A stretch of 64,000 nt of DNA from Verrucomicrobiota bacterium (GTDB lineage: Bacteria; Verrucomicrobiota; Verrucomicrobiia; Limisphaerales; UBA9464). The notes beneath the pieces are model-generated. The model was given only the letters and a program-made list of their open reading frames with translations. It searched no databases and was not told the DNA's origin. Shown one piece after another: positions 1-64,000 of this stretch (positions within the stretch are counted from its first letter, which is position 1; each line of letters starts with the position of its first letter). Position numbers and translations under genes: made by a program. The stretch spans positions 62,001-126,000 of the forward strand of contig CANGKZ010000011.1 in NCBI GenBank assembly GCA_947454705.1. Reading direction: 5' to 3'.

Positions 1-1385
1 ATCCACAGCGCCTCACCCGCGGATTCCATCGAGTGCAGATAGGTCTTCGCGGTCCAGTCCACGAAGGTCTTCGGGGCCTCCTCGGCAATGACGCGCACGG
101 CGCCCGTGCCCGGGGTGACGCCAAGCCAGCGGTACACCTGGTGTCCGCGCTGGTTGTAGATGAAACGCAACTCCCGGCTGTCGGCGGTCCAGTTCAGGTC
201 GAGATCTCCGGATTCGGTGAATGGATTGGAGAACAGCGCATCGCTCACCTCGATCCAGCGTCGCTCGTCCACCGAGAACAGCCGCAGCGTGGGCTTGGGC
301 AGGGCGTCGCCGGGCTTGAGGTAGGGTTGGGAATGGAGCTTCGGCTGAAGCTGGTCGCGCGGGGAGGATTCGATCCAGCTCGTTCTCCGCTCGGCTCCTC
401 GGGTCGCACGAATCACCGCCAGCCAGCGGGAATCGGGAGACCACACCAGGTCGGATCGATAGGAGTGCTCGGCATTTCCATCCGTGGTGGAGGCCAGCGA
501 GGTGTCCCCATTCTTGGTACGGATCACCACGTTGTGATCGCGCACGAAGGCCGACCATTTGCCGTCCGGCGATGCGGTGCCGGAGTTGCCCTGCGGCTCC
601 GTTCCCGCGGATTGCTTCGGCTTGGCGGCCTCCAGGCGCAGGGTTTCCGACACCACCACGCGGGCAGGCTCGACGGTGGCCTCGAAGCGTCCCAGCGAGG
701 TTCCGGATCGGTCGGTCACGGCCCAGACGTGTCCCGAAAAGGTGTGCTGCTCGCGCTCCTGCCCGGGGCGGAGGCGGCCGTAGGCGTTGCCTTGCCCGCT
801 GCCGTCCACCCAGAACAACTCCACGTCCTCGGTGAGTTTGTTTACGAACGTCAACTTCGTATCGCTTCCGCCGTCGCGAGAGCGGGCGCGGCGTGATTCC
901 GCGGGAATGGGGGCGAGCGAGGGCTCGGGGCGCGGATCCTCGGCGAGGGTTCCTGCAGTTCGCGACCAGTTCCAGTGTTTGCCGAGGGTGAAGAAGCTGA
1001 CGGTGTCGGCCGTGACCTCCGGTTGTCCGAGGTCGAGGAATCCGGCATTGACCGGCTTTCCGGTGGCCCGGGTGAGGGCCTGCGCGAGGCGAATCGAATC
1101 GACCAGCGGCTTGCGCGTGCCGGCCTCGGCATCGACCTCGATCCATTCGATCGACTGTGGCCCGGTGGTGACCTTGTACCAGAATCGGGTATCGCCCGGG
1201 AGCCAGTGCGGCTGCACGGCCTGCCGGTACACGGTGCCTTCGGTGCGCTGGGCCAGGCTCATGGCGCGCGCGTAGTCGGCCTTGGAGCCCTGTCCCTGGC
1301 AGAGACACGGGGCGGCTGCGGTGGCAGCGAGAACCAGGAGGAGGGGGAGTGCGCGGGAGGGAAACAGGGCGTTCGGGAATGCCAT
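1..1385 (-). CDS. S9 family peptidase, DPP IV-like N-terminal part (3' end outside window)
   Basis: The protein starts at an ATG at 1385 with a clear signal peptide (MAFPNALFPSRALPLLLVL..., then Ala-rich and a Cys), so it is exported and possibly a lipoprotein. About 461 codons are in the window and the frame is open to the edge. Readable segments are TEGTVYRQAVQPHWLPGDTR near the mature N-terminus, WSPDSRWLAVIRATRG in the middle, and FVDWTAKTYLHSMESAGEALW at the edge. These fit the beta-propeller domain (DPPIV_N) of prolyl-oligopeptidase family S9. The alpha/beta-hydrolase domain with the catalytic Ser/Asp/His should lie beyond the window, so activity cannot be judged. The gene is divergent from the SGNH esterase at 1465, with only about 80 bp between the starts. 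The family call is firm; the substrate is unknown. Confidence 0.85.
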   Translation of the reverse strand, partial: MAFPNALFPSRALPLLLVLAATAAAPCLCQGQGSKADYARAMSLAQRTEGTVYRQAVQPHWLPGDTRFWYKVTTGPQSIEWIEVDAEAGTRKPLVDSIRLAQALTRATGKPVNAGFLDLGQPEVTADTVSFFTLGKHWNWSRTAGTLAEDPRPEPSLAPIPAESRRARSRDGGSDTKLTFVNKLTEDVELFWVDGSGQGNAYGRLRPGQEREQHTFSGHVWAVTDRSGTSLGRFEATVEPARVVVSETLRLEAAKPKQSAGTEPQGNSGTASPDGKWSAFVRDHNVVIRTKNGDTSLASTTDGNAEHSYRSDLVWSPDSRWLAVIRATRGAERRTSWIESSPRDQLQPKLHSQPYLKPGDALPKPTLRLFSVDERRWIEVSDALFSNPFTESGDLDLNWTADSRELRFIYNQRGHQVYRWLGVTPGTGAVRVIAEEAPKTFVDWTAKTYLHSMESAGEALW

Positions 1386-1464
1386 GGCGGAGGGGAGTCT
1401 GCGAAGTCGCGCGGCAAAGTCGTGCCAAATGTTTCAGGCTGGGAACTTCGGGGCGGGCTGTGTC

Positions 1465-2673
1465 ATGGAAATGGGCATGGCATTTCCCCGATTGTTTGGA
1501 AGCCGTGCCGCGGTCTGGTTCGCGGGCGCGTGGATGGCGATGTTGGCCATGTGCCTGGATCCTCTGCGGTCCCTCGCGGCGGAGTTCCGCGTGGAGGCGC
1601 CGCTCGACTATCAGGTGGTTCAACGCGCCACGCCCCAGGCCGGGTCAGTGACGGTTCGCGGCACGACTCCTTTGCCGGGACCGGTTTCGATCCGCATTCA
1701 GGGCGAGGGCCTGTCGGGTCCGTATGATTCCGCCTGGGTGCAGACGGAGTCGGTCGGGTCGGAGCCGCGGTTTTCCTCGGTGTTCACGCTGCCCGCGGGC
1801 GGATGGTATGCGGTGACGGTTCGGTATGGGGCCGCCGGTCCCGAGCGACGCGAGATCCGCGTGGAGCATTTGGGCATCGGCGAGGTGTTTGTCGGCGCCG
1901 GGCAATCGAACTCCACCAACTACGGTGAGGAGCGTCAAAAGCTCGAGACTGGAAAGGTGAGCACGTTTGACGGGACCTCGTGGCGGATCGCGAATGATCC
2001 GCAGCCCGGGACGTTTGATCATTCGGGCGGCGGAAGTTTCTGGCCGAGTTTTGGGGATGAAATGGTTCGCCGGTTGGGCGTGCCGATTGGTGTGGCCGTG
2101 ACCGGAAATGGGGCAACCAGCGTGCTGCAATGGCAGCCAAAGGGGACGCGGGTGGGCATCCGTCCGACGGCGTATTCGTTTGTGCGTGCCGTGGGAACCA
2201 ACGAGTGGGAATGCGATGGAGCGTTGTTTGATCATCTCGCCAAGCGCGTGGCCCAACTCGGGCCGCGCGGGTTTCGCGCGGTGCTCTGGCATCAGGGCGA
2301 GAGCGATGCGAACCAGCCGAACCCGACGCCGCGTCGGATCACGGGGCCGGAGTATGCATCGAATTTGGAACGTCTGATTCGCGGGCAGCGCGAGGCGGCT
2401 GGGTGGAACATTCCGTGGTTTGTGGCGTTGGTGAGTTATCATGTGCCGGACGATCCGGGGTCGGGTGTGATCCGGGACGCCCAGATGGACCTGTGGCGCC
2501 GGGGGGTGGCGCTGGAGGGACCGGACACCGACGCGTTGCAGGGGGATCATCGGGACGGTGGCGGACGCGGGGTCCACTTCAGCGGAAAGGGCCAGCGCGC
2601 GCATGGCCAGCTCTGGGCGGGGAAGGTTTCGGAGTGGTTGAAATCCTCGGTGCCCCATCTGCCGCAGAAATAG
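1465..2673 (+). CDS. Secreted SGNH-type esterase (sialate O-acetylesterase-like)
   Basis: 402 aa from the ATG at 1465. The signal peptide ends near SLAA/EFRVEAP. A beta domain comes first, then the SGNH core: EVFVGAGQSNSTNYGE gives the block I nucleophile at about Ser148, VLWHQGESDANQP is the conserved Gly/His-Glu block, and RGVHFSGKGQRAHG near the C-terminus carries the catalytic His. This matches the SASA (sialate O-acetylesterase) carbohydrate-esterase family, which removes acetyl groups from sugars outside the cytoplasm. The start is uncertain: in-frame ATGs also occur at 1429, 1471 and 1477. 1465 keeps the signal peptide intact and clears the divergent gene. A second, unrelated SGNH protein follows directly, suggesting a polysaccharide de-esterification locus. 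The true substrate is not shown. Confidence 0.82.
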   Translation: MEMGMAFPRLFGSRAAVWFAGAWMAMLAMCLDPLRSLAAEFRVEAPLDYQVVQRATPQAGSVTVRGTTPLPGPVSIRIQGEGLSGPYDSAWVQTESVGSEPRFSSVFTLPAGGWYAVTVRYGAAGPERREIRVEHLGIGEVFVGAGQSNSTNYGEERQKLETGKVSTFDGTSWRIANDPQPGTFDHSGGGSFWPSFGDEMVRRLGVPIGVAVTGNGATSVLQWQPKGTRVGIRPTAYSFVRAVGTNEWECDGALFDHLAKRVAQLGPRGFRAVLWHQGESDANQPNPTPRRITGPEYASNLERLIRGQREAAGWNIPWFVALVSYHVPDDPGSGVIRDAQMDLWRRGVALEGPDTDALQGDHRDGGGRGVHFSGKGQRAHGQLWAGKVSEWLKSSVPHLPQK

Positions 2674-2808
2674 GGACCGGTGGACGGGCCGTCTGGCGTG
2701 TTTTCACTTTCGTTGCCACAGGCCCCCTGCTTTTCTGATTCTTTGATTGGTCTCCTCCCCCGGGGAATCGGGTTTCGGGAGGAACCTGCACTGCGCCGCT
2801 CTGTTTCC

Positions 2809-5088
2809 ATGACTTCATTCACCTGCTCGTCCCTCCGGGGTTTGTTCCGTCGCTGCCTTGAGGGCGCGGCCGTGCTGGCACTTTCCGTCAATCTTCAGGC
2901 GGGACTTTCGCCTTTGAAACTCAGCGCGAGCTTCGCGCCGGAAGCTGGGGTGGGAACTTCGGTGACGCTTCGTGTCAACGGAGCCGAGGGGCAGATCTAT
3001 GAAGTTCAATCCTCGGAAGATTTGAAGGCTTGGAGCTCCGTGGGATTGGGTCAGCTGCACGGGGGCGAACTTCGGTTTGAGCAATTCCTTCCGGCGTCCC
3101 GGACGCGTCGCTTTTACCGTGCCACCCGGGTGATTCTTCCTTCCCCGGTTCCCTTTCAAGTACTCGCAGGTTCCGGGCTATCGGTTTCGGTTGATCCTGG
3201 AACCCTTTCCCTCCCCGGGAGCGACCCCATTCCGGTCGCGGGCGGAGACGTGGTGTTGAAGCCGAATTCGGTGAATCACATCGGGGTCGACCTGTTCGAT
3301 TTCTCCCTCCACGCCTTCACACGGAAGATCCATTCCGGCGCTGTTTTCCTCGCGGACGTCACCACGGACGCGGAGGGAATCATTCAGATCGATTCGCCCC
3401 GCGCGGTGGCTCCGAGGCTGTCGCGCGTCCCCAAGGCGCAGGCGGCGATCCGGGCCGGGAATTCGCTCAATGTCCTGCTGATTGGAGACTCGCTGACCCA
3501 GGGGGCCGGCGCGTCGTTTTCGAATATCTGGTCGCAGCTTTTGTTTGGGGATAAAGCAAGGTCAAGCCGGTGGAATCTCCTCCCGGTGGATCCCCAGTTG
3601 AAATATGTGAATGCCGCTGCAGGCGGGAACACGGTTCTCTATGGCATGAGTCTGATCGGAACGGTCATCGGTCCAAACGGTGCGGGATGGACCACCGATC
3701 ATCCGGATCAGGCGATCTTTCGCACGCTCTACAATGACGAGCGTCTGGTCTCGCAGGGGCAGCTGGCACCGGAGTCGTTTCCGTCCCCCTTTCTGTCAAA
3801 CCCGCCGGATCTTTTGATCATTGGGTTCGGGGCGAATGCCATTTCCGACGAGGCCGTTTATCTTGAAACCATCATCCGGGAGTTTCGTTCACGTGGAACC
3901 GAAGTGATCCTGCTGACGTCCAACCGGCGCATCGGCGGGACGAACGCGCTGCTGTCCAACGAGGAGCTGCTTCAATTAATTGCTGACAATCAGGCCTGTG
4001 CGATTGCGGACAGCTATGACTACGTCGAGGAAGCGAATCGAAATGGCATCCCAACCTATGCCGACGATGTGCATCAGAACGACGAAGGACAACGCCGGTA
4101 CGCGGCGGCCATTCGGAGCGTGTTGAACGACCTGACGCAGGCGGCTGATTCGATTCAATTCTCGCCGAATCGAATCACGCTCGCGACGCCCAACTTCTTT
4201 CCTCCGGGTCGATTCCCTACGGCAACCTTGGTGCAGTGTTTCGCGAATGTGGACACGGGCAGTCGCACCAACGCGCGGGATTCCGGACTCAGTGTTCCCG
4301 TGGTCCTGGGTCGCGCGGAACCCGGCAACGCCGTGACCGTCCTGACCACCGGTCAATGGGCCACCTATGCCTGCAGCCGGGTTCTTGCGGTTGATCTGAT
4401 CATCGAAAATCCCCCCGGGGAGGATGGCGTTCTTCGGGTATCGACCGGATTTGATACCTATCCGGTCAAGATTGTGCCGGTTTCCGGGGCACTTTCCCCG
4501 ATGCAGGTTTTTCGTGTTTTGAGCTATCAGGAGGTGCACCAGATTCCGAACAACGCCTCGTTTTTCAACCGGGAGCAAAATGGTGCCGCCAGCGTGGGGT
4601 TGCGATTCACCTGCGTTGCCGGTCGTGTCCGGATTGCCGGAGTCGTGTTCCACACCTACAAGGGAGTCGATGTTCCCTTTGAATCGATGACGTTCAACGG
4701 CAACTGGAGTTCAGAGCGGTCGGCGCTGGATCTCCCCGCCTGGCGTTACTCGGATTCCACTTCGGACACTGTCACCATTCCGTTTAAGGGAAATGGCGTG
4801 GAGGTTTGGCTTCATGCGGGAGTTTCGGCGGGACGTGTGAATGTGCTGCTGAACGGATCGCCTGCGAAAACGTCGCTCGATTTGTATCAAGCCAGCGGCA
4901 CAGCTCCCCTCCTTTACAGCCTCAAGATCTTCCCTGGAATCCCCACGCTGGATCAGCCGGTGTCCAGCCTCTACGGCAATTACGTCCTGCAGATCCGACT
5001 CGATGGTGTGAATGCGTCGGCAGGGGCCGTGTCGCCCCAGCAGCGCCGTCTCGCCCTGTACGGAGCCCAGGCGCTGGACACGCGCTGA
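2809..5088 (+). CDS. Secreted GDSL/SGNH hydrolase with N-terminal beta module
   Basis: 759 aa from the ATG at 2809, chosen because a signal peptide follows (MTSFTCSSLRGLFRRC, then a hydrophobic stretch to LQA). Residues about 40-110 form a module seen in other exported proteins here (IYEVQSSEDLKAW ... RFYRATR). The hydrolase core begins with LNVLLIGDSLTQGAG (Ser228), has LLIIGFGANAIS as the middle block, and ends with DDVHQNDEGQRRY (Asp419/His422 catalytic pair). About 330 C-terminal residues are beta-rich with no motif I can name; they may bind carbohydrate. The family is that of lipases, acetylesterases and sugar de-acetylases. It lies 136 bp after another SGNH esterase on the same strand. 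Substrate unknown. Confidence 0.8.
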   Translation: MTSFTCSSLRGLFRRCLEGAAVLALSVNLQAGLSPLKLSASFAPEAGVGTSVTLRVNGAEGQIYEVQSSEDLKAWSSVGLGQLHGGELRFEQFLPASRTRRFYRATRVILPSPVPFQVLAGSGLSVSVDPGTLSLPGSDPIPVAGGDVVLKPNSVNHIGVDLFDFSLHAFTRKIHSGAVFLADVTTDAEGIIQIDSPRAVAPRLSRVPKAQAAIRAGNSLNVLLIGDSLTQGAGASFSNIWSQLLFGDKARSSRWNLLPVDPQLKYVNAAAGGNTVLYGMSLIGTVIGPNGAGWTTDHPDQAIFRTLYNDERLVSQGQLAPESFPSPFLSNPPDLLIIGFGANAISDEAVYLETIIREFRSRGTEVILLTSNRRIGGTNALLSNEELLQLIADNQACAIADSYDYVEEANRNGIPTYADDVHQNDEGQRRYAAAIRSVLNDLTQAADSIQFSPNRITLATPNFFPPGRFPTATLVQCFANVDTGSRTNARDSGLSVPVVLGRAEPGNAVTVLTTGQWATYACSRVLAVDLIIENPPGEDGVLRVSTGFDTYPVKIVPVSGALSPMQVFRVLSYQEVHQIPNNASFFNREQNGAASVGLRFTCVAGRVRIAGVVFHTYKGVDVPFESMTFNGNWSSERSALDLPAWRYSDSTSDTVTIPFKGNGVEVWLHAGVSAGRVNVLLNGSPAKTSLDLYQASGTAPLLYSLKIFPGIPTLDQPVSSLYGNYVLQIRLDGVNASAGAVSPQQRRLALYGAQALDTR

Positions 5089-5138
5089 GCCATTGCCGCC
5101 ACGGCGGATCAGCCGTTTCTCCCCGGCCTCAAAAAACA

Positions 5139-5180
5139 AACCCCGGGAACCCCCGCCATCATGGCCGGGATCCCGGGGTT
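5139..5180. terminator. Bidirectional stem-loop between convergent genes
   Basis: A GC-rich inverted repeat (AACCCCGGGA ... TCCCGGGGTT) lies between the convergent SGNH hydrolase (ends 5088) and oxidoreductase (ends 5202). It is flanked by an A-run on the left (5131-5138) and a short T-run on the right, so it can end transcription from both sides. This is read from sequence only. Confidence 0.6.
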
Positions 5181-5201
5181 TTGCGTTCGGATTCCGAGGA
5201 A

Positions 5202-6365
5202 TCAGGCTTCGAGCTTGGTCCAGGCGGCGTTGGCCTTGGAGGATTTCACCACGGCCTCGATGAAGGCCATGCCGCGCACGCCGTCCTCGATCTTCGGGAA
5301 GTCATTCGCCGGATCGTCCTTGGCCAGCTTGCGTCCCTCGTTGCGGGCGCGGATGGCGAAGGCGAAGTTTTTGTAGATGTTGGCAAACGCCTCCAGGTAG
5401 CCCTCGGGATGCGCCGGCGGGGTGCGGCCCGCGGCCTTGGCAGCGGCGCTGAGGTAGCCGTTGGCGGTGCGATACACCTGCATCGGCTGGTCCTGCCACT
5501 TCACCAGCAGGGTGTTCGGTTCCTTCTGGTGCCATTCGATGCCACCGAGTTCGCCGTATACGCGGATGTTGAGGTTGTTTTCCTCGCCCACCGAGATCTG
5601 CGAGCTGTGCAGCACGCCCTTGGCGCCGCCCTTGAAGCGGAGCAGCACGTTGCCGTCGTCGTCCAGCTTGCGCCCCTTCACAAAGGCGGTGAGGTCGGCG
5701 GCGAGCTCCTGGATCTTCAATCCGGTGATGTACTCGGCGAGGTTCTCGGCGTGGGTGCCAATGTCGCCAATGCAGCCGGCGGCACCGGAACGCTTCGGAT
5801 CGGTGCGCCAGGCGGCCTGCTTCTGGCCGGAGGCTTCGATGCGGGTGGCGAGCCAGCCCTGGGGATACTCGACCACGACCTTGCGGATCTTGCCCAGCTT
5901 GCCGCTGTGGACGAGTTCGCGCGCCTCCTTCACCAGCGGATAGCCGGTGTAGTTGTGCGTGAGTCCGTAGAGCAGTCCGGTCTTCTTCACGATCGCGGCG
6001 AGGGCCTTGGCCTCGGCGAGATCAAAGGTGGCGGGCTTGTCGCTCAGCACGTGGAAGCCGGCTTCGAGCGCGGCCTTGGCGGCGGGGAAGTGGACGTGGT
6101 TCGGGGTGACGATGGCCACGAAGTCGATGCGCTGATCGGCCGGCAGGGCCGCTTCCTTCTGCACCATCTCGTCGTAGCTCGCGTACACGCGCGACGGGTT
6201 GAGGAACAGATCGGCTCCGGAGGCCTTGGACTTCTCCGGGTCGGAGGAGAACGCGCCGGCGGTCAGCTCGATCTGGCCGTCGATGTTCGCGGCGATCCGG
6301 TGGACGGCGCCAATGAAGGCACCGCGTCCGCCGCCGACCATTCCGTAACGGATTTTTCGACTCAT
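5202..6365 (-). CDS. Gfo/Idh/MocA family NAD(P)-dependent oxidoreductase
   Basis: 387 aa from the ATG at 6365, chosen because the Rossmann motif follows at once (MSRKIRYGMVGGGRGAFIG). An in-frame ATG 75 nt upstream would add an unlikely leader. DFVAIVTPNHVH and the conserved SDKP (Lys110) define the nucleotide- and substrate-binding region. GCIGDIGTHAENL, with His in the GDxGxH motif, is in the C-terminal alpha/beta domain. Such enzymes oxidise or reduce sugars, inositols and related alcohols in the cytoplasm and are often expanded in Verrucomicrobiota. There is no signal peptide. The gene is convergent with the esterase gene and separated from it by a stem-loop. The exact sugar substrate cannot be read from the sequence. 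Confidence 0.85.
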   Translation of the reverse strand: MSRKIRYGMVGGGRGAFIGAVHRIAANIDGQIELTAGAFSSDPEKSKASGADLFLNPSRVYASYDEMVQKEAALPADQRIDFVAIVTPNHVHFPAAKAALEAGFHVLSDKPATFDLAEAKALAAIVKKTGLLYGLTHNYTGYPLVKEARELVHSGKLGKIRKVVVEYPQGWLATRIEASGQKQAAWRTDPKRSGAAGCIGDIGTHAENLAEYITGLKIQELAADLTAFVKGRKLDDDGNVLLRFKGGAKGVLHSSQISVGEENNLNIRVYGELGGIEWHQKEPNTLLVKWQDQPMQVYRTANGYLSAAAKAAGRTPPAHPEGYLEAFANIYKNFAFAIRARNEGRKLAKDDPANDFPKIEDGVRGMAFIEAVVKSSKANAAWTKLEA

Positions 6366-6519
6366 GTTTGAAAGCGATTTGAAACGTTGTGTTGTGTGCG
6401 GGAGCCCGAGGCTTATAGTCGGCCCTGTTTTTAGGGTCAACGAACGACTGGGCGCGCGCGGGTTTTTGACCGCATCGGATCAGTGAAGGAACCGCGCCCG
6501 GTGCGACGTTATCCATGTC

Positions 6520-6882
6520 ATGAGGATTCACATTCTAAAGTCCAAGATCCACCGGGCCGCCGTCACCGGCGCCAGCCTCGACTATGAGGGCAGCCTCACC
6601 ATCGCCGAGGACCTGATCGAACTCTCGGGCCTTCACGTCCACGAGCGCATCCTGTGCAGCAATCTCGCCAACGGCGCACGTTGGGAGACCTACGTGATTG
6701 CCGGTCCGCGCGGATCCGGCGCCATCGAGCTGAACGGGGCCGTCGCCCATCTGGGCAAGACTGGCGACCGCATTACCATCATGGCCTTCACCGAGATCGA
6801 GTCGCATCAGGCGCCGTTGTGGCATCCCCGCGTGATTGTGCTGGGGGAGAACAACCAGGTGGTCAACGAGCGGGGAATCTGA
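6520..6882 (+). CDS. panD: Aspartate 1-decarboxylase
   Basis: 120 aa. Makes beta-alanine from L-aspartate for pantothenate and coenzyme A, in the cytoplasm. PanD is a pyruvoyl enzyme made as a proenzyme that cuts itself before a serine. The sequence shows YEGS with the processing Ser at residue 25, catalytic Lys9 (KSKIHR) and Tyr58 (TYVIA), plus the GSGAIELNGA loop. Numbering matches the E. coli enzyme exactly, although this copy is slightly shorter at the C-terminus. It lies 20 bp before lpxD on the same strand, so the two are probably cotranscribed, though they serve different pathways. No panB or panC is nearby. Confidence 0.95.
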   Translation: MRIHILKSKIHRAAVTGASLDYEGSLTIAEDLIELSGLHVHERILCSNLANGARWETYVIAGPRGSGAIELNGAVAHLGKTGDRITIMAFTEIESHQAPLWHPRVIVLGENNQVVNERGI

Positions 6883-6902
6883 ATCCAAATCCGATTTTGA
6901 AC

Positions 6903-7934
6903 ATGCCCGCCTTTACCGCCGCGCAGCTGGCCGAACGTCTTGGGGCTCGTGTGGCGGGGGATCCCGACCTCGCGCTCACCGGATTCGCTCCGGCGGATTC
7001 CGCCAAGGCCGGCGAACTGACCTTCGCCGAAAACGAATCGTACTTCGCCCGTGCCGACCAAAGTGCCGCCTCAGCGGTTCTCGTGGCAGGTCCGTTCGAA
7101 TCCGGCACCGGAAAAACGCTGATCCACGTGGCCAACGCCCGCGTGGCCTTTGCCCAGGTGCTTCCGCTGTTTTTCCCGGAGCCGGTTCACCCGCCCGGAG
7201 CGCATCCGACCGCCGTGGTCGCCGCCTCGGCCGAGGTGGATCCGACCGCCCACATCGGACCGCACTGCGTGGTCGGCGAACGCGCCAAGATCGGGCCCGG
7301 ATGCGTGCTCACGGCGCATGACTACGTCGGGGATGATTGTGTCCTCGGCGAAGGCTGCCGCCTGTTTCCCAACGTCACCCTCTACGCCCGCTCCGTGCTT
7401 GGAAAGCGCGTGCGGATCCACGCCGGCACCGTCGTCGGGTCCGATGGCTTCGGCTACGTGTTCGACGCCGGCGCGCATCGCAAGGTGCCTCAGGTGGGGC
7501 ACGTGATTCTTCACGACGACGTGGAACTCGGCGCCAACGTCACCATCGACCGCGCCGCCCTCGGCGCCACGGTCATCGGACGCGGCACCAAAATTGATAA
7601 TCTCGTCCAGATCGCCCACAACGTCAGCATCGGCGAACACTGCATCGTGGTCGCCCAGGTGGGCATCGCGGGCAGTACCAAAATTGGCAACTACGTCACC
7701 CTGGCCGGACAGGTGGGCATTGCAGGGCATCTGCGGATTGCGGACAAGGTCACCATTGCGGCGCAGTCGGGTGTGATGAACCACATTCCCGAGGGACAGA
7801 AGTGGATGGGATCGCCGGCCCAGCCGGATCGCGTGACCAAGCGGCAATTGCTGGCCATCGAGCGATTGCCCGAGCTGCTCCGTCGCGTCCAGGAGCTGGA
7901 GCGCCGGCTCGGGACCGAGGAAAAGCCGGTCTGA
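6903..7934 (+). CDS. lpxD: UDP-3-O-(3-hydroxyacyl)glucosamine N-acyltransferase
   Basis: 343 aa, the usual LpxD length. It transfers a hydroxyacyl chain from ACP to the 2-amino group of UDP-3-O-acyl-glucosamine in lipid A synthesis. The N-terminal domain (residues 1-100, LTGFAPADSAKAGELTFAEN) binds the uridine part. From about residue 105 there are hexapeptide repeats of a left-handed beta helix (VVGERAKIGPGCVL and onward). The catalytic His falls at residue 239 in VQIAHNVS, the same position as in E. coli. A short helical C-terminus follows. This is direct evidence for an LPS-type outer membrane. ATG at 6903, with no obvious Shine-Dalgarno. Confidence 0.95.
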   Translation: MPAFTAAQLAERLGARVAGDPDLALTGFAPADSAKAGELTFAENESYFARADQSAASAVLVAGPFESGTGKTLIHVANARVAFAQVLPLFFPEPVHPPGAHPTAVVAASAEVDPTAHIGPHCVVGERAKIGPGCVLTAHDYVGDDCVLGEGCRLFPNVTLYARSVLGKRVRIHAGTVVGSDGFGYVFDAGAHRKVPQVGHVILHDDVELGANVTIDRAALGATVIGRGTKIDNLVQIAHNVSIGEHCIVVAQVGIAGSTKIGNYVTLAGQVGIAGHLRIADKVTIAAQSGVMNHIPEGQKWMGSPAQPDRVTKRQLLAIERLPELLRRVQELERRLGTEEKPV

Positions 7935-8033
7935 TTCCGGCACAGAACTGGCTCATCGCAGCGGATTGAATTCACCGCTGCAGGGCCTATTCCCGCGCGC
8001 GGAGCGAATTCATCCAACCCACGGCAACCGCGC

Positions 8034-9164
8034 ATGAATCCTTCCGAGTTCCGCCGCCGCTTCCGGCTGGCGGTGGTGTGTTTTCTCGCGCTCTTCACCT
8101 TTGGAGCCATTCAGGCCGCGTCGTTGCGCGAGGTGAAGACGGTGTTCGTGCTGATGTTTGAGAACCACGATTGGAGCTCCATCCGCGACACGAACTTTTG
8201 CCCGTACCTGAACCGCGTGCTGCTGCCCCAGGCCGCGTGGGCGGAGAAGTACAACAATCCCCCCGGCAATCATCCGAGCGAACCCAACTACCTCTGGTTG
8301 GTGGCTGGGACCAATTTTGGGATCAAGAACGACAAGGCCCCCTCGGTGAACGGACAGACCACCACCCAGCACCTGGCCTACCAGTTGGATCGCGCCGGGG
8401 TGTCTTGGAAGACCTATCAGGAGGACATCTCGGGCACCGATCTCCCGCTGGTAAACAAGGGCGAGTATGCCGTGCGGCACAATCCGTTCATGTTCTTCGC
8501 CTCGGTGACAAATGATCCGGCGTATTGTCTCGCGCACGTCCGGCCCATGACCGAGTTCTTCCGCGATCTCACCAATCGTGCCGTGCCCCGGTTCAACTTC
8601 GTGGTGCCGAATCTCACCAACGACATGCACAACCTCACCCCGGGATCCCCCAGCACCCGGACGCAGGGCGACAACTGGATGGCGCGGGTGATTCCGCAGA
8701 TCCAGGCCTCGGAGGCGTATCGCGACGGCGGGGCGATCTTCATCACCTGGGACGAAGGGGTGGGTGAGTCTTCAGATGGTCCGATCGGATTCATCCTGCT
8801 TTCCCCGCTCGCCCGCGGGGGTGGGTACCACAATTCCATTCCGTACACCCACAGCTCCACGTTGAGAACGGTTCAGGAAATCTTCCAGCTCACGCCCTGG
8901 CTGGGGGATGCGGCCAACGCCACCGATTTGTCCGATTTGTTCGGAGAGCCGCAGGTCCGTGTCGTGCGCGGGACCAACGGCGCGCCGAGCCGAATCTCCG
9001 GCACCGGGTTGACCACCGGACGAACCTACGAACTGCAACGTTCCACCAATCTGACTGTCTGGTCTGCGGCCGGTTCTGCACCGGCGGTTTCAGGGTCGGC
9101 GGAATGGTCGCTGCCCGTGCCTGCAGGAACCACCGAGTTCTTCCGTGCTGCGGAAAGGCCGTGA
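8034..9164 (+). CDS. Secreted phosphoesterase (acid phosphatase/phospholipase C-like)
   Basis: 376 aa with a signal peptide (residues 1-28, ending AIQAA). VKTVFVLMFENHDWSSI is the metal-binding start of the phosphoesterase family PF04185, which includes bacterial phospholipase C and acid phosphatases. HPSEPNYLWLVAG and FITWDEGVGES match later metal-site blocks of that family. It probably releases phosphate from organic esters outside the cytoplasm. The last 70 residues are a separate module (GRTYELQRSTNLTVW ... TTEFFRAAE), also found in other exported proteins of the window. The gene stands alone, 99 bp after lpxD and 110 bp before the haem-protein gene. The phosphatase-versus-phospholipase choice cannot be made. 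Confidence 0.8.
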   Translation: MNPSEFRRRFRLAVVCFLALFTFGAIQAASLREVKTVFVLMFENHDWSSIRDTNFCPYLNRVLLPQAAWAEKYNNPPGNHPSEPNYLWLVAGTNFGIKNDKAPSVNGQTTTQHLAYQLDRAGVSWKTYQEDISGTDLPLVNKGEYAVRHNPFMFFASVTNDPAYCLAHVRPMTEFFRDLTNRAVPRFNFVVPNLTNDMHNLTPGSPSTRTQGDNWMARVIPQIQASEAYRDGGAIFITWDEGVGESSDGPIGFILLSPLARGGGYHNSIPYTHSSTLRTVQEIFQLTPWLGDAANATDLSDLFGEPQVRVVRGTNGAPSRISGTGLTTGRTYELQRSTNLTVWSAAGSAPAVSGSAEWSLPVPAGTTEFFRAAERP

Positions 9165-9178
9165 ACTGGCGTCGGAGA

Positions 9179-9211
9179 TTGAAGGGTTGAAACGCGGAAG
9201 GGTTGAAAGGG
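9179..9211 (+). repeat. Short intergenic repeat of the TTGAAGGGTTGAA type
   Basis: Built from repeated TTGAAGGG/GGTTGAAA words, between the phosphoesterase and the haem-protein gene. Related, more similar copies lie at 41850-41875 and 58309-58335. It has no coding potential. Confidence 0.55.
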
Positions 9212-9274
9212 ATGAACGCGTGCGCCGCCGTTTTTAGGTTGAATGGATGGGGTGGGTTGGGCGTTGGATGAGGC

Positions 9275-12200
9275 ATGACGTTTTTCCGGCTGCGGTCCCT
9301 GCAGCGCCGCGCCTCACGAAGTCTCGCGCTTGTGCTCGTGGCCGCGCGCGCCACCGCGGCGGAACCCACGGTCGACGCCGCGCAGATGCCGCGCGTCAAA
9401 CCGCTCGAACCCGGCGAGGCCGTCCGATCCTTCCAGGTCCGCCCCGGATTCCGCGCCGAACTCGTCGCCGCCGAACCGCTGGTCCACAGCCCGGTAGCCG
9501 TCGATGTCGATGAGGAGGGCGCCGCGTATGTGGTGGAGATGCGCGATTATTCGGAGCGCCGACCCGAGCAGCTGGGCCGCATCCGTCGATTGACCTCCAG
9601 TCCCACCGCAGCTCCCGGTCGATACGACCACGCCGACGTCTTCCTCGCCAATCTGCCCTGGCCCACCGCCATCGCCTGCTGGGACGGCGGCGTGTTCATC
9701 GGGGCCACGCCCGATATCATCTACGCCAAGGACACCAATGGCGACGGCGTGGCCGACATCCGCGAAGTGGTTTTCACCGGATTCGCCTCCGCCTACGCGC
9801 CCTACGCCACCAACAAACTCAACGTTCAGGCGCTGCTGAATTCGTTCCACTTCGGACTCGATCATCGCATCCACGGCGCGGCGAGCATGTCGGCCGGCAA
9901 GGTGCACCTCGTGGACAGCGAGTTCACCCGCAAATGGCGCACGCGCTTCTCCGCCATGGGCCCCGCGCCGGTGGATGAAATCGCACTGAGTTCCGGAAGT
10001 GGATTTTCCTTCGATCCGCGCACGCTCGAGCTCCGCGCCGAAACCGGGGGCGGCCAGCACGGGATGAGCTTCGACGACGCCGGAAGAAGGTACGTCTGTT
10101 CCAATTCTGATCACCTTCAACAGGTGCTCTTCGACGCGGAGCAGGTGTCGGACTTGTCCTCCACCGGGCTCCCGGAGGCGCACGTGGGCATTGCGTCCGA
10201 CGGTCCGGCGGCCGAGGTGTTTCGCCGCAGTCCTGACGAGCCGTGGCGCGTGCTGCGCACCCGTTGGCGGGTCGCCGGACTGGTTCCGGGACCGGTCGAG
10301 GGAGGCGGACGTCCCAGCGGCTACTTCACCGGGGCCACCGGCGTGAGCATTTATCGCGGCGACGCCTGGCCGGAGGAATTCCGCGGCGATGCCTTCGTGG
10401 CCGATTGCGGCAGCAACCTAGTTCACCGGAAAAAGCTTCGCACCTTTCAAGATCGGATCCGTCGCGAGGGCGTTCGCGCCGACGATGAGAAATCGTCCGA
10501 ATTCCTCGCCAGCACCGACAACTGGTATCGGCCGGTTCAATTCTTCAATGCCCCCGACGGATGCCTGTGGGTGATCGACATGTACCGCGAAACCATCGAG
10601 CACCCCTGGTCGCTGCCCGATGGATTGAAGCGCCAGCTGGATCTCGATTCCGGACGTGACCGTGGCCGTCTCTGGCGCCTGCGTACCGAATCTGGTGCAC
10701 CCCTTCGCGGCACGCCGCATCTCGCCGGCCTGACCCCCGCGCAGTACGTGCAGTTGCTCAAGCATCCCAACGGCTGGCATCGCGACACTGCGTCGCGCCT
10801 GTTGTACGAGCGCGGTGGACGCACCCCGTTGGGTGATCTTCGGTCCCTCTTCCAAAGCTCCACCAACCACGTGGCACGTCTGCACGCCCTCGGGTTGCTC
10901 CACGGTTTGGGCGCGCTGGACGACACGCTGCTCGCGGGGGCGGTTCGTGATCCGGTCGCGGAAGTGCGTTGGCACGCGATGCGATGGATCCACGAGCTTC
11001 GCCACGAATCCGCCCCGGCACTTCAGGCCGTGCTGCGTGAAGTGGCGGACTCGGAAGTCGACGAGGCGGTGCGATTGGAACTTGCCCTTGTGCTTGCGCG
11101 TCAGCCCGCCGGGCCGCGGCTTTCGAACACGGCGGCGATGATCCGGCATCGACGCGACATGGCTCAGCAGGTCGCCGTCGCGTTGATCGGCGGCGCGGCG
11201 CCGGAGTTGTTTGTCGAGCTGACCGGTCCGGCGGGCACGCAACCGTTGAACCCGGTGTTCCCCGGATCCCCGATGGTTCTCACCACCCTGGCGCGAACCC
11301 TCGGAAGCCGGAATGACGCGTCCGCCGCTCAGTCGTTCTCCAGTCGACTGCCACGCCTTTCCGATCGGACCCTGGCCATTCAGCTCACCGCGGCCTCAAT
11401 GGAACGTAACGGAGGGACCCCGTGGCTTCCGGCTGTCGAGCCGGTCATCGCCCGGGCGCGCGAGGCCGTGGCGAAGGGGGATTCCGATGTCGCGTTTCAG
11501 AACTCGGTTCGACTGTTGTCCATGCTCCCTTGGAAAACGGTGGAGAACGCGTTGCGACCGCTGTTGGAGCCCACGCAATCCGAGAAAGCCCAGCGTGCCG
11601 GCGTCGATGCCATCAGCCGGTTCCGGGATGCTGCCGCGGTCAATGCGTTGATTGATGCCGCGCCCCGGTTGGTCCCTGCCGCCCGGCGCGCGTTGATCGA
11701 GGCGCTGGTGCGTCGATCCGATGCCGCGCCTCAGCTGCTGGCGGTCACGCACGACGGAAAAATCCCGCTGCGGGACTGGACTGTGGAGCAGATGAACCGG
11801 CTGCGGCGGCATGAAAACGCCGCGGTCCGCGCCCGGGCCGAGCAGGAATTCGGGGCCGTTCCTGCGGACCGCCAATCGGTGGTGGACCGTTTCCTCCCGG
11901 CCCTCGCGTTGACGGGTGATCCCAAGCACGGCGCCGCGCTGTTCCAGGAACGGTGCGCTGGATGCCACCAATTCAAGGGGCAGGGGACCGCGCTCGGGCC
12001 GGATCTGGCCTCCGTGGTGTCCAACGGACCCGAGAAGCTGCTGGTATCGATTTTAGACCCCAACCGCGAGGTGGCCCCGAATTTCACCGCCTGGACCGCG
12101 GAATCGACCGAAGGGGATTCCGTGTCCGGACTGCTGGTGTCGGACAACGATTCCGGCGTGGTGCTTCGCGTGGCCGGGGGGCAGGAGACCCGGATCCCCA

Positions 12201-12325
12201 AGGAGAAGCTCGCCCGACTCAAGCCCGAGGGCCGTTCCCTGATGCCGGAGGGGTTGGAATCAGGATTGGAACCGCAGGGAATCGCCGACCTGCTCGCGCA
12301 TTTGCTCGGAAATGGAACCCGGTGA
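9275..12325 (+). CDS. PVC-type membrane-associated dehydrogenase with HEAT-like repeats and c-type haem site
   Basis: 1016 aa with an N-terminal signal peptide (MTFFRLRSLQRRAS ... ATAAEP). Residues about 40-470 resemble the beta-propeller 'membrane-bound dehydrogenase' domain common in Planctomycetes and Verrucomicrobia (ELVAAEPLVHSPVAVDVDE, YVVEMRDYSER, GCLWVIDMYRETIEHPW). Residues about 480-850 are helical and HEAT-like (HRDTASRLLYERGG, EVRWHAMRWIHEL). The C-terminus is the PVC haem-binding domain, with CAGCH at residues 894-898 and GTALGPDLASV after it. It should act in the periplasm or at the membrane, passing electrons from an unknown, probably sugar-like, substrate. A short relative with only the haem domain lies at 38245. 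The electron acceptor and substrate are not shown. Confidence 0.82.
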   Translation: MTFFRLRSLQRRASRSLALVLVAARATAAEPTVDAAQMPRVKPLEPGEAVRSFQVRPGFRAELVAAEPLVHSPVAVDVDEEGAAYVVEMRDYSERRPEQLGRIRRLTSSPTAAPGRYDHADVFLANLPWPTAIACWDGGVFIGATPDIIYAKDTNGDGVADIREVVFTGFASAYAPYATNKLNVQALLNSFHFGLDHRIHGAASMSAGKVHLVDSEFTRKWRTRFSAMGPAPVDEIALSSGSGFSFDPRTLELRAETGGGQHGMSFDDAGRRYVCSNSDHLQQVLFDAEQVSDLSSTGLPEAHVGIASDGPAAEVFRRSPDEPWRVLRTRWRVAGLVPGPVEGGGRPSGYFTGATGVSIYRGDAWPEEFRGDAFVADCGSNLVHRKKLRTFQDRIRREGVRADDEKSSEFLASTDNWYRPVQFFNAPDGCLWVIDMYRETIEHPWSLPDGLKRQLDLDSGRDRGRLWRLRTESGAPLRGTPHLAGLTPAQYVQLLKHPNGWHRDTASRLLYERGGRTPLGDLRSLFQSSTNHVARLHALGLLHGLGALDDTLLAGAVRDPVAEVRWHAMRWIHELRHESAPALQAVLREVADSEVDEAVRLELALVLARQPAGPRLSNTAAMIRHRRDMAQQVAVALIGGAAPELFVELTGPAGTQPLNPVFPGSPMVLTTLARTLGSRNDASAAQSFSSRLPRLSDRTLAIQLTAASMERNGGTPWLPAVEPVIARAREAVAKGDSDVAFQNSVRLLSMLPWKTVENALRPLLEPTQSEKAQRAGVDAISRFRDAAAVNALIDAAPRLVPAARRALIEALVRRSDAAPQLLAVTHDGKIPLRDWTVEQMNRLRRHENAAVRARAEQEFGAVPADRQSVVDRFLPALALTGDPKHGAALFQERCAGCHQFKGQGTALGPDLASVVSNGPEKLLVSILDPNREVAPNFTAWTAESTEGDSVSGLLVSDNDSGVVLRVAGGQETRIPKEKLARLKPEGRSLMPEGLESGLEPQGIADLLAHLLGNGTR

Positions 12326-12386
12326 GCGATTCTTCCGGAATCGGCTTTCCGTCCCGGTCCGGCGTTTCTAGCGTCCGCCCGCGTTC

Positions 12387-13655
12387 ATGGTGTTGAAGGA
12401 TCAGGATTCCAAGCGGGTGATGGTGCTCGGCGTGGGCGCTTTCACGCAGTTGATGATGCGACGTCTCCGTCCGGTGGCGTCGGTCTCGGCCTATCTCACG
12501 CGCGACTACGCCCACTGGGGCCCGCGTCAGGAGGGCCCGTGCGTCACCGCGGCCGAACAACCCAACCCCTGCGAACTCATCCGACGCGAGCGGCCCGATG
12601 TCATCCTGCCGATGTCCATCGAATGGGCCCTCAAGCCCTGGACCGAGGAATTCCTCGCGCTTCGGCCGCCGCTGCTTTGCCCCACCGGCGAGGGACTGCG
12701 GATCGAACGCGAACGCGACTTCGCCCGCGAGTTGTGCGCTGGTGCGGGAATTCCGTTTCCGCGTTCCGTTTTCGCCCGCACCTGCGCCGAGGCGATCGAC
12801 TGGGTGCGCCGCGAGAACCGTCCCTTCGTCATCAAGAACCCGCTCTGCTCGCCCACCAGTCCGATTCACACCATCGTGTGCGAATCCGTGGCCGACACCC
12901 TGGCCTGGATCCCGCGTCTCGATGACAGCGAGGGAATCTTTCTCCAGGAATACCTCGGCCGACGCGAGGCCGGTCACATTGCGCTGGTCAGCGCCGGTGA
13001 GATTTACCCTTTGGTCACCAATCAGGAGTACAAGCGCGCCTTCGACGGCAATCTCGGCGTGGTCGCCGGCGCGCCGCTCGGGGGATTGGTGGAGCGTGAT
13101 CCGGAAGACCGCTACGGACTCGTTCGCGAATTGCTGCGTCCGCTCCAGCCGTGGTTCCGCGCCGTCGATTACCGTGGGCCCGTCCAGGTCACCGCGATCC
13201 GGCATGAGAACCGCTGGCACGTGATCGAGTACAACGTGCGCCTCGGCGTCACCAGCGGTCCGATGATCGCCCAGATGCTCGCCAATCCGCTCGAAACCTT
13301 CATCGAATGCGCCGCCGGACGTCCGCTGTCCCCGCAGTGGCGACCGGAGGTGAAGTTCGGATGCAACCTCACGCTGGCCGGATACGGATACCCCTTCACC
13401 CAGCTCACCGGACCGAGGGTCCCCGTCCGCATGGAAGGTGAACCCACGTGCGACATCGGTTGGCAGGAGGTGACTGCTGCGGCGGATGGTTCGCTTGAGG
13501 CCACCGGACACCGTATTTGCGATGTCGCCGCCCTCGCCGACACCCTCCCCGCGGCCATCCAAATCGCCTATTCGAATTTGCGCCGCATCCATTCCCTCGG
13601 CAGTTATTACCGCACCGACGTCGGGGAATCGCTCTGGCCCCCGGGCGAAGCATGA
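12387..13655 (+). CDS. Divergent PurD-like ATP-grasp protein
   Basis: 422 aa. The order of segments follows phosphoribosylamine-glycine ligase (PurD): Rossmann-like start (KRVMVLGVGAFTQLM), the block LLCPTGEGLRIERERDFARE, FVIKNP in the ATP-grasp region, LVTNQEYKRAFDGNLG near residue 211 (compare PurD QDHKRxxDGDxG), and IEYNVRLG near residue 280. Two PurD signatures are altered: the glycine-rich ATP loop after VIK is replaced by NPLCSPTSPI, and the usual RFGDPE reads VRLGVTS. It is therefore unlikely to be the housekeeping purine enzyme. I infer an amino-acid or carboxylate ligase of unknown specificity, or an inactive relative. Its stop overlaps the alr start (ATGA at 13652), so the two are translationally coupled. 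No other purine gene is in the window. Confidence 0.7.
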   Translation: MVLKDQDSKRVMVLGVGAFTQLMMRRLRPVASVSAYLTRDYAHWGPRQEGPCVTAAEQPNPCELIRRERPDVILPMSIEWALKPWTEEFLALRPPLLCPTGEGLRIERERDFARELCAGAGIPFPRSVFARTCAEAIDWVRRENRPFVIKNPLCSPTSPIHTIVCESVADTLAWIPRLDDSEGIFLQEYLGRREAGHIALVSAGEIYPLVTNQEYKRAFDGNLGVVAGAPLGGLVERDPEDRYGLVRELLRPLQPWFRAVDYRGPVQVTAIRHENRWHVIEYNVRLGVTSGPMIAQMLANPLETFIECAAGRPLSPQWRPEVKFGCNLTLAGYGYPFTQLTGPRVPVRMEGEPTCDIGWQEVTAAADGSLEATGHRICDVAALADTLPAAIQIAYSNLRRIHSLGSYYRTDVGESLWPPGEA

Positions 13656-14920
13656 ACTGGAATCCCTCAGTCCCGGCCGCCGGTGCAGCGCCGCGTCCTG
13701 ACGATTCCACTCCTGGAATGACCCATCCGATTAGTACCGATTTTGATTCGACGTCTGGCGCTCCCGTCGCCGCGTCGCAGGACTACGCCTCGACGCGTCC
13801 GGCCTGGGTGGAGGTGGACTTGTCGGTGCTGGCGAACAACGTCCGCCTGATCCGTGCCGATTTGTCCAAGGCAGTCCGCTTGCTCTACGTGGTGAAGGAC
13901 GAAGCCTACGGGATGGGCGCGGTCGCTGCGGCGAAAGTTGCCCTGGCCAACGGGGTCGATCACCTTGCGATCTACACGCTCGAGGAAGCCGCGGCACTGC
14001 GCGAGGCTGGAATTACCGCACCGATTTTGATTCTCGGGGAGCGGACTCCCCTGGAAATCCCCGGCGTGATCGAGCTCAAGCTGACTCCCTGCGTGAGCTC
14101 CCTGGAGATGGCGCGGGAGTTTGATGCCGCGGGCCGGCGACGGAACCGTCCCGTGCCGGTCCACATCAAGGTGAACTCCGGCATGAACCGCTTCGGATTC
14201 CACTGGCGCGAGGTTGATGCGTGGTCGCGCGCTGTGGCGGGGCTGGGCGGACTCCGGATCGACGGCATCCTGAGCCACTTCGCCCAGAGCGACGAGGCGG
14301 ACAAAACCTTCGCGCACGAGCAGATTCGACGGTTCGAGGAGTGCCTCCGCGTGTGGGGTACGGTTGCGCCACGACCGCCATTGGTTCACATGTGTAATTC
14401 TGGCGGGTTTCTCGATCTGCCCGAGGCGCACTTCGACATGGTTCGCGTCGGGCTTCTGATGGGGGGCGTGTTTCCGTCCACGGTGTGCCGGCGCATCCCT
14501 GGCATCGCGTCGGCGCTTTCGGTGCGCACCCGCATCGCGGCCATCCAGCCGCTCGAACCGGGCGATACCGTCGGCTACGGCATGCGGTGGAGCGCCACGC
14601 GTCGGTCGCGAATCGCCGTGCTGCCGGTGGGCTACGGGGATGGATTCCCCCGGGTTCGCAATCAGGGCGAGGCCTTGATTTTCGGCCGTCGGGTTCCGCT
14701 GGTGGGAGGTGTGGCGATGGATGCGCTGACCGTGGACATCACCGATCTGCCCGGGGCAGAAGTGGGTACCGAAGCGGTGCTCATGGGATGCCAGGGGGCG
14801 GAGGAAATCACCGCCCGCGATCTCGCCCGCCTGAAGCAGAGCGTCACCTACGACGTGCTCGTGGGATGGCGTCGTCGATTGCCCCGCGTATATCGGGGAG
14901 GGAGTGGGGTGGCTCCGTGA
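13652..14920 (+). CDS. alr: Alanine racemase (PLP-dependent, fold type III)
   Basis: 422 aa. Interconverts L- and D-alanine in the cytoplasm, feeding peptidoglycan synthesis. The PLP lysine is Lys82 in LLYVVKDEAYGMG; the usual motif is VVKANAYGHG, so the residues around it differ. The opposite catalytic Tyr309 is present in VGYGMRW, and PVGYGDGFPR and GGVAMDALTVDIT are standard. An extra 45-residue N-terminus (NWNPSVPAAGAAPRPDD...) precedes the barrel. The start ATG overlaps the ATP-grasp stop by ATGA, and the stop overlaps the next start by GTGA, so it sits mid-operon. The altered PLP loop and the partners leave open a broader racemase substrate. Being sure of alanine would need the enzyme itself. 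Confidence 0.88.
   Translation: MNWNPSVPAAGAAPRPDDSTPGMTHPISTDFDSTSGAPVAASQDYASTRPAWVEVDLSVLANNVRLIRADLSKAVRLLYVVKDEAYGMGAVAAAKVALANGVDHLAIYTLEEAAALREAGITAPILILGERTPLEIPGVIELKLTPCVSSLEMAREFDAAGRRRNRPVPVHIKVNSGMNRFGFHWREVDAWSRAVAGLGGLRIDGILSHFAQSDEADKTFAHEQIRRFEECLRVWGTVAPRPPLVHMCNSGGFLDLPEAHFDMVRVGLLMGGVFPSTVCRRIPGIASALSVRTRIAAIQPLEPGDTVGYGMRWSATRRSRIAVLPVGYGDGFPRVRNQGEALIFGRRVPLVGGVAMDALTVDITDLPGAEVGTEAVLMGCQGAEEITARDLARLKQSVTYDVLVGWRRRLPRVYRGGSGVAP
14895..14904 (+). promoter_or_regulatory. Purine-rich ribosome binding site deciding a GTG start
   Basis: GGGGAGGGAG lies 12 nt before the GTG at 14917 and inside the end of alr. There is no ATG at that position, so this site is the main reason to start the transferase-like gene at the GTG, which overlaps the alr stop as GTGA. 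Confidence 0.55.
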
Positions 14921-15708
14921 AACTTCTTTTTTCCGAAGCGGCTCCCGACTACGGCCACTATTTGTATCCGTACGTGGTGTGGGGATTTCTGGAACCGGGT
15001 GAAACGCCGGCCAACGCGTTCGAGGCCGGGTTCCTGCCGGGGTCGCCCGCGATGGACCGGTTTTATCTCGTCCGACAACTCCGGGTGCCGCTGCGCGAGT
15101 GGGAGTCCACTTCTGAAAATCGACGTCTCCTGCGCAAGGCCGATGCCTTCGACTGCGAACTGATCCCGCGGGCCCAATTCCAGGACACACCGGAACGCCG
15201 GGCTGCGTGGCTGGCGTATGCTGCGGAAAAATTCGGTCCCGGGGTCATGCCTCCGGAACGGCTCGACCGTCTGATGAACGGGCCGATCATCAGCCACCTG
15301 CTTCACTTCACGGATCGCAAGACCGGGGCCGACGTGGGCACCGCGTTGATGTTCCTGCAGTCCCCGCGCGTGGCGTGGTATTACTACGCGTTCTATCGGC
15401 TGACTCCCGAGACCCGCTACGTGGGCATGGCCATGATGACCCGTGCGGTGGAGTTCTTCACCCACGAGGGATTTCATCATCTTCACCTCGGCACCTGCTA
15501 TTCCGAACGCGCGCTCTACAAAACGCAGTTTGAGCCGATGGAGTTTTTCAATGGCATGCGCTGGTCGCGGAATCTGGACGAACTGAAGCATCTGGTTCGC
15601 ACCACGCCCGAGGGACGTCACCGCCTGGAGGAACCGGAATTCCTCGCCTTTCAATCCGGCACGCCCGCGTCGATTGCAGAAGCCAGTCCGTTTCGGTCCG
15701 CTCGATAG
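14917..15708 (+). CDS. Arginyl/leucyl-tRNA-protein transferase-like (ATE/Bpt-like) protein
   Basis: 263 aa from a GTG. ATE/Bpt enzymes move an amino acid from aminoacyl-tRNA to a protein N-terminus using a GNAT-like fold. Here FEAGFLPGS ... FYLVRQLRVPLREW, then ENRRLLRKADAF, follow the N-terminal ATE pattern (GFRRS ... RPxC ... sQRRvlrrN). The C-terminal half has WYYYAFYRLTPE, YVGMAMMTRAVEFF, HLHLGTCYSERALYKTQFEP and FFNGMRWS, like the GNAT core of that family (YLGYwI ... M.YK..F.P.E). The Cys cluster of true ATE N-terminal domains is missing. I therefore call it family-like, not a proven arginyltransferase. It is coupled to alr by a GTGA overlap. A plain GNAT acetyltransferase is the main alternative. 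Confidence 0.6.
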   Translation: MKLLFSEAAPDYGHYLYPYVVWGFLEPGETPANAFEAGFLPGSPAMDRFYLVRQLRVPLREWESTSENRRLLRKADAFDCELIPRAQFQDTPERRAAWLAYAAEKFGPGVMPPERLDRLMNGPIISHLLHFTDRKTGADVGTALMFLQSPRVAWYYYAFYRLTPETRYVGMAMMTRAVEFFTHEGFHHLHLGTCYSERALYKTQFEPMEFFNGMRWSRNLDELKHLVRTTPEGRHRLEEPEFLAFQSGTPASIAEASPFRSAR

Positions 15709-15792
15709 TTGACCGCCTTCCGGCACCGATCCGCGCACTCCCCGGGGGAAGAAGTCCTTTCCCTTTTTTCTGTCGGCTTCTATGCATGGGGC

Positions 15793-16848
15793 ATGCGTTC
15801 CCCCTGCCTGTCTCTGATGCTCCTCGCCTCCGTCGCGACGCTTCACGCCGGAAGCGCCGATGGGCGGCTCGACCTGTACTGGATCGACTCGGAAGGAGGC
15901 GGATCCACGTTGATCGTCACGCCCACGGGAGAAAGCGTGCTCATCGATGCGGGCAATCCCGGTGGACGCGATTCCGGGCGCATCTTGAAAGTCGCCACCG
16001 AGGTCGCGGGATTGAAGCGCATCGACCATTTCATCAACACCCACTTCCACGTGGACCATTTTGGAGGCACCGCCGAGGTGGCGGCGAAGCTGCCCATCGT
16101 GAACGTGTGGGACAACGGCCTTCCCGCGCCGGATTCGGATCCGGACGGAAACAAGGCCTCGACGTGGCCCCTCACCAGCAAGCCGTATCGCACGATGCCG
16201 GTGAAGGAGCGTCATGTCGTGAAACCCGGGACCAAACTGCCGCTCGGATCTGGAAAAACGCCGATCTCGCTTCAGTGCGTGATCTCGCGTCAGAACCCCT
16301 GGAATCCTCCCGCGGGCTCCTTCGGCACCTGGAGCGGCGTGGAAGCGCCTGCCGCGCGTCCGGTGGACACCTCCGACAACGCCAACAGTTCCGCGTGGAT
16401 TCTCAGCTTTGGACCGTTCCGATTCTACGATGGCGGCGATGTGACCTGGAACTCGGAGGCCAAACTGGTCTGGCCCGAGAAGAAAGTTCCAACCGTCGAA
16501 GTGTACCAAGTCACGCACCACGGACTCGACGTGAGCAATCATCCGCTCCTGATCCGCGCTCTGAATCCGGCCGTGAGCGTGATGAACAACGGATCGACTA
16601 AGGGATGCATGCCTGCGGTCGTGGACACCCTTCGCGCCCAATCCTCGATCCGCGCGCAGTATCAGGTTCACAAAAACGTGCGTCCTGACGGCGCCAAGGG
16701 AAATGCGCCCGATGAGATGATCGCGAACCTGGAGGCAAACTGTCAGGGCCACTACATCCATTGCCGTGTGGATGCCGACGGACGCCACTACACCATCGAG
16801 ATTCCGGCCACCGGGCATTCCCGCACCTACGCCACCCGCGTGCCCTGA
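15793..16848 (+). CDS. Secreted metallo-beta-lactamase-fold hydrolase
   Basis: 351 aa with a signal peptide (MRSPCLSLMLLASVATLHAG). LIVTPTGESVLIDAG starts the fold. THFHVDHFGG gives the metal motif HxHxDH at residues 84-89, DGGDVTWNSEAKL is the later Asp region, and VTHHGLDVSNHPLLIRAL provides the final His. This arrangement is like the ComEC-type hydrolase domain, but with no membrane channel. The natural substrate is unknown; such proteins cleave phosphodiesters, lactones or lactams. It lies 84 bp after the ATE-like gene on the same strand and may or may not belong to that operon. A second ATG, in frame 84 nt upstream, was not used because it would bury the signal peptide. Confidence 0.78.
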   Translation: MRSPCLSLMLLASVATLHAGSADGRLDLYWIDSEGGGSTLIVTPTGESVLIDAGNPGGRDSGRILKVATEVAGLKRIDHFINTHFHVDHFGGTAEVAAKLPIVNVWDNGLPAPDSDPDGNKASTWPLTSKPYRTMPVKERHVVKPGTKLPLGSGKTPISLQCVISRQNPWNPPAGSFGTWSGVEAPAARPVDTSDNANSSAWILSFGPFRFYDGGDVTWNSEAKLVWPEKKVPTVEVYQVTHHGLDVSNHPLLIRALNPAVSVMNNGSTKGCMPAVVDTLRAQSSIRAQYQVHKNVRPDGAKGNAPDEMIANLEANCQGHYIHCRVDADGRHYTIEIPATGHSRTYATRVP

Positions 16849-16965
16849 GTTTGGTGCTTTCGGGTTTCGCGTAGCATTTGCGATTCTTTTGCTGCAACGC
16901 CGAGACAAGGAATTGCACGAGGGTTCCGATTGTGGACGGGCGCGCCCCGGGCGACACTCGCGCGA

Positions 16966-18162
16966 ATGAATCGGGATGTTGCCGGGCAGTTTCATGACCG
17001 CGTGGAAGAAGCTCTGACTGGCGGGACCCTCGTGCGCCTGCTCCTCGCCGGACCGCGCCCCGGCATCGCGGCCCGGCAGATCATCATTCGTCCCGTGGTG
17101 CTGAAATCCGGTCCGTGCTTCTCTGTCGTGCATCGGGAGGAGCGACGCGATCTCACCCACAATCACCCCGCCTCCGAAGTGATCCGCCTCGCCCGCGAGT
17201 GGCTGGGGAGTGACTACACCAGCGGGCATCTCCACACGCCGTCCGCGAGTTATCAGCTCGAGTGCCACGATCCCGCCCGTCCGCGTCTGAGCAAATCGGC
17301 CGGCGTCGCGGCCCCCAAGCCGGAGGACCTCCAGCACGATCGCACCCGCGCTCGAACGGTCGATGCCGGCGCCACCTGGCTTCAGCGCCTCGGCGTCACG
17401 CTTCCCAACGGACGCGTGGCCAAGGGCATGGAATCGAAGTTCCGGCAGATCCACCGTTTTCTCGAATTGATCGATCCATTGCTTGAATCCGCAACGTTCC
17501 CAAAGGATGCATCCGAACGCGTCCTCGTGGACATGGGGTGCGGCAAGGGTTACCTGACCTTTGCCGCAGCGGAGCACCTTGCCCGACGCGACGATGGACC
17601 CTGGCGCGTTCGGGGCATCGAGTTGCGACCGGAGCTGACCGCCTTGTGTCAGAAGACCGCCACCGAACTCGGCATGTCGCGGCTCGAATTTGTTCCCGGG
17701 GACATCGCGACCGCCGAGGTGCCTCGGGCGGATGTGTTGGTCGCACTTCACGCCTGCGACACCGCCACCGATGAAGCCCTCGCGCGGGGAATCCGGTTGG
17801 GATCCTCGGTGATTGTGGTGGCACCGTGCTGCCACAAGGAGCTTCGCCGCACCTTTACCGCGCCGCCCGTTTTGGCACGGGCGCTCCGGCATGGAATCTT
17901 TGCGGAGCGTCAGGCCGAGTTCATCACCGACGCCCTTCGCGTCGAGTTGCTCGAATGGGCCGGCTACGAAACGCGCGCCTTTGAGTTCATCTCCCCCGAA
18001 CATACCGGCAAGAACCTCATGATCGCCGCCGTTCGCACCCGGAAAGACGCCGACCCCGTGGCTGCAGCGGCGGTTCGCTCCCTTGCGCAGGGCTACGGCA
18101 TCCGACAGCAGCATCTCGCCACGCTGCTGGGATTTGATCTTTCCGCCCCGTCCACGCCATGA
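16966..18162 (+). CDS. SAM-dependent methyltransferase, METTL25/RRNAD1-like
   Basis: 398 aa. An N-terminal half of unknown role (residues 1-140, with NHPASEVIRLAREWLGSDY) is followed by a Rossmann methyltransferase domain. VDMGCGKGYLTF at residues 188-199 is the SAM-binding loop, and VRGIELRPELTALC follows. LHACDTATDEALARGI and VIVVAPCCHKEL are the Cys-rich block typical of the METTL25/RRNAD1 group of putative RNA methyltransferases. The target is not known. Its stop overlaps the start of the next methyltransferase gene by ATGA at 18159, so they are cotranslated and probably cooperate. No signal peptide; cytoplasmic. Confidence 0.78.
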   Translation: MNRDVAGQFHDRVEEALTGGTLVRLLLAGPRPGIAARQIIIRPVVLKSGPCFSVVHREERRDLTHNHPASEVIRLAREWLGSDYTSGHLHTPSASYQLECHDPARPRLSKSAGVAAPKPEDLQHDRTRARTVDAGATWLQRLGVTLPNGRVAKGMESKFRQIHRFLELIDPLLESATFPKDASERVLVDMGCGKGYLTFAAAEHLARRDDGPWRVRGIELRPELTALCQKTATELGMSRLEFVPGDIATAEVPRADVLVALHACDTATDEALARGIRLGSSVIVVAPCCHKELRRTFTAPPVLARALRHGIFAERQAEFITDALRVELLEWAGYETRAFEFISPEHTGKNLMIAAVRTRKDADPVAAAAVRSLAQGYGIRQQHLATLLGFDLSAPSTP

Positions 18163-19223
18163 ATCTCGAATCGATTGATTGGAATGCCCTGGAGCGCCTC
18201 CGGAAGGCGTTTCTCGGAGGCACCGCCGGGAACCACGCGTACTGGAGCACGCTTTCGGATCTGGCGAGTTACGACGCCACGTTTGCCGAGCGCATTGGCT
18301 GGAAGTGGGACGCCGTGCTTGCCGAGTTGGGACGCCTCGGATGGAACCCACCCACCGGGCCGGTGTATGACTTTGGATGCGGCAGTGGCGTTGCCGGACG
18401 GCGAATGCTCGCGAACTGGGGTTCGCAGGTGTTCACGGCGCTCAAGGTCAGCGATCGCTCGTCCCTCGCGGAGGATTTCGCCCAGAGCAAAGCCCGGTCC
18501 GAGCACCCGGGTTTGGAGGTTGGTCGATTCCAACCCGGAGTCGATCTTCCCTCCGAGCCGATCCAGGCCACGCTGGTGATCAGCCACGTGCTGAATGAGC
18601 TGAACTCTGCGGCGCGTCTGGAGCTGCTCCGCTGGATGCCTCGCTTCACTTCGGTGGTTTGGGTGGAACCTGGAACCCATGCCGACAGCCGGGCCTTGAT
18701 CGAAATGCGCGAACTCCTTCTCGCGCACTTCCGCGTTGTCGCGCCGTGCACCCATTGTTCGACCTGCGGTCTTAAGGCGGCAGGCCGGGAAGGGGACTGG
18801 TGCCACTTTTTCGGAACCCCCGCCGGGGGGATCTTTGCCGATGGAAATTGGGTTCGCTTCGGCCAGCGGATGGGAATCGACCTCCGAAGCGTTCCCTTCA
18901 GTTACCTCGTTCTCGATCGGCGCCCCGTCGCGGCGCTGGCCAGTTCGAGTCCGAATCCCGAGGAAATGTCGGAGGTCCGCCTTCTCGGTGAGCCCCGGAT
19001 GTACAAGGGATACGCCAAACTTTTTCAATGCTCCGCAGCCGGAGTGGATGAACTCGTGCTGCAAAAGCGCACGGATCCCCTGCTTTTTAAGAGGCTGGAA
19101 CGGGGTCGGCATTTTGGTCGATTTGCGATTCGCGCAGAAAAAGATCGGGTGACCTCGATCACTGAAATCCCTCCTAAGGGCGCAATTTTGACCGATGAAG
19201 CCGAGGGGAGCCCATTGGAATAA
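18159..19223 (+). CDS. Rsm22-like methyltransferase with four-cysteine motif
   Basis: 354 aa. The SAM loop is VYDFGCGSGVAG from about residue 69. ISHVLNELNSAAR and VVWVEPGTHADSRALIEMRELL, then APCTHCSTCGL ... GDWCHFF and FSYLVLDRRP, match the Rsm22 family of ribosome-assembly proteins related to mitochondrial METTL17. Cys197, Cys200, Cys203 and Cys215 form a CxxCxxCx11C set, consistent with the iron-sulfur site reported for that family; that part is inference. A 3' segment with MYKGYAKLFQCSA resembles an added RNA-binding tail. It is translationally coupled to the METTL25-like gene upstream. The likely role is small-subunit rRNA modification or assembly. Confidence 0.75.
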   Translation: MNLESIDWNALERLRKAFLGGTAGNHAYWSTLSDLASYDATFAERIGWKWDAVLAELGRLGWNPPTGPVYDFGCGSGVAGRRMLANWGSQVFTALKVSDRSSLAEDFAQSKARSEHPGLEVGRFQPGVDLPSEPIQATLVISHVLNELNSAARLELLRWMPRFTSVVWVEPGTHADSRALIEMRELLLAHFRVVAPCTHCSTCGLKAAGREGDWCHFFGTPAGGIFADGNWVRFGQRMGIDLRSVPFSYLVLDRRPVAALASSSPNPEEMSEVRLLGEPRMYKGYAKLFQCSAAGVDELVLQKRTDPLLFKRLERGRHFGRFAIRAEKDRVTSITEIPPKGAILTDEAEGSPLE

Positions 19224-19232
19224 AAAAACCTA

Positions 19233-19263
19233 TTGACTCCCCCCCTTGTCTGTCGCCAATGTC
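19233..19263 (+). promoter_or_regulatory. Candidate promoter before the two small secreted-protein genes
   Basis: TTGACT at 19233-19238 resembles a -35 box. After a C-rich spacer, CAATGT at 19258 is a poor -10 match. It lies in the 73-bp AT-rich gap before the gene at 19297, whose codon use suggests strong expression. The -10 assignment is weak. Confidence 0.3.
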
Positions 19264-19296
19264 AACTCACACACGGAATAACTCTAAACCAAAATA

Positions 19297-19914
19297 ATGA
19301 AGACCAAATCTCTTCTGCTTCTCGCTGCCGCGGCTTCGATCGGAGCCACCACGGCGTTTGGAGCTGTCAGTTCCAACATCGTTGGCTACACCAAGTTGAC
19401 CCTCAAGAAGGGTTTCAACCTCGTTGGCAACACGCTCGACAACAAGAGCGGTAACAAGGCCACCGTCGTTTTCGGCGATACCCCGGAGAATACCGCGGTG
19501 TTCAGCTGGACCGGCAAGGGCTTCAATGAACTCGACAACGTTGGCGGCGGCATCTGGGTCGGCGACGACTTCGCTTTCGCTCCCGGCGCTGCTGTGTTCG
19601 TTCAGGTTCCTGCTGACAGCACCATCACCCTCGTTGGTGAAGTGCTGACCGGCTCCCAGGACATCACGCTCGCCAAGGGTTTCAACTTCGTTGCTTCGAA
19701 GATCCCCCAGGCCGGCAAGATTGACACCGACCTCGGCTTCAAGCCCCTTGACAACGACGCCGTCTTCCAGTGGAATGGCAAGGCGTACGTTGAGTCCGAC
19801 TACATTGATGGCGTTGGTTTCATCCCCTCTTCTCCCTCCCTCGCGGTTGGCGAAGGCGTTGTGGTGAGCACCTCGGGCGCCAACAAGTGGTCCCGTACCT
19901 TCACCGTGAACTGA
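19297..19914 (+). CDS. Small secreted protein with two-fold internal repeat (NIVGYT type)
   Basis: 205 aa with a signal peptide (MKTKSLLLLAAAASIGATTAFGA). After it comes SSNIVGYTKLTLKKGFNLVGN, a start shared by many verrucomicrobial exported proteins of unknown function. The mature part is duplicated: LTLKKGFNLVGN ... TAVFSWTGKGFNELD ... FAPGAAVFVQV (about residues 32-110) pairs with ITLAKGFNFVAS ... DAVFQWNGKAYVESD ... LAVGEGVVVST (about 120-203). Both halves look beta-rich. Codons favour GCT, GTT, AAG and AAC, unlike most neighbours, which suggests high expression. It is probably cotranscribed with the PEP-CTERM gene 33 bp downstream. I do not recognise a biochemical function; a surface or matrix structural protein is a guess. 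Confidence 0.8.
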   Translation: MKTKSLLLLAAAASIGATTAFGAVSSNIVGYTKLTLKKGFNLVGNTLDNKSGNKATVVFGDTPENTAVFSWTGKGFNELDNVGGGIWVGDDFAFAPGAAVFVQVPADSTITLVGEVLTGSQDITLAKGFNFVASKIPQAGKIDTDLGFKPLDNDAVFQWNGKAYVESDYIDGVGFIPSSPSLAVGEGVVVSTSGANKWSRTFTVN

Positions 19915-19947
19915 ACGGACAAGATCTAAGCACTAGAAATAAGAATC

Positions 19948-20448
19948 ATGAAAAACACTCTGCTTATCCTCGGCGCTTCTGCCATGGCTCTCACCAGCTA
20001 TGCCCAGACGTTCAGCGGCAAAAACCTCGGTGGCGCTGCCATCAACGACGCCACTGGCGCTCCGTTGTCCAAGACTGTTGGCAAGGTTGAGCTCCTCGAC
20101 GGCACCACCGTCTTGGCCTCCGGCTCCTTGATCAAGGACGGCTTCTTCGCCCTCGGCACGATCACCGACACCGTCACCACCTCCGGTAACGCCAACATCA
20201 CCATCCGCGCTTGGGACTCCTCCGTGGGCTCCACCTTCGCTGCGGCTGTTGCTGCTGGTTCTGGATATGGTTCCGCCACTGTGTCTGTGCCCCTCGCCGC
20301 TGGCACCACCCCTCCGAGCGATCTCACTGCTGCTGGCTTCGCCGGCTTCAGCCTCGCCAAGGGCACGACGGTTGTTCCTGAGCCCTCCTCCATCGCTCTC
20401 GCCGCTCTCGGCCTCGGTGGTTTGCTCTTCATCAGCCGCCGCAAGTAA
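19948..20448 (+). CDS. PEP-CTERM sorted exported protein
   Basis: 166 aa. The signal peptide is MKNTLLILGASAMALTSYAQ. The C-terminus has the PEP-CTERM signal: VVPEPSSIALAALGLGGLLF followed by ISRRK. In known systems this tail is recognised by an exosortase, which moves the protein to the outer surface or exopolysaccharide matrix; no exosortase gene is in this window. The body is rich in Gly, Ala, Ser and Thr and beta-prone, without a named domain. It shares the strong codon bias of the gene before it and is followed by a good terminator, so the pair is likely one highly expressed transcript. Confidence 0.88.
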   Translation: MKNTLLILGASAMALTSYAQTFSGKNLGGAAINDATGAPLSKTVGKVELLDGTTVLASGSLIKDGFFALGTITDTVTTSGNANITIRAWDSSVGSTFAAAVAAGSGYGSATVSVPLAAGTTPPSDLTAAGFAGFSLAKGTTVVPEPSSIALAALGLGGLLFISRRK

Positions 20449-20464
20449 TCGGCTTTAGTTTCAA

Positions 20465-20492
20465 AGGCCGTCTCCAGCAATGGGGACGGCCT
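20465..20492 (+). terminator. Rho-independent terminator after PEP-CTERM gene
   Basis: AGGCCGTCTCC and GGGGACGGCCT pair across a short loop, and TTTTTGTTTTT follows. It lies 17 bp after the PEP-CTERM stop codon. Confidence 0.85.
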
Positions 20493-20561
20493 TTTTGTTT
20501 TTCAAGTCGGGCGAATCTTTCTCTTGTCAGAAACAGGATCGTCCGCAAAATGAAGGTGTTC

Positions 20562-20636
20562 GGCGTGTTCGTCTATCGGCTAGGACACGGCCCTCTCAAG
20601 GCTGAAAGACGGGTTCGATTCCCGTACGCGCTACCA
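20562..20636 (+). tRNA. trnE: tRNA-Glu (anticodon CTC)
   Basis: 75 nt including an encoded CCA. The acceptor GGCGTGT pairs with ACGCGCT (with two G-U pairs), the D-arm is GTC...GGAC, the anticodon loop CTCTCAA has anticodon CTC, and the T-arm is ACGGG TTCGATT CCCGT. It reads GAG codons for glutamate. A terminator follows 6 nt later. No integrase gene is nearby. Confidence 0.93.
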
Positions 20637-20641
20637 ACTTC

Positions 20642-20670
20642 GCCCCTGATTTCAGGGGCTTTTTTCTTTT
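20642..20670 (+). terminator. Terminator after tRNA-Glu
   Basis: GCCCCTGA TT TCAGGGGC forms a perfect 8-bp stem with a 2-base centre (larger loop in practice), followed by TTTTTTCTTTT. It directly follows the tRNA. Confidence 0.85.
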
Positions 20671-20732
20671 CCGGATCGGCTCGCAATCCGCGCGATTTCT
20701 TTGAACCGGGAGTTGCGCCTTTCCACCGGTGC

Positions 20733-21308
20733 CTATCGTCCTGAGGTCGGCAGGAAAAGGCGCTTCCATCCTTCGTGCCCCAGACGTCGCATCGTTTCGA
20801 TGTTCGTTTTGTAGATCTCCGCAGTGTCCGGATGGGACTCAATCGCCCGTTCCAGACTCGCCTCGCGAATCAGGTGCAACGTGGGAAAGGGGGACCGGTT
20901 GGTGCAGTTCGAGACGTCTTCCGGATCGGTGTCGGCGAAATAGTAATTCGGGTGGAAGCTCGCGATTTGGATCACGCCTTCGAGATTGAGTTCCACCAGC
21001 AATTCCTCCGCCGAGTCCAGGAAGGCATTGTACTCCAAGAAATCGTTCATCACCTGCGGATGAATCAGCAGGGTGGTGTCGATCTCCTCGGGAGCGACGT
21101 CCGCAAGCAGAGTGAGTTCGAGCCTGAGATCGTGAAGCAACTCCTCTTCGGTGCGCGCGGTACTTGCTTGGAATCGAATCTGATTCTTCAGAAGCACGGG
21201 CTTTGCGAAGGGGCACAGATTCAATCCGATCACCGCTTTCTCCAGCCACTCGCGGGTTCGGGCGATGGCATCGGCGGCGGCGGGATCCATGGGAGAGGGG
21301 CTCGACAT
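20733..21308 (-). CDS. DUF1415 family protein
   Basis: 191 aa. TREWLEKAVIGLNLCPFAKP near residue 18 is the hallmark start of DUF1415. TLLIHPQVMNDFLEYNAFLD and IASFHPNYYFADTDPEDVSN are the central conserved blocks, and NCTNRSPFPTLHLIRE follows. The function of the family is not established; conserved Cys, His and Asp residues suggest an enzyme or metal site. It is cytoplasmic, with no signal peptide. The alternative ATG 18 nt downstream (MDPAAAD) is possible. It is transcribed away from the CRTAC-type gene at 21430, with 121 bp between the starts. Confidence 0.88.
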   Translation of the reverse strand: MSSPSPMDPAAADAIARTREWLEKAVIGLNLCPFAKPVLLKNQIRFQASTARTEEELLHDLRLELTLLADVAPEEIDTTLLIHPQVMNDFLEYNAFLDSAEELLVELNLEGVIQIASFHPNYYFADTDPEDVSNCTNRSPFPTLHLIREASLERAIESHPDTAEIYKTNIETMRRLGHEGWKRLFLPTSGR

Positions 21309-21429
21309 CGGCGATGCCGTTCATAGGCACGCGCCTCTTGTCGCACAAGCCCGCGGTGAAGCGATCACGGGACAGGGGCCGCAAAACGTCGCGTTGCCTC
21401 GGGTGGGACGAATAGGGCTCAATCGCCCC

Positions 21430-23760
21430 GTGACCCGTTCGAAGCCATCGTATGTGGTATTGCCGCGACTCCTCCTGAAAACGGCCCTGGGGGCGCTTCT
21501 GGGGCTTGCAGCGGCCAGCCCATGCTCGGTTCTCGGCGGGGAACGCTTCGTGCTGGATCCGCTGTGCATGCCGGGGCAGTTGAAGGCGACCCCGCTTCCA
21601 CCGGGCAAGCCGGCACCGGGCACGGTAAAGATGGCGCAGTGGTTGCAGCGCTTCTATGAGGCGTCTTCCCCTACCGCCACACTGTTCTGGAGCGATCGTG
21701 TGGCCGGCAAAATGGCGTCGGATCTCGCGTCGACCACCAATGCGTTGAAGCGCTTGAATCTTCTGTTCGCCCTCGGATTGCAACAGACCCAGGCAGGTCG
21801 GCCGGATCTGGCGTTGAATGCATTCGCCGACATGGAAGAGGGCGCGCGGGCCATTGGATTCCGGTTCGATGAAAAGACCCGGCGCGATCTTCGATTGCGG
21901 AAGGCGATGGCCTTTCTCCGGCTTGGGGAACAGGAGAACTGCCTCCTCACCCACAACGCGGAGTCGTGCGTGTTCCCGCTTCGACCCAAGGCATTTCACC
22001 AACTGCCGCGCGGATCCCGGGGAGCGCTGACGCTGCTGAACGAACATCTTGGCGAGAACCCGGAGGACCTCGGCGCCCGCTGGTTGGTCAACATCGCCCA
22101 CATGACCCTCGGGGAGTACCCGGACAAGGTTCCCCCGGCGTTGCTCATCCCGCCCAAAGCGTTTGCATCGGAGTACGAGCTGCCCCGCTTTGTGGACGTC
22201 AGCAGCGGCCTGGGCCTCGATCTGGATGACCTGGCCGGGGGCGTAATCCTGGATGACTTCGACAACGACGGATTGACCGACCTGATGGTGTCGGCCTGGG
22301 ACTTCAGCGGTCAGCTTCGCTATTTCCACAACAAGGGCGACGGGACCTTCACGCAGCGCACCAGCGAGGCGGGACTCGTGGGTGAAGTAGCGGCGTTGAA
22401 CATCCAGCAGACCGACTACAACAACGACGGCAACCTCGACCTCTGGTTGCTCCGTGGTGGCTGGTTCAATGGCGCGGGGCGGCTCCCGAAGTCGCTGCTT
22501 CGAAACAACGGGGATGGAACGTTTACAGATGTCACCGAAGAGGCGGGGCTGTTGAGTCTGCATCCCACGCAGACGTCGCGCTGGTTTGATTACGACGGCG
22601 ACGGCTGGCTGGACGTGTTTATTGGTCATGAGTCCAGCGATCCGAACACGCCCGACTGGTGCGAGCTGTATCACAACAACCGGGACGGCACGTTCACCGA
22701 ATGCGCCGAGCTGTGCAGCATTCGCATCGCCGCGTTCGTGAAGGGAGTGGCCTGTGCCGATTACGACAACGACGGCCGGCCGGATCTCTACCTCTCGATT
22801 CGCGATCAGAGCCACGTCCTCCTGCACAACGACGGACCGGACAAGTCGGGTCAGTGGCACTTCAGCGATGCCACCGAACGCGCGGGGATTCCGCGGGACG
22901 TGTTTCCCAGCTTTGGAACGTTCTTTTTCGATTACGACAACGACGGATGGGAGGACCTGCTGGTGTTCGGCTACTCCATTCCGAAAGGGGTGGGTGAAAT
23001 TGCGGCGGATGCCCTGGGGCTTCCCAACGGAGGCCGCAAGCCGAGGCTTTATCACAACAACCACGACGGAACGTTTACAGATGTGTCCGAGCGGATGGGA
23101 TTGAACCGGATTGTGCACGCGATGGGGCACAACTTTGGCGATCTCGACAACGACGGCTGGCTGGATTTCTACGCGGCGACTGGCGATCCGGACCTGCGCA
23201 CGCTGATTCCCAACCGGATGTTTCGAAATGCGGAGGGCCGGGGGTTCCAGGATGTGACCACGGCAACGGGCACCGGAAGCCTCCAAAAAGGGCACGCCGT
23301 GGGGTTTGCGGATCTCAACAACGACGGCGGACAGGACATCTATGTTTCGCTGGGCGGCGCGTACACGGGGGACTTCGCCCGCAACGCCCTGTTCCTGAAT
23401 CCGGGTTCCACCAACCATTGGATCAAATTGAAGCTGACCGGGGTGAAGGCGAACCGCGCGGCGATTGGGGCGCGAATCCGCGTGAACGTGAAGACTCCGA
23501 CCGGCACCCGGGAGATCCATCGCACCGTGAACAGCGGAGGAAGCTTCGGTTCCAATCCGCTGCGCCAGGAGATCGGACTCGGTAGCGCGATCTCGATTGA
23601 GTCCGTCGAAATCCGCTGGCCCGGATCAGACCTGCGCCAGACCGTAAAGGGCATGGACCTGGATCAGATCTACGAGATCCGGGAAGGGGACAGTGTGCCG
23701 AAAAAGGTTCAACGACCCCGGTTCAGTCTGACCTCGACGACGCCATCCACGCGTCAGTGA
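21430..23760 (+). CDS. Secreted FG-GAP/VCBS repeat protein with ASPIC/UnbV C-terminus (CRTAC-like)
   Basis: About 776 aa if started at the GTG at 21430, which puts a signal peptide (LPRLLLKTALGALLGLAAAS) at the N-terminus; an upstream ATG at 21265 would overlap the divergent gene. After a helical region (residues 30-240), a beta-propeller contains at least seven calcium-binding FG-GAP-like motifs: DDFDNDGLTDL, DYNNDGNLDL, DYDGDGWLDV, DYDNDGRPDL, DYDNDGWEDL, DLDNDGWLDF and DLNNDGGQDI. The C-terminal ASPIC/UnbV domain is KLTGVKANRAAIGARIRV ... RTVNSGGSFGSNP ... VEIRWPGSD. Such proteins are exported and bind partners or sugars; the exact role is unknown. The 3' end overlaps the convergent sulfatase gene by 7 bp. 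Confidence 0.85.
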   Translation: MTRSKPSYVVLPRLLLKTALGALLGLAAASPCSVLGGERFVLDPLCMPGQLKATPLPPGKPAPGTVKMAQWLQRFYEASSPTATLFWSDRVAGKMASDLASTTNALKRLNLLFALGLQQTQAGRPDLALNAFADMEEGARAIGFRFDEKTRRDLRLRKAMAFLRLGEQENCLLTHNAESCVFPLRPKAFHQLPRGSRGALTLLNEHLGENPEDLGARWLVNIAHMTLGEYPDKVPPALLIPPKAFASEYELPRFVDVSSGLGLDLDDLAGGVILDDFDNDGLTDLMVSAWDFSGQLRYFHNKGDGTFTQRTSEAGLVGEVAALNIQQTDYNNDGNLDLWLLRGGWFNGAGRLPKSLLRNNGDGTFTDVTEEAGLLSLHPTQTSRWFDYDGDGWLDVFIGHESSDPNTPDWCELYHNNRDGTFTECAELCSIRIAAFVKGVACADYDNDGRPDLYLSIRDQSHVLLHNDGPDKSGQWHFSDATERAGIPRDVFPSFGTFFFDYDNDGWEDLLVFGYSIPKGVGEIAADALGLPNGGRKPRLYHNNHDGTFTDVSERMGLNRIVHAMGHNFGDLDNDGWLDFYAATGDPDLRTLIPNRMFRNAEGRGFQDVTTATGTGSLQKGHAVGFADLNNDGGQDIYVSLGGAYTGDFARNALFLNPGSTNHWIKLKLTGVKANRAAIGARIRVNVKTPTGTREIHRTVNSGGSFGSNPLRQEIGLGSAISIESVEIRWPGSDLRQTVKGMDLDQIYEIREGDSVPKKVQRPRFSLTSTTPSTRQ

Positions 23761-25541
23761 ACGGGGCGCAGGGTGACCTGGCGCACGTCCATCACGGCGA
23801 CGCCCGGTTTGCGGAGGGCGTGGAATTCGAGGGCGTGACGGCCCGGGGTGGTGACTTCGAGGATTCCCACGCGGCGGGACATGAACTTTTGGAATCCACC
23901 CGTTTCCATGACCTGGAACGTGAAGCGGCTTTCTCCCAAACGCACTTCCACGTCGCTGCCGCCGCTGCCGGTGCCACAGCCTTGGAGGAGTTCGACCTCG
24001 TAGCGGCCCGGTGCAGGGACTTCGATTTCCCAGCTGACCCAGTCCTCGGGCAAGACCCAGTAACCCACGGTGTTTTTGTGGGCCGGGGATTCGTACTGGA
24101 TGTTCCGCCCGTGCGGAATGGCCTGGTGCGCCGCGAGGGTGAAGGTGCCGTCGGCAACCGGCTTTTGCGCCGCACGTTCAAACTTTGGATTGGAGATCGG
24201 CATCTGCGCCCCGACCCGCTGACGCCAGTCGCCCAGTTCCTTGGCCAGCTGATTCGCCTTTTCGGGAAGCGCATTGGCGAGGTCCTGCTTTTCGCCTAGG
24301 TCGGAGGCGAGATTGTAGAGCTCGAGGTGCCCGGTTTCGTAAAACTGGATCAGCTTCCAATCGCCGTTTCGGATCGCACCGTACGGAGTCGCGCCGCCGG
24401 GATGGTAATGCGGGTAATGCCAGAAAAGGGACCGCGCGGCGGCGAGCGACTTGCCCTGCAGGACGGGCACCAGGCTTACGCCGTCGACGACGTGTCCCTC
24501 GGCATCCGGAGTTCCGGTGAGTTCGAGCACCGTGGGGTAGAGGTCTATGCTTTGCGCTGGAGTGGAGGTGGTGGTGCCGGGGCGTGTGACTCCGGGCCAA
24601 TGAACGATGAGTGGCACGCGGACGCCGCCTTCGTAGGCATCGCCCTTTCCGGATCGGAGCGGGAAATTGCTGGTGGCGCGGGTGTCGCCGCCGAGGACGA
24701 GTCCGCCGTTGTCGGAGGTGAAGATCACGACGGTGTTGGTGCTCAGTCCGAGCGCTTCGAGCCCGGCGCGGATGCGTCCGACCGAATCATCGACCGACTC
24801 CAGCAGCGCTGCGTAGGTCGCGTTGCGTTGTTCGTCGGCGGGGCGGTGATTGTATTTTTCGATGACCTCCGGTTTGCCCGCGAGCGGGGTGTGAACGGCG
24901 TAGTGGGGCAGGTAGAGGAAGAAGGGGCGGCTTCGATTGGATTCGATGAACTTCAGTGCCTCGGTGCATTCGCGGTCGGTGAGGAATTCGCCTTTCGGAC
25001 CGTCGCTGAGTTTCGGGAGTCCGTAGGGTGAGACATAACGCGGCGGCTGCCCGCGGTGATCGCCGCCCACGTTGAGATCAAATCCATGCTTCTCCGGCGT
25101 GGAGTTGGTGCCGAGATGCCATTTGCCGATGCTCGCAGTGACGTAGCCGGCCGACTTCAGGCGCGAGGCGAGGGTGGGTTCGGAGGGATCGAGTTGTTGG
25201 GTCCATTCCGGCGGACGGAGTTTCGCCTTCGGTGCGTCGTGCCCGGCGATCCAATCAGTGATGTGAAGTCGTGCCGGGGATTTTCCGGTGAGCAGGGCGG
25301 CGCGGGTGGGGGAGCAAACGGTGCACGCGCTGTAGGCATCGGTGAACCGCATCGATTCGCGGGCGAGCCGGTCGATGTTCGGAGTCTGGTGGTATCGGCT
25401 GCCGTAACATCCGAGGTCGGCCCAGCCGAGGTCATCGACGAGGATGACAATGACATTGGGCGGAGTTGCTCCGAAGGCTCCAACCATCGACAAGGCAAGA
25501 AGCCAGGTCGCCCAAATCCACGTACAACGCCGGGAAATCAT
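23754..25541 (-). CDS. Secreted type I sulfatase with C-terminal beta domain
   Basis: 595 aa with a signal peptide (ending GAFGA). PNVIVILVDDLGWADLGCYG binds the calcium ion. CSPTR at residues 76-80 within SACTVCSPTRAALLTG is the formylglycine motif, with Cys76 the residue that must be converted. KWHLG and FFLYLPHYAVHTPL are further active-site blocks. Residues about 450-595 form an added domain (YWVLPEDWVSWEIEVPAPGRY) that may bind carbohydrate. It likely removes sulfate from polysaccharides outside the cell. It lies 79 bp downstream of gspD on the same strand, so it may be read through from the secretion operon, although a stem-loop lies between. No formylglycine-generating enzyme is present here. 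Confidence 0.9.
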   Translation of the reverse strand: MISRRCTWIWATWLLALSMVGAFGATPPNVIVILVDDLGWADLGCYGSRYHQTPNIDRLARESMRFTDAYSACTVCSPTRAALLTGKSPARLHITDWIAGHDAPKAKLRPPEWTQQLDPSEPTLASRLKSAGYVTASIGKWHLGTNSTPEKHGFDLNVGGDHRGQPPRYVSPYGLPKLSDGPKGEFLTDRECTEALKFIESNRSRPFFLYLPHYAVHTPLAGKPEVIEKYNHRPADEQRNATYAALLESVDDSVGRIRAGLEALGLSTNTVVIFTSDNGGLVLGGDTRATSNFPLRSGKGDAYEGGVRVPLIVHWPGVTRPGTTTSTPAQSIDLYPTVLELTGTPDAEGHVVDGVSLVPVLQGKSLAAARSLFWHYPHYHPGGATPYGAIRNGDWKLIQFYETGHLELYNLASDLGEKQDLANALPEKANQLAKELGDWRQRVGAQMPISNPKFERAAQKPVADGTFTLAAHQAIPHGRNIQYESPAHKNTVGYWVLPEDWVSWEIEVPAPGRYEVELLQGCGTGSGGSDVEVRLGESRFTFQVMETGGFQKFMSRRVGILEVTTPGRHALEFHALRKPGVAVMDVRQVTLRPVH

Positions 25542-25588
25542 CCCGCGACGCTACGGACTCCGGGTCTGGGAGAAAAGCGGGGAGAACC

Positions 25589-25604
25589 GGAACCGCCAGG
25601 TTCC
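25589..25604 (-). terminator. Possible weak stem-loop after gspD
   Basis: GGAACC GCCA GGTTCC is a perfect 6-bp inverted repeat in the 79-bp gap between gspD and the sulfatase gene. No T-run follows closely, so termination would be partial at best. Confidence 0.3.
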
Positions 25605-25620
25605 AGTGTACCAAAGTGGA

Positions 25621-28419
25621 TCAGAGTGACTTCTTGGAGTCCGACTTCTTCGAACTCTTCGGCGGGGCGTTGCGTTCCTCCTCGAGTTTCTTGATCGAGG
25701 GCATGCGACGGTTGATTTCCTCGGTGAGGCCCGAGGCACTCTTGGCATCCTGCACCACGGTGGTGCGGAGGAAGACGAGGAGCTCCACTTCCTGCACGGT
25801 CTTGTCCTTCTTTTTGAAAGCCCATCCGAGGCCCGGCACGCTACCCAGGATTGGTACCTTGCGCGTGGTGTCGGAAACCTGCTTTTGGATGATTCCGCCG
25901 ATCACGAGGGTCTGCCCGTTGTGGGCGGTGACGTGAGTCTTGAAGTTGCGCGTGTCGAGAATCGCACCGCCGAAGAGCGTTTGCCCCTGTTCGATGGTGG
26001 AGGATTCGGTGCGGATCTTGAGGTTCACGTCGCCGTCCTTGTTCACGTGGGGAACGACTTCGAGGATCACGCCGACGTCCTTGTACGAGAACGACTGGTT
26101 GAGCGAACCGACCTGGGTGTTCTGGCTGTCCTTGATGAAGGGCACCTGCGATCCGACGAAGAGCTTGGCGGTTTCGTTGTCGCCGACGTTGATCTGCGGC
26201 TCGGCGAGGACGGTGGCGCCCACGTTTTTGCGGAGGAACTGGATGAGGAAATCCATGCTCACGCTGCTGTCGATCACTCCGGACCGAAGCGTGGCGAGCG
26301 CCGCGCCGACGGAGCCGGCCCCGGCGCTGTTGGCGCTGGTGGTGCCTCCAAAGCCCTTGGTGTACTTGCCCGTGGTGCCGGCGAGGATGGAGTTGTCGTA
26401 GTCGCTCGCGGTGAAGGTCTTGGTGCCGTCCGGCGACCAGCGCACGCCGAGCTTGTCCATGAAGTTGCTGGAGACTTCGACGATGCGGGCCTCGATCAAC
26501 ACCTGCGGAGTCGGGGCATCGAGCTCGTCGATGAGCTTCATTAACTGCGGGAGCAGATGAATGTTGGCCGAGAGGAGCAGCGAGTTGCTGCGGTGATCGG
26601 GTACGGCGCGGACGCGGCCCACGAGGTCGCTGACCTGACGCGACACGTTGCGCCCATCGGATCCGCGGGTGTTTTCCTGCGGGCCACCGATCCAGGGGAA
26701 ATAGCCTTCCTCGGCATTCTCCTGTTCGAGCTCGAACGATTTGTCCGTGCTGGCCCCGGAACCATTCTGCTGATTGTTCTGTTGGTTTTGGTTCGGCTGC
26801 GGATTCGCGTTGTTCGGACGCAGCGGGGGCGAACCGGATTTGGCGAACAGCACATTGAGGCTGTTGGCGACCGTCGAGGCTTTGGCGAACTTGAGCACGA
26901 TTCGAAGCGTGCTTTCACCCGCCTGCGAGGGAACGTCGAGGCGCTTCAACACGTCCTCCACCGCGGCCTGTCCCTCCTTGGAATTTGAGGTGACGATGAT
27001 GCTGTTCGAATAGGGTTCGCTGATGATGCGGACCTTTCCGTACAGGCGGCCAACGTTCTTGTCGGCGGTCTGGGGCGGTTCCTCGTCGTAGTACCAGTAG
27101 GGACGCTGCTGTTGGGTCTTTTTGAGGAACAGTTCGTTGAGCACGTCCTCCACATCGACGGCGCTGACGTATTTCAACGAGAAGATCTTGGGCGCGAGCG
27201 ATTCGCCTTCGACTGGTTCGTCGAGCGCCTCGATCATCTTCTTCAGGTTCGGAAGCTCGGCGGGCGGAGCCTGGACGATGACGGTGTTGCGTCGGCGATC
27301 GGCCACCACGGTGGGTTTCTTCGAAGCGCGGCCGGAGGATTCGCCACCGGAGAAGAAATAGAACGGATAGCGCGAATTGCTGTCGCCGTTCTGGAGCAGG
27401 TCCTTGATCTGCTTGGCCACGTCCTCGGCGTCGGCGTTCTTGAGCGGAAAGGCGAGCATGGCCTTTTCCTGGGCGTCGTCGGTGTCGAGGGTTTTGATGA
27501 CGCGCTGGAGGGCGATGTAGTTGGCCTCGCTGGAGAGCACGATCAACGAGTTCGACCGGTCGTTGGCGGAGATTTCCACGCCGTCGTTGCCGGCCTTGGC
27601 GCCCATTTTTTGATACAGCGGGCCGACCTCCTTCACCAGGTCCTGCGCGCTCACGTGGGTCAACGGGATGACGCGGATGATGCGGTCGCCCGGGGTGTCG
27701 GTATCCAGCGCGGCAATCAGGTCCGCCGCGAGGTTCACGCCCTCGGTGTAGTCGGTGACGATGAGCTGGTTCGCGCGTTCATTGATGTCGAGCGAGGCCT
27801 TTTCACCTAGCAGCGGTTTGATCTTTTCCCGCACTTCGGTGGCCGAGGCGGTCTTGAGCGGGAAGATCTTCACCAGGCGCTGGCGTCCGACGGGAATCTT
27901 GGTCTTCGAGGAATCCAGGAATTCCGGATTCATCTTCGGCTCGCGTCCTTCGGGAACGATGAGAATCGAGTTCGAGGATTCGATGGCTGTGAAGCCTTCG
28001 AGGGAAAGGGCGCGGTACACCAGATTGATGGCTTCGCGCTGGGTGACCTTCTTCGATCCGATGATGGTGAGCTGGCACTGGGCCTGAGGGTGCTTGAGCA
28101 CGCTCTTGCCGGTGTTCTGCGAGAGCCACTGCACGACCATGTCGATGTTGGCGCCCTGGAAGCTCAGCTGGATCTCGTCGGTGGCCGCGGGGGCATTCGT
28201 TCCGGCGGGGCCGGACGGGGCGTTGGTGGATGCGGCGGCGGCAGCGGGGGAATTTGTCGAGGGCGAGGCGGCTGGGGCTGCAGGCGCTGCTGCTGCCGGC
28301 GCGGGCTTGGGTGCGGCGTCCTGGGCGCGCAGGGGGGCGACGCCGGCGGCCCACATTTGGGACACAATGAGCACGGCCCGGAACAGGTTCCTGCGGGCGG
28401 ATGGGGAGGTCGGGTTCAT
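25621..28419 (-). CDS. gspD: Type II secretion system secretin
   Basis: 932 aa, larger than typical GspD (about 650-700), with a signal peptide and an Ala/Pro/Ser-rich stretch (residues 32-85). N0 and N-type domains follow (LSFQGANIDMVVQWLS, VKIFPLKTASATEV, RVIPLTHVSAQDLV, KIFSLKYVSAVDV). A Gln/Asn-rich insert (around NPQPNQNQQNNQQN) lies before the last N domain. The secretin core has VPFIKDSQNTQVGSLNQSFSY, VGVILEVVPHVNKDGDVNL, GQTLVIGGIIQKQ and VPILGSVPGLGWAF. It forms the outer-membrane channel of the T2SS. It is the last gene of the gsp run, unlike proteobacterial operons where it is early. No pilotin gene was seen. Confidence 0.93.
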   Translation of the reverse strand: MNPTSPSARRNLFRAVLIVSQMWAAGVAPLRAQDAAPKPAPAAAAPAAPAASPSTNSPAAAAASTNAPSGPAGTNAPAATDEIQLSFQGANIDMVVQWLSQNTGKSVLKHPQAQCQLTIIGSKKVTQREAINLVYRALSLEGFTAIESSNSILIVPEGREPKMNPEFLDSSKTKIPVGRQRLVKIFPLKTASATEVREKIKPLLGEKASLDINERANQLIVTDYTEGVNLAADLIAALDTDTPGDRIIRVIPLTHVSAQDLVKEVGPLYQKMGAKAGNDGVEISANDRSNSLIVLSSEANYIALQRVIKTLDTDDAQEKAMLAFPLKNADAEDVAKQIKDLLQNGDSNSRYPFYFFSGGESSGRASKKPTVVADRRRNTVIVQAPPAELPNLKKMIEALDEPVEGESLAPKIFSLKYVSAVDVEDVLNELFLKKTQQQRPYWYYDEEPPQTADKNVGRLYGKVRIISEPYSNSIIVTSNSKEGQAAVEDVLKRLDVPSQAGESTLRIVLKFAKASTVANSLNVLFAKSGSPPLRPNNANPQPNQNQQNNQQNGSGASTDKSFELEQENAEEGYFPWIGGPQENTRGSDGRNVSRQVSDLVGRVRAVPDHRSNSLLLSANIHLLPQLMKLIDELDAPTPQVLIEARIVEVSSNFMDKLGVRWSPDGTKTFTASDYDNSILAGTTGKYTKGFGGTTSANSAGAGSVGAALATLRSGVIDSSVSMDFLIQFLRKNVGATVLAEPQINVGDNETAKLFVGSQVPFIKDSQNTQVGSLNQSFSYKDVGVILEVVPHVNKDGDVNLKIRTESSTIEQGQTLFGGAILDTRNFKTHVTAHNGQTLVIGGIIQKQVSDTTRKVPILGSVPGLGWAFKKKDKTVQEVELLVFLRTTVVQDAKSASGLTEEINRRMPSIKKLEEERNAPPKSSKKSDSKKSL

Positions 28420-28438
28420 GGAACGGATTCGCGGGGGC

Positions 28439-29215
28439 TCACGGAGTCAGCAGGCTCTCGCCGCCGGCTCCTTCAAAAATCTTCAACTCCTTCTTCACGC
28501 CGCCCTCTTCGACGAGGACGCGGTTGGTGCCGATGCGCAGCAGCTTCACTCCGCCGAACTCGGCGCCTTCGTGGATCATTCCTGACATTCCAGAACTGGT
28601 GCGGATGAAGGCGTCCTGACCGGCAATGCCCATCAACGCAATCGGCAGCGGATGCGGCACCGGGCCGAGCAGCTCGCTTTGGATGATCTTGTCGATGCGA
28701 GCGGTGGTGAGCGGATCGAGCGAAACCGCCGGGCCGCCGCGGCCACCGGGCATTCCCGGCATCCCGGGCATTCCACCCATCATCATCATGGGCATCGGTC
28801 CTCCCATGCCGGGCATCATCGGCATCCCTGGAGGAGGGCCGGGCGGTCCACCGGCGGGCGGAGGGTTGGTGCCTTTCGCGGCGGCAAGCGGGGCATTCGT
28901 ACCGCTGCGATTCGTGGAACCGGCAACCCCCATGGCGTTGGAATTCGTCGGAGATCCCGCCTTGGATTGGTTCGTGGAGGAGGCGGTGGTACCGGAATTG
29001 GTACCCGTTGGAGATCCTGGGGCGGGCGTGGAAGCGGGCTTGTTGGTGGCACTCGCTGCTGCGGAGGCGGTGGCGTCGGCGAGTTTGGGCAGATCGGGGA
29101 TGATCAGATTGGAGAGCGGGTTCGGCCGGATCACGATCCAGAGCACGCGCAGCACGAGAACCGCCGCCAGGACCTGGCAGACCTTCCTGAGGATCTGTTC
29201 GTTGCGGTCAGGCAT
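28439..29215 (-). CDS. Inner-membrane T2SS component, GspC-like, with Met/Pro/Gly-rich linker
   Basis: 258 aa. One membrane segment near the N-terminus (VCQVLAAVLVLRVLWIVI, residues 12-29) is followed by a Ser/Thr/Asn-rich stretch and then a low-complexity region of Met, Pro and Gly (PGMPMMPGMGG, GGMPGMPGMPGG). The C-terminal part (HPLPIALMGIAGQDAFIRTS, GAEFGGVKLLRIGTNRVLVE, KKELKIF) resembles the homology region of GspC, which links the inner-membrane platform to the secretin. Its position beside gspD and the topology support the call; sequence similarity alone is modest. It overlaps gspM by 8 bp and stops 19 bp before gspD. Confidence 0.62.
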   Translation of the reverse strand: MPDRNEQILRKVCQVLAAVLVLRVLWIVIRPNPLSNLIIPDLPKLADATASAAASATNKPASTPAPGSPTGTNSGTTASSTNQSKAGSPTNSNAMGVAGSTNRSGTNAPLAAAKGTNPPPAGGPPGPPPGMPMMPGMGGPMPMMMMGGMPGMPGMPGGRGGPAVSLDPLTTARIDKIIQSELLGPVPHPLPIALMGIAGQDAFIRTSSGMSGMIHEGAEFGGVKLLRIGTNRVLVEEGGVKKELKIFEGAGGESLLTP

Positions 29216-29777
29216 GGGTGGGGTTCCGGCGTTTCCACTGTTCGAAATCGAGGATGATCAGGTTCAGGTGCATCTTGATCATCCCGGGGCCGCGCGGTTC
29301 GGAGGTCAGCTGCACGGATTCCACCACGATGGGAACGCCGAGCTGATTGAGTCCGGCGAGGAATTTGGTGACGGCCTGGGGCTGCCCGGTGGAGTCGAAT
29401 TGGATCGATCCCATTTCCTGCTCGGTTCCGCGGACGAGCGATTCGCGGATGGGTCCGAGCTGGAGCCCGCCGCCCATGGCCGCGGTCTGGAGGGCTGCGG
29501 TGGTCTTGGAGACGACGGTCTGCGGAGTGAGAGTTCCAGGATCGAGGCGGAGCCGTTCCATCAATCGCTTGAGCCGGGCCACACGGGTCTCGTAGGTGCG
29601 GACTTCGGACTTGAGATTGTGGGCGGTGCGAAGTTGACGGTCGTAATCGGCGCGAAGCTCTCCAAGCCCGTGCGCGGCCTTGAATCCGAAGAACAGCAGG
29701 AGGTAAACGGCCAGCCCGATTCCGCCGAGACGGACCGTGCGCTGTTCGCGTTCGGTTAAGGGTTTCATGGGCGTCAT
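29208..29777 (-). CDS. gspM: T2SS assembly-platform protein, GspM/PilO-like
   Basis: 189 aa. A short cytoplasmic start with EREQRTVRLGGIG leads into a membrane segment (IGLAVYLLLFFGF), a coiled coil (residues about 45-75, LKSEVRTYETRVARLKRLME), and a small ferredoxin-like periplasmic domain (IQFDSTGQPQAVTKFLAGLN ... SVQLTSEP). The 'ER(E/D)RR' start and this layout are typical of GspM. It follows the GspL-like gene with a one-base TGATG overlap and overlaps the GspC-like gene. It probably binds GspL in the inner membrane. Confidence 0.65.
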   Translation of the reverse strand: MTPMKPLTEREQRTVRLGGIGLAVYLLLFFGFKAAHGLGELRADYDRQLRTAHNLKSEVRTYETRVARLKRLMERLRLDPGTLTPQTVVSKTTAALQTAAMGGGLQLGPIRESLVRGTEQEMGSIQFDSTGQPQAVTKFLAGLNQLGVPIVVESVQLTSEPRGPGMIKMHLNLIILDFEQWKRRNPTHA

Positions 29778-31396
29778 CAGGTTCGCATCGCCGGCGCGGG
29801 CGCGGAGCCCGGCGGGGTGGGGGTCGTGGATGCGGGGCCGTTGGTCTTGCCGCCGGCGGGAGCGTTGGTTTTCACCGGGTCCGGCAGCACCGGGCCGAGC
29901 TGCAGGGCTTCACGTTCGGCGGGGCCCTTCCACTGCGCGGTGATGCGCAGGTTTACCCGCTGCGGTCCGCCCTGGATGGGGGTTTGCTCCTCCAGGACCA
30001 CGGTCGAGAAGTACTTCGAATCCACGAGCCGGGTGCGGAGTTCCACCGCCTGCTGGGGCATCTGCGTGTAGCCGCTGAGAGAAAGCTCGCCGCGGCGGTT
30101 CATGCTCACGGAATCAATTTTGGCACCCTGCGGCGCGGCGTTGGCGATGACGTACAACGCCTCGATGTATGGGGGCTGATTGCCGGCCAGTTGATCCACG
30201 AATTCGAGCCGACGATCGATCTCACTCAGGCGCGCGCGATCCTTTTCCAGCGCGGCCAGCCGACGTTTGAGCAGGGGACGTCCGAGCACCGCTTCGACGT
30301 AGGGAAAGAGCAGAAGCGCGACGAGCAACGCGGCGATCCGTGCCACCCAGGGCCACGGGATTTGCGGGAGTCCACCCACGACGGCGGCCGGCTTCGTGTT
30401 CGGAAGATCCAAACGAAGCGGAATCCCGCGCGATGGGGCTGCACCTGCGGCCGAGCCGGCTCCGGTGAGATGGCGAAGCCCGTCGATCGCAAAGGAAGTC
30501 GACTCCGAGTGAACCGTCACTGCAGCGCCGGGACGAAGCGTTCGGAGCAGCCGGGCTGCGACGGGGGCGAGGATTGAAGAGCCGCTGAGTTCCCAACGCT
30601 CGGGGTTCGCGGCGTCCGATGCGGGCAGGGCTTTCAGCGAATCGGTCAGTGGGCTGAACGCTTCGCGCAGCGCGCTTTCCAGGCGGGGATCCGATGCTGC
30701 GGAGCTTTCCGATCCTCCCCAGGCACGAAGCTGTGCTTCCACCTCGGCCGGGTTTCCCTGAAGCAGTTTGGTGATTCGGGCCAGGCCGTCCTCCTGACCA
30801 AGCGCCACGCTGCGGGTGATTGCCGGCAGCGGCCCTTCGAATGAGGTCCATTCCGATGAAACGGCTCCGAGATGCAGCAAAAGGGTGCGCCCCGAAATTG
30901 GTACAATGCCCGGAAGCCGAACCATCGAAGCCAGGGTGAACCGGGGTTCGAATCCGGCCTGTTTGAAGGCGGCGGCGAGTTCTTCGAGGGCGTCGCTGCG
31001 GACGGCTGCGACGGTGACTTCGGAGGCGCTGGGATCCGATGCGGTGAACCATCCCCAGGCGAGCGAATCGGGCGGGAGCGGAAAGCGGGCTTCGACCTGG
31101 AGGGCGAGGACGCTGCGGAGATCGTCGGGTCGCGGGTTGGGAATCGGGATGCGGCGCAGCGAGACGCCGCGCGCGGGAAGCGCGCACCAGAGCGGGCCGC
31201 GGGTTTGCCATGGTGCGCGGGGCGCGAGGGCGGCGAGGCGATCGACGAGTTGTTGACGCGATCCGGCTTCGAGCCGTCCGTCCGCGCGGCGCTTGAGTGA
31301 AAGGGTTTCCAGCGTGATGCCGTTGGAGACGCGCAGGAGGCCATCTTCGAGTTCGGCCCAGAGTGCGGGGCCCAGCAGCACGTGGGGCAGAGTCAC
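29777..31396 (-). CDS. gspL: T2SS assembly-platform protein, GspL/PilM-PilN-like
   Basis: 539 aa from a GTG that overlaps the gspK stop (GTGA at 31393-31396). The cytoplasmic half (residues 1-330) looks like the actin-like PilM/GspL fold (LRRIPIPNPRPDDLRSVLALQVEARFPL). One membrane segment, VARIAALLVALLLFPYV, is near residue 350, with a coiled coil after it (LKRRLAALEKDRARLSEIDRRL). The periplasmic PilN-like domain has PYIEALYVIANAAPQGAKID and LSLSGYTQMPQQAVELRTRL. A Pro/Ala-rich tail ends the protein. GspL recruits the GspE ATPase to the membrane. Gene order and architecture support the call. Confidence 0.7.
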   Translation of the reverse strand: MTLPHVLLGPALWAELEDGLLRVSNGITLETLSLKRRADGRLEAGSRQQLVDRLAALAPRAPWQTRGPLWCALPARGVSLRRIPIPNPRPDDLRSVLALQVEARFPLPPDSLAWGWFTASDPSASEVTVAAVRSDALEELAAAFKQAGFEPRFTLASMVRLPGIVPISGRTLLLHLGAVSSEWTSFEGPLPAITRSVALGQEDGLARITKLLQGNPAEVEAQLRAWGGSESSAASDPRLESALREAFSPLTDSLKALPASDAANPERWELSGSSILAPVAARLLRTLRPGAAVTVHSESTSFAIDGLRHLTGAGSAAGAAPSRGIPLRLDLPNTKPAAVVGGLPQIPWPWVARIAALLVALLLFPYVEAVLGRPLLKRRLAALEKDRARLSEIDRRLEFVDQLAGNQPPYIEALYVIANAAPQGAKIDSVSMNRRGELSLSGYTQMPQQAVELRTRLVDSKYFSTVVLEEQTPIQGGPQRVNLRITAQWKGPAEREALQLGPVLPDPVKTNAPAGGKTNGPASTTPTPPGSAPAPAMRT

Positions 31397-32760
31397 AAGT
31401 CGTCCTCCCGGTAGGCCAGCGTGGTGACATCTTCGGTCGCGACCCGGACGATGACTTCGATTCGACGACGGGTGTCGCGGCCTGGAATCACTCCCTCGCC
31501 CACGAGTCGGTAGGTCTCCGATCGGGTCGAGATCAGGGGAAGGAGTTGCTTGAAGCGGTCGCGTGACATGCCGGGGACGTTCAGGAGTGCTCCGACTCCG
31601 GAAAGGAATCCAGTGGACTGACGATAATTGATGATGGCCTGGGCGAGCGTGCGGTCCATGCCGGGGAGACAGAGCAGGACTTCGAGTGGGGCGGAGTTGA
31701 CGTTGACCGGGCCGGGAAGGTCGCGGCCGTCCTCAATCGTAACGTCGTCGGAAATCTGTCGGAACAAATCGTCGCTGATGACACTCGGACCGGTGGGATT
31801 GGAATTGTTCCCGGGATTGATCGGAACCCCGTTGGGGCCGACGGCTCCGGCTTGCGGAGCGGCGCGAACGTCCAGCAGATCGGCAATGCTCTGGAATTGA
31901 TTCCGACCCCGGTGGGCAATGATGGCGCGTGCGATTTCAGTGGTGACTCCCTGGATGCCGGTAAGGGCTCTTTCGTCGGCGGTCTGCACATTGACACGGT
32001 CCTGCCCCGCGGCGTTCAGATTTTTTATTCCAGAATGCAACGTGAGCAGCGATTGCCATCCACCGGGGGGCAGCACGTTGGCCGGGTCGGTGCCGGAAGC
32101 GCGCGGTGCTGCTGCGGCGGCGGGACGCGGTGAACCCGTGGAATAGCGCCGGTTTCCGCGCTGTTTTGCGGAATCGCCGTAGAACAGATCGGGCGTTACG
32201 CCGCGGACCATCAGCAGTTCGCGCAGGGTTTGGAATGGACCGTTGCGCGGTAGAGTCGGAGGGATCTGGCTGGCGTAGTAGTCGGTTTCTGCGCCGCCGG
32301 GGGTGGGGGTGTTGTCCTGATCCTTCCAGTCGAGAATTGCGGCCACGACATCGGGCGTCATGGCCGGGAGATGGCTGAGCTCATTGGTGCCGACGGTGTT
32401 CAGGTTCAGGCGCGATTCTTCGTCGGACACTCCGAACCACGCATCGCCGGTGTTGGGATTGCGATTCAGCAGGCTGAAGGTTCCGCGTCCGAGGCTGACG
32501 TCACGGAAGTGCTGCGGGGCGTTTTGGAGATCGAGGGAGAAATTCTTTCGCGAACTGCGGCGTTCCCGCGCGTCCTGCATGAGAAGGGCCTTGGCCTTTT
32601 CCACGCCGGCGAGCGCGAGGTAGTGGGCTTGCACGGAATCGCCATGATGCTTGGCCAGGGTGAGTCCGAGCCGCGCGGTGTGGAGCAGGCTGACCACGAC
32701 GGTCGCCAGCACCACGAGGCACCAGAGCACTCCGACCAAAATGGATCCATTGCGTCGCAT
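31393..32760 (-). CDS. gspK: T2SS minor pseudopilin GspK-like
   Basis: 455 aa. The N-terminus MRRNGSILVGVLWCLVVLATV is the short basic leader and hydrophobic helix of a pseudopilin; GspK typically lacks the +5 Glu, as here. DEESRLNLNTVGTNELSHLP is the conserved GspK block. Helix-hairpin-helix-like repeats follow (TLRELLMVRGVTPDLFYG, VNVNSAPLEVLLCLPGMDRTLAQAIINYR). GspK caps the pseudopilus tip with GspI and GspJ. The body is longer than usual because of a Pro/Gly/Asn-rich insert around residue 310. It lies 14 bp after gspJ and overlaps gspL by 4 bp. Confidence 0.85.
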   Translation of the reverse strand: MRRNGSILVGVLWCLVVLATVVVSLLHTARLGLTLAKHHGDSVQAHYLALAGVEKAKALLMQDARERRSSRKNFSLDLQNAPQHFRDVSLGRGTFSLLNRNPNTGDAWFGVSDEESRLNLNTVGTNELSHLPAMTPDVVAAILDWKDQDNTPTPGGAETDYYASQIPPTLPRNGPFQTLRELLMVRGVTPDLFYGDSAKQRGNRRYSTGSPRPAAAAAPRASGTDPANVLPPGGWQSLLTLHSGIKNLNAAGQDRVNVQTADERALTGIQGVTTEIARAIIAHRGRNQFQSIADLLDVRAAPQAGAVGPNGVPINPGNNSNPTGPSVISDDLFRQISDDVTIEDGRDLPGPVNVNSAPLEVLLCLPGMDRTLAQAIINYRQSTGFLSGVGALLNVPGMSRDRFKQLLPLISTRSETYRLVGEGVIPGRDTRRRIEVIVRVATEDVTTLAYREDDL

Positions 32761-32774
32761 TCAGGGCATTCGGT

Positions 32775-33623
32775 TCAGAAGGGACGCGGGCCCGGTCCGG
32801 AGCCGGGTCCGGCGGGAGATCCGCCCGGGGCTCCGGAATTGCCGGGGGAGCCGGAAGTTCCGGAGGCGCTGGATCCGGTGGAAATGCCGGCGAGGTTGAG
32901 TCGGATCACGGATTGAAAGGTGAGCGGCGGGGCTTCCGATGCGTTCGCACTTTCGGCTCCGGCTGGTTCGCCCGGTGGTTTTCGTTTTTGCGGTTCGGCG
33001 TCGAGCAGCAGGGTCACGCGAACCGCCTCGGGAAGGCCGACCAAATTTGGGCGGTCGCGATTCGAGTTCTGTCGCTTGGCCTCGCCGTTGGGATCGCCCC
33101 AGGTGTCGAACCAGTCGAATCCGTCGTAGTACTCCACCTGGAATCCGCGGACGCCGGTGGCGATTTCCTCCCGCGCGCCGCCGGACAGGGGATCGAAGGC
33201 CAGGGTGGGATTGCGTCGACGCCAGAGCCGAGCCTCCCCGGTGGAGGGATCGCGTTCCACGTACCAACTCACCGAGCAATAGTCCCCCTCACCGGGTTTT
33301 TGCGGCGTGTAGTGATGGGTGGCGAAGTCGAGGTTGTCGGCCTGCATGGTTCCGAGCTGACGCTTCATGCCGAGGAACTCCGGCCCCTTGTGAAGCGCGC
33401 AGGCGGATCGGAGTTCCGCCGACAAAAGCCCCAGCGCAACGCGACCGGTCTGAAGCGCGTCGCCGCGGGGTTCGACAATCTTGCGCGAATCCAGCCCGGC
33501 CCGCAGGCACGCGTACGCGGCACCCAGCAGCACGGCCATGAGCGCGGCGCTGATCATCATTTCGACCAACGTGAAGGCGCGTTGGGAAATTGGCCTTTGC
33601 GAGCGACGCGGAGTCCGGGTCAT
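32775..33623 (-). CDS. gspJ: T2SS minor pseudopilin GspJ-like
   Basis: 282 aa. The prepilin signal is SQRAFTLVEMMISAALMAVL (cleavage before Phe17, Glu at +5). FATHHYTPQKPGEGDYCSVSWYVE and GVRGFQVEYYDGFDWFDTWGD fit the GspJ beta domain, in which a W-D pair is common. The last 40 residues are a Gly/Ser/Pro-rich tail (SGSPGNSGAPGGSPAG), which is unusual. The start overlaps the gspI stop (ATGA). It assembles with GspI and GspK at the pseudopilus tip. The letter J is set by order and size. Confidence 0.75.
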   Translation of the reverse strand: MTRTPRRSQRPISQRAFTLVEMMISAALMAVLLGAAYACLRAGLDSRKIVEPRGDALQTGRVALGLLSAELRSACALHKGPEFLGMKRQLGTMQADNLDFATHHYTPQKPGEGDYCSVSWYVERDPSTGEARLWRRRNPTLAFDPLSGGAREEIATGVRGFQVEYYDGFDWFDTWGDPNGEAKRQNSNRDRPNLVGLPEAVRVTLLLDAEPQKRKPPGEPAGAESANASEAPPLTFQSVIRLNLAGISTGSSASGTSGSPGNSGAPGGSPAGPGSGPGPRPF

Positions 33624-34087
33624 GAGCTCCTCTCGGATTTGCGTTTCTTCTTTCCGTTCTCGTCGCGTTTCGGCGCGGGGCCGCTGGTGGTGCTGTCGAG
33701 CGGCGCCTGGAAGAGCAGCGTGCGAAGCGTGTAAATCGCCGTTCCACCGATCGGGGGCTCCACCTCGACGCGAACCTCATGCAGGCCGCTGGTCTGGGTG
33801 GACGAGATGGTTTGCTTCCACTTGTAGCCCCCGAGCGTTCCCTCGGATTCGCCGTCGCTGAACGTCCCGTCGGCCCGCAGAAATTCGATCCGGCTGGCGG
33901 CGAGTTGAACGGCCTGGGAATAGACTTCGGCGTCCTTGCTGGACCCGAGTGCGGTGGTGATGCCGCGCGTGAGGCCCACCATGGCGATGGCCAGAATGAA
34001 CACCGCCACCATCACCTCCACGAGGGAAAATCCATCCCGCCCCGAAGGCTGACGACGACCGGGACGATGGCGCAGGAGCCTCCTCAT
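33620..34087 (-). CDS. gspI: T2SS minor pseudopilin GspI-like
   Basis: 155 aa from the ATG at 34087, which overlaps the gspH stop by ATGA. A 20-residue basic leader ends in GRDGFSLVEVMVAVFILAIA (cleavage before Phe21, Glu at +5). ASRIEFLRADGTFSDG and LGGYKWKQTIS fit GspI. The C-terminus is strongly charged (KRDENGKKKRKSERSS), which is unusual for a periplasmic protein. An open frame upstream of 34087 was not used because it lies inside gspH. Confidence 0.75.
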   Translation of the reverse strand: MRRLLRHRPGRRQPSGRDGFSLVEVMVAVFILAIAMVGLTRGITTALGSSKDAEVYSQAVQLAASRIEFLRADGTFSDGESEGTLGGYKWKQTISSTQTSGLHEVRVEVEPPIGGTAIYTLRTLLFQAPLDSTTSGPAPKRDENGKKKRKSERSS

Positions 34088-34671
34088 GACCGCGGCAGTT
34101 CCCGTACGCGAATGCGGCCGGTGATGGGGTTGAGTCGAAGGGCGAGACGGAATCCGGCGCGGTCCTGCAGGATCCATTCCGAGGCATCGACCGTTCCATC
34201 GGGACGAAACTCGATGCCGTTCTCCGGTGTGCCGGGAGTGGCGGCGGATTCGGTGGGGTCGAACTCGCCGGCGCTTCGGCGCACCGGCGCGGCGGCCTGG
34301 GTGGAGATGCGTCGAAGATCCACGGTGATTCGCGGATCCACCGTTCCGGAACCTCCGGGGAAATCGAGCGGCTGCCCGGCGTTGCTGCCTGTGGATTCGT
34401 TGATGAGCCGGTATTTTCCGTTCGATCGATCAAATTCAAGGCGGACGGTTTTGCCGGTGGCGATGGCCCGGCTGAAGGCGACGTCGCAGGCGGTGATGAG
34501 CTTGCGGGAACTGGAGCGAAGCAGGGCCTCCTCCAGGGTGCCGCGCATTTCGGGCAGCACCATCGCGCTGAGAATGCCGATCAGGGCCAGCACCACCATC
34601 AGCTCCACGAGGGTGAAGGCGCGTCGGACCGCGACGCGATTCCCATCGGAACTGGAGGGGTGGAGATCCAC
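34084..34671 (-). CDS. gspH: T2SS minor pseudopilin GspH-like
   Basis: 195 aa from a GTG at 34671. The prepilin signal RRAFTLVELMVVLALIGILS gives cleavage before Phe19 and Glu at +5. VRLEFDRSNGKYRL and IEFRPDGTVDASEW are typical of the GspH beta domain (FxPdG). GspH sits between the major pseudopilus and the tip complex. It lies 54 bp after gspG and overlaps gspI by 4 bp. Confidence 0.78.
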   Translation of the reverse strand: MDLHPSSSDGNRVAVRRAFTLVELMVVLALIGILSAMVLPEMRGTLEEALLRSSSRKLITACDVAFSRAIATGKTVRLEFDRSNGKYRLINESTGSNAGQPLDFPGGSGTVDPRITVDLRRISTQAAAPVRRSAGEFDPTESAATPGTPENGIEFRPDGTVDASEWILQDRAGFRLALRLNPITGRIRVRELPRS

Positions 34672-34725
34672 GCGGATCGGAGATCAAAGCAAGGGAGCCG
34701 ACGCGGCCGGGGAAGGGCGCAGGGC

Positions 34726-35169
34726 CTACTGCCAGTTGCCGATGTCGGCATTGTCGCCCTCGCCGCCGTCCGCGCCGTCTGCTCCCTGGGACCAGATATC
34801 AAAACTGGTCGGGTGATGCGTTCCGGGGCGGCGGTACTGGTAGGGGTGGTTCCACGGATCCTTGCGGAGCTGCTTGATGTACGGCCCGCGCCATTTCGAA
34901 GCGTCGTTCGACGGGGCTTTTTCCAGAATGGTGAGTCCCTCCTCCTGGGTCGGGTAGCGGTCCATGTGGATGTAATAGCGTTCCACCGCGGCCTCCAACT
35001 CGGCCACGTGTGCCTTGGCCGCGCTGACCTTGGCCTCGGTGGTGGAGCCCATGAATTGGGGAATGATGGTGGCGGCGAGCACGCCGAGAATGATCACCAC
35101 GACCATGATCTCGAGCAGGGTGAAGCCGGATTGGTGGGAACGGCGTGGGGAGTGGAGGCGGACGTTCAT
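34726..35169 (-). CDS. gspG: T2SS major pseudopilin
   Basis: 147 aa from the ATG at 35169. The prepilin signal HQSGFTLLEIMVVVIILGVL gives cleavage before Phe16 and Glu at +5. AKAHVAELEAAVERYYIHMDRYPTQEEGL and WNHPYQYRRPGTHHPTSFDIWSQGADG are signature GspG blocks; the last holds the calcium-binding region. It polymerises into the pseudopilus piston. A 68-bp gap with a low-complexity GAGTTCGG-type repeat lies between gspF and this gene. Confidence 0.95.
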   Translation of the reverse strand: MNVRLHSPRRSHQSGFTLLEIMVVVIILGVLAATIIPQFMGSTTEAKVSAAKAHVAELEAAVERYYIHMDRYPTQEEGLTILEKAPSNDASKWRGPYIKQLRKDPWNHPYQYRRPGTHHPTSFDIWSQGADGADGGEGDNADIGNWQ

Positions 35170-35237
35170 CGGAGTTCGGGGTTCGGAGTTGGACGTTCGG
35201 GAGTTGAAGTTCGCAGATCGCAGCTCGCAGTTCGGGA
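35170..35237 (-). repeat. Low-complexity GAGTTCGG repeat between gspF and gspG
   Basis: The gap is built of variations on GGAGTTCGG and GCAGTTCGG, the only clear spacer within the gsp run. It could set the ratio of GspG to GspF, or be a simple repeat. No ORF. Confidence 0.5.
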
Positions 35238-36524
35238 TCAGTGGATGCCGCGGCTCATGCGGAAGATGGGGAGCAGGATGGCGATGACCATGAAGCCCAC
35301 CACACCGCCGACGATGAGGATCAAAATTGGTGCAAGGAGCGAGATGAGGGTCTTGGTCTTGGCGCGGAGGTGTCGCTCCTCGATCTGGGCCACCTTGGCC
35401 AGCATGTCGTCGAGCTGCCCCGACTCCTCGCCGGCGGAGATCATCTGCACCGCGCTGCGTGGAAAGATCCCGAGCTTGCGCAACGGGGCGGCCAGGGAAT
35501 CGCCGCCACGGGTTTCTTCGGCGACCTGCGCGATCTGGGACGCGATGACCAAATTGCCTACGGTGCTTTCCACGATTTTCAACGCGGGCAGCAGCGACAC
35601 GCCGCTCTTCACGAGGATGCTGAGCGTGCGCGCAAAGCGGCTCAGCGCGGACGAACGGACCAGCGCACCCATCAGCGGCACCTGCAAAACAAACGTGTCC
35701 CACATCCACGCGCCACGCGGAGTTTTTAGGAAATACCGGAGCCCGAACACCGCACCCACAGCGGCGACCAGCAGGAACGGCCAGTAGTGCGAAAAGAATC
35801 CGCTGACCCGCAGCAGAATCAGCGTGGGGAGCGGCAGGGTATCGAGCATCTCCTCCAGCATGGAGAACAGCTTGGGCAACACGACCGTGAGCAGCACGAT
35901 CACGGTGATGATTCCGAATCCGAGCACGAACAACGGATAAGCGATGGCGGAAGTAACCTCACTGCGGACCTCGTCATCGTGCTCCAGCAGGTCGGCGAGA
36001 TCGTTCATCACCCGGGGCAGCGCACCCGCTTCTTCACCCACCTGCACCATGCTGACATACAGGCTGCTGAACAGACGCGGATGCCGGCTCATGGCCACCG
36101 ACAGCGAATGACCGGTCTTCACCTCGCCGGCGATGGTCTCGATGATTTCACGAAAGGCGGGGTTCGATTCCTCCGCAGCGATTCCCTCCAGAGCCTGCGG
36201 AATGGGAATGGCCGCCTCCAGCAGCGCGGACAACTCGCGCGAAAACGCGGTCACTTCCTTGCGCCGCACGCCGCTTCCCAGCCGGATTCCACCGGATGCG
36301 GCGGGTGTACCAGAATTGGGAACCAAAGCCGCCGGGGCGGATGGGGCCTTCGCGGCGGTGCTGGGTTTGGCACTTGCGGGGGCACCTCCGACGGCCTCCA
36401 GCACGGAGGGGAAAACGCCACGCTCGGCAAGAAGGCGGAGGGCGCTGCGGCGGTCCTCGGCCTCCACCACGCCCTGGGTGCCGGATCCCGATGCCTGCGC
36501 TGCCTGGTAGCGAAATGCGGCCAT
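35238..36524 (-). CDS. gspF: T2SS inner-membrane platform protein
   Basis: 428 aa from the ATG at 36524 (MAAFRYQAAQASGSGTQG). Two cytoplasmic T2SSF domains (VTAFSRELSALLEAAIPIPQALEGI and LSRFARTLSILVKSGVSLLPALKIV) alternate with membrane segments (YPLFVLGFGIITVIVLLTVVL, WPFLLVAAVGAVFGL, LLAPILILIVGGVVGFMVIA). SMVQVGEEAGALPRVM and MISAGEESGQLDDML are the paired conserved GE-SG motifs. An Ala/Pro-rich linker (residues 50-90) is unusual. GspF is the central polytopic protein linking the ATPase to pseudopilin assembly. It lies 8 bp after gspE. Confidence 0.94.
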   Translation of the reverse strand: MAAFRYQAAQASGSGTQGVVEAEDRRSALRLLAERGVFPSVLEAVGGAPASAKPSTAAKAPSAPAALVPNSGTPAASGGIRLGSGVRRKEVTAFSRELSALLEAAIPIPQALEGIAAEESNPAFREIIETIAGEVKTGHSLSVAMSRHPRLFSSLYVSMVQVGEEAGALPRVMNDLADLLEHDDEVRSEVTSAIAYPLFVLGFGIITVIVLLTVVLPKLFSMLEEMLDTLPLPTLILLRVSGFFSHYWPFLLVAAVGAVFGLRYFLKTPRGAWMWDTFVLQVPLMGALVRSSALSRFARTLSILVKSGVSLLPALKIVESTVGNLVIASQIAQVAEETRGGDSLAAPLRKLGIFPRSAVQMISAGEESGQLDDMLAKVAQIEERHLRAKTKTLISLLAPILILIVGGVVGFMVIAILLPIFRMSRGIH

Positions 36525-36532
36525 GCGATCGG

Positions 36533-38053
36533 TTATTCCTGCACGTCGCCGGCGCACACGCGAACGACCTCCTCCAGCGTGGTGACGCCGGCGCGGGCCT
36601 TGCGGATGCCGTCGTCGAAGAGGCTGATCATCGACTCGCGCACCGCGGCTTTGAGTTCGGCGCTGGAGCGGCGTTGGAGGATCAGCTCGTGGAGGGCGGG
36701 GGTGATTTCGAGGAGTTCGAAGATGCCAATGCGGCCGCGATACCCGGATCCGCGGCACTCCTCGCATCCGACCGCGGTCCAGTAGTCGCCGGCCGGGATG
36801 CGGAAGTTTTCACGAACGCTCTGCGGGGCGGGCGCCTGCTTACGACACGCGGGGCAGAGGCGTCGGACGAGTCGTTGAGCGAGCACGCCTTCGAGCGAGG
36901 AGGCGACCAGGAATGGTTCAATCCCCATGTCCACCAGACGCGTCACGGCTCCGGCGGCGTCGTTGGTGTGGAGGGTGCTGAACACCTGGTGACCGGTGAG
37001 GGCGGCGCGGATGGCGATCTCGGCGGTCTCGGCGTCGCGGATTTCGCCGACCATGACCACGTTGGGGTCCTGACGCAGGATCGCGCGCAATCCGGTGGCA
37101 AAAGTGAATCCGCGGCCCGGCTTCACCGGGATCTGCGCCACGCCGGGGAGCTCGTATTCCACCGGATCCTCGATCGTGATGATCTTCTTCTCCACGCGGT
37201 AGGTGGCCTGGAGAATGGAATAGAGGGTGGTGGTTTTTCCGCTGCCGGTGGGGCCGGTGGTGAGGAACAGTCCGTGCGGTTTTTCGGCAAGACGTCGCAG
37301 GATGGCGGCGCGCTCGGGTTCGAGTCCCAGATCCTCGGGCCGCTGGAGACGCGAATCTTTCTCCAGCAGACGCATGACCACGCTTTCGCCGTAGATCGTG
37401 GGCAGGGTGCCGACGCGGATGTCCACGCGGGTGCCGCGATGATGGATCTGGATGTGTCCATCCTGCGGCAGAAAGCGTTCGGCGATGTTCATCTCCGCCA
37501 TGATCTTGATGCGGGACACGATCGCCGCATGAAGCTGGCGCGGGGGAGGTGGCTTTTCCTGGAGGAGACCATCGACCCGGTACCGAAGTTGATTCGCCTT
37601 CTCGAAGGGCAGCAGGTGGATGTCGCTCGCCCGTTCGCGCAGGGCGGTGGCGATGATGACGTTCACCAGGTTCACGACGGTGGGCTCGTTGGCCATCACC
37701 TCGATGTCGTGGAGATTCTTGCCCTCGGCTGCGGCTGCGGCGTCGTTGCCGAGATCCTCGATCATCCGCTCGACCGTCACCTGGTACCGGTCGGTGATGC
37801 CTTCGGACACGGCCTCGGTGGAGGCGCGTTCGAGGGAGACTTCCAATCCGGTGAGCAGGCGCAGGTCCTCGAGCACTTCGGCAGACACGGGACCGGCGGC
37901 GGCCACCACCAGCACGCCCTGGCGCACGGCGACGGGAAGGAGTCCGTGCTGTTTGGCGAACTCGGGAGGAACCAGCCTCGCGGCTTCCCCGGCGGCCGCG
38001 GTCGCGGCGCTGTCCGTGGAAAGATCCGTCGCAGTGGATGGGGATGGGGTCAC
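36533..38053 (-). CDS. gspE: T2SS cytoplasmic ATPase
   Basis: 506 aa from a GTG at 38053. The N-terminal GspE domain is residues 25-110. The secretion ATPase follows, with the Asp box (ASDIHLLPFE), Walker A GPTGSGKT at residues 267-274, IITIEDPVEYELPGV, and Walker B ILRQDPNVVMVGEIRDAETA, then the His box (STLHTNDAAGAVTRL). The Zn-binding domain has CPACRK and CEECRGSGYRGR, both Cys pairs intact. It powers pseudopilus growth. It is the first gene of the gsp operon; the promoter should be in the gap to 38244. Confidence 0.95.
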   Translation of the reverse strand: MTPSPSTATDLSTDSAATAAAGEAARLVPPEFAKQHGLLPVAVRQGVLVVAAAGPVSAEVLEDLRLLTGLEVSLERASTEAVSEGITDRYQVTVERMIEDLGNDAAAAAEGKNLHDIEVMANEPTVVNLVNVIIATALRERASDIHLLPFEKANQLRYRVDGLLQEKPPPPRQLHAAIVSRIKIMAEMNIAERFLPQDGHIQIHHRGTRVDIRVGTLPTIYGESVVMRLLEKDSRLQRPEDLGLEPERAAILRRLAEKPHGLFLTTGPTGSGKTTTLYSILQATYRVEKKIITIEDPVEYELPGVAQIPVKPGRGFTFATGLRAILRQDPNVVMVGEIRDAETAEIAIRAALTGHQVFSTLHTNDAAGAVTRLVDMGIEPFLVASSLEGVLAQRLVRRLCPACRKQAPAPQSVRENFRIPAGDYWTAVGCEECRGSGYRGRIGIFELLEITPALHELILQRRSSAELKAAVRESMISLFDDGIRKARAGVTTLEEVVRVCAGDVQE

Positions 38054-38100
38054 GCGGGGTTCTTCCTTTCAGGCTGGCAACAAAATCATCACCCGCATTG

Positions 38101-38123
38101 AACAATTCGGGAAAGGAATTGTT
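38101..38123. promoter_or_regulatory. Inverted repeat upstream of the gsp operon
   Basis: AACAATTC, a 7-bp spacer, then GAATTGTT form a perfect 8-bp inverted repeat 48 bp upstream of the gspE start, between gspE and the divergent haem-protein gene. It is AT-rich in a GC-rich context, which fits a transcription-factor site. No factor can be named. Confidence 0.45.
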
Positions 38124-38244
38124 TCGGGGATCGCGCTTCAGACGACGCGAAGCGGATTGTGTTCAAAACTTGGAACGAGGTGCCGGAATCGTTGCCGCAT
38201 TGACACCTCCCGGACGATCGGATTGTTTCGCTGCCCGGCCTGTC

Positions 38245-39423
38245 ATGCGCATTTCGAATCGATCCCTTTCCACTTCGTCCCCGTTTTCTCCCCTCCGCCG
38301 TTTGCCCGGCTGGCTCGCGGGAGGTGTGGTTTGCCTCGGGTTGATCGTGGGGCCGCAGTCGGTGCGGGCTGCAGTGGATGATCGGACGCGCGTGGCCCTG
38401 GAGGCGCTCGGGCGATTGAAGGGAGCGGACTTCGAGGCCAATCCCGCCTTGAAGAAGGCCCTTGAGCGCGTGCTCAACCAGGTCCGCGGGGAGCCGGAAT
38501 TCATCACGCTGGTTCGCGATTTCAAGGTGAGCGGACAGGAAGAGGCCGTTCGCAGCTATTTGGGCGAGCATCCCGAGTCTCCGGTGGCGGTGGATGCCGT
38601 CCGCATCCTGCTCGATGCGCCTGCACCGGTGGATTGGTCCCCACTTTGGGGCGGAACTCCGGCGCGCTCGGTGCTGGTGCTGAAGGCGGTGGGGGATACC
38701 GAGGATCGACGCCTCGTCCCGGCGGTGATGCCGCTGCTGACCGGGGCTCCGCAGCCTATCGAAGTCCGTCGCGCCGCCGTGGGAGCGCTCGCGCGGGTGG
38801 CGGATGGCGCGCAGGCGTTGATCGGACTCACGCGGTCGAACCGACTGTCTGACGACCTGCGGTTTCTCACCGGGAATCTGCTTCGATCGAGCCGATGGCC
38901 CGCAGTCCGCACTGAGGCTGCGACGGTGTTCCCGGCGCCTGCGGCCAAGGGATCCGATCCGCTCCCGCCGATGTCTGAACTCATCCGCCGCACCGGCGAT
39001 GCAGCGCGCGGGGCCGCGGTGTTCCGTCGGGCCGACGTGGGGTGCATCCAATGTCATCAGGTGAACGGCGAGGGAATCGACTTCGGACCGAAGCTTTCCG
39101 AAATTGGTACAAAGCTCGGCCGCGAGGCGCTCGCGGAGGCGATCCTCGATCCGAGCGCCGGGATTTCGTTCGGCTTCGAGGCGTGGGCGATTCAGCTCAA
39201 GAACGGCGATGACCTCACGGGATTGATCGTGGGGGAGACCGAGGACGAAGTGGCGGTGAAGCTCCAGGGCGGCACGGTGAACCGGTTGAAGAAGAGTGAG
39301 ATTGCGCGACGCGACAAGCAGGCGTTGTCGATCATGCCGGCGGGGCTGCAGCAGGCGATGAGCACGCAGGAATTTGTCGATTTGCTGGAGTATCTGGCGT
39401 CGCTGAAGAAGGCGTCGAAGTGA
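38245..39423 (+). CDS. Exported c-type haem protein with HEAT-like repeats (PVC type)
   Basis: 392 aa from the ATG at 38245, which gives a signal peptide (LPGWLAGGVVCLGLIVGPQSVRA, shown in two parts: LPGWLAGGVVCLG and LIVGPQSVRA). Helical repeats (residues 45-240) are followed by the PVC haem domain: CIQCH at residues 267-271, GIDFGPKLSEIG, LAEAILDPSAGISFGFEAW, LKNGDDLTGLI and LSIMPAGLQQAM. This is the same domain as at the end of the 1016-aa protein at 9275, but without the propeller. It probably shuttles electrons in the periplasm. The gene is divergent from gspE and 64 bp before priA. Confidence 0.82.
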   Translation: MRISNRSLSTSSPFSPLRRLPGWLAGGVVCLGLIVGPQSVRAAVDDRTRVALEALGRLKGADFEANPALKKALERVLNQVRGEPEFITLVRDFKVSGQEEAVRSYLGEHPESPVAVDAVRILLDAPAPVDWSPLWGGTPARSVLVLKAVGDTEDRRLVPAVMPLLTGAPQPIEVRRAAVGALARVADGAQALIGLTRSNRLSDDLRFLTGNLLRSSRWPAVRTEAATVFPAPAAKGSDPLPPMSELIRRTGDAARGAAVFRRADVGCIQCHQVNGEGIDFGPKLSEIGTKLGREALAEAILDPSAGISFGFEAWAIQLKNGDDLTGLIVGETEDEVAVKLQGGTVNRLKKSEIARRDKQALSIMPAGLQQAMSTQEFVDLLEYLASLKKASK

Positions 39424-39487
39424 TCCGGGATTTGCCCGCGGTTTCGGCTTTTCGCCAGAGCGGTTCCACCCTCTGATCGGCCTCCGG

Positions 39488-41773
39488 ATGGTAGTTCGCG
39501 TCGCCCTCGATATCGCCCTTGGACGGGAGTTCGACTACCTGGTGCCCCCGCAGTGGGAGGCCCAGGTGGAGGTGGGTACGCGAGTGCGGGTTCCGTTCGG
39601 GGCGCGCGAGTTGTTGGGGGTGGTCACGGAGTTGGTCCCGCAGTCGGATCAGCCCGGGCTCAAGGCCATCCGCAAGGTCATCGGCGCGCAAAGCCTCGTG
39701 ACGCCGAAGGTGCTGGATCTCGCCCGGTGGATCGCCGGCTACTACTGCTGTCCGCTCGAGATCGCCCTCAAAAGCGTGCTGCCCGATGCCGTGCGCAAGG
39801 AGGAGGACGGTTGGCGCGAACGGCTGCACGTCACCCGCCTGCAGCGTCCCGGTGAAGCGCCGAAACTCACGGCGCGACAGGAGGAGGTTTATCGCATCGT
39901 GGAAGAATGGGGCGATCTGCCCCTGCAGGAATTGCTCCGCCTGGCCGAGACAACTTCATCGACGGTGCGAAAGCTGGAGGATCTCGGGCTGCTGCGGATC
40001 GCGGCCAAGGTGTCGGAACGGGACCCGCACGCTTCCGACGTCTTGGTGGCGAGCCGCCCGCTGGCCTTGAACGAAGAGCAGCAGGGCGCGCTGAGCCAGA
40101 TCACTGCCGCCATGGATGTCGCGATGGCCAAGGAAGCCGGCCTTCCGGGCGTGGTGGAGCCGCCGGCTGCGCAGGCCCCGGGTTCCACGGCGTCGCAAAC
40201 CTTCCTGCTCCACGGCGTCACGGGTTCGGGCAAGACCGAGGTGTATCTCCAGGCGATGGCTTACGCGCTCGAGCGCGGGCGCGGGGCGATTGTGCTCGTG
40301 CCGGAGATCGCGCTGACCCCGCAGACGGTCGAGCGGTTCAAGTCCCGCTTTTCCAGCGGCCCACTGCAGACCCTGGTGGCGGTGTTGCATTCGCATTTGA
40401 GCGCGGGGGAGCGTCATGACGAATGGCACAAGATCCGCCAGGGCCGCGCGCGGATCGTGATTGGTGCGCGCTCCGCGGTGTTTGCGCCGGTGGAGCCGCT
40501 GGGGCTGATCGTGGTGGATGAGGAGCACGAGCATTCCTACAAGCAGGAGGAATCCCCGCGCTACCACGCACGCGACGTGGCCGTGGTGCGCGGTCAACGC
40601 GAGGGCGCGGTGGTGGTGCTGGGGTCGGCCACGCCGTCGCTCGAGAGCTACCACAATGCGATCCGGAAAAAGTACCGGCTGGTGAGTCTGCCCAATCGCG
40701 CCACCGAAATGAAACTGCCGGTGGTGCGCATCGTGGACATGCGACAGGAGCAGTCGCGCGGCGGCGGACCGCCCCCGTTGTTTTCGAACCGTCTGGTGGA
40801 GGCCATCACGCAGCGTCTCGAACGCGGCGAGCAGACCATGCTGTTCCTCAACCGGCGCGGATACTCCACGAGCCTTCAATGCAAGAAGTGCGGGTACGTG
40901 GCCGGTTGCCCGAATTGCAGCGTGTCCCTGACCTACCATCGCAACGCGCAAAAACTGCTGTGTCATATTTGCGGACACGAGGAGCGGGTCCCGACGAAAT
41001 GTCCCGGTCCGGAATGCGGGGATCCGGCGATCCGCTTTTCCGGCGCGGGAACCGAGCGCGTCGAGGACACCCTCACGCGCCGATTTCCGAAGGCGCGGAT
41101 TCGTCGGATGGATTCCGACACGCTGCAGCGAAAGGATGATTTCCGAACGGTGCTGAACGACTTCCGCACCGGCAAAATCGACATCCTGGTCGGCACCCAG
41201 ATGATCGCCAAGGGCCTGCACTTTCCGAACGTCACGCTGGTGGGGATCATTCATGCGGATCTTTCGTTGCACCTGCCGGATTTCCGCGCGGGCGAGCGGA
41301 CCTTCCAATTGCTCACGCAGGTCAGCGGACGCGCGGGCCGCGGCGACGTGGAGGGCGAAGTGATCGTGCAAAGCTTCACTCCGTTTCATCCCGCCATTCA
41401 GTTTGCGCGACGCCATGATTTCCTGGGGTTCTACGATCAGGAGACCGAATTTCGCGAACAGCTCGGGTATCCGCCATTCAGCCGGGTGGCCTTGCTGACC
41501 CTGCGCGGACGCAACGAGGACAAGGTGAAGTTCGGAGCCGATCATCTGCGCAAGTGGCTCGACGAACGCGTGGCCTCATGGCCCGGCACCATCATCGCAG
41601 GTCCGGCCCCGGCTCCGCTGGCGCGCGCGGAGAATTATTTCCGATACCAAATCATGCTTCGCTCCCCGCGCATGACCCGCCTGAGCCGCGATCTGGCCAC
41701 CCTTACTGAAACGCTCACGCTGCCGGACGATTTGCGTCTGACCGTGGATATTGATCCGACGAGTTTGTTGTGA
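39488..41773 (+). CDS. priA: Primosomal replication restart helicase PriA
   Basis: 761 aa, normal length. The N-terminal DNA-binding domain starts VRVALDIALGREFDYLVP. The helicase has Walker A GVTGSGKT at residues 243-250, DEEH at 344-347 (DEEHEHSYKQEESPRY), SATPSLES and QVSGRAGRG. Zinc-binding cysteines interrupt the second helicase lobe (CKKCGYVAGCPNC, LLCHICGHEE, KCPGPECG), all eight present. PriA reloads the replisome at stalled forks and works in the cytoplasm. It is followed by a gene-free repeat-rich gap. Confidence 0.96.
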   Translation: MVVRVALDIALGREFDYLVPPQWEAQVEVGTRVRVPFGARELLGVVTELVPQSDQPGLKAIRKVIGAQSLVTPKVLDLARWIAGYYCCPLEIALKSVLPDAVRKEEDGWRERLHVTRLQRPGEAPKLTARQEEVYRIVEEWGDLPLQELLRLAETTSSTVRKLEDLGLLRIAAKVSERDPHASDVLVASRPLALNEEQQGALSQITAAMDVAMAKEAGLPGVVEPPAAQAPGSTASQTFLLHGVTGSGKTEVYLQAMAYALERGRGAIVLVPEIALTPQTVERFKSRFSSGPLQTLVAVLHSHLSAGERHDEWHKIRQGRARIVIGARSAVFAPVEPLGLIVVDEEHEHSYKQEESPRYHARDVAVVRGQREGAVVVLGSATPSLESYHNAIRKKYRLVSLPNRATEMKLPVVRIVDMRQEQSRGGGPPPLFSNRLVEAITQRLERGEQTMLFLNRRGYSTSLQCKKCGYVAGCPNCSVSLTYHRNAQKLLCHICGHEERVPTKCPGPECGDPAIRFSGAGTERVEDTLTRRFPKARIRRMDSDTLQRKDDFRTVLNDFRTGKIDILVGTQMIAKGLHFPNVTLVGIIHADLSLHLPDFRAGERTFQLLTQVSGRAGRGDVEGEVIVQSFTPFHPAIQFARRHDFLGFYDQETEFREQLGYPPFSRVALLTLRGRNEDKVKFGADHLRKWLDERVASWPGTIIAGPAPAPLARAENYFRYQIMLRSPRMTRLSRDLATLTETLTLPDDLRLTVDIDPTSLL

Positions 41774-42101
41774 CGCGGCCCGCGGCGCGGAAATTAAAAA
41801 TGAGGAATTGAAAATTAAAAATGGGGAAAGCGGAGGGGGAAAGCCGAGGTTGAAGGGTTGAAAAGTTGAAGCGTTAAAGGGGTTAAGAACACACCGGCGC
41901 GAGAGTATCCCGAGGCCCGCTTCAGCGAATCAGAATGAAAATAGCCCAGCGCCTTCAGGCCTGGGTTCAGACGATGTGGTTTTCGTCGAGTCCCGGAAGG
42001 GACGGCAGAGATGTATTGAGGCCCAATCCCCAACCTCAACGCCTCGGCAGTGCCCCCCAGATCCAGCATCTGCCATCTGCCATCCACGCCTTCGCGTTCC
42101 T
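41774..42101. repeat. 328-bp gene-free gap with three repeat types
   Basis: The gap holds an AT-rich AAATTAAAAATGA element (41791-41825), a TTGAAGGGTTGAA element (41850-41875, identical over 26 bp to one at 58309) and a reverse-orientation copy of the CCCAGCG/GTCGTCCCT palindromic repeat (41941-42010). No gene or RNA was recognised. Confidence 0.65.
41941..42010 (-). repeat. Palindromic repeat family A, copy 1
   Basis: On the minus strand it reads CTCTGCCGTCCCTTCCGGG, about 20 variable bases, then ACCCAGGCC ... GGCGCTGGGCTATTTT. Each half is a small inverted repeat. It matches 58117-58195 module by module; a worn copy lies at 52426-52492. Confidence 0.65.
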
Positions 42102-44084
42102 CTACTTCGCCGCTTCCTGCAACACGGCCTGCAGTTCGATCAAATCCAGATACCCGTCGCCGTTTTTGTCCCACGGGGTCAGGTCGGCGTCGGGGCCCTT
42201 CCAGAGTTTGAATTCGGCCGCGTTGAGTCGCGCGTCGCCGTCGAGGTCGCGTCGTTGCAGCACTTCCTTGAGGGCCTCCGGGGAGACCGGGCCCGCACCG
42301 GCGGGCGGCGCTTGCAACACCGGGGCAGCTGCAGCGGCCTTGGGCACGGGCCGCACGGCACTCGCGATTTCGGTGAACAGGCTGTCGGGATGCCGCGTGC
42401 GCAGTTCGTTGAGATAGCTGCCGAGTTTATCCGGGTGATCCAACCCAACGGCGTCGTTCGCAAAGGCGAGCAGGAACAACGTTTCCGCATCGGCTTCGGC
42501 GGGGACGGTTCCCTCGGGAGCCAGCAGTTCGGCGATCTTTGCAGGCTCCCCGCTGAAGAAGGCATACACGGCCCGTTCACGCGGAGGCAGGGAGGCGAGG
42601 CGTGATCCGAGTTCCTCGGCGCGCAGGGGATCTGCCGTCCAACGGAATTGCGGCAGCGCGATCAGCGGCGTTTTGTCGATCGCCACCAGCGGCGTTGCGC
42701 CCGGGGCGCGGGTGACGTCGAGCCCGATCCAGAGCAGTCGTTCGTTGGCGGTCATCGACCGAACCGGCGATCCAATCGGGAACCAGCCCAGCCAGCGTCG
42801 GCTCGGCATGTGGAAGAGGAGGATGCGTCCGCGCGTGGTGTTGGCGCCGTCGGTGGTGGCGATCCACAGCAGGGATCGATCCGCCAGCAATGCCGTGACC
42901 GCCCCCGGAAGTCGGCTGGTGGGGGTGACGGCATTGATGGCGCTGTGGGTCTCGGAGCTGAGCCGGGCCGCGCGTGCGCGGAGGCGCATGCGATCCCGAA
43001 TCCCGTTCGCCACCCGGGCGCGCGCGGCGATCAGACCCGCCTGGCTGGGTTTGAATCCGGGTGCGACCTGAATGCCGAGCCCTCCCGGCACGGTGACGCC
43101 GGGCGGGGCAAACCGGTTTTCCACCGCACCCGTTTCCGGATTCAGGAAGTGGAGTCCCGCATCGCTTCCAAACCAAAAACCGCCGTCGCCATCCGCCGCC
43201 GTCGCTCGAAGCGTGATCGCTTCCAGACGCGGCGAGTTGCGTCCGAGGTCGGTACCGGTCGTCACCCATTGCGATCCGCGCGTGTGACGGACCGCCACCT
43301 TCTGCGGACTGACCGCGGCGAGCCAGTCCTTGGAAAGTCGCAGATCGGTCCAGGGTTCGGATTCCGCATCGCCCACCGGAGCCGTGTTTCCCGGTGCGCG
43401 CAGGAAATTCCCGGCGCCGGTGGATTCGCTGAACAACACTCCGTTGCGGCCGAGCACCTGCAGACCGCTGTCGAGCTGCACCATTCCGGCAAGGTTGGGC
43501 GTGGTGATTCCCTCGGGCGGGCCGAAGGCATCGATCACAAAGGGATCCACCCCGAGCGAAGCCAGGCCTGTATCCAAATTGAGCCAGATGCGCTGCGATC
43601 CGGGCAGCAGCGAACGAACCCGGTTGGTCTGTAGCATTCCGCGCACCGGCTCGAGTCGGTTCTCGGTGAGTTGGAAGGTCCACAAACGCCCTTCGCCCGG
43701 GAACTGGTCGCCAGCGCCCTTGGGACGGGCAACCAACCAGAGCCGGCCCGCCCCGAAGGCGAGACGTTCCGCCGACTCCACCGGGGTCTCGCGCGGAAAC
43801 GTGGCGGGGATGAACCGGGGAACCGTGGGAAACGGCGGGATCAATTCAAAGCGTCGAAGGACAAAGGCATCGGCCGGGGCACCAGTGAGCGCGGCCGGGG
43901 ATGCGGGCGCCGCGGTGTTGGTGGCGGGCTTGAGGCTAAGGCGATTGGCCACGGCGACCGGACGTGAACCCGCTGACGTCGGCGGGTTCGTCTGCGGTGT
44001 GGCGACCGCGGGAGATTGCGCGAAAGCGGCGGGCTCCAGATGAAGCCCGAGGACGGCCAACAGGATGAACGCAGGGAAACGCAA
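42102..44084 (-). CDS. Secreted beta-propeller-like protein with C-terminal EF-hand pair
   Basis: 660 aa from a TTG, the only start that keeps the signal peptide (RFPAFILLAVLGLHLEPAAFA). An Ala/Pro/Thr-rich stretch (residues 25-75) leads to repeated propeller-like strands (LWLVARPKG, RIWLNLDTGLASLG, GGFWFGSDAGLHFLN, LLWIATTDGANTTRG, ERLLWIGLDVTRAPG). Two EF-hand loops end the protein: DLDGDARLNAAE and DKNGDGYLDLIE, both with all calcium ligands. It is exported and likely binds calcium; the partner is unknown. AT-rich elements related to each other in inverted orientation flank the gene (41791-41825 and 44231-44267). Confidence 0.72.
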   Translation of the reverse strand: MRFPAFILLAVLGLHLEPAAFAQSPAVATPQTNPPTSAGSRPVAVANRLSLKPATNTAAPASPAALTGAPADAFVLRRFELIPPFPTVPRFIPATFPRETPVESAERLAFGAGRLWLVARPKGAGDQFPGEGRLWTFQLTENRLEPVRGMLQTNRVRSLLPGSQRIWLNLDTGLASLGVDPFVIDAFGPPEGITTPNLAGMVQLDSGLQVLGRNGVLFSESTGAGNFLRAPGNTAPVGDAESEPWTDLRLSKDWLAAVSPQKVAVRHTRGSQWVTTGTDLGRNSPRLEAITLRATAADGDGGFWFGSDAGLHFLNPETGAVENRFAPPGVTVPGGLGIQVAPGFKPSQAGLIAARARVANGIRDRMRLRARAARLSSETHSAINAVTPTSRLPGAVTALLADRSLLWIATTDGANTTRGRILLFHMPSRRWLGWFPIGSPVRSMTANERLLWIGLDVTRAPGATPLVAIDKTPLIALPQFRWTADPLRAEELGSRLASLPPRERAVYAFFSGEPAKIAELLAPEGTVPAEADAETLFLLAFANDAVGLDHPDKLGSYLNELRTRHPDSLFTEIASAVRPVPKAAAAAPVLQAPPAGAGPVSPEALKEVLQRRDLDGDARLNAAEFKLWKGPDADLTPWDKNGDGYLDLIELQAVLQEAAK

Positions 44085-44230
44085 GGCACTGGAAGGTGCC
44101 GAGCGATTGCCGCTGAGTCAAAAGGCGAAGGGCAAAAGAGAACGAACCACCGGCGGGAGAAATCAAATCTGGAAAACAGGAAAGCAGGAGCGGGACTCCG
44201 AACTCGAGGTTTCGGACCGGGCTCGGTTCT

Positions 44231-44267
44231 CCATTTTTAATTTCTCATTCCCAATTTTTCATTTTTT
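44231..44267 (-). repeat. AT-rich AAATTAAAAATG element, inverted copy
   Basis: On the minus strand it reads AAAAAATGAAAAATTGGGAATG then AGAAATTAAAAATGG (split here for length). It resembles 41791-41825 on the plus strand. It contributes the last Lys codons and the stop of the small membrane protein gene at 44259. Confidence 0.5.
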
Positions 44268-44654
44268 CGCCCCTCCCCACGGATGCTTGATTCCGGCCCA
44301 GGCCAACAACGCCAACCCCACCGGCGTGCCCGTGACGGAAAAGGGCACCGCTGCCACCACACCGAGGAACAACGCCTTCAAGGCCGCCACGCGTCGGGAG
44401 TCCCCGTGGAATCGACGCTGAATCCAGAACACCGGTCCAAACACCGAGGCAAAACTCATCGGCACGGTGACAAACCATCCAATCACCGAGAAATCTGGAA
44501 AACTCCAAAGGTTGTCCACCACCAGCAGCAGCCCCGAAGCAGCGGGGTGAAACGGGGTCCGCCCCGCGGGTGGCGGTTGTGTCGGCACCGGCTCAGGAAT
44601 CCGGGTGAGTTCGGCTCCGACGGGAGTGGGAGTGGGAGGTTGTGGGTTGTTCAC
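44259..44654 (-). CDS. Small membrane protein of unknown function
   Basis: 131 aa from a GTG. A Pro-rich cytoplasmic start (NNPQPPTPTPVG, then VPTQPPPAGRTPFHP) is followed by two or three membrane segments (FSVIGWFVTVPMSFASVFGPVFW, given as FSVIGWFVTVPM and SFASVFGPVFW; LKALFLGVVAAVPFSVTG; VGLALLAWAGI). I do not recognise a family. The stop lies within an AT-rich repeat, so the true C-terminus may have been altered by that element. It could be a passenger in the repeat-bounded 41.8-44.8 kb stretch. Confidence 0.5.
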   Translation of the reverse strand: MNNPQPPTPTPVGAELTRIPEPVPTQPPPAGRTPFHPAASGLLLVVDNLWSFPDFSVIGWFVTVPMSFASVFGPVFWIQRRFHGDSRRVAALKALFLGVVAAVPFSVTGTPVGLALLAWAGIKHPWGGAKK

Positions 44655-44671
44655 ACTGAAAACGGAGTTTC

Positions 44672-44813
44672 AAACCACAGATGGACACAGATTCACACAG
44701 ATAGATCGGAAACTCGGGCTCGAAGCGGGCGAACGTTTTCACCCACCGGGTGACCCAAGATTCGTTCCATTCCGAGCATTTTCATCTGTGTTGATCTGTG
44801 TTCATCTGTGGTT
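44672..44813. repeat. Inverted pair of CATCTGTGTTCATCTGTGG repeats
   Basis: The left arm (44672-44705) reads AACCACAGATGGACACAGAT and onward; the right arm (44782-44813) reads CATCTGTGTTGATCTGTG and onward. They are inverse complements about 75 bp apart and could form a long hairpin between the small membrane protein gene and the AbgT transporter gene. A third copy is at 58621-58652. Confidence 0.6.
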
Positions 44814-44857
44814 GAACTCTTCTTGAACCGCTTGTTTTGATTTTACACGTGTGAAGT

Positions 44858-46480
44858 TCAAAGCCCCAGCGGCCATCCCAACGCGTGCCACGCCACCAGC
44901 AGACCCGACCAGGCGGCGATGAACACGATCGAGTAGGGCATCATGAGCCGGATCAGCGTGCCGATGCCGATCTCGCCCCGATACCGTCGGCAGAACACCA
45001 CCACCAACGGGAAGTAGGTCATGAGCGGGGTGATGATGTTGGTGCTCGATGATCCCACGCGGAACGCCGCCTGGGTGAGTTCCGGCGGGAGGTCGGTGGA
45101 CATCATGATCGGCACCATCACTGGCGCGAGGATGGCCCACTTGGCCGAGGCCGATCCGATGAACAGGTTCAACGAGGTGGAGAGCAGCACCATGCCCGCG
45201 ATCATCACCGGCACGGGAAGGTGCATCGCCTTCAAGGCCGACGATCCCTTCACGGCGAACAACGCGCCCAGATTTGATTCGCGGAAGGCGTAGGTGAATT
45301 GCGCCGCTGCGAAGGCCATGACCAGAAACGAACTCATGGTGGCCAGCGATCGCGTCATCCCCGCCACCACGTCCCGGTGCGAATGAATCGTCCCGGCCCG
45401 CAGGCCGTACACCACGCCGGGGACCAGCGATCCCAGGAAGAGCAGCGGGACAATCGAATCCATCAAGAGCGAACCCGGTGCGGTCAACGAACCGCCCTTG
45501 CCGCGGAATGGGGAACTCTCAGGCAGGGCGAGCAGGGCGATGACTCCGAAGAGCGCCAACATCGAGACCAGCGCCAGGGCCAGTGCGCCGCGTTCGCGGG
45601 GGTGGAGCGGGCTCAGCAGGTCGGGCTCAGCACTGGTGCCGGCGTGTGGAGTGTTGGTACCAGGATTGGATCCGTTCCCGGCCGAGGGGGCGGGGCTCCA
45701 CGGCATGCTTTGATTGAGCCGCGGTTCGATGAATCGATCGGTCAGCCACCAGGCGAGTCCGATGATCATGAACGACGACACGCTGGTGAAGTACCAGTTG
45801 CAGAGCGGATGGATGAGCCGGTCGGGAGTCACCAATCGGGCCGCCTCCTGGGTGAAGCCCTGAAGGACGGGATCCAGGCTCGTGGGGAGGAAACTCGCGC
45901 TGTAGCCCCCGCTCACGCCGGCAAAGGCGCAGCAGATTCCGGCGATGGGATGACGTCCCGCGGCGGCGAAGATCAATCCGCCGATCGGCACCACCAGCAC
46001 GAATCCGCAATCCGCCGCCGAGTGCGACAAAATGGCCGTGAGCAGCAGGGCGGGAGACAGCAGGCGTCGAGGCGTGACCTCCAGCAGCCACTTCAATCCC
46101 GAGCCAATGAACCCGGCCTGTTCCGCGACGCCGACGCCCATCATAGCCACGAGCACAATCCCCAGCGGCGGGAACTCGGTGAACGACCGAACCATGCGGG
46201 AGAGGAATCGCAGCGCGGGCCCGAGCGAAAACAGATTGATGACCCGGAGCGGTTGCCCGCCGGTCACGTGTCCGGCGGCATCGCGCACGAGCGTGCGGGG
46301 ATCGGACTCGGCGAACTGGACGTGGGACAACACCGCGGACAGCAGGCAGACGGCAAGCGTGGCGAAGACGAAGATGAGGACGGGATCGGGGAGGCGATTG
46401 CCCAGCCGTTCCAATCGCCCGAGCCATCCGCCCGTGGGAGCGGGAAGCGGCGGGGAAGATGGATCCCGGGTTGGTGCCAT
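44858..46480 (-). CDS. AbgT family transporter
   Basis: 540 aa from the ATG at 46480; a TTG 30 nt upstream was rejected. It has about 12 membrane segments (LPDPVLIFVFATLAVCLLSAVL, given as LPDPVLIFVFATL and AVCLLSAVL). GVAEQAGFIGSGLK, LSHSAADCGFVLVVPIGG and the re-entrant-like VSGGYSASFLPTSLDPVLQG are characteristic of AbgT, as is SSSTNIITPLMTYFPL near the C-terminus. Family members import p-aminobenzoyl-glutamate or export sulfonamides using ion gradients. Which substrate applies here is not shown. A hydrophilic insert rich in Asn, Gly and Thr (residues about 255-285) is longer than usual. A tRNA-Leu gene lies upstream. Confidence 0.87.
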   Translation of the reverse strand: MAPTRDPSSPPLPAPTGGWLGRLERLGNRLPDPVLIFVFATLAVCLLSAVLSHVQFAESDPRTLVRDAAGHVTGGQPLRVINLFSLGPALRFLSRMVRSFTEFPPLGIVLVAMMGVGVAEQAGFIGSGLKWLLEVTPRRLLSPALLLTAILSHSAADCGFVLVVPIGGLIFAAAGRHPIAGICCAFAGVSGGYSASFLPTSLDPVLQGFTQEAARLVTPDRLIHPLCNWYFTSVSSFMIIGLAWWLTDRFIEPRLNQSMPWSPAPSAGNGSNPGTNTPHAGTSAEPDLLSPLHPRERGALALALVSMLALFGVIALLALPESSPFRGKGGSLTAPGSLLMDSIVPLLFLGSLVPGVVYGLRAGTIHSHRDVVAGMTRSLATMSSFLVMAFAAAQFTYAFRESNLGALFAVKGSSALKAMHLPVPVMIAGMVLLSTSLNLFIGSASAKWAILAPVMVPIMMSTDLPPELTQAAFRVGSSSTNIITPLMTYFPLVVVFCRRYRGEIGIGTLIRLMMPYSIVFIAAWSGLLVAWHALGWPLGL

Positions 46481-46940
46481 GCGGCGGAGATCGTGAGGAA
46501 CGAATCGCAAAGTCCAAAGTCCAAAGTCTCAAGTCCAAGGTCACAGCGGAGGCTCAGTCCGAGTCCCACGCCGAAACGCAAAAAGCCGAACCAAGTCGCC
46601 CGACGATTTTGGAGTGCGATGGCAGAGGGCAGCGTCGACACCGCTTTCGAAACCGTCTGTGGCATCAAACCGACCGGTCCCGTCGTACACATCCCGTCAG
46701 AAGAACCGGGGCCGTCTCTTCTCCGCGTCTCCGCGCCTCTGCGGTCCCTTCACCTCGTGATGCGGTCAGCGTTGACCAAAGCGGCGTGGCGCTCCGCTTC
46801 CCGCCGCACTCCACATGGAACCGACCCAGAATCCCGGTCCAAATCGAGGTCGGCTCATGAACCGTGGCACATGCGACACCTGCGTTTTTCTTTGCCACGA
46901 ATCTGGGAACAAGGCATATCCACCGTCCTCCGCAGCACCC
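46481..46940. repeat. 460-bp gene-free gap upstream of tRNA-Leu with several repeats
   Basis: It holds a CAAAGTCCAAAGTC simple repeat (46508-46543), a GGAGTGCG ... CCGCTTT element in both orientations (46607-46650 and 46775-46817) and a CTCCGCGTCTCCGCGCC repeat near 46720. No convincing gene; open frames here have random composition. Confidence 0.6.
46607..46817. repeat. Inverted pair of GGAGTGCG/CCGCTTT repeat elements
   Basis: The left copy reads TTTTGGAGTGCGATGGCAGA ... GACACCGCTTTCG. The right copy is its inverse: AAAGCGGCGTGGCGCTCCGC ... CCGCACTCCACAT. Each is about 43 bp. They are separated by about 125 bp and together could fold into a long cruciform or RNA hairpin. Confidence 0.6.
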
Positions 46941-47026
46941 GCCGGTGTGGCGAAATGGCAGACGCGCTAGACTCAAAATCTGGTTCTCGCAAGGGAGTGG
47001 GGGTTCGAGTCCCTCCACCGGCACCA
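46941..47026 (+). tRNA. trnL: tRNA-Leu (anticodon CAA)
   Basis: 86 nt including encoded CCA, with the long variable arm of a class II tRNA. The acceptor GCCGGTG pairs with CACCGGC, the anticodon loop CTCAAAA has anticodon CAA, and the T-arm is GGGGG TTCGAGT CCCTC (one mismatched end). It reads TTG codons. The DNA after it is visibly lower in GC, so it could be an island insertion site, but no duplicated 3' end was found. Confidence 0.93.
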
Positions 47027-47096
47027 ATTTAGTCCAGGATTCCCAATCCTCGAATTCTTCCCCCCGCCCGTTTTCCGACAGTGACCGTCTCTGTCG

Positions 47097-47603
47097 TCAG
47101 CCGCCGGCTTTCCCGATCCGCCTCTGAATTTCTCCCACGAACTGCCCTCGTTCGATCTCCGATCCAAACGCTTTGAACGGGACGATGATACCCGCCGTTT
47201 GGTCCACCAGAATGAAAACGTGTTGTCCCGAGGTGTGGACGCTCAACACGCCAGGCCATCGAAACAGGGACTCGTGATTGCGAGAAGCTTCACGGAGGCC
47301 CTCGTCGGAGAGAGTCACCTGCCGTGGACCGAGAATGAATCCGGCGGATGAAGGGGTCATTTTCCGCATCTGGATTCGGGAATAGCTCACGAACCACACG
47401 AGGCAGCCGAGGGCTCCGACCAGGAGGCTCGGGAAATGCAAATTCACCCCGACGAACCCGAACCCGACTCCAATCGCTGCGCCGATACCCAATGCAATCA
47501 ACCAGCGCCAAAGGATTCCGCTGGAGCCGTTGGAACTCTTTCGTGCCACGAAACGCACGAACGCCATGAAATCGGAAGCGGTGATGTCGGTGTTGATCGT
47601 CAT
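47097..47603 (-). CDS. YcxB-like membrane protein
   Basis: 168 aa. Two adjacent membrane segments (ILWRWLIALGIGAAIGVGFG and LLVGALGCLVWFVSY) are followed by a small beta domain with GLREASRNHESLFRWPGVLSV, then HVFILVDQTAGIIVPFKAF. This layout matches the YcxB domain family, whose role is unknown. It stands alone, convergent with tRNA-Leu and divergent from the gene at 47834, with a 230-bp gap in which I see no feature. Confidence 0.7.
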   Translation of the reverse strand: MTINTDITASDFMAFVRFVARKSSNGSSGILWRWLIALGIGAAIGVGFGFVGVNLHFPSLLVGALGCLVWFVSYSRIQMRKMTPSSAGFILGPRQVTLSDEGLREASRNHESLFRWPGVLSVHTSGQHVFILVDQTAGIIVPFKAFGSEIERGQFVGEIQRRIGKAGG

Positions 47604-47833
47604 GGCCTTGGTTTGACCGGGCGAATCTATCCATCAGACCGAAGTCGGACAGTTCAAATCGATCCCCGCAACAGAGCCCAACCGCAGGTGATTTGGAATC
47701 GTGTCCCGACGCCGCAACGACGGCGAAGATCTCGTTCGATTGGCTCTTAACCGATCGAAGTTCATATCGAGGTCCGCCAGAATTCGCTCCGCCAGGAATG
47801 TACCAAACATGGGCGTTGTTGGAGCCGTCGAGA

Positions 47834-48919
47834 ATGGGCTACAAGGGAACGAACTCAAATCATCCCTTGGTCACCCCAACACGTGCCATCACCCTACTAG
47901 GTGCTCTCCTATTCGGTGCAGTCTCCTACTGCCATTCCGCCGAACCATCCCGAACGGATCCCGCCCCGTTGGACGCGGTGAATTGGGTGGCCTGGCATAT
48001 CAACCACATCGACCGACACTTCCGATTCAACTACGAATCCACGACGTGGGTAACTGCAGGCGCTGATGAAAAACACCTAACATCCGCGAACCATCGTTTT
48101 TCCGGCTCAGGTGAATTCTGGAAAGGTGGCTTCGATGTACAACAAACCCACCAGTTCGGGATGACCGAACAGTCGGTCCGTGATTACCAGGCCGCAGGTT
48201 CGTTTGAAACCAACTCGGGATACCGCAACTGGGCCTTCCAGAGCGATGCCCTCATGCAGTCGGCCGGAAGCCGGCAACGCATTTTGTGGGATTCAATTCC
48301 CATGGACGATCCGGTAGCGATGCAAGCGCAGTCGTTCGGGGAACGGCTCATGCTACTCTCGGCATTCTATCTCCCGTTGGGTCTGAATACGACCGCAGCG
48401 GTGAGAGGGAGGGAGATGATGGTTCAACGAGACGACCGAAATCTGATTCCTCGAAACGGGAGCACCTCGAAGATGGGGCGGGTAAGCGCGTCCCTCGCGA
48501 TTGTGGACAGCGGCCGGGATTTCGCCCGATTCAGAATAAAGTCCGCTCGCGAATCGCAACGCGAGATTCGCATCGAGTTTAAGCGGGATCGTGCGGGACA
48601 TCTTGTTCCCCACCAATTGGAATATCGTGATGTCCAGGGCAATGCCGAGACGCTGCTGGATAAGGTGAAGTTTCTGGAATGGAGTGAGGTTGAATCCCCT
48701 GCGCCCTTGGAGATCTATCGTCGGATCTCCGGCCAAACGAACCAGATGATTTCCCTCTCGTTCACCAATGGAACCTACTCAGGTCGAGTTGGTACGAACG
48801 ACGTCGTCGTACGCAATGAGACCGCAAGCACGACGACACCGCGCATTCTCATGTTTCTTCTGGCCATCGCCACTGTGACGCTGGCTGCTGTGTTAGCAAA
48901 AACCAAACTCAAAGAGTAA
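47834..48919 (+). CDS. Exported protein of unknown function with C-terminal membrane anchor
   Basis: 361 aa from the ATG at 47834, which puts a signal peptide (RAITLLGALLFGAVSYCHSA) near the N-terminus. A frame open further upstream has no good start. The body has AVNWVAWHINHIDRHFRFNY and GERLMLLSAFYLPLGL, mixed alpha/beta, with few Cys. The last 25 residues are a membrane segment (ILMFLLAIATVTLAAVLAK) with a basic end, so it is probably anchored facing the periplasm. No family recognised. It is the first gene of a tight set: the next start is 2 bp after its stop. GC content is lower than in the flanking T2SS region. Confidence 0.65.
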   Translation: MGYKGTNSNHPLVTPTRAITLLGALLFGAVSYCHSAEPSRTDPAPLDAVNWVAWHINHIDRHFRFNYESTTWVTAGADEKHLTSANHRFSGSGEFWKGGFDVQQTHQFGMTEQSVRDYQAAGSFETNSGYRNWAFQSDALMQSAGSRQRILWDSIPMDDPVAMQAQSFGERLMLLSAFYLPLGLNTTAAVRGREMMVQRDDRNLIPRNGSTSKMGRVSASLAIVDSGRDFARFRIKSARESQREIRIEFKRDRAGHLVPHQLEYRDVQGNAETLLDKVKFLEWSEVESPAPLEIYRRISGQTNQMISLSFTNGTYSGRVGTNDVVVRNETASTTTPRILMFLLAIATVTLAAVLAKTKLKE

Positions 48920-48920
48920 T

Positions 48921-49382
48921 ATGAATCCAACCGATGTCCGTAAGAATCTCCTGAGCGCTGGCCTTCTGCTGTGGTTGAGTGCTCCGTCAGCCCACGCAGG
49001 ATGCGGTTCCATCGAACTTGGGATCTGCGCGGCTCCGCAATACATTTTCACCCGGGTCATATGTCTGGATTTCGCTGCCATTAGCTCAAGCAGCGTCGCC
49101 GGTGCCTGCATTGGACAATATGAAAACACCAGCCCATCCCCCAGTGCAACGGTGGGTGTGATTGCCCCGAATGGAACATCTACCTGTGTGAGGGTAAGGA
49201 CCATCACCATTTACACCTGTGACGATTCAGGCAATTTAGCCACACCATCGATTTCCAGCTACTATATCACGAATACTTGTCCACGGCTGAAATTCGTCGA
49301 GAACTGCGCAATCGCTGCCAATCCAGTTCCAAGGGATACGCAGAGTCAACTTGCTCTGATCTCGCTTGGTTCAACCCAGTGA
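48921..49382 (+). CDS. Small secreted cysteine-rich protein
   Basis: 153 aa with a signal peptide (LLSAGLLLWLSAPSAHAG). The mature part has eight cysteines, each isolated (GCG, ICA, ICL, ACI, TCV, TCD, TCP, NCA), so up to four disulfides are possible after export. It is Ser/Thr/Ile-rich and beta-prone, with a repeated 'SxxxGACIGQYEN ... TSTCVRVRTITIYTC' pattern. I do not recognise a family. It starts 2 bp after the exported protein gene and is followed 18 bp later by a MauE/DoxX-like membrane protein, which suggests that its disulfides matter. Confidence 0.65.
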   Translation: MNPTDVRKNLLSAGLLLWLSAPSAHAGCGSIELGICAAPQYIFTRVICLDFAAISSSSVAGACIGQYENTSPSPSATVGVIAPNGTSTCVRVRTITIYTCDDSGNLATPSISSYYITNTCPRLKFVENCAIAANPVPRDTQSQLALISLGSTQ

Positions 49383-49400
49383 GGTGCCCGGGGGTTGTGC

Positions 49401-49880
49401 ATGTCGATCAATCGCAAAACGGCAATTGACCTCGTCCACGCACTGATTGCGGTGAGCTTGGTGGTGATTGGGTTGGCTAAACTAATTTCTTGGCTCTCGG
49501 ATCATCGAATACTCGATGCCACTGATCCCATTGTTGGGCTTGAGTATCGGTACATCTATCCACCAATCGCAGTCGTTGAAATGGGGGTTGGATTGCGGGT
49601 GATTCGGGTGCGCAGAGTCTCAATGACTTCACGGGCACTGTTGTTGACGTGGCTAGGTGCCTGTTTTGCGTGCTATAGAACGGCGGCTTATCTCGTCGGG
49701 TACCACGGCCCATGCCCGTGCCTTGGAAGTATATTTGACCTGTGGCCGGTTGTTGCTCGAAAACAAGACCCACTGCTGATTGGCCTCATTGTACTTCTAT
49801 GCAGCCAGTCTCTCCTCCTTGTTCGCCCCTTCCTTCTGAAGCAGAACGTCTCTCGGATGCCAATCCGAGGACCTGAGTAG
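49401..49880 (+). CDS. MauE/DoxX-like redox-associated membrane protein
   Basis: 159 aa from the ATG at 49401 with GGGGG about 8 nt upstream. Four membrane segments: AIDLVHALIAVSLVVIGLAK, IYPPIAVVEMGVGLRV, ALLLTWLGACFACYRTAAYL and LLIGLIVLLCSQSLLLV. Between segments three and four lies GPCPCLGSIFDLW; a CxC(F/L)G motif in this place is typical of MauE/DoxX-like proteins, which take part in disulfide or quinone redox steps. Two further Cys are in segment three. With the 8-Cys secreted protein upstream, a role in oxidising that partner is plausible but unproven. Confidence 0.6.
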   Translation: MSINRKTAIDLVHALIAVSLVVIGLAKLISWLSDHRILDATDPIVGLEYRYIYPPIAVVEMGVGLRVIRVRRVSMTSRALLLTWLGACFACYRTAAYLVGYHGPCPCLGSIFDLWPVVARKQDPLLIGLIVLLCSQSLLLVRPFLLKQNVSRMPIRGPE

Positions 49881-49948
49881 CAACGTGAGGCGTTCACTTC
49901 AGCGGAAGCGGATCACTATTGCCGCTCCACAGGGATAGCTTTTGCCGA

Positions 49949-51163
49949 ATGAAAAGCCTCGAAAGATTGGTTGTGCCGAGGGAGTTTCTGCTGGCAATGG
50001 CTCTTTTTGCCGGGAAGCTCGTGTACCTGGGGGTGGTCTTTGGCTTTCTATCTCAATCGGGCTTCGCGCCGATCCCGTCGTATGCCCTCGCGTGGCCCAA
50101 GAACAGTGAACCGGGAGTTGCGACGACCCTGTCTGCCTGGGATGGGGCTCACTATTTTCTTCTCTCAACCAGCGGGTATTCGCGGGGACTTCCCTCATGT
50201 GCGTTCTATCCGATGTGGCCCATCGTTCTGCGTGCTGTTTCCAGGCTGTCTCCTTCAGCGGAGTTGGCGGGAGCATTGGTTTCGAATCTGTTTTCGTCGC
50301 TTGGCTTTGCGATCTTCTACTCTACGACAAGGAGGCGCTACGGGGATGCTGTTGCGGCTTGGGCGCTGGGATCTCTCTGTCTGTATCCTGGATCGATTTT
50401 CTTCCAGTTTCCGTATTCCGAGAGTCTGTTCCTTCTTTTGATGATGCTCGTGTGGATGGGGCTGGAGGAAAAACGGTACCTCCTTGTGATCGTCGCTGGA
50501 GCTGTTCTTCCCATGACGCGTTCGATAGGTGCTTTCGCACTGATTCCGATCGTCATCTCAATCGTTTTCCCGAGTTCTGGAGCCAATCCATTGGCGGGTG
50601 GTCTTCGAGAGGGGATTGCCCACCTGTGGAACGAAATGAGGCCATCGCAGGAAAATGGGAGAGTTCAGTTCGAGCGATTGGTGGCCTGCGTGGCTCCCGT
50701 GTTGGGGTGGTTCACCTATTTGGGTTGGATGTACTACTGGACCGGCAATCCATTCGAAGGAATCGCGGCTCAGGCGAACTGGGGGAGGCATTCGATTTCA
50801 AACCTGCTGAACCTCCCCAGCTTTCTGGTGGAACTCCTTACTCCTACTGGTTTTCACGGCGTTGCCGGTTCGTTGATCGATAGGATCCTCTTTCTGTTGA
50901 ACCTGTTGGCGATTCCGTGGCTTTGGAGGAACGATCGGCTTTTGCTTGGCTGGGTGTATGCGCTTTCCATTGCTCCAGCCATGAGCGGTCGCTTCACTTC
51001 CTACACGAGATTCAGTGCTCTGAACTTCCCGTTCTTTATTTTTCTTGGCGTGATTCTGACTCAACGGAAGTGGTTTGTTCAAAGGGCGCTATTGGTTGTC
51101 GTTTTTGGAATAGTGCACCTCTGGTTGTTGTGGCGGTTTGTAAATTGGCAATGGGCTGGTTGA
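49949..51163 (+). CDS. PIG-V-like membrane mannosyltransferase
   Basis: 404 aa from the ATG at 49949; an in-frame TTG 30 nt upstream is unlikely. It has about eight to ten membrane segments. SAWDGAHYFLLSTSGYSRG, then CAFYPMWPIVLRAVSRLSP, match the catalytic loop of the PIG-V family (WDxxHY ... AFxPxxPxxxR), with the acidic Asp of the GT-C fold. The family adds mannose from a lipid-linked donor; in bacteria the acceptor is usually unknown. SRLSPSAELAG and YPGSIFFQFPYSESLFLLL support the call. Lower GC than average. It follows the Cys-rich/MauE-like cassette by 68 bp. Confidence 0.75.
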   Translation: MKSLERLVVPREFLLAMALFAGKLVYLGVVFGFLSQSGFAPIPSYALAWPKNSEPGVATTLSAWDGAHYFLLSTSGYSRGLPSCAFYPMWPIVLRAVSRLSPSAELAGALVSNLFSSLGFAIFYSTTRRRYGDAVAAWALGSLCLYPGSIFFQFPYSESLFLLLMMLVWMGLEEKRYLLVIVAGAVLPMTRSIGAFALIPIVISIVFPSSGANPLAGGLREGIAHLWNEMRPSQENGRVQFERLVACVAPVLGWFTYLGWMYYWTGNPFEGIAAQANWGRHSISNLLNLPSFLVELLTPTGFHGVAGSLIDRILFLLNLLAIPWLWRNDRLLLGWVYALSIAPAMSGRFTSYTRFSALNFPFFIFLGVILTQRKWFVQRALLVVVFGIVHLWLLWRFVNWQWAG

Positions 51164-51211
51164 GAGTGGAGGAGAGGAATGAGCAAGAGGAGAATTTGAA
51201 CCGACTTTGTC

Positions 51212-52129
51212 ATGAATTCTAAGCGAGCAATCGTCGCGCTTGTTCTCCTGTGCCTTTTGGGGTTGGTGATGAAGAGGTATGTGGGAAGGCAAGAATGGGC
51301 CAATGTCCCTCAGGATCCGAACCCAGAGGAACCTTCGCGTGAGGTATCGCGGCGCGCGCCGGTAACGGTTCAGTCCATGCCGGCTCGGCCAGAGCAGGTG
51401 GAGAATCCGCCCGTGGTTCTTGATCCGCGGGCGGATCCTCGGTTTCGAAATGCGGTTGCCACTTTCGATTCGTTCGAGCTTGAAAAAGCCCGGTTCCCGA
51501 CCAACCGCAACGGTTGGGGCCGGCTCGGGGCCATGCAGCGAAAGCTCTTCCTGGATGATTGCGCGATCCTGGCTTCAAACGGAGTGATTGGCTGCGAGCA
51601 GAGGGAGGAGGTTTTTCAGCGCGTTAAGGCGTCGTGGAATGGCGTCGCTCAGGGTGAACACAGCTCGACATCGGATGTGCACCCATCCCAGGGCAGTTCC
51701 ATCCTTCAGGACCGTTACACGCTTTTGAAGTCCTCGGGGAACGAAGGAATGTTGAACGTGGCCCGAGCCCTTGAAATCCGCGTCGATTTGGACCCGTTTG
51801 GAACCCAGCTGTATTTGGATGCCAGCATCTACGTGGCGTCTCAAACCTACTTGCGAGGGCTGATCCAGGAGGAAATCCGTCATGGAGAAGGAACCAAGCA
51901 GCGCCTCGCAAAACTGTTGGAAGGGGAGAATTCATCCCAAATCGTCGAGTTCTCCAAAACGGTTGAATCGGAAGTGGAGGATCTCAGATCCGTCGCACGT
52001 TCCTATCGAACGATTTTTCAGAAGCGCTTCGAACGCGAGTACGGCGGGGAGTGGGACGAGCTGATGAACCGGTTGGACGGCATTGATCTCGTGGGAGAGG
52101 GGCCTGAGCTTTCCGTGCCGTGTCCTTAG
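51212..52129 (+). CDS. Membrane-anchored protein of unknown function
   Basis: 305 aa. One N-terminal membrane segment (AIVALVLLCLLGLVMKRYVG) is followed by a Pro/Glu/Arg-rich linker (residues 30-75). The rest is mostly helical and charged: LGAMQRKLFLDDCAILASNG, YLRGLIQEEIRHGEGTKQRL, and TVESEVEDLRSVARSYRTIF. Two Cys near residues 113 and 124 might pair. I recognise no family. It lies 48 bp after the mannosyltransferase gene and may be cotranscribed with it. GC is moderate. Confidence 0.6.
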   Translation: MNSKRAIVALVLLCLLGLVMKRYVGRQEWANVPQDPNPEEPSREVSRRAPVTVQSMPARPEQVENPPVVLDPRADPRFRNAVATFDSFELEKARFPTNRNGWGRLGAMQRKLFLDDCAILASNGVIGCEQREEVFQRVKASWNGVAQGEHSSTSDVHPSQGSSILQDRYTLLKSSGNEGMLNVARALEIRVDLDPFGTQLYLDASIYVASQTYLRGLIQEEIRHGEGTKQRLAKLLEGENSSQIVEFSKTVESEVEDLRSVARSYRTIFQKRFEREYGGEWDELMNRLDGIDLVGEGPELSVPCP

Positions 52130-52693
52130 TTTTTTAATGAGTACCCCGATTTGGTTGCAGACGGCCGCTGCAATGGCTGATTTTTATTGAGCGACTATGG
52201 TGAAAAATGGTAGCGGATTTTAATGAAAACACATAGACGCAGTACTGAACCTGCACTTTAAGCGCCAAAGTTAGAGCAACGTTTGTTCTATCAAAGAGGG
52301 TTTGGGCAATTGGCTCCGACTCATGATCAAGTGTTGGTGTCGGAGGAGTTGGGCTTTTGGTGTCTGGCGTTAAATCCTGAATTGATGCCCACGGATCGAT
52401 TGGGGTTAGCCGTTGAATGGAGTTTTTCTGTCGTCCCTACGAACTTCAGGAATGGTTGGGTGGAAACACTGCGCCTAAATCCTGGGTTATTGTTGTTGGA
52501 GGGGACTGATAAAAGGCGGCATTGACCTTCCTTCGAAGGAGTTCCCCAGGAGACGCGGAGCGCATTGGACCAAACACTCCGGAAGTGTAAAAAGGGGCAG
52601 ACCCGTTTTAAGGACCTGCCCCCTTTTTCCGCGTTTGATCTTTTGCCCTCGTGATCTGCCCGAAGAGGCATCGCGGAACCGCGATGGCGCGGG
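52130..52693. repeat. 564-bp gene-free gap with worn repeats
   Basis: The first 120 bp are AT-rich with nothing recognised. 52426-52492 is a degraded copy of palindromic family A (TTCTGTCGTCCCTACG ... CCTGGGTTATTGTTG). 52589-52628 is a strong hairpin. A short open frame across 52283-52525 overlaps the repeat and is not counted as a gene. Confidence 0.55.
52589..52628. terminator. Strong hairpin AAAAAGGGGCAG ... CTGCCCCCTTTTT
   Basis: Near-perfect inverted repeat between two convergent genes (ending 52129 and 52694), with A-runs and T-runs at both ends, so it could terminate both. The GGGGCAGACC/GGACCTGCCCC core also resembles REP-type mobile hairpins, but no REP transposase gene is nearby. 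Confidence 0.6.
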
Positions 52694-54127
52694 TCAACTC
52701 TTGAAACCGGGAAAGCTTGTTTTGCCCTGCTTCAGCGCTTCACGATAGGCTGTCTTTGAGTCCACGGCGCGTCCGCTGGCGGTCTTGAAGTGGATGGATT
52801 GTCCCCCTTGCAAATCCAGCTGGGCAACCATCTCGGTAAGGGGTTCCCCGTCAATGATCGGGCTGAAGACTGTCTCGATGGGCCGGGTGGCGATCGCGGT
52901 GATGTAGGTGCCGCCGGGAGTGATTGGAATCATCATCTCAGCCCGGCAAACCCCGGGTGCCGTTGTGAAGGTGGGAGGAAAATTCAGCGTGGTTCTCCCG
53001 ATCTCTGCACCATCCGATGGTCTCAAAAGGCGCGAAGTGCAGCTGAAAATGATTCCAGAGGGGAGGTTGCGGGTTTCCAACACCAACTTGTATTCACCGG
53101 ATTTCTCCAAGACCACCCGATCGGGTTCGCCGACCGCCGTCAGTGACTTGCCTGCAAATTCCACAAAACGAGCCGAAGGATCGATAGGCATATCGGCCCC
53201 CCGAACGCCCACGGGCCATGGGGGAGACATGCTGTTTCCAAAGAAGAATTCTTGTTCAAAGGCGGCGACTAGATTCACCTGATCAACAACCGGGCCCTTC
53301 GTCTCATTAGCGAAGATGACTATCATACCCGGGGTGGCGCCACCACCATAGAGTCCTGCTGTACCATAATAGCCAGGCCGATTTGCCCAAAAAAACGACG
53401 ATGCACTGGTAGAATCAAAATGTCTAAACTGATCACCGATGGCTTGCCATGGAGCTCCTTTTTCGAAGATCACTTTACCAGAACTGGCGAGAGCCAAAGT
53501 CCCTCCGCCTCCCGTACGTGAGTCACCAGTTGATATATCTCGATAACTCGAATGGCCACCCCCCCCGGTCAGAGGCAACGTCACACCTGCGGGTTCCGTA
53601 GGCCCGAGCGGAAATTGGTTGGCACCAAAGCCGCCGGAAAGTCCTCCACGAAATCCGCCAGGTCCAGGAATCGGACTGTTGATTAATTGCTGGTCTTTCA
53701 GTCCTGAAAAATCAGAGGTGGACGCCAACCAGGTGTGTAGGGGTGATACTGATATCATGCCCCCAATCCTCATGTCCCCGGTAGCTAGAATGACGACTCC
53801 GGGGTTGGTTGTGCCTCGAGTGTCAAAACACAGCAGATGATTTGCTGGCAAAGTGAAGGTGGTGAAGTTGAAAATTCCACTCGGTGGAAGAGGTACCAAA
53901 ATATGGAATACTTTCACCGAGTTTTGCAGAGCCACAAACACTCGGCTCCCCGGGGGGACGGATCCCTGCAACTTGGATCCGGCGACGCCATCGACCACTT
54001 CTGGCGCAAACGGGCCATCTATTCCGGTGCTTCCGGATGAGTAAAAGTTCAGTTCACCTGCTGAGGCGATGACCTGCGTGGCGACGGCCGCCAGTGCAAC
54101 GGTAAAGGGTTTCCAAAGGTTCAACAT
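52694..54127 (-). CDS. Exported Gly-rich beta protein of unknown function
   Basis: 477 aa with a signal peptide (FTVALAAVATQVIASAG). The first part has GELNFYSSGSTGIDGPFAP and LPPSGIFNFTTFTLPANHLL. Strands resembling a solenoid follow (NPGVVILATGDMRIGGMISV, GGGGTLALASSGKVIFEKGA), with Gly-rich loops (GGLSGGFGANQFPLGP). This is like Gly-rich exported proteins that read as 'beta-helix with G/T loops'. The C-terminal third is another beta domain. No catalytic motif. It lies 12 bp after the IPT/TIG repeat-protein gene on the same strand, so they are cotranscribed and may form one surface assembly. Confidence 0.62.
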   Translation of the reverse strand: MLNLWKPFTVALAAVATQVIASAGELNFYSSGSTGIDGPFAPEVVDGVAGSKLQGSVPPGSRVFVALQNSVKVFHILVPLPPSGIFNFTTFTLPANHLLCFDTRGTTNPGVVILATGDMRIGGMISVSPLHTWLASTSDFSGLKDQQLINSPIPGPGGFRGGLSGGFGANQFPLGPTEPAGVTLPLTGGGGHSSYRDISTGDSRTGGGGTLALASSGKVIFEKGAPWQAIGDQFRHFDSTSASSFFWANRPGYYGTAGLYGGGATPGMIVIFANETKGPVVDQVNLVAAFEQEFFFGNSMSPPWPVGVRGADMPIDPSARFVEFAGKSLTAVGEPDRVVLEKSGEYKLVLETRNLPSGIIFSCTSRLLRPSDGAEIGRTTLNFPPTFTTAPGVCRAEMMIPITPGGTYITAIATRPIETVFSPIIDGEPLTEMVAQLDLQGGQSIHFKTASGRAVDSKTAYREALKQGKTSFPGFKS

Positions 54128-54139
54128 GGGAGGGTGGGG

Positions 54140-55480
54140 TTACTTCGATTCTACAAAAAGGCCGTTGGGAACAAAGGGGACGTAGCCAAATCGCCGTGGC
54201 CTAGCCGTTTCCCACGTCGAAACGTGGAGGCCTTGCGCCACAAACGGCACATAATTGAACCGCCGGGGTTTTGCGGTTTCCCAAGTGGAAACGTGGAGGC
54301 CCTGCGGGACAAAGGGCACATATCCCAGAAAACTCGACTTCACCTGCAGCGTTGGACCCATCAGCAGCCGGCCGCCCTGCGTGACACTCAAAACACCACC
54401 GGGGGTTCCGATTGGGATTTTCGCGCCCAATTCCTTGCCCGAGGCGGAAACGGCGACGACCTGCAGCGGGATGCTGCCGATAAAGACCCGGGTTTCGGAG
54501 CTCGTGAAGCCGCTTCCGGTCAATCGAATCAGCCCTCCTTCAACCACAACCTCTTTCGGAAGAGGTCCAAGCGTGATTTCGGCCGGTGGTGGGGACACTT
54601 TCAGGGCGATTTCGCCCTGGATGAAGACTCCACCGACTTTGACCCGGAAGGTGAGGTCGGCGGCCTGCGAAGGCGCCTTCACCAGGAGGGTTTGGTCGTT
54701 GATCACTTGCGAGCTCAATTCCCCCCGGTTGGAAACCACGGCCACGGCTCCGGATTTGAATCCGGTCCCATAGACATAAAAATCCGAACCCGGGGCCACT
54801 GCGGTGGCTTGAGCCAGATAAACGGCGGGGAGGATTCCTCCGCCGATCCATTCGATCTGGTAGAACGTGTAAGCGGCATCGACTGACTGCGCCCAGACCA
54901 CCTGGGTACCCGTCACGCCGGTGGCCTGATCCCGATCCAGATTGCCCGAAACGGTGAGCGCAAAGGGTACCGGCTTGAAGGGCATCGTCGCCAGATTGGT
55001 CGAAGCGAGGACGCGGAATGCCACCTTTCCGGGCAGAGGGAACTCCAACCGATTTCGTCCCCCCTCCATCACCAAACCCACTCGCGCCGTGTATGCCGGG
55101 TCGAGGGCGTCCAGACCGAATTCCTCGAGGAACGGGCGCGGGACGATGGTTTCGAAATGGGCCACCCAGTGGGTATTTCCTGAATCCAGCACCCGGTAGC
55201 GCTCGGGATTCGTGGAGCCGTCTTCCCATCGCAGAAATCGGGCACCCACACCCGGGATGGCCCGGGCGACATAGCCTTGACCGATCTGATAGGGCCGCGG
55301 GCAGGGAGTTTCGACCGAGCCGGCACCCGATGCTTTCAGGTCAATTTCGATGGGTTGGGACCATGCAACCAGCATCGGGAAGAGTGCCAACCACAACGTC
55401 AGCCCACCGAAGGCCCAACGCTTATGCCTCCATGAAAGCGGCAGAATTCGGACGTCCTTAGTCTGATTGCCAATCTTCAT
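54140..55480 (-). CDS. Exported IPT/TIG-domain protein ending in 23-residue tandem repeats
   Basis: 446 aa from the ATG at 55480 (a second ATG lies 48 nt upstream). Hydrophobic segment FGGLTLWLALFPMLVAWSQP is the signal. A domain with ARFLRWEDGSTNPERY (InlB-like B-repeat style) is followed by FRVLASTNLATMPF, then two IPT/TIG-like Ig domains (DFYVYGTGFKSGAVAVVSN; GGLIRLTGSGFTSSETRVFIG). The end is a repeat: GYVPFVPQGLHVSTWETAKP, then NYVPFVAQGLHVSTWETARP, then GYVPFVPNGLFVESK, spaced 23 residues apart. The protein is probably on the cell surface. Role unknown; cotranscribed with the Gly-rich protein gene downstream. Confidence 0.68.
   Translation of the reverse strand: MKIGNQTKDVRILPLSWRHKRWAFGGLTLWLALFPMLVAWSQPIEIDLKASGAGSVETPCPRPYQIGQGYVARAIPGVGARFLRWEDGSTNPERYRVLDSGNTHWVAHFETIVPRPFLEEFGLDALDPAYTARVGLVMEGGRNRLEFPLPGKVAFRVLASTNLATMPFKPVPFALTVSGNLDRDQATGVTGTQVVWAQSVDAAYTFYQIEWIGGGILPAVYLAQATAVAPGSDFYVYGTGFKSGAVAVVSNRGELSSQVINDQTLLVKAPSQAADLTFRVKVGGVFIQGEIALKVSPPPAEITLGPLPKEVVVEGGLIRLTGSGFTSSETRVFIGSIPLQVVAVSASGKELGAKIPIGTPGGVLSVTQGGRLLMGPTLQVKSSFLGYVPFVPQGLHVSTWETAKPRRFNYVPFVAQGLHVSTWETARPRRFGYVPFVPNGLFVESK
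54149..54325 (-). repeat. 69-bp coding tandem repeats (two and a half units)
   Basis: Unit 1 is 54325-54257, unit 2 is 54256-54188, and a shortened unit begins at 54187. Many differences between units 1 and 2 fall in third codon positions, so the protein sequence rather than the DNA seems conserved. Confidence 0.7.
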
Positions 55481-55589
55481 TCGCAAAGGGTTGATGGATC
55501 TGTGGGAACCTGTATGCCCGACAATCATCCCTATTCTTTAGGGCTATTTGCCCCTACTCGAATGTCGCACTTCGGCCTAGGTTCATACC

Positions 55590-57326
55590 GTGGTTACCAC
55601 TGCCGCCAATCCTTTCCCTTTGGGCCGATCCTCGACCCTAGGTCCGGTCGGGTTGGTTCTGCTGGTGGGTTGCATGATCAGTGTGTTGGCTTCGGGCTGG
55701 TTTTGGAGGGAAGCTGAGCGATTGGATCAGGCGAGGTTCTCGGCTGCGGTCACCAGCCTGGTGGAGCAATTGGACAGCCGGACCGAACGCTACGCCGAAC
55801 AATTGGAGCGGCTGGGGGAGTGGACTGAGAATCGTCCGGATATTTCTGCTGCGGGATGGAATGAGCTGGTGAAAAAGCTCGAGCCGCAGAGCAATCTTCC
55901 TGCGTTTGTCGAGTTGACCTATGCCACGAATACGTTGATGCCGAGTCGTGCAGCGATCGAGAAGGCGCAGCGAAGCAAGCCCCTATTGTCCTTCCTGGAA
56001 AGTCCGCGGCTGGAGGTGGCCCACCGGTGGATCAGTGGAACCACGTTGACGTCTGATGACACCCAACAGTGGCTGCATACATCTCCGGTGAAAGCCTGCT
56101 GGTGGGCAACTGCCAGCGGTCGGCCCAGCTCCTCGCCCCGTCGCCTTGTCCCTCACGCCCATGCCGATCCCACGCCGGCCGTCAGTCTCTTTGTCCCTGT
56201 TTTTGCCACCGACTTTCTGGAACTGAACGAGTTCAAACCGGAGAACTCCCGGCAGCTTCGGCATCATCGATTCCAGGGGCTTGTGATCGGGACCATCAGT
56301 TGGAAGGGGTTTCTTGAAACCGCACTCCCGTTGGCCAATGAACAGGTGGACTTCGATGCGTTCGCGGATGCAGACGGTCCGGCGAAAATTCGTCCCGAGG
56401 CCTGGATGGGAGCGAGTAGCGGCAACTGCCGGGTGTTCGCGCAGGGGTTCAACCCACGATTCCAGACGATTCACAAGTGGCCGTTTTTCCGTAACCAGTG
56501 GCAACTGGTCTTCTATACAACCCAGCGGTTTGACCAGCATTCCACCCGCTACCGGGCCTGGTTTGCCCTGGCTGGAGGGATGATGATTTCAACAGTGATG
56601 GCCGGTGCAATGGCTGTCCAACTGAGGGCGCGTTTGCGGCAAGAGGTTGTGTCCCGCGAACTTCAATCGACTGTTCAGGAACTCGAGGCCACACGGCGCG
56701 AACGCGAACGGCTGAGTCACGACCTGCATGATGGCACGATTCAGGCGCTTTATGCCCTGCAGCTCGGACTCAGCCGCGCAGCCGACCAGGCAGCCGAGAC
56801 TTCCCCCTCGTTGGGAATCCGCCTGACCGAATACCGTCGAAATCTCACGACCATTATCGGGGAGTTGCGGGGGCACATCGTGCGGCGCGACCCTGACGAG
56901 GGGCCACAGACCGACCTGGCGGGACTCCTCACCGCGTTGGTGGAGCGCATGCGCTGCACCACTGAAACGGGGCTCTTCACCGAGGTGTCGCACGACGCCG
57001 CCGAACTTCTTACCAGCGAACAATCGGTTCACTGGGCCAACCTTGCTCACGAAGCATTGAGTAATGCCCTGCGTCACTCGGAGGCCCGCCGGATCACAGT
57101 GGCGCTCCGTAACACCGGCAGCCACGTGACCATGGAAATTCGCGATGACGGGAACGGTTTCGATCCGACCGCGCTTCCCCGAACAGGAGTCGGTCTCCTG
57201 AGCATGAAAAAGAGGGCTGCCAGCACCGGCGGAACCTTTGAGCTGGAGTCCCTCGCGGGAATTGGCACGAGGGTCAGTGTGACGGTTCCGGTCACTCGCG
57301 AACCCCGGTCGCAACTTGAAACATGA
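55590..57326 (+). CDS. NarL-type sensor histidine kinase
   Basis: 578 aa from a GTG at 55590. Membrane segment one is LGPVGLVLLVGCMISVLASG (residues 18-37). A periplasmic sensor of about 290 residues follows, with layout like a CHASE domain. Segment two is WFALAGGMMISTVMAGAMAV. A coiled coil leads to HisKA_3: RERERLSHDLHDGTIQALYA, with phospho-acceptor His380. The ATPase domain has HEALSNALRHSEARRITVAL, DDGNGFDP and GVGLLSMKKRAAS. It phosphorylates the response regulator encoded next, whose start overlaps its stop (ATGA). The ligand is unknown. It is divergent from the IPT/TIG protein gene, a possible target. Confidence 0.88.
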   Translation: MVTTAANPFPLGRSSTLGPVGLVLLVGCMISVLASGWFWREAERLDQARFSAAVTSLVEQLDSRTERYAEQLERLGEWTENRPDISAAGWNELVKKLEPQSNLPAFVELTYATNTLMPSRAAIEKAQRSKPLLSFLESPRLEVAHRWISGTTLTSDDTQQWLHTSPVKACWWATASGRPSSSPRRLVPHAHADPTPAVSLFVPVFATDFLELNEFKPENSRQLRHHRFQGLVIGTISWKGFLETALPLANEQVDFDAFADADGPAKIRPEAWMGASSGNCRVFAQGFNPRFQTIHKWPFFRNQWQLVFYTTQRFDQHSTRYRAWFALAGGMMISTVMAGAMAVQLRARLRQEVVSRELQSTVQELEATRRERERLSHDLHDGTIQALYALQLGLSRAADQAAETSPSLGIRLTEYRRNLTTIIGELRGHIVRRDPDEGPQTDLAGLLTALVERMRCTTETGLFTEVSHDAAELLTSEQSVHWANLAHEALSNALRHSEARRITVALRNTGSHVTMEIRDDGNGFDPTALPRTGVGLLSMKKRAASTGGTFELESLAGIGTRVSVTVPVTREPRSQLET

Positions 57327-57976
57327 AATCCTCCCCCGCCATCCGTGTGTTGATTGTGGACGACCATCCGGTGGTTCGCATGGGTCTCCGAATCATCGCG
57401 GAAGTGGATGCAGGGATCGTCGTGGTCGGAGAAGCTGCGAGTGCGTCAGAGGCCATTCTGGCTGTGGCCAACCACCGTCCCGACGTGGTCCTTCTCGACG
57501 TGCGGTTGCCGGATCGCAACGGGATGGATGTGTGTCGGGAACTCAAGACCCGTCCTGGCGCGCCTCGTGTGTTGTTCCTTACTTCATTTGCCGACAATTC
57601 ATTGGTTCTGGCCGCCATGCAGGCCGGTGGTGACGGATACCTGATCAAGGACAACGAACCACGCGACATTGTGGCGGCCATTCGCACCGTGTTGGGTGGC
57701 GACATGATGTTTGATCCGGTGGTGGCACGCGCCGTGGATCGTGAACTCAAGTCCGTCCTTCCGGTCGCACCGCCGGATCCGTTGGGAGCCCTATCAGAGC
57801 AGGAACGTCGCGTGCTCGCAGAGGTTGCCGACGGAAAAACCGACAAGGAGATCGCCTCAGCTCTGGGCCTTCAGCCGAAAACAGTCCGCAACTACCTCGA
57901 ACGGGTGTTTGAAAAACTCGAAGTTAATTCTCGCACCCAGGCAGCCGTGTTGTTCGACCGCAACCGAAGGCTCTGA
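57323..57976 (+). CDS. NarL/LuxR-type response regulator
   Basis: 217 aa. The receiver domain has the acidic pair in LIVDDHPVVRMGL, phospho-acceptor Asp59 in VVLLDVRLPDRNG, a Thr/Ser position in FLTSFAD, and Lys109 in YLIKDN. The LuxR helix-turn-helix near residues 160-210 is LSEQERRVLAEVADGKTDKE, then VRNYLERVFEKLEVNSRTQA. It is a DNA-binding transcription regulator paired with the kinase before it, which it overlaps by 4 bp. Targets are unknown. Confidence 0.92.
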   Translation: MKSSPAIRVLIVDDHPVVRMGLRIIAEVDAGIVVVGEAASASEAILAVANHRPDVVLLDVRLPDRNGMDVCRELKTRPGAPRVLFLTSFADNSLVLAAMQAGGDGYLIKDNEPRDIVAAIRTVLGGDMMFDPVVARAVDRELKSVLPVAPPDPLGALSEQERRVLAEVADGKTDKEIASALGLQPKTVRNYLERVFEKLEVNSRTQAAVLFDRNRRL

Positions 57977-58703
57977 ATCTAACTTTGCCGAAGCGGGTAT
58001 CTCGGGTAGTTGGAAAAGTCGGTCGCGAATGACCTATCGAACTGTTCTTTGCTCGGGATTGGATCGTGGTTTGCGGTGACCGCGAAGTGATTAGGGTCCG
58101 CCTTTGGTTGGAGTGACTCTGTCGTCCCTGTGGGACTCGGGGAGTTCCTGGTGTGCGAGACCCAGCGTTGAAACGCTGGGCTATTATCGTGGGAGAGGGA
58201 TGTTGTGAAGTCTTGGTAGAGCGGCAGTCCTACCTCACGTTCCGAGGACGACGTCAGCGCGGAGTCGTCACTGAATTCCCCTTCAACGGTTCAACCTAGA
58301 AACGGCAGTTGAAGGGTTGAAAAGTTGAAGCGTTGAAGGGCAATCCGACGCTGTCGCGAGGGTTTTCTCACTCGTTTGGAGTCCCGTCTTCAGACGGTTC
58401 TGGGAGGTGCGTCTCGAGGGATGCAGCCGGTTGATTTCCAACCGCTCGATTGCCCAGCGTCCAACAGCAGAGCCGCGTAAACGCGGTACTCCAAACGTGT
58501 GAGGAACCCCGTCGCCTAAATCCGGCGCTGCTAGAGAAAACCACCGCGGGGCAGAGACCGTGGAGACTTACCCAGCAGATGAATGAATCGGAGGCGCATC
58601 CAACGATTCATCTCACTCCGTATCAGCGTTTATCTGCGTCCATCTGCGGTTCGAAAGGCCTTTTTTGGGTTCAACCCGTCAGCCTTTCAACCATCTCTAC
58701 CCA
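57977..58703. repeat. 727-bp gene-free gap packed with short repeats
   Basis: Holds palindromic family A (58117-58195), a TTGAAGGGTTGAA element (58309-58335), GTCTTCAGAC (near 58387) and AGCCGCGTAAACGCGGTACT (near 58471) small palindromes, and a CATCTGCGG-type element (58621-58652). Open frames here are short and cross the repeats. No gene or RNA was recognised. Confidence 0.65.
58117..58195 (+). repeat. Palindromic repeat family A, copy 2
   Basis: CTCTGTCGTCCCTGTGGGAC, about 25 variable bases, then a perfect CCCAGCG TTGAAA CGCTGGG hairpin (58161-58180) and CTATTAT. It is the best-preserved copy in the window. Confidence 0.7.
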
Positions 58704-59834
58704 TCACGCCTTGATCCGGTGGCGGAGTTGTAGAAACGGACGTTCCACGACGAAGTACAGGAGGCTGCCGACCAGCAGGACCAGCAGGTCGAGGCTGAGA
58801 ATGCCGGCGACGGACGAGGGAGCGATGGAGTGCGCTTTGCAGACTCCCATCCAGAAATGGACTACGAGCTTGTGGCTGAGATAAATGCTGTAGGCAATTT
58901 GCGCGAGGAAGGCGACACCGGGAACGCGCACGCCGTTGAAGGGGAGTCGATCGCTAACCGCGCACACGAGGAAGAGCGCCATCCCCAGAGCGATGAGCGG
59001 AAACTTCCACACGCACGAGACCACAGTTAATTCGCCGTCGCTCAGGTACAGGCCCGCGGCGACGGAGGCGAATGCCGGAATCCACAGCCAGCGGGCACAA
59101 CCGGTCAGGGTCCGCCACCACGAGGTGCGATGACGCTCGATCGCCGCCAGCGCGACGCCGAGGACCATCGGGTCCAGCCGCGTCCAGCTGGGATAGTAGA
59201 TCCATCGGTAGTATTCCAAACCGGGTACATGTCCCGCGGGGTCACGCAGCCATAGCCCGAGTCCGGTGCGCAGCAGAATCCCGCCAATCACGATGCTGCA
59301 GGGAAACCAGATCGCGGCACGGCGCGAGCGCACGAGCCAGTACAGCAGGCAGGGAAGGATGAGGTAGAATTGATCTTCGACGGCGAGGGACCAGGCGTGG
59401 GTGAATGCGGTTCCGGCGCGGAGGTCGATGTTCTGAACCGACAGGATGAATTTCCAGAGGGGCGAGATCACGGGCCGCTCCCGCCAGTCGGGAAGGAGGA
59501 AATAAACGGCAAGGACCACGAAGTACGCTGGCAGGATTCGAAGCGCCCGGCGGGCGTAGAAGCGTCCGAAATGGATGCGGCCCGTTTCCTGAAACTGAGC
59601 CAGCAGTTGTCCGCCGATCAGGTATCCGCTGAGGACAAAGAACAGATCCACACCCACCCAGCCGAATCGGTGCACGTCATACGGGAGCGAGAATCCGAAC
59701 CCGGCCGCGTGGAATGGGACCACCATCGCAATCGCGATGGCCCGCAACAAATCGAGACCAGGCTGACGCCGGGGCGCGGGAGTAGGCGTCGGCGTCGGGT
59801 TCAGATTCGATGAAGCGGAGGCGGCGGAGATCAC
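58704..59834 (-). CDS. Acyltransferase 3 family membrane protein (OafA/YrhL-like)
   Basis: 376 aa from a GTG. About ten membrane segments. GLDLLRAIAIAMVVPFHAAG holds the conserved Arg and the catalytic-type His of the family. VGVDLFFVLSGYLIGGQLL, FYARRALRILPAYFVV, WSLAVEDQFYLILPCL and IAYSIYLSHKLVVHF are standard blocks, and VERPF near the end is the C-terminal signature. Such enzymes O-acetylate surface sugars, LPS or exopolysaccharide, working in the inner membrane. A Thr/Pro-rich start (NPTPTPTPAPRRQ) is unusual. The acceptor is unknown. It is preceded by the large CotH protein gene on the same strand, 122 bp away. Confidence 0.9.
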   Translation of the reverse strand: MISAASASSNLNPTPTPTPAPRRQPGLDLLRAIAIAMVVPFHAAGFGFSLPYDVHRFGWVGVDLFFVLSGYLIGGQLLAQFQETGRIHFGRFYARRALRILPAYFVVLAVYFLLPDWRERPVISPLWKFILSVQNIDLRAGTAFTHAWSLAVEDQFYLILPCLLYWLVRSRRAAIWFPCSIVIGGILLRTGLGLWLRDPAGHVPGLEYYRWIYYPSWTRLDPMVLGVALAAIERHRTSWWRTLTGCARWLWIPAFASVAAGLYLSDGELTVVSCVWKFPLIALGMALFLVCAVSDRLPFNGVRVPGVAFLAQIAYSIYLSHKLVVHFWMGVCKAHSIAPSSVAGILSLDLLVLLVGSLLYFVVERPFLQLRHRIKA

Positions 59835-59956
59835 AAAGGCCCGCGAGTCTGTCTTGAAGCGGGACGTGGAGGGAACGCGATTTCCAAAAACTCGACGGCA
59901 AGGAGATGAATCAAGATTGGTGCGGCCAGTTTTGATTCAGACGAGTTCAGCGCAGC

Positions 59957-62900
59957 TCAATTCCGGCTGGTGAGACGGAAGAAGCGGTTCTCCCGGAGGC
60001 GGGTTTCGAAGGTGACCACGAGCGTGCCGTCGGCGGGGACGGTCAGGATTTGTTCCTCGGTCCAGAAGGAGTTCTGGAATCCATCGTTGGATTCGAGGGT
60101 GAAGGCACGGCCCGGTGTGGCATCGAGGAATCCGGTCACCACGCCGCGTCGGGAGACATACACCCGCACCGCGGCTTCGCCGCTGGCGTTGCGAGGGTCG
60201 GTTCCGTTGCGTTGTTCCGCCCGGTCGCTGAATCCATCGCTGTCGGTGTCGAATCCGTGCTCGATGTCCACCGGGCCTGATTGGGCCTGCAGTCCGTTCT
60301 GTCGCGCCCATTCGTCTGGAACGCCGTCCAGGGTGTCATCGGCTTCGCCCGGAGTGCTCGGCGTTGGAATCCATTCGGCGGGGTCGGAGGCTGCGGACCA
60401 CGGGAGCCGGCGCGAGAGACTGAATCCGCGCCGGAATCCGGCAGCAGTGACTGCGGCGGGATCAGAGGAAACCGTCGCGGCTTCCACCGCCACTTCGGGC
60501 CCGGCGCCATCCGCACGCGGGGCGGGACGCATCAGCCGCACTTCAAAGCCCGTCACGCCCGGGGATCCTCGCCACGGGCCGAAAATACGTACCGTTTCTG
60601 AAACACGATGACGGGCCCGGAATCCGGCGAGTTCGAACGGGTCGAGTTCCGGATCGAATTCCACCACGAGGATGCGCTCGCCGGGGGCGAGGCGGAGTCC
60701 GGTAGGGAAGTTGAACTCGATGTCGCCCCGAAGATGCCAGGTGCGTTGCGGGGCCACGGAGTCGAACAGAGCCACGGAATCGGAGGAGATGTTGGCGAGT
60801 TCAACAAAGGAGTCGCGAAGTCCGGTGGCGGCGGTGGCGAGGGATCGCGCGGGGGCGAGTTCGGAAAGGATCACCGGGCCGACCAGCGGTCCTGCATTGG
60901 CCGCGCCCGGGGTGGGACGCGATTGCAGGGTGGTGATCTCACGTCCATCGCTGGTGCGGACGAGTCCGTACGAGATGTCGGGCAGCGAAGCGCCGAAGCG
61001 CAGGCCATGGATCCAGCCGGTGAATTCTCCGGACGCATCCGCAGAGATCAACCACACGGTGTCGCCACTGGCGGAGAGTCCGAAGCCGACGCCCGGGGAG
61101 GGGGTGAAGAGCTTGCGGGGAACCACTTGGAATCCGTGCGCGGGCACGCGGTATCCGGCTGGGAATCGGGCGAGCCGGGGTTCGGACAAGGTGTCGGTGA
61201 GGAACCATCCGGTGAGGTCACATTCGCGGTCGCCGGGGTTGAACAGTTCGATCCAGTCGCCGCCGTCGGCGGTCGGACCGGCGAGGACTTCGTTCACCAC
61301 CACGTGTACCGGTTCTGATTCAGGGGCCGGATCGGGATCGGGAGTGGCGGGAGAGCCGCCGGGCCGGGTGCTGCGTCGCCAGCGGGCGGGGGTGTTGATG
61401 GAGGACGGATCGGCGGATTCATCGGTCGGGACGAGTGAGAACCCGAGTCCGTCGGTCATCGGCTGCCACGCAGTGGAATAGGTGAGATCGAAAACAGTCT
61501 CCTCTGCGGGGCCGAGCAGAACGATGCGTTCGCCGGATCCCGAGAGCTGGCCCTGGTATTGACCGGCAACGAGGGGGGCGAGCTCCGGATGGAGCGCGAG
61601 GAAGGCGTCACGGTTTCGGACCACGACGGCGCGTTGTCCGGGCTCGAGTCGGCGGAGGGTGTTGGTTCCCGCAAAGGAGAAGGTGACGCCGGTGGTGAAG
61701 TGGTAGCCGGCCAGGTCCACCGCGTGGGTGGAGCGATTTTTGACCTCGATGAATTCGAAGTCACCGGAGCTGTTGGTGGAGAAGGCCGGGTTGGACGGCA
61801 GGGCCGGATGGTACATCAGCTCGGTGAGCACGAGATCGGGCGGGGTAGCGACATAGGTGGCGGCCACCGGCGCGGACCAGGGTGAGGTGGCGAGGGTGCC
61901 GCGCTGGATGCGTCCCTTGTCCAACAGCCGCGCAGTGATGCGGGTGTTGGCGGTGATCGGGATCGGGTTGGTGTAGATCAGCGCGTTGGGAATGGTGATG
62001 CCGTCGGGCGGACGCGGATCGGTGCCGTCGAGGGTGTAGTAGATCGTGGTGTTGAGGGCGGTGGAAATGTTGGTGGGGCGGAGCAGGCTGATGGTGGTTC
62101 CCGGATTGATTGTTCCACCGGGAATTGAAAATGCGGGCGGCGCGGCGAACTGGGTGTCGATCCAGACCAGGCGGTTCGAGATCCAGGATTTCATGATCCC
62201 GATCTCGTTGTTGTAGTTGATGCGCGGCGCGGTGATGGACCACTTGCGCACTTCGCGGGGTTGGGAGTACCGGATTTGATTCGTGAGGGAATCGAGGAAG
62301 CGGAACATGTTCGACTGCGAGAGCGTGGTTTGCCGGTGCATTGTCCAGCGGTCGATCCAGGTCTGCCACGCGTCGCGATCGGTCAGGAGGCGGTTCCACC
62401 AGGGCGGGCCGAAGAGTCCGCCGCCGGTGTCCCAGACGCGCGGGTTGTTGTCGCGGTCGTCCCCCTTGCTTTCCCACGCGCGGTCGTAGTCCCAGCGGGG
62501 ACCGTACCGCAGAGGGCCGTTGCGCGGTTTGTAGAAGAAGGAGCTGAGGCGGATGGCATCGACCTGGCCGCTGAGGAGTTCGAGGATGTGGTAGTCGATC
62601 AGGTTGGTGAGATCGAGGTAGGCGCGGTAGCCGAGGACGGGATCGCGGAGGTTCGGGTTCCCGGCGCGGAGGGAGTTGTCGAGGTTGCGGAAGAACTGGG
62701 TGAGGTAGGCCACCTGCGGAGCGCGTTGAGGGGAGCGCATCTCGCGTTCCTTGGGTTCGACGTACGCGCTGGTGGTGCCGCCGGCGCTGAAGCCGGAATC
62801 GCCGGGATCGAGCCGGTCGGTCTTGAACAGGTAGCTTCCGGTGACCTCGGGGAGGGCCACATCCTCGGGCGCGGCCTTGGGTTCCTCGACCCGGCCCTTG

Positions 62901-64000
62901 GCCAGACCGGGCTTTTGCATCAGCACATAGAGGCCGAACCAGTCGGTGGATTTCACCGGTCCGCCCCGATTTAGGTACACTTCGACGAAGCGGGTCTGCG
63001 GCGCGGAGAAGTTCATTTGCCGGCTCAAGCCCATGGTGAACGGGTTGTGAACCATCGTGGGGTCGAGATCGCTGGGGGCGTAGAGAACCCATTCGGAATC
63101 CTGAGGCATTCCCAGGATGGAGAGGTCGCGGTCCTGATTGAATTCATCCCACCATTCGATGGCGAAATTGGACTGCGCCTGTCCGCCGGTGCTGGAGCCG
63201 CGGGTTTTGATACCGCCGCGGGTGACCAGCGTGGGGCGGGTGAGCAGGCTCGTGAGCCCGTCGCGCGGCTCGAACAGGCTTACGTGGACCGGGGTGTTGA
63301 GCGAGGCCCCGATGCTGACGGTCTTGAACGTGGTGAGGACCAGAATGGGGACCGATGATGTGAGGGTGGAGAGCTGGGTGAGGTCGTCGGCGAGCATCAG
63401 GTAGGTCTCGCTCGACGGGGCGCCGGGAAGGAGTCCGGGGACCGTGGCGCGGGCGCGGACCTGAACGGTGTTGGTGATGGCGATGGGGCCGGTGTAGATG
63501 CGGTCCGAGGTGGCTCCGGGGCTGGGGAGGGATCCGTCGAGGGTGTAGTGGATGACGGCGTTGGTGTCGGAACAGAGTAGGGTGAGTCGGAACGGATTGA
63601 TGAAGGTGAGGCTCGGCCGGGAGAATTGGACCGGGGGCGCAAAGCCGTCGCCTGTGGTGGAATTGGCGGTACCAGGAGTGGGGCGGGTGAAGTAGCCCAC
63701 CACGCCGGGCGAGGAGGGGTCGCGTCCGTAGCTGACATCGCGCCGCTGCGGCGGATAGGCGGGGCCGAAGTCGGAGATGACTTCACCGTCGGGAGCGACC
63801 AGCGCGAGGTATTCGCCGTCGGGATCGAGTCGGAAATTGGTGTGGAATCCGACGAGGGTGTTGGCCTTGGTGCGGCAGCCGCGGAGGGGGAGAGTGAGTT
63901 TGTTTTTCTGCGAGGCCCACACGACGAGATACGCACCGGGTTGGAGTTCGTAGCTGGGGAACTGCCATTTGGCGGGTTGGGTGGCGTCGTCGGTGAGCGA
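59957..64000 (-). CDS. Giant CotH/lamin-tail secreted protein (5' end outside window)
   Basis: At least 1348 codons; the frame is open to the window edge. The first readable part (TQPAKWQFPSYELQPGAYLV) is a lamin-tail (LTD) domain, followed by an Fn3-associated strand (VIHYTLDGSLPSPGA). A CotH-like kinase core has GGIKTRGSSTGGQAQSNFAI, GLYVLMQKPGLAKGRVEE, YLDLTNLIDYHILELLSGQ and GPRWDYDRAWESKGD, the last being the metal-binding WDYD region. A second Fn3-associated strand (TIYYTLDGTDPRPPDG) and three more LTD-like domains (LVLTELMYHPA, HVVVNEVLAGPTADGGDWIE, ILSELAPARS) follow. DTDSDGFSDRAEQRNGTDP is a thrombospondin-3-like calcium loop. The end has a FTLESNDGFQNSFW ... RFFRL module. Probably a surface protein. 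Confidence 0.85.
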   Translation of the reverse strand, partial: SLTDDATQPAKWQFPSYELQPGAYLVVWASQKNKLTLPLRGCRTKANTLVGFHTNFRLDPDGEYLALVAPDGEVISDFGPAYPPQRRDVSYGRDPSSPGVVGYFTRPTPGTANSTTGDGFAPPVQFSRPSLTFINPFRLTLLCSDTNAVIHYTLDGSLPSPGATSDRIYTGPIAITNTVQVRARATVPGLLPGAPSSETYLMLADDLTQLSTLTSSVPILVLTTFKTVSIGASLNTPVHVSLFEPRDGLTSLLTRPTLVTRGGIKTRGSSTGGQAQSNFAIEWWDEFNQDRDLSILGMPQDSEWVLYAPSDLDPTMVHNPFTMGLSRQMNFSAPQTRFVEVYLNRGGPVKSTDWFGLYVLMQKPGLAKGRVEEPKAAPEDVALPEVTGSYLFKTDRLDPGDSGFSAGGTTSAYVEPKEREMRSPQRAPQVAYLTQFFRNLDNSLRAGNPNLRDPVLGYRAYLDLTNLIDYHILELLSGQVDAIRLSSFFYKPRNGPLRYGPRWDYDRAWESKGDDRDNNPRVWDTGGGLFGPPWWNRLLTDRDAWQTWIDRWTMHRQTTLSQSNMFRFLDSLTNQIRYSQPREVRKWSITAPRINYNNEIGIMKSWISNRLVWIDTQFAAPPAFSIPGGTINPGTTISLLRPTNISTALNTTIYYTLDGTDPRPPDGITIPNALIYTNPIPITANTRITARLLDKGRIQRGTLATSPWSAPVAATYVATPPDLVLTELMYHPALPSNPAFSTNSSGDFEFIEVKNRSTHAVDLAGYHFTTGVTFSFAGTNTLRRLEPGQRAVVVRNRDAFLALHPELAPLVAGQYQGQLSGSGERIVLLGPAEETVFDLTYSTAWQPMTDGLGFSLVPTDESADPSSINTPARWRRSTRPGGSPATPDPDPAPESEPVHVVVNEVLAGPTADGGDWIELFNPGDRECDLTGWFLTDTLSEPRLARFPAGYRVPAHGFQVVPRKLFTPSPGVGFGLSASGDTVWLISADASGEFTGWIHGLRFGASLPDISYGLVRTSDGREITTLQSRPTPGAANAGPLVGPVILSELAPARSLATAATGLRDSFVELANISSDSVALFDSVAPQRTWHLRGDIEFNFPTGLRLAPGERILVVEFDPELDPFELAGFRARHRVSETVRIFGPWRGSPGVTGFEVRLMRPAPRADGAGPEVAVEAATVSSDPAAVTAAGFRRGFSLSRRLPWSAASDPAEWIPTPSTPGEADDTLDGVPDEWARQNGLQAQSGPVDIEHGFDTDSDGFSDRAEQRNGTDPRNASGEAAVRVYVSRRGVVTGFLDATPGRAFTLESNDGFQNSFWTEEQILTVPADGTLVVTFETRLRENRFFRLTSRN

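Follow-up and report, generated by a model that had tools for sequence, protein, structure and literature searches.

The adjacent genes for a PurD-fold ATP-grasp protein (ATPg), an alanine racemase (ALR) and an aminoacyl-tRNA transferase-like protein (ATE), found in a 64,000-nucleotide stretch of Verrucomicrobiota DNA (the window), form a conserved system and do not lie together by local accident. Since the gene order, the co-inheritance and the active sites are conserved well beyond close relatives, and the genome from which the window comes (G000) encodes a separate true PurD, we conclude that the system is a dedicated one, as a preliminary description had suggested. With a probability of about 50%, the three enzymes constitute a module that builds a short attachment of D- and L-amino acids.

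Conservation and distribution of the three genes

The preliminary description had read the three genes as overlapping by ATGA and GTGA, and their coordinates and strand were confirmed in the sequence. The coupling of ATPg, ALR and ATE goes beyond chance, as both order and overlap recur. Indeed, the exact 4-nt overlap of ALR and ATE was present in 24 of the 44 pairs with distinct ATE sequences, and the order ATPg-ALR-ATE on one strand was found at 41 of the 80 named loci and in 47 of the 59 genomes of the host order that have both ATPg and ATE. The linkage outlasts rearrangement: locus L158 shows the order ALR-ATE-ATPg, again with 4-nt overlaps, and the same order occurs in genome G366. At 13 of the 80 ATPg loci there was no ALR in the local stretch examined; among them is L140, with ATPg next to ATE.

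Table 1 Genes and overlaps of the three-gene system in the window
Feature	Position	Strand	Length	Description
ATPg	12387-13655	+	422 aa	PurD-fold ATP-grasp protein, predicted carboxylate-amine ligase
ATGA overlap	13652-13655	+		ALR start and ATPg stop; direct sequence reading
ALR	13652-14920	+	422 aa	ATG start; alanine racemase, catalytic residues kept
GTGA overlap	14917-14920	+		ATE start and ALR stop; direct sequence reading
ATE	14917-15708	+	263 aa	GTG start; ATE1/MprF/FemX-fold, aminoacyl-tRNA transferase-like

Among the 195 genomes of the host order, ATPg was detected in 65 and ATE in 66; 59 had both, six only ATPg, seven only ATE and 123 neither (Fisher p 9e-35, a value that overstates independence because the genomes are related). 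These and all other genome counts are lower bounds, since the best few candidates per genome were scored (e.g. 9 or 13; 7 in the phylum search) and many genomes are incomplete. The six ATPg genomes without ATE include four from one genus and two with the gene at a contig end, and one of the seven ATE genomes without ATPg (G320) has an ALR-ATE pair cut at the end of a contig. Each of the 65 genomes of the order with ATPg also had an Alr, which lay directly downstream of ATPg in 57; in six of the remaining eight it adjoined ATE instead. In the host family (49 genomes), ATPg and ALR were adjacent in the same 36 genomes and both missing from 13; ATE occurred without the pair in 13 of the 13 pair-less genomes, and the pair without ATE in two of the 36.

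The phylum search detected ATPg in two of 240 genomes, one being G000. Relatives of the system were found in Opitutia, KSB1 and unclassified bacteria. The preliminary description had held that a dedicated system would be unlikely if the gene order occurred only in this genome or its close relatives; this is not the case. The KSB1 sets are partial so far (ATPg and ATE in two genomes, ATPg and ALR without ATE in one, ATPg without ATE in one), and in one genome of Opitutia and two of KSB1 ATE was present but not adjacent to ATPg. Altogether, 133 ATPg, 118 ALR and 98 ATE sequences were collected, including repeats of the same genomes; at 80% identity, 40, 41 and 52 sequences remained.

Neighbouring genes were clustered in 20 stretches and the window; visual inspection covered ten named loci, 13 further stretches and eight loci. 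Two neighbour clusters recurred within the family, c3 in 8 of its 21 stretches and c5 in 6, and in the by-eye reading no fourth partner of this type was seen to recur in distant loci. The gene lists derived from codon scores are approximate: the ATE of the window was hidden under other open reading frames, and loci L067 and L069 were left without genes. A PADLOC search gave no matches with E up to 0.01, and the interpretation as a defence system was therefore rejected.

Properties of the three proteins

ALR matched the Pfam models Ala_racemase_N and Ala_racemase_C strongly and scored 309.7 bits against TIGR00492, well above the cut-off of 168; it begins with a variable extension of ~48 residues. 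In all 119 ALR entries (including repeats of the same genomes; 41 are left at 80% identity), the residues aligned with K39, Y43, R136, H166, R219, Y265, M312 and Y354 of the alanine racemase chain 13ld were kept, and the S204 site was occupied by Ser in 117 entries and by Thr in two. These sites include the PLP lysine, the catalytic Tyr265', Arg219, Arg136 and the alanine-type Tyr354; in the serine racemase 4ecl, the last of them is occupied by Asn. A tree built from 40 racemases placed 24 system Alrs on one side of a branch with 100/100 support: 22 linked ones (one from KSB1 and one from RSWS12) and the sole Alrs of genomes G343 and G347. The 16 Alrs outside this clade were six extra copies from system genomes and ten from other genomes. 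Unlinked Alrs were found in eight of the 65 system genomes, and in two of these the unlinked Alr was the only one and belonged to the system clade.

ATPg is homologous to PurD, the glycine-activating enzyme, and shares its fold over the whole chain (13 PurD rows among the matches listed, with Z 32.4-38.5 and 379-400 aligned residues), whereas the PurD motifs are lost. The GARS_C model of Pfam scored above and GARS_A slightly below the gathering score. PurD was the only NCBIfam match of the window protein, with 87.7 bits against the equivalog model TIGR00877, whose cut-off is 288; the sequence matches of its relatives were nearly all to PurD as well, with one of 38 members also matching a PurK model. 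The GxGGREH motif is missing (consensus GvG.F versus GSGGREH in the PurD of G000 itself), and different, equally well-conserved residues stand where PurD has ADGLALGKG and GDPE. In PurD, GGREH serves to bind phosphoribosylamine. Instead of the usual glycine-rich ATP loop, ATPg contains NPLCSPTSPIHT, within which residues 155-157 were modelled with low confidence. K150, E281 and N283 were invariant in the 38 aligned sequences.

The ATE of the window scored 15.1 bits against ATE_C, below the gathering score of 25, and its NCBIfam matches were arginyltransferases (27.4 bits against a cut-off of 267, residues 54-221); ATE_C was the commonest Pfam match, found for 38 of 41 ATE members with E up to 0.1. 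A sequence search of solved structures gave zero matches. The structure model (pLDDT 90.9) retrieved in Foldseek 50 listed matches that were all tRNA-dependent transferases (ATE1, MprF/A-PGS, FemX, Sba18/Sbb17). In VIA-align, the highest Z was obtained with human ATE1 (16.7 over 246 residues, near full length), compared with 13.2 for MprF (162 residues, 2.9 A), 10.7 for FemX and 10.1 for streptothricin peptide synthases. By fold, the model matches the superfamily of GNAT-fold aminoacyl-tRNA transferases. Since the CoA-dependent acetyltransferase VipF (Z 10.9) was level with FemX, the fold alone does not prove the use of tRNA. The earlier label 'ATE-like' accordingly holds at the level of the fold and fails at the family cut-offs. 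Lys202 was invariant in 99 of 99 entries and may correspond to the catalytic Lys305 of FemX: in the 1ne9 row, each would be 12 residues away from where the alignment ends, a match in spacing. Within the first 60 residues, 46 of 98 ATE entries have no Cys, 45 have one and seven have two or three; the window protein has none there and lacks an N-terminal metal site of the Cys-x-x-Cys type.

Proposed pathway and alternative explanations

We propose that ALR converts L-Ala to D-Ala, that ATPg would turn a carboxylate group, in all likelihood the one of D-Ala, into an acyl phosphate and join it to an amine, and that ATE may transfer an L-amino acid from aminoacyl-tRNA either to an amine on this acceptor or to one on the product carrying D-Ala. 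The acceptor would probably be a small molecule or a precursor of the cell wall; the likeliest products are a side chain of the wall and a small D/L-peptide. To our knowledge, tRNA is not normally a carrier of D-residues; D-residues would therefore need an ATP-dependent route, and L-residues may use tRNA. The combination of racemase, ATP-dependent ligase and tRNA-dependent transferase chemistry envisaged in the preliminary description is compatible with the folds and residues found here. Several observations speak against the proposal: the genomes with ATE but no ATPg-ALR pair and those with the pair but no ATE, the ATPg loci lacking a nearby ALR, the partial KSB1 sets, the scarcity of second Alrs, the replaced ATP loop of ATPg and the acetyltransferase match of ATE.

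The main competing explanation is that ALR is the housekeeping racemase for D-Ala-D-Ala and that ATPg and ATE form a separate pathway sharing its operon. ALR is the only Alr above the cut-off in G000, and Ddl was above its cut-off in 15 of the 15 genomes tested, which also led us to reject a Ddl substitute. Since a second Alr is seldom found in system genomes, whereas 58 of the 123 genomes without ATPg and ATE carry an Alr, ALR may also, or even mainly, serve the cell wall. However, the linked Alrs placed in the tree form a clade apart from the other Alrs of the order, six ATPg genomes hold another Alr beside the system one, and the genes remain together after the rearrangement seen in L158 and G366. 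Furthermore, no Alr could be detected in 13 genomes of the family, and Ddl was found in all eight of those tested, so D-Ala can be obtained from elsewhere. We regard a purely housekeeping ALR as rather unlikely. A lipid as the target of ATE, as for MprF, with ATPg adding D-Ala and the membrane charge being modified, appears improbable: the synthase domains of MprF rank second among the structural groups, but the fit to ATE1 is closer and extends over a longer stretch of the protein, and no recurrent transporter or flippase was noticed beside the genes in the by-eye reading of neighbours.

Even less can be said for protein tagging in the style of the N-degron route, with ATPg modifying the same proteins. 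The preliminary description had listed protein tagging among its options, and the nearly full-length structural match to ATE1, the best one obtained, speaks for it. But canonical ClpS and Aat are already encoded in G000, and among the 195 genomes ATE was associated neither with ClpS (47 of 66 ATE genomes versus 78 of 129 others, p 0.16) nor with Aat (p 0.54), both being absent from 18 of the 66 ATE genomes; these tests led us to disfavour this function. In addition, 91 of 98 ATE entries, that of the window included, have fewer than two Cys in their first 60 residues; for yeast ATE1, the excerpt of PMC10115844 gives Cys 20 and 23 as zinc ligands. That ATPg is a second glycinamide ribonucleotide synthetase in a housekeeping operon for purines and amino acids has hardly any probability. 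Its fold and its sequence matches do point to PurD, but the score is far below the cut-off, the motifs are replaced and a canonical PurD is encoded elsewhere in the genome, at G000:C7, so that ATPg is not the only purD; the preliminary description had named the opposite outcome, a sole purD, as speaking against a dedicated system. We therefore rejected this explanation; a function of ATPg as glycinamide ribonucleotide synthetase is unlikely.

Returning to the proposed D/L-attachment module, we suggest, slightly more tentatively than the module itself, that it represents a pathway not yet described, which is common in a single order of Verrucomicrobia and has relatives in uncultured bacteria, KSB1 among them. 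Using a ligase derived from PurD and a tRNA-dependent transferase resembling ATE1, it would form a new cell-wall element or D/L-peptide metabolite that contains D-alanine. No description of the trio was found in the open-licence PMC literature, including the excerpts of PMC5303756 and PMC4431377, and such an absence carries little weight. Three enzymes whose best matches are generic or misleading are hereby assigned to a single predicted pathway, in bacteria that have been little studied. If true, this would be another recruitment of GNAT-fold tRNA transferases together with a new D-amino-acid ligase, and would provide a concrete chemical to look for. The pathway also bears on the many genomes of the order in which no alanine racemase is detected: this applies even to 36 of the 110 genomes that are >=90% complete and <=5% contaminated.

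Comparison with known systems

By analogy, the logic of the module resembles that of AslA/RacD combined with FemABX, with different enzymes. The D-aspartate ligase AslA/Aslfm and the aspartate racemase RacD of Lactococcus and Enterococcus, a ligase of the ATP-grasp type and a racemase encoded in one operon (aslA with racD), make and attach a D-amino acid according to the excerpt of PMC4155827, and in Gram-positive cross-bridges D-residues are added by ATP-grasp enzymes and L-residues by tRNA-dependent GNAT ligases (PMC2922099, in part). Racemase and ligase genes are likewise side by side in 57 of the 65 ATPg genomes, whereas the system described here has an alanine racemase, a PurD-like ligase (matched to PurD models, AslA being compared by its description) and an extra tRNA-transferase-like protein. 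Alanine racemase and RacD belong to different racemase families.

For natural products, aminoacyl-tRNA transferases of the FemABX/VlmA/DhpH/PacB/Orf11 kind are described in the consulted part of PMC12945691 (section 7). The GNAT-fold match to FemX and the streptothricin enzymes relates ATE to this group, whereas Z, aligned length and the most frequent Pfam match bring it nearer to ATE1. With the arginyl- and leucyltransferases ATE1 and Bpt it has in common the near full-length ATE1 fold and the weak arginyltransferase match, but the window protein stays under every cut-off, and ATE lacks the N-terminal Cys cluster and shows no association with ClpS. On the ligase side, one of the many structural neighbours of ATPg is PylC, the pyrrolysine ligase, which joins a D-ornithine derivative to lysine; it is structurally near (Z 22.9, level with PurK, PurT and biotin carboxylases), with only 12 percent identity over the aligned residues.

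Layout and family assignment of the three genes

The coordinates of the three genes for the PurD-fold ATP-grasp protein (ATPg), the alanine racemase (ALR) and the aminoacyl-tRNA transferase-like protein (ATE), together with the overlaps noted in the preliminary description (ATGA between ATPg and ALR, GTGA between ALR and ATE), were confirmed in the window sequence. In Pfam searches, GARS_C was found in ATPg and GARS_A was slightly below the cut-off, ALR contained both alanine racemase domains, and ATE_C was the sole, sub-threshold match of ATE. Against NCBIfam models, ATPg scored far under the PurD cut-off, ALR well over that for alanine racemase, and ATE far under those for arginyltransferases.

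Features of the ATPg-ALR-ATE region
Feature	Position	Strand	Remark
Protein of 1016 aa, DUF7133 + HEAT repeats + cytochrome c domains	9275-12325		directly upstream of ATPg
ATPg	12387-13655	+	ORF
ALR	13652-14920	+	ORF
ATE	14917-15708	+	ORF
Metallo-beta-lactamase fold protein	15709-16848		directly downstream of ATE
Two adjacent methyltransferase-like genes (Methyltransf_32, Rsm22)	16930-19223		4-nt overlap

A profile search of solved structures with ATPg returned only PurD (E ≤1e-4), and the ATPg model (pLDDT 90.9) matched PurD over its whole length (Z 32-38). The invariant residues include K150, E281 and N283, which we take to have roles in ATP and magnesium binding. The PurD motifs GSGGREH, KADGLALGKG and RFGDPE are replaced in ATPg by GVGAFTQ, KNPLCSPTSPIHT and RLGVTS, respectively, and these replacements are well kept. 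The ATP-grasp gene is not the only purD of its genome, a possibility that had been raised as an argument against a dedicated system: a canonical PurD is encoded elsewhere (G000:C7). A second, weak match in the ATPg search, as expected of PurD, was obtained in 30 of the 36 ATPg-containing genomes of the family, of which only that of the window's own genome was read.

The ATE model (pLDDT 90.9) aligned with ATE1 in VIA-align with Z 16.7 over 246 residues and also matched MprF, FemX and streptothricin peptide synthases; acetyltransferases reached Z up to 10.9. The same four kinds were found throughout the 50 Foldseek rows listed. ATE_C was matched in 38 of 41 ATE members and Acetyltransf_6 in 24 of them (E ≤0.1). 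An invariant lysine, Lys202, might correspond to FemX Lys305. ClpS and Aat lie ≤1.5 kb apart on contig C5 of the window's genome, and no association of ATE with either was found over the 195 genomes of the order.

Conservation of the gene set

ATE was present in 48/50 genomes of the window's family. ATPg, with one fragment at a contig edge included, and ALR were found in an identical set of 36/49 genomes, where they are neighbours on a single contig in every case; both were absent from the remaining 13 genomes searched. According to the coordinates read, ATE comes after the pair in 19 of the 34 family genomes that have all three genes and is located elsewhere in the other 15. In the same 195 genomes of the order, ATPg was detected in 65 and ATE in 66: 59 had both, 6 only ATPg, 7 only ATE and 123 neither. 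Of the ATE-only cases, at least G320 represents an ALR-ATE pair truncated by a contig end, and in two ATPg-only cases (G310, G334) the contigs end just beyond ALR. In 57/65 genomes, an Alr lies at most 3 kb downstream of ATPg on the same strand, and in 54/66 ATE follows Alr. Since only 2 of 240 genomes sampled from the phylum (≥85% complete) contained ATPg, the window's own and one other, ATPg belongs chiefly to this order.

A scan of named genome contigs yielded 144 ATPg relatives, of which 80 were kept. ALR was found in 67 of these loci, ATE in 44 and all three in 43, with several stretches ending early. The preliminary description had proposed a search for the three families side by side elsewhere, and the complete order was indeed kept in 47 of the 59 genomes of the order holding ATPg and ATE and, on a single strand, in 41 of the 80 loci. 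Nor is it confined to close relatives. By title, most ATPg relatives belong to Verrucomicrobia subdivision 3 and Limisphaerales, and others to Opitutia, unclassified bacteria and KSB1, the latter with partial sets so far (ALR in one locus, whose genome lacks ATE). ATE was searched in the genomes of 12 relatives (four KSB1, one Opitutia, unclassified, and Verrucomicrobia with and without linkage). It was present in 10, including the Opitutia genome and two of KSB1, where it is located away from ATPg, and was not found in the other two KSB1 genomes. The order ALR-ATE-ATPg was found in locus L158, where the genes overlap by 4 nt, and in genome G366; in L140 ATPg adjoins ATE with no ALR between.

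The racemase and the proposed D/L assembly

The residues matching the catalytic set of the Geobacillus-type alanine racemase (13ld) were kept in all 119 ALR entries (repeats included), except that Ser204 is Thr in two. Tyr400 fits an alanine rather than a serine racemase; 4ecl, a serine racemase, has Asn at that site. In a tree of 40 racemases, a branch with 100/100 support separated 22 linked Alrs, among which the sole, unlinked Alrs of G343 and G347 were placed, from ten Alrs of genomes lacking the system and six additional Alrs of system genomes. The racemases of L206 and L201 formed long branches of uncertain placement. No second Alr over the cut-off was found in the window's genome. An unlinked Alr occurs in only 8 of the 65 ATPg genomes, and an Alr in 58 of the 123 genomes that lack both ATPg and ATE; ALR may therefore supply the cell wall as well. 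Ddl was over the cut-off and separate from ATPg in 15/15 genomes tested. A TIGR00492 match (E ≤1e-20) was absent from 71/195 genomes of the order, some of them incomplete. Ddl was present in 8/8 tested of the 13 Alr-less family genomes; therefore, these genomes must rely on a different enzyme or an external source for D-alanine.

As described in an excerpt of PMC2922099, cell-wall bridges receive D-residues via ATP-grasp ligases and L-residues via tRNA-using GNAT-fold ligases. The trio would be the set expected for such a two-step D/L assembly. Across the order, ATPg and ALR are present or absent as a pair, whereas ATE occurs on its own in some genomes and, in one genus (g140 in f58), is absent from the members that carry the pair. 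This pattern suggests a link of D-Ala to the step of ATPg. The acceptor could about equally well be a cell-wall side chain or a small peptide or conjugate; lipids and proteins appear less likely. A precedent for this logic is the Lactococcus operon that joins the D-Asp ligase AslA with the racemase RacD (excerpt of PMC4155827). No description of the trio was found among the open-licence papers listed in literature searches; the enzymes belong to known superfamilies.

Neighbouring genes

In three loci of the same genus (L061, L062, L063), the cluster of the 1016-aa protein also precedes ATPg and that of the metallo-beta-lactamase fold protein is kept downstream of the module. By eye, MNT nucleotidyltransferase-like genes were identified between ALR and ATE in two loci (L119:8511-9222 and L128:6049-6372), joined in L119 by a HEPN-like protein, which would make a pair of toxin-antitoxin type.
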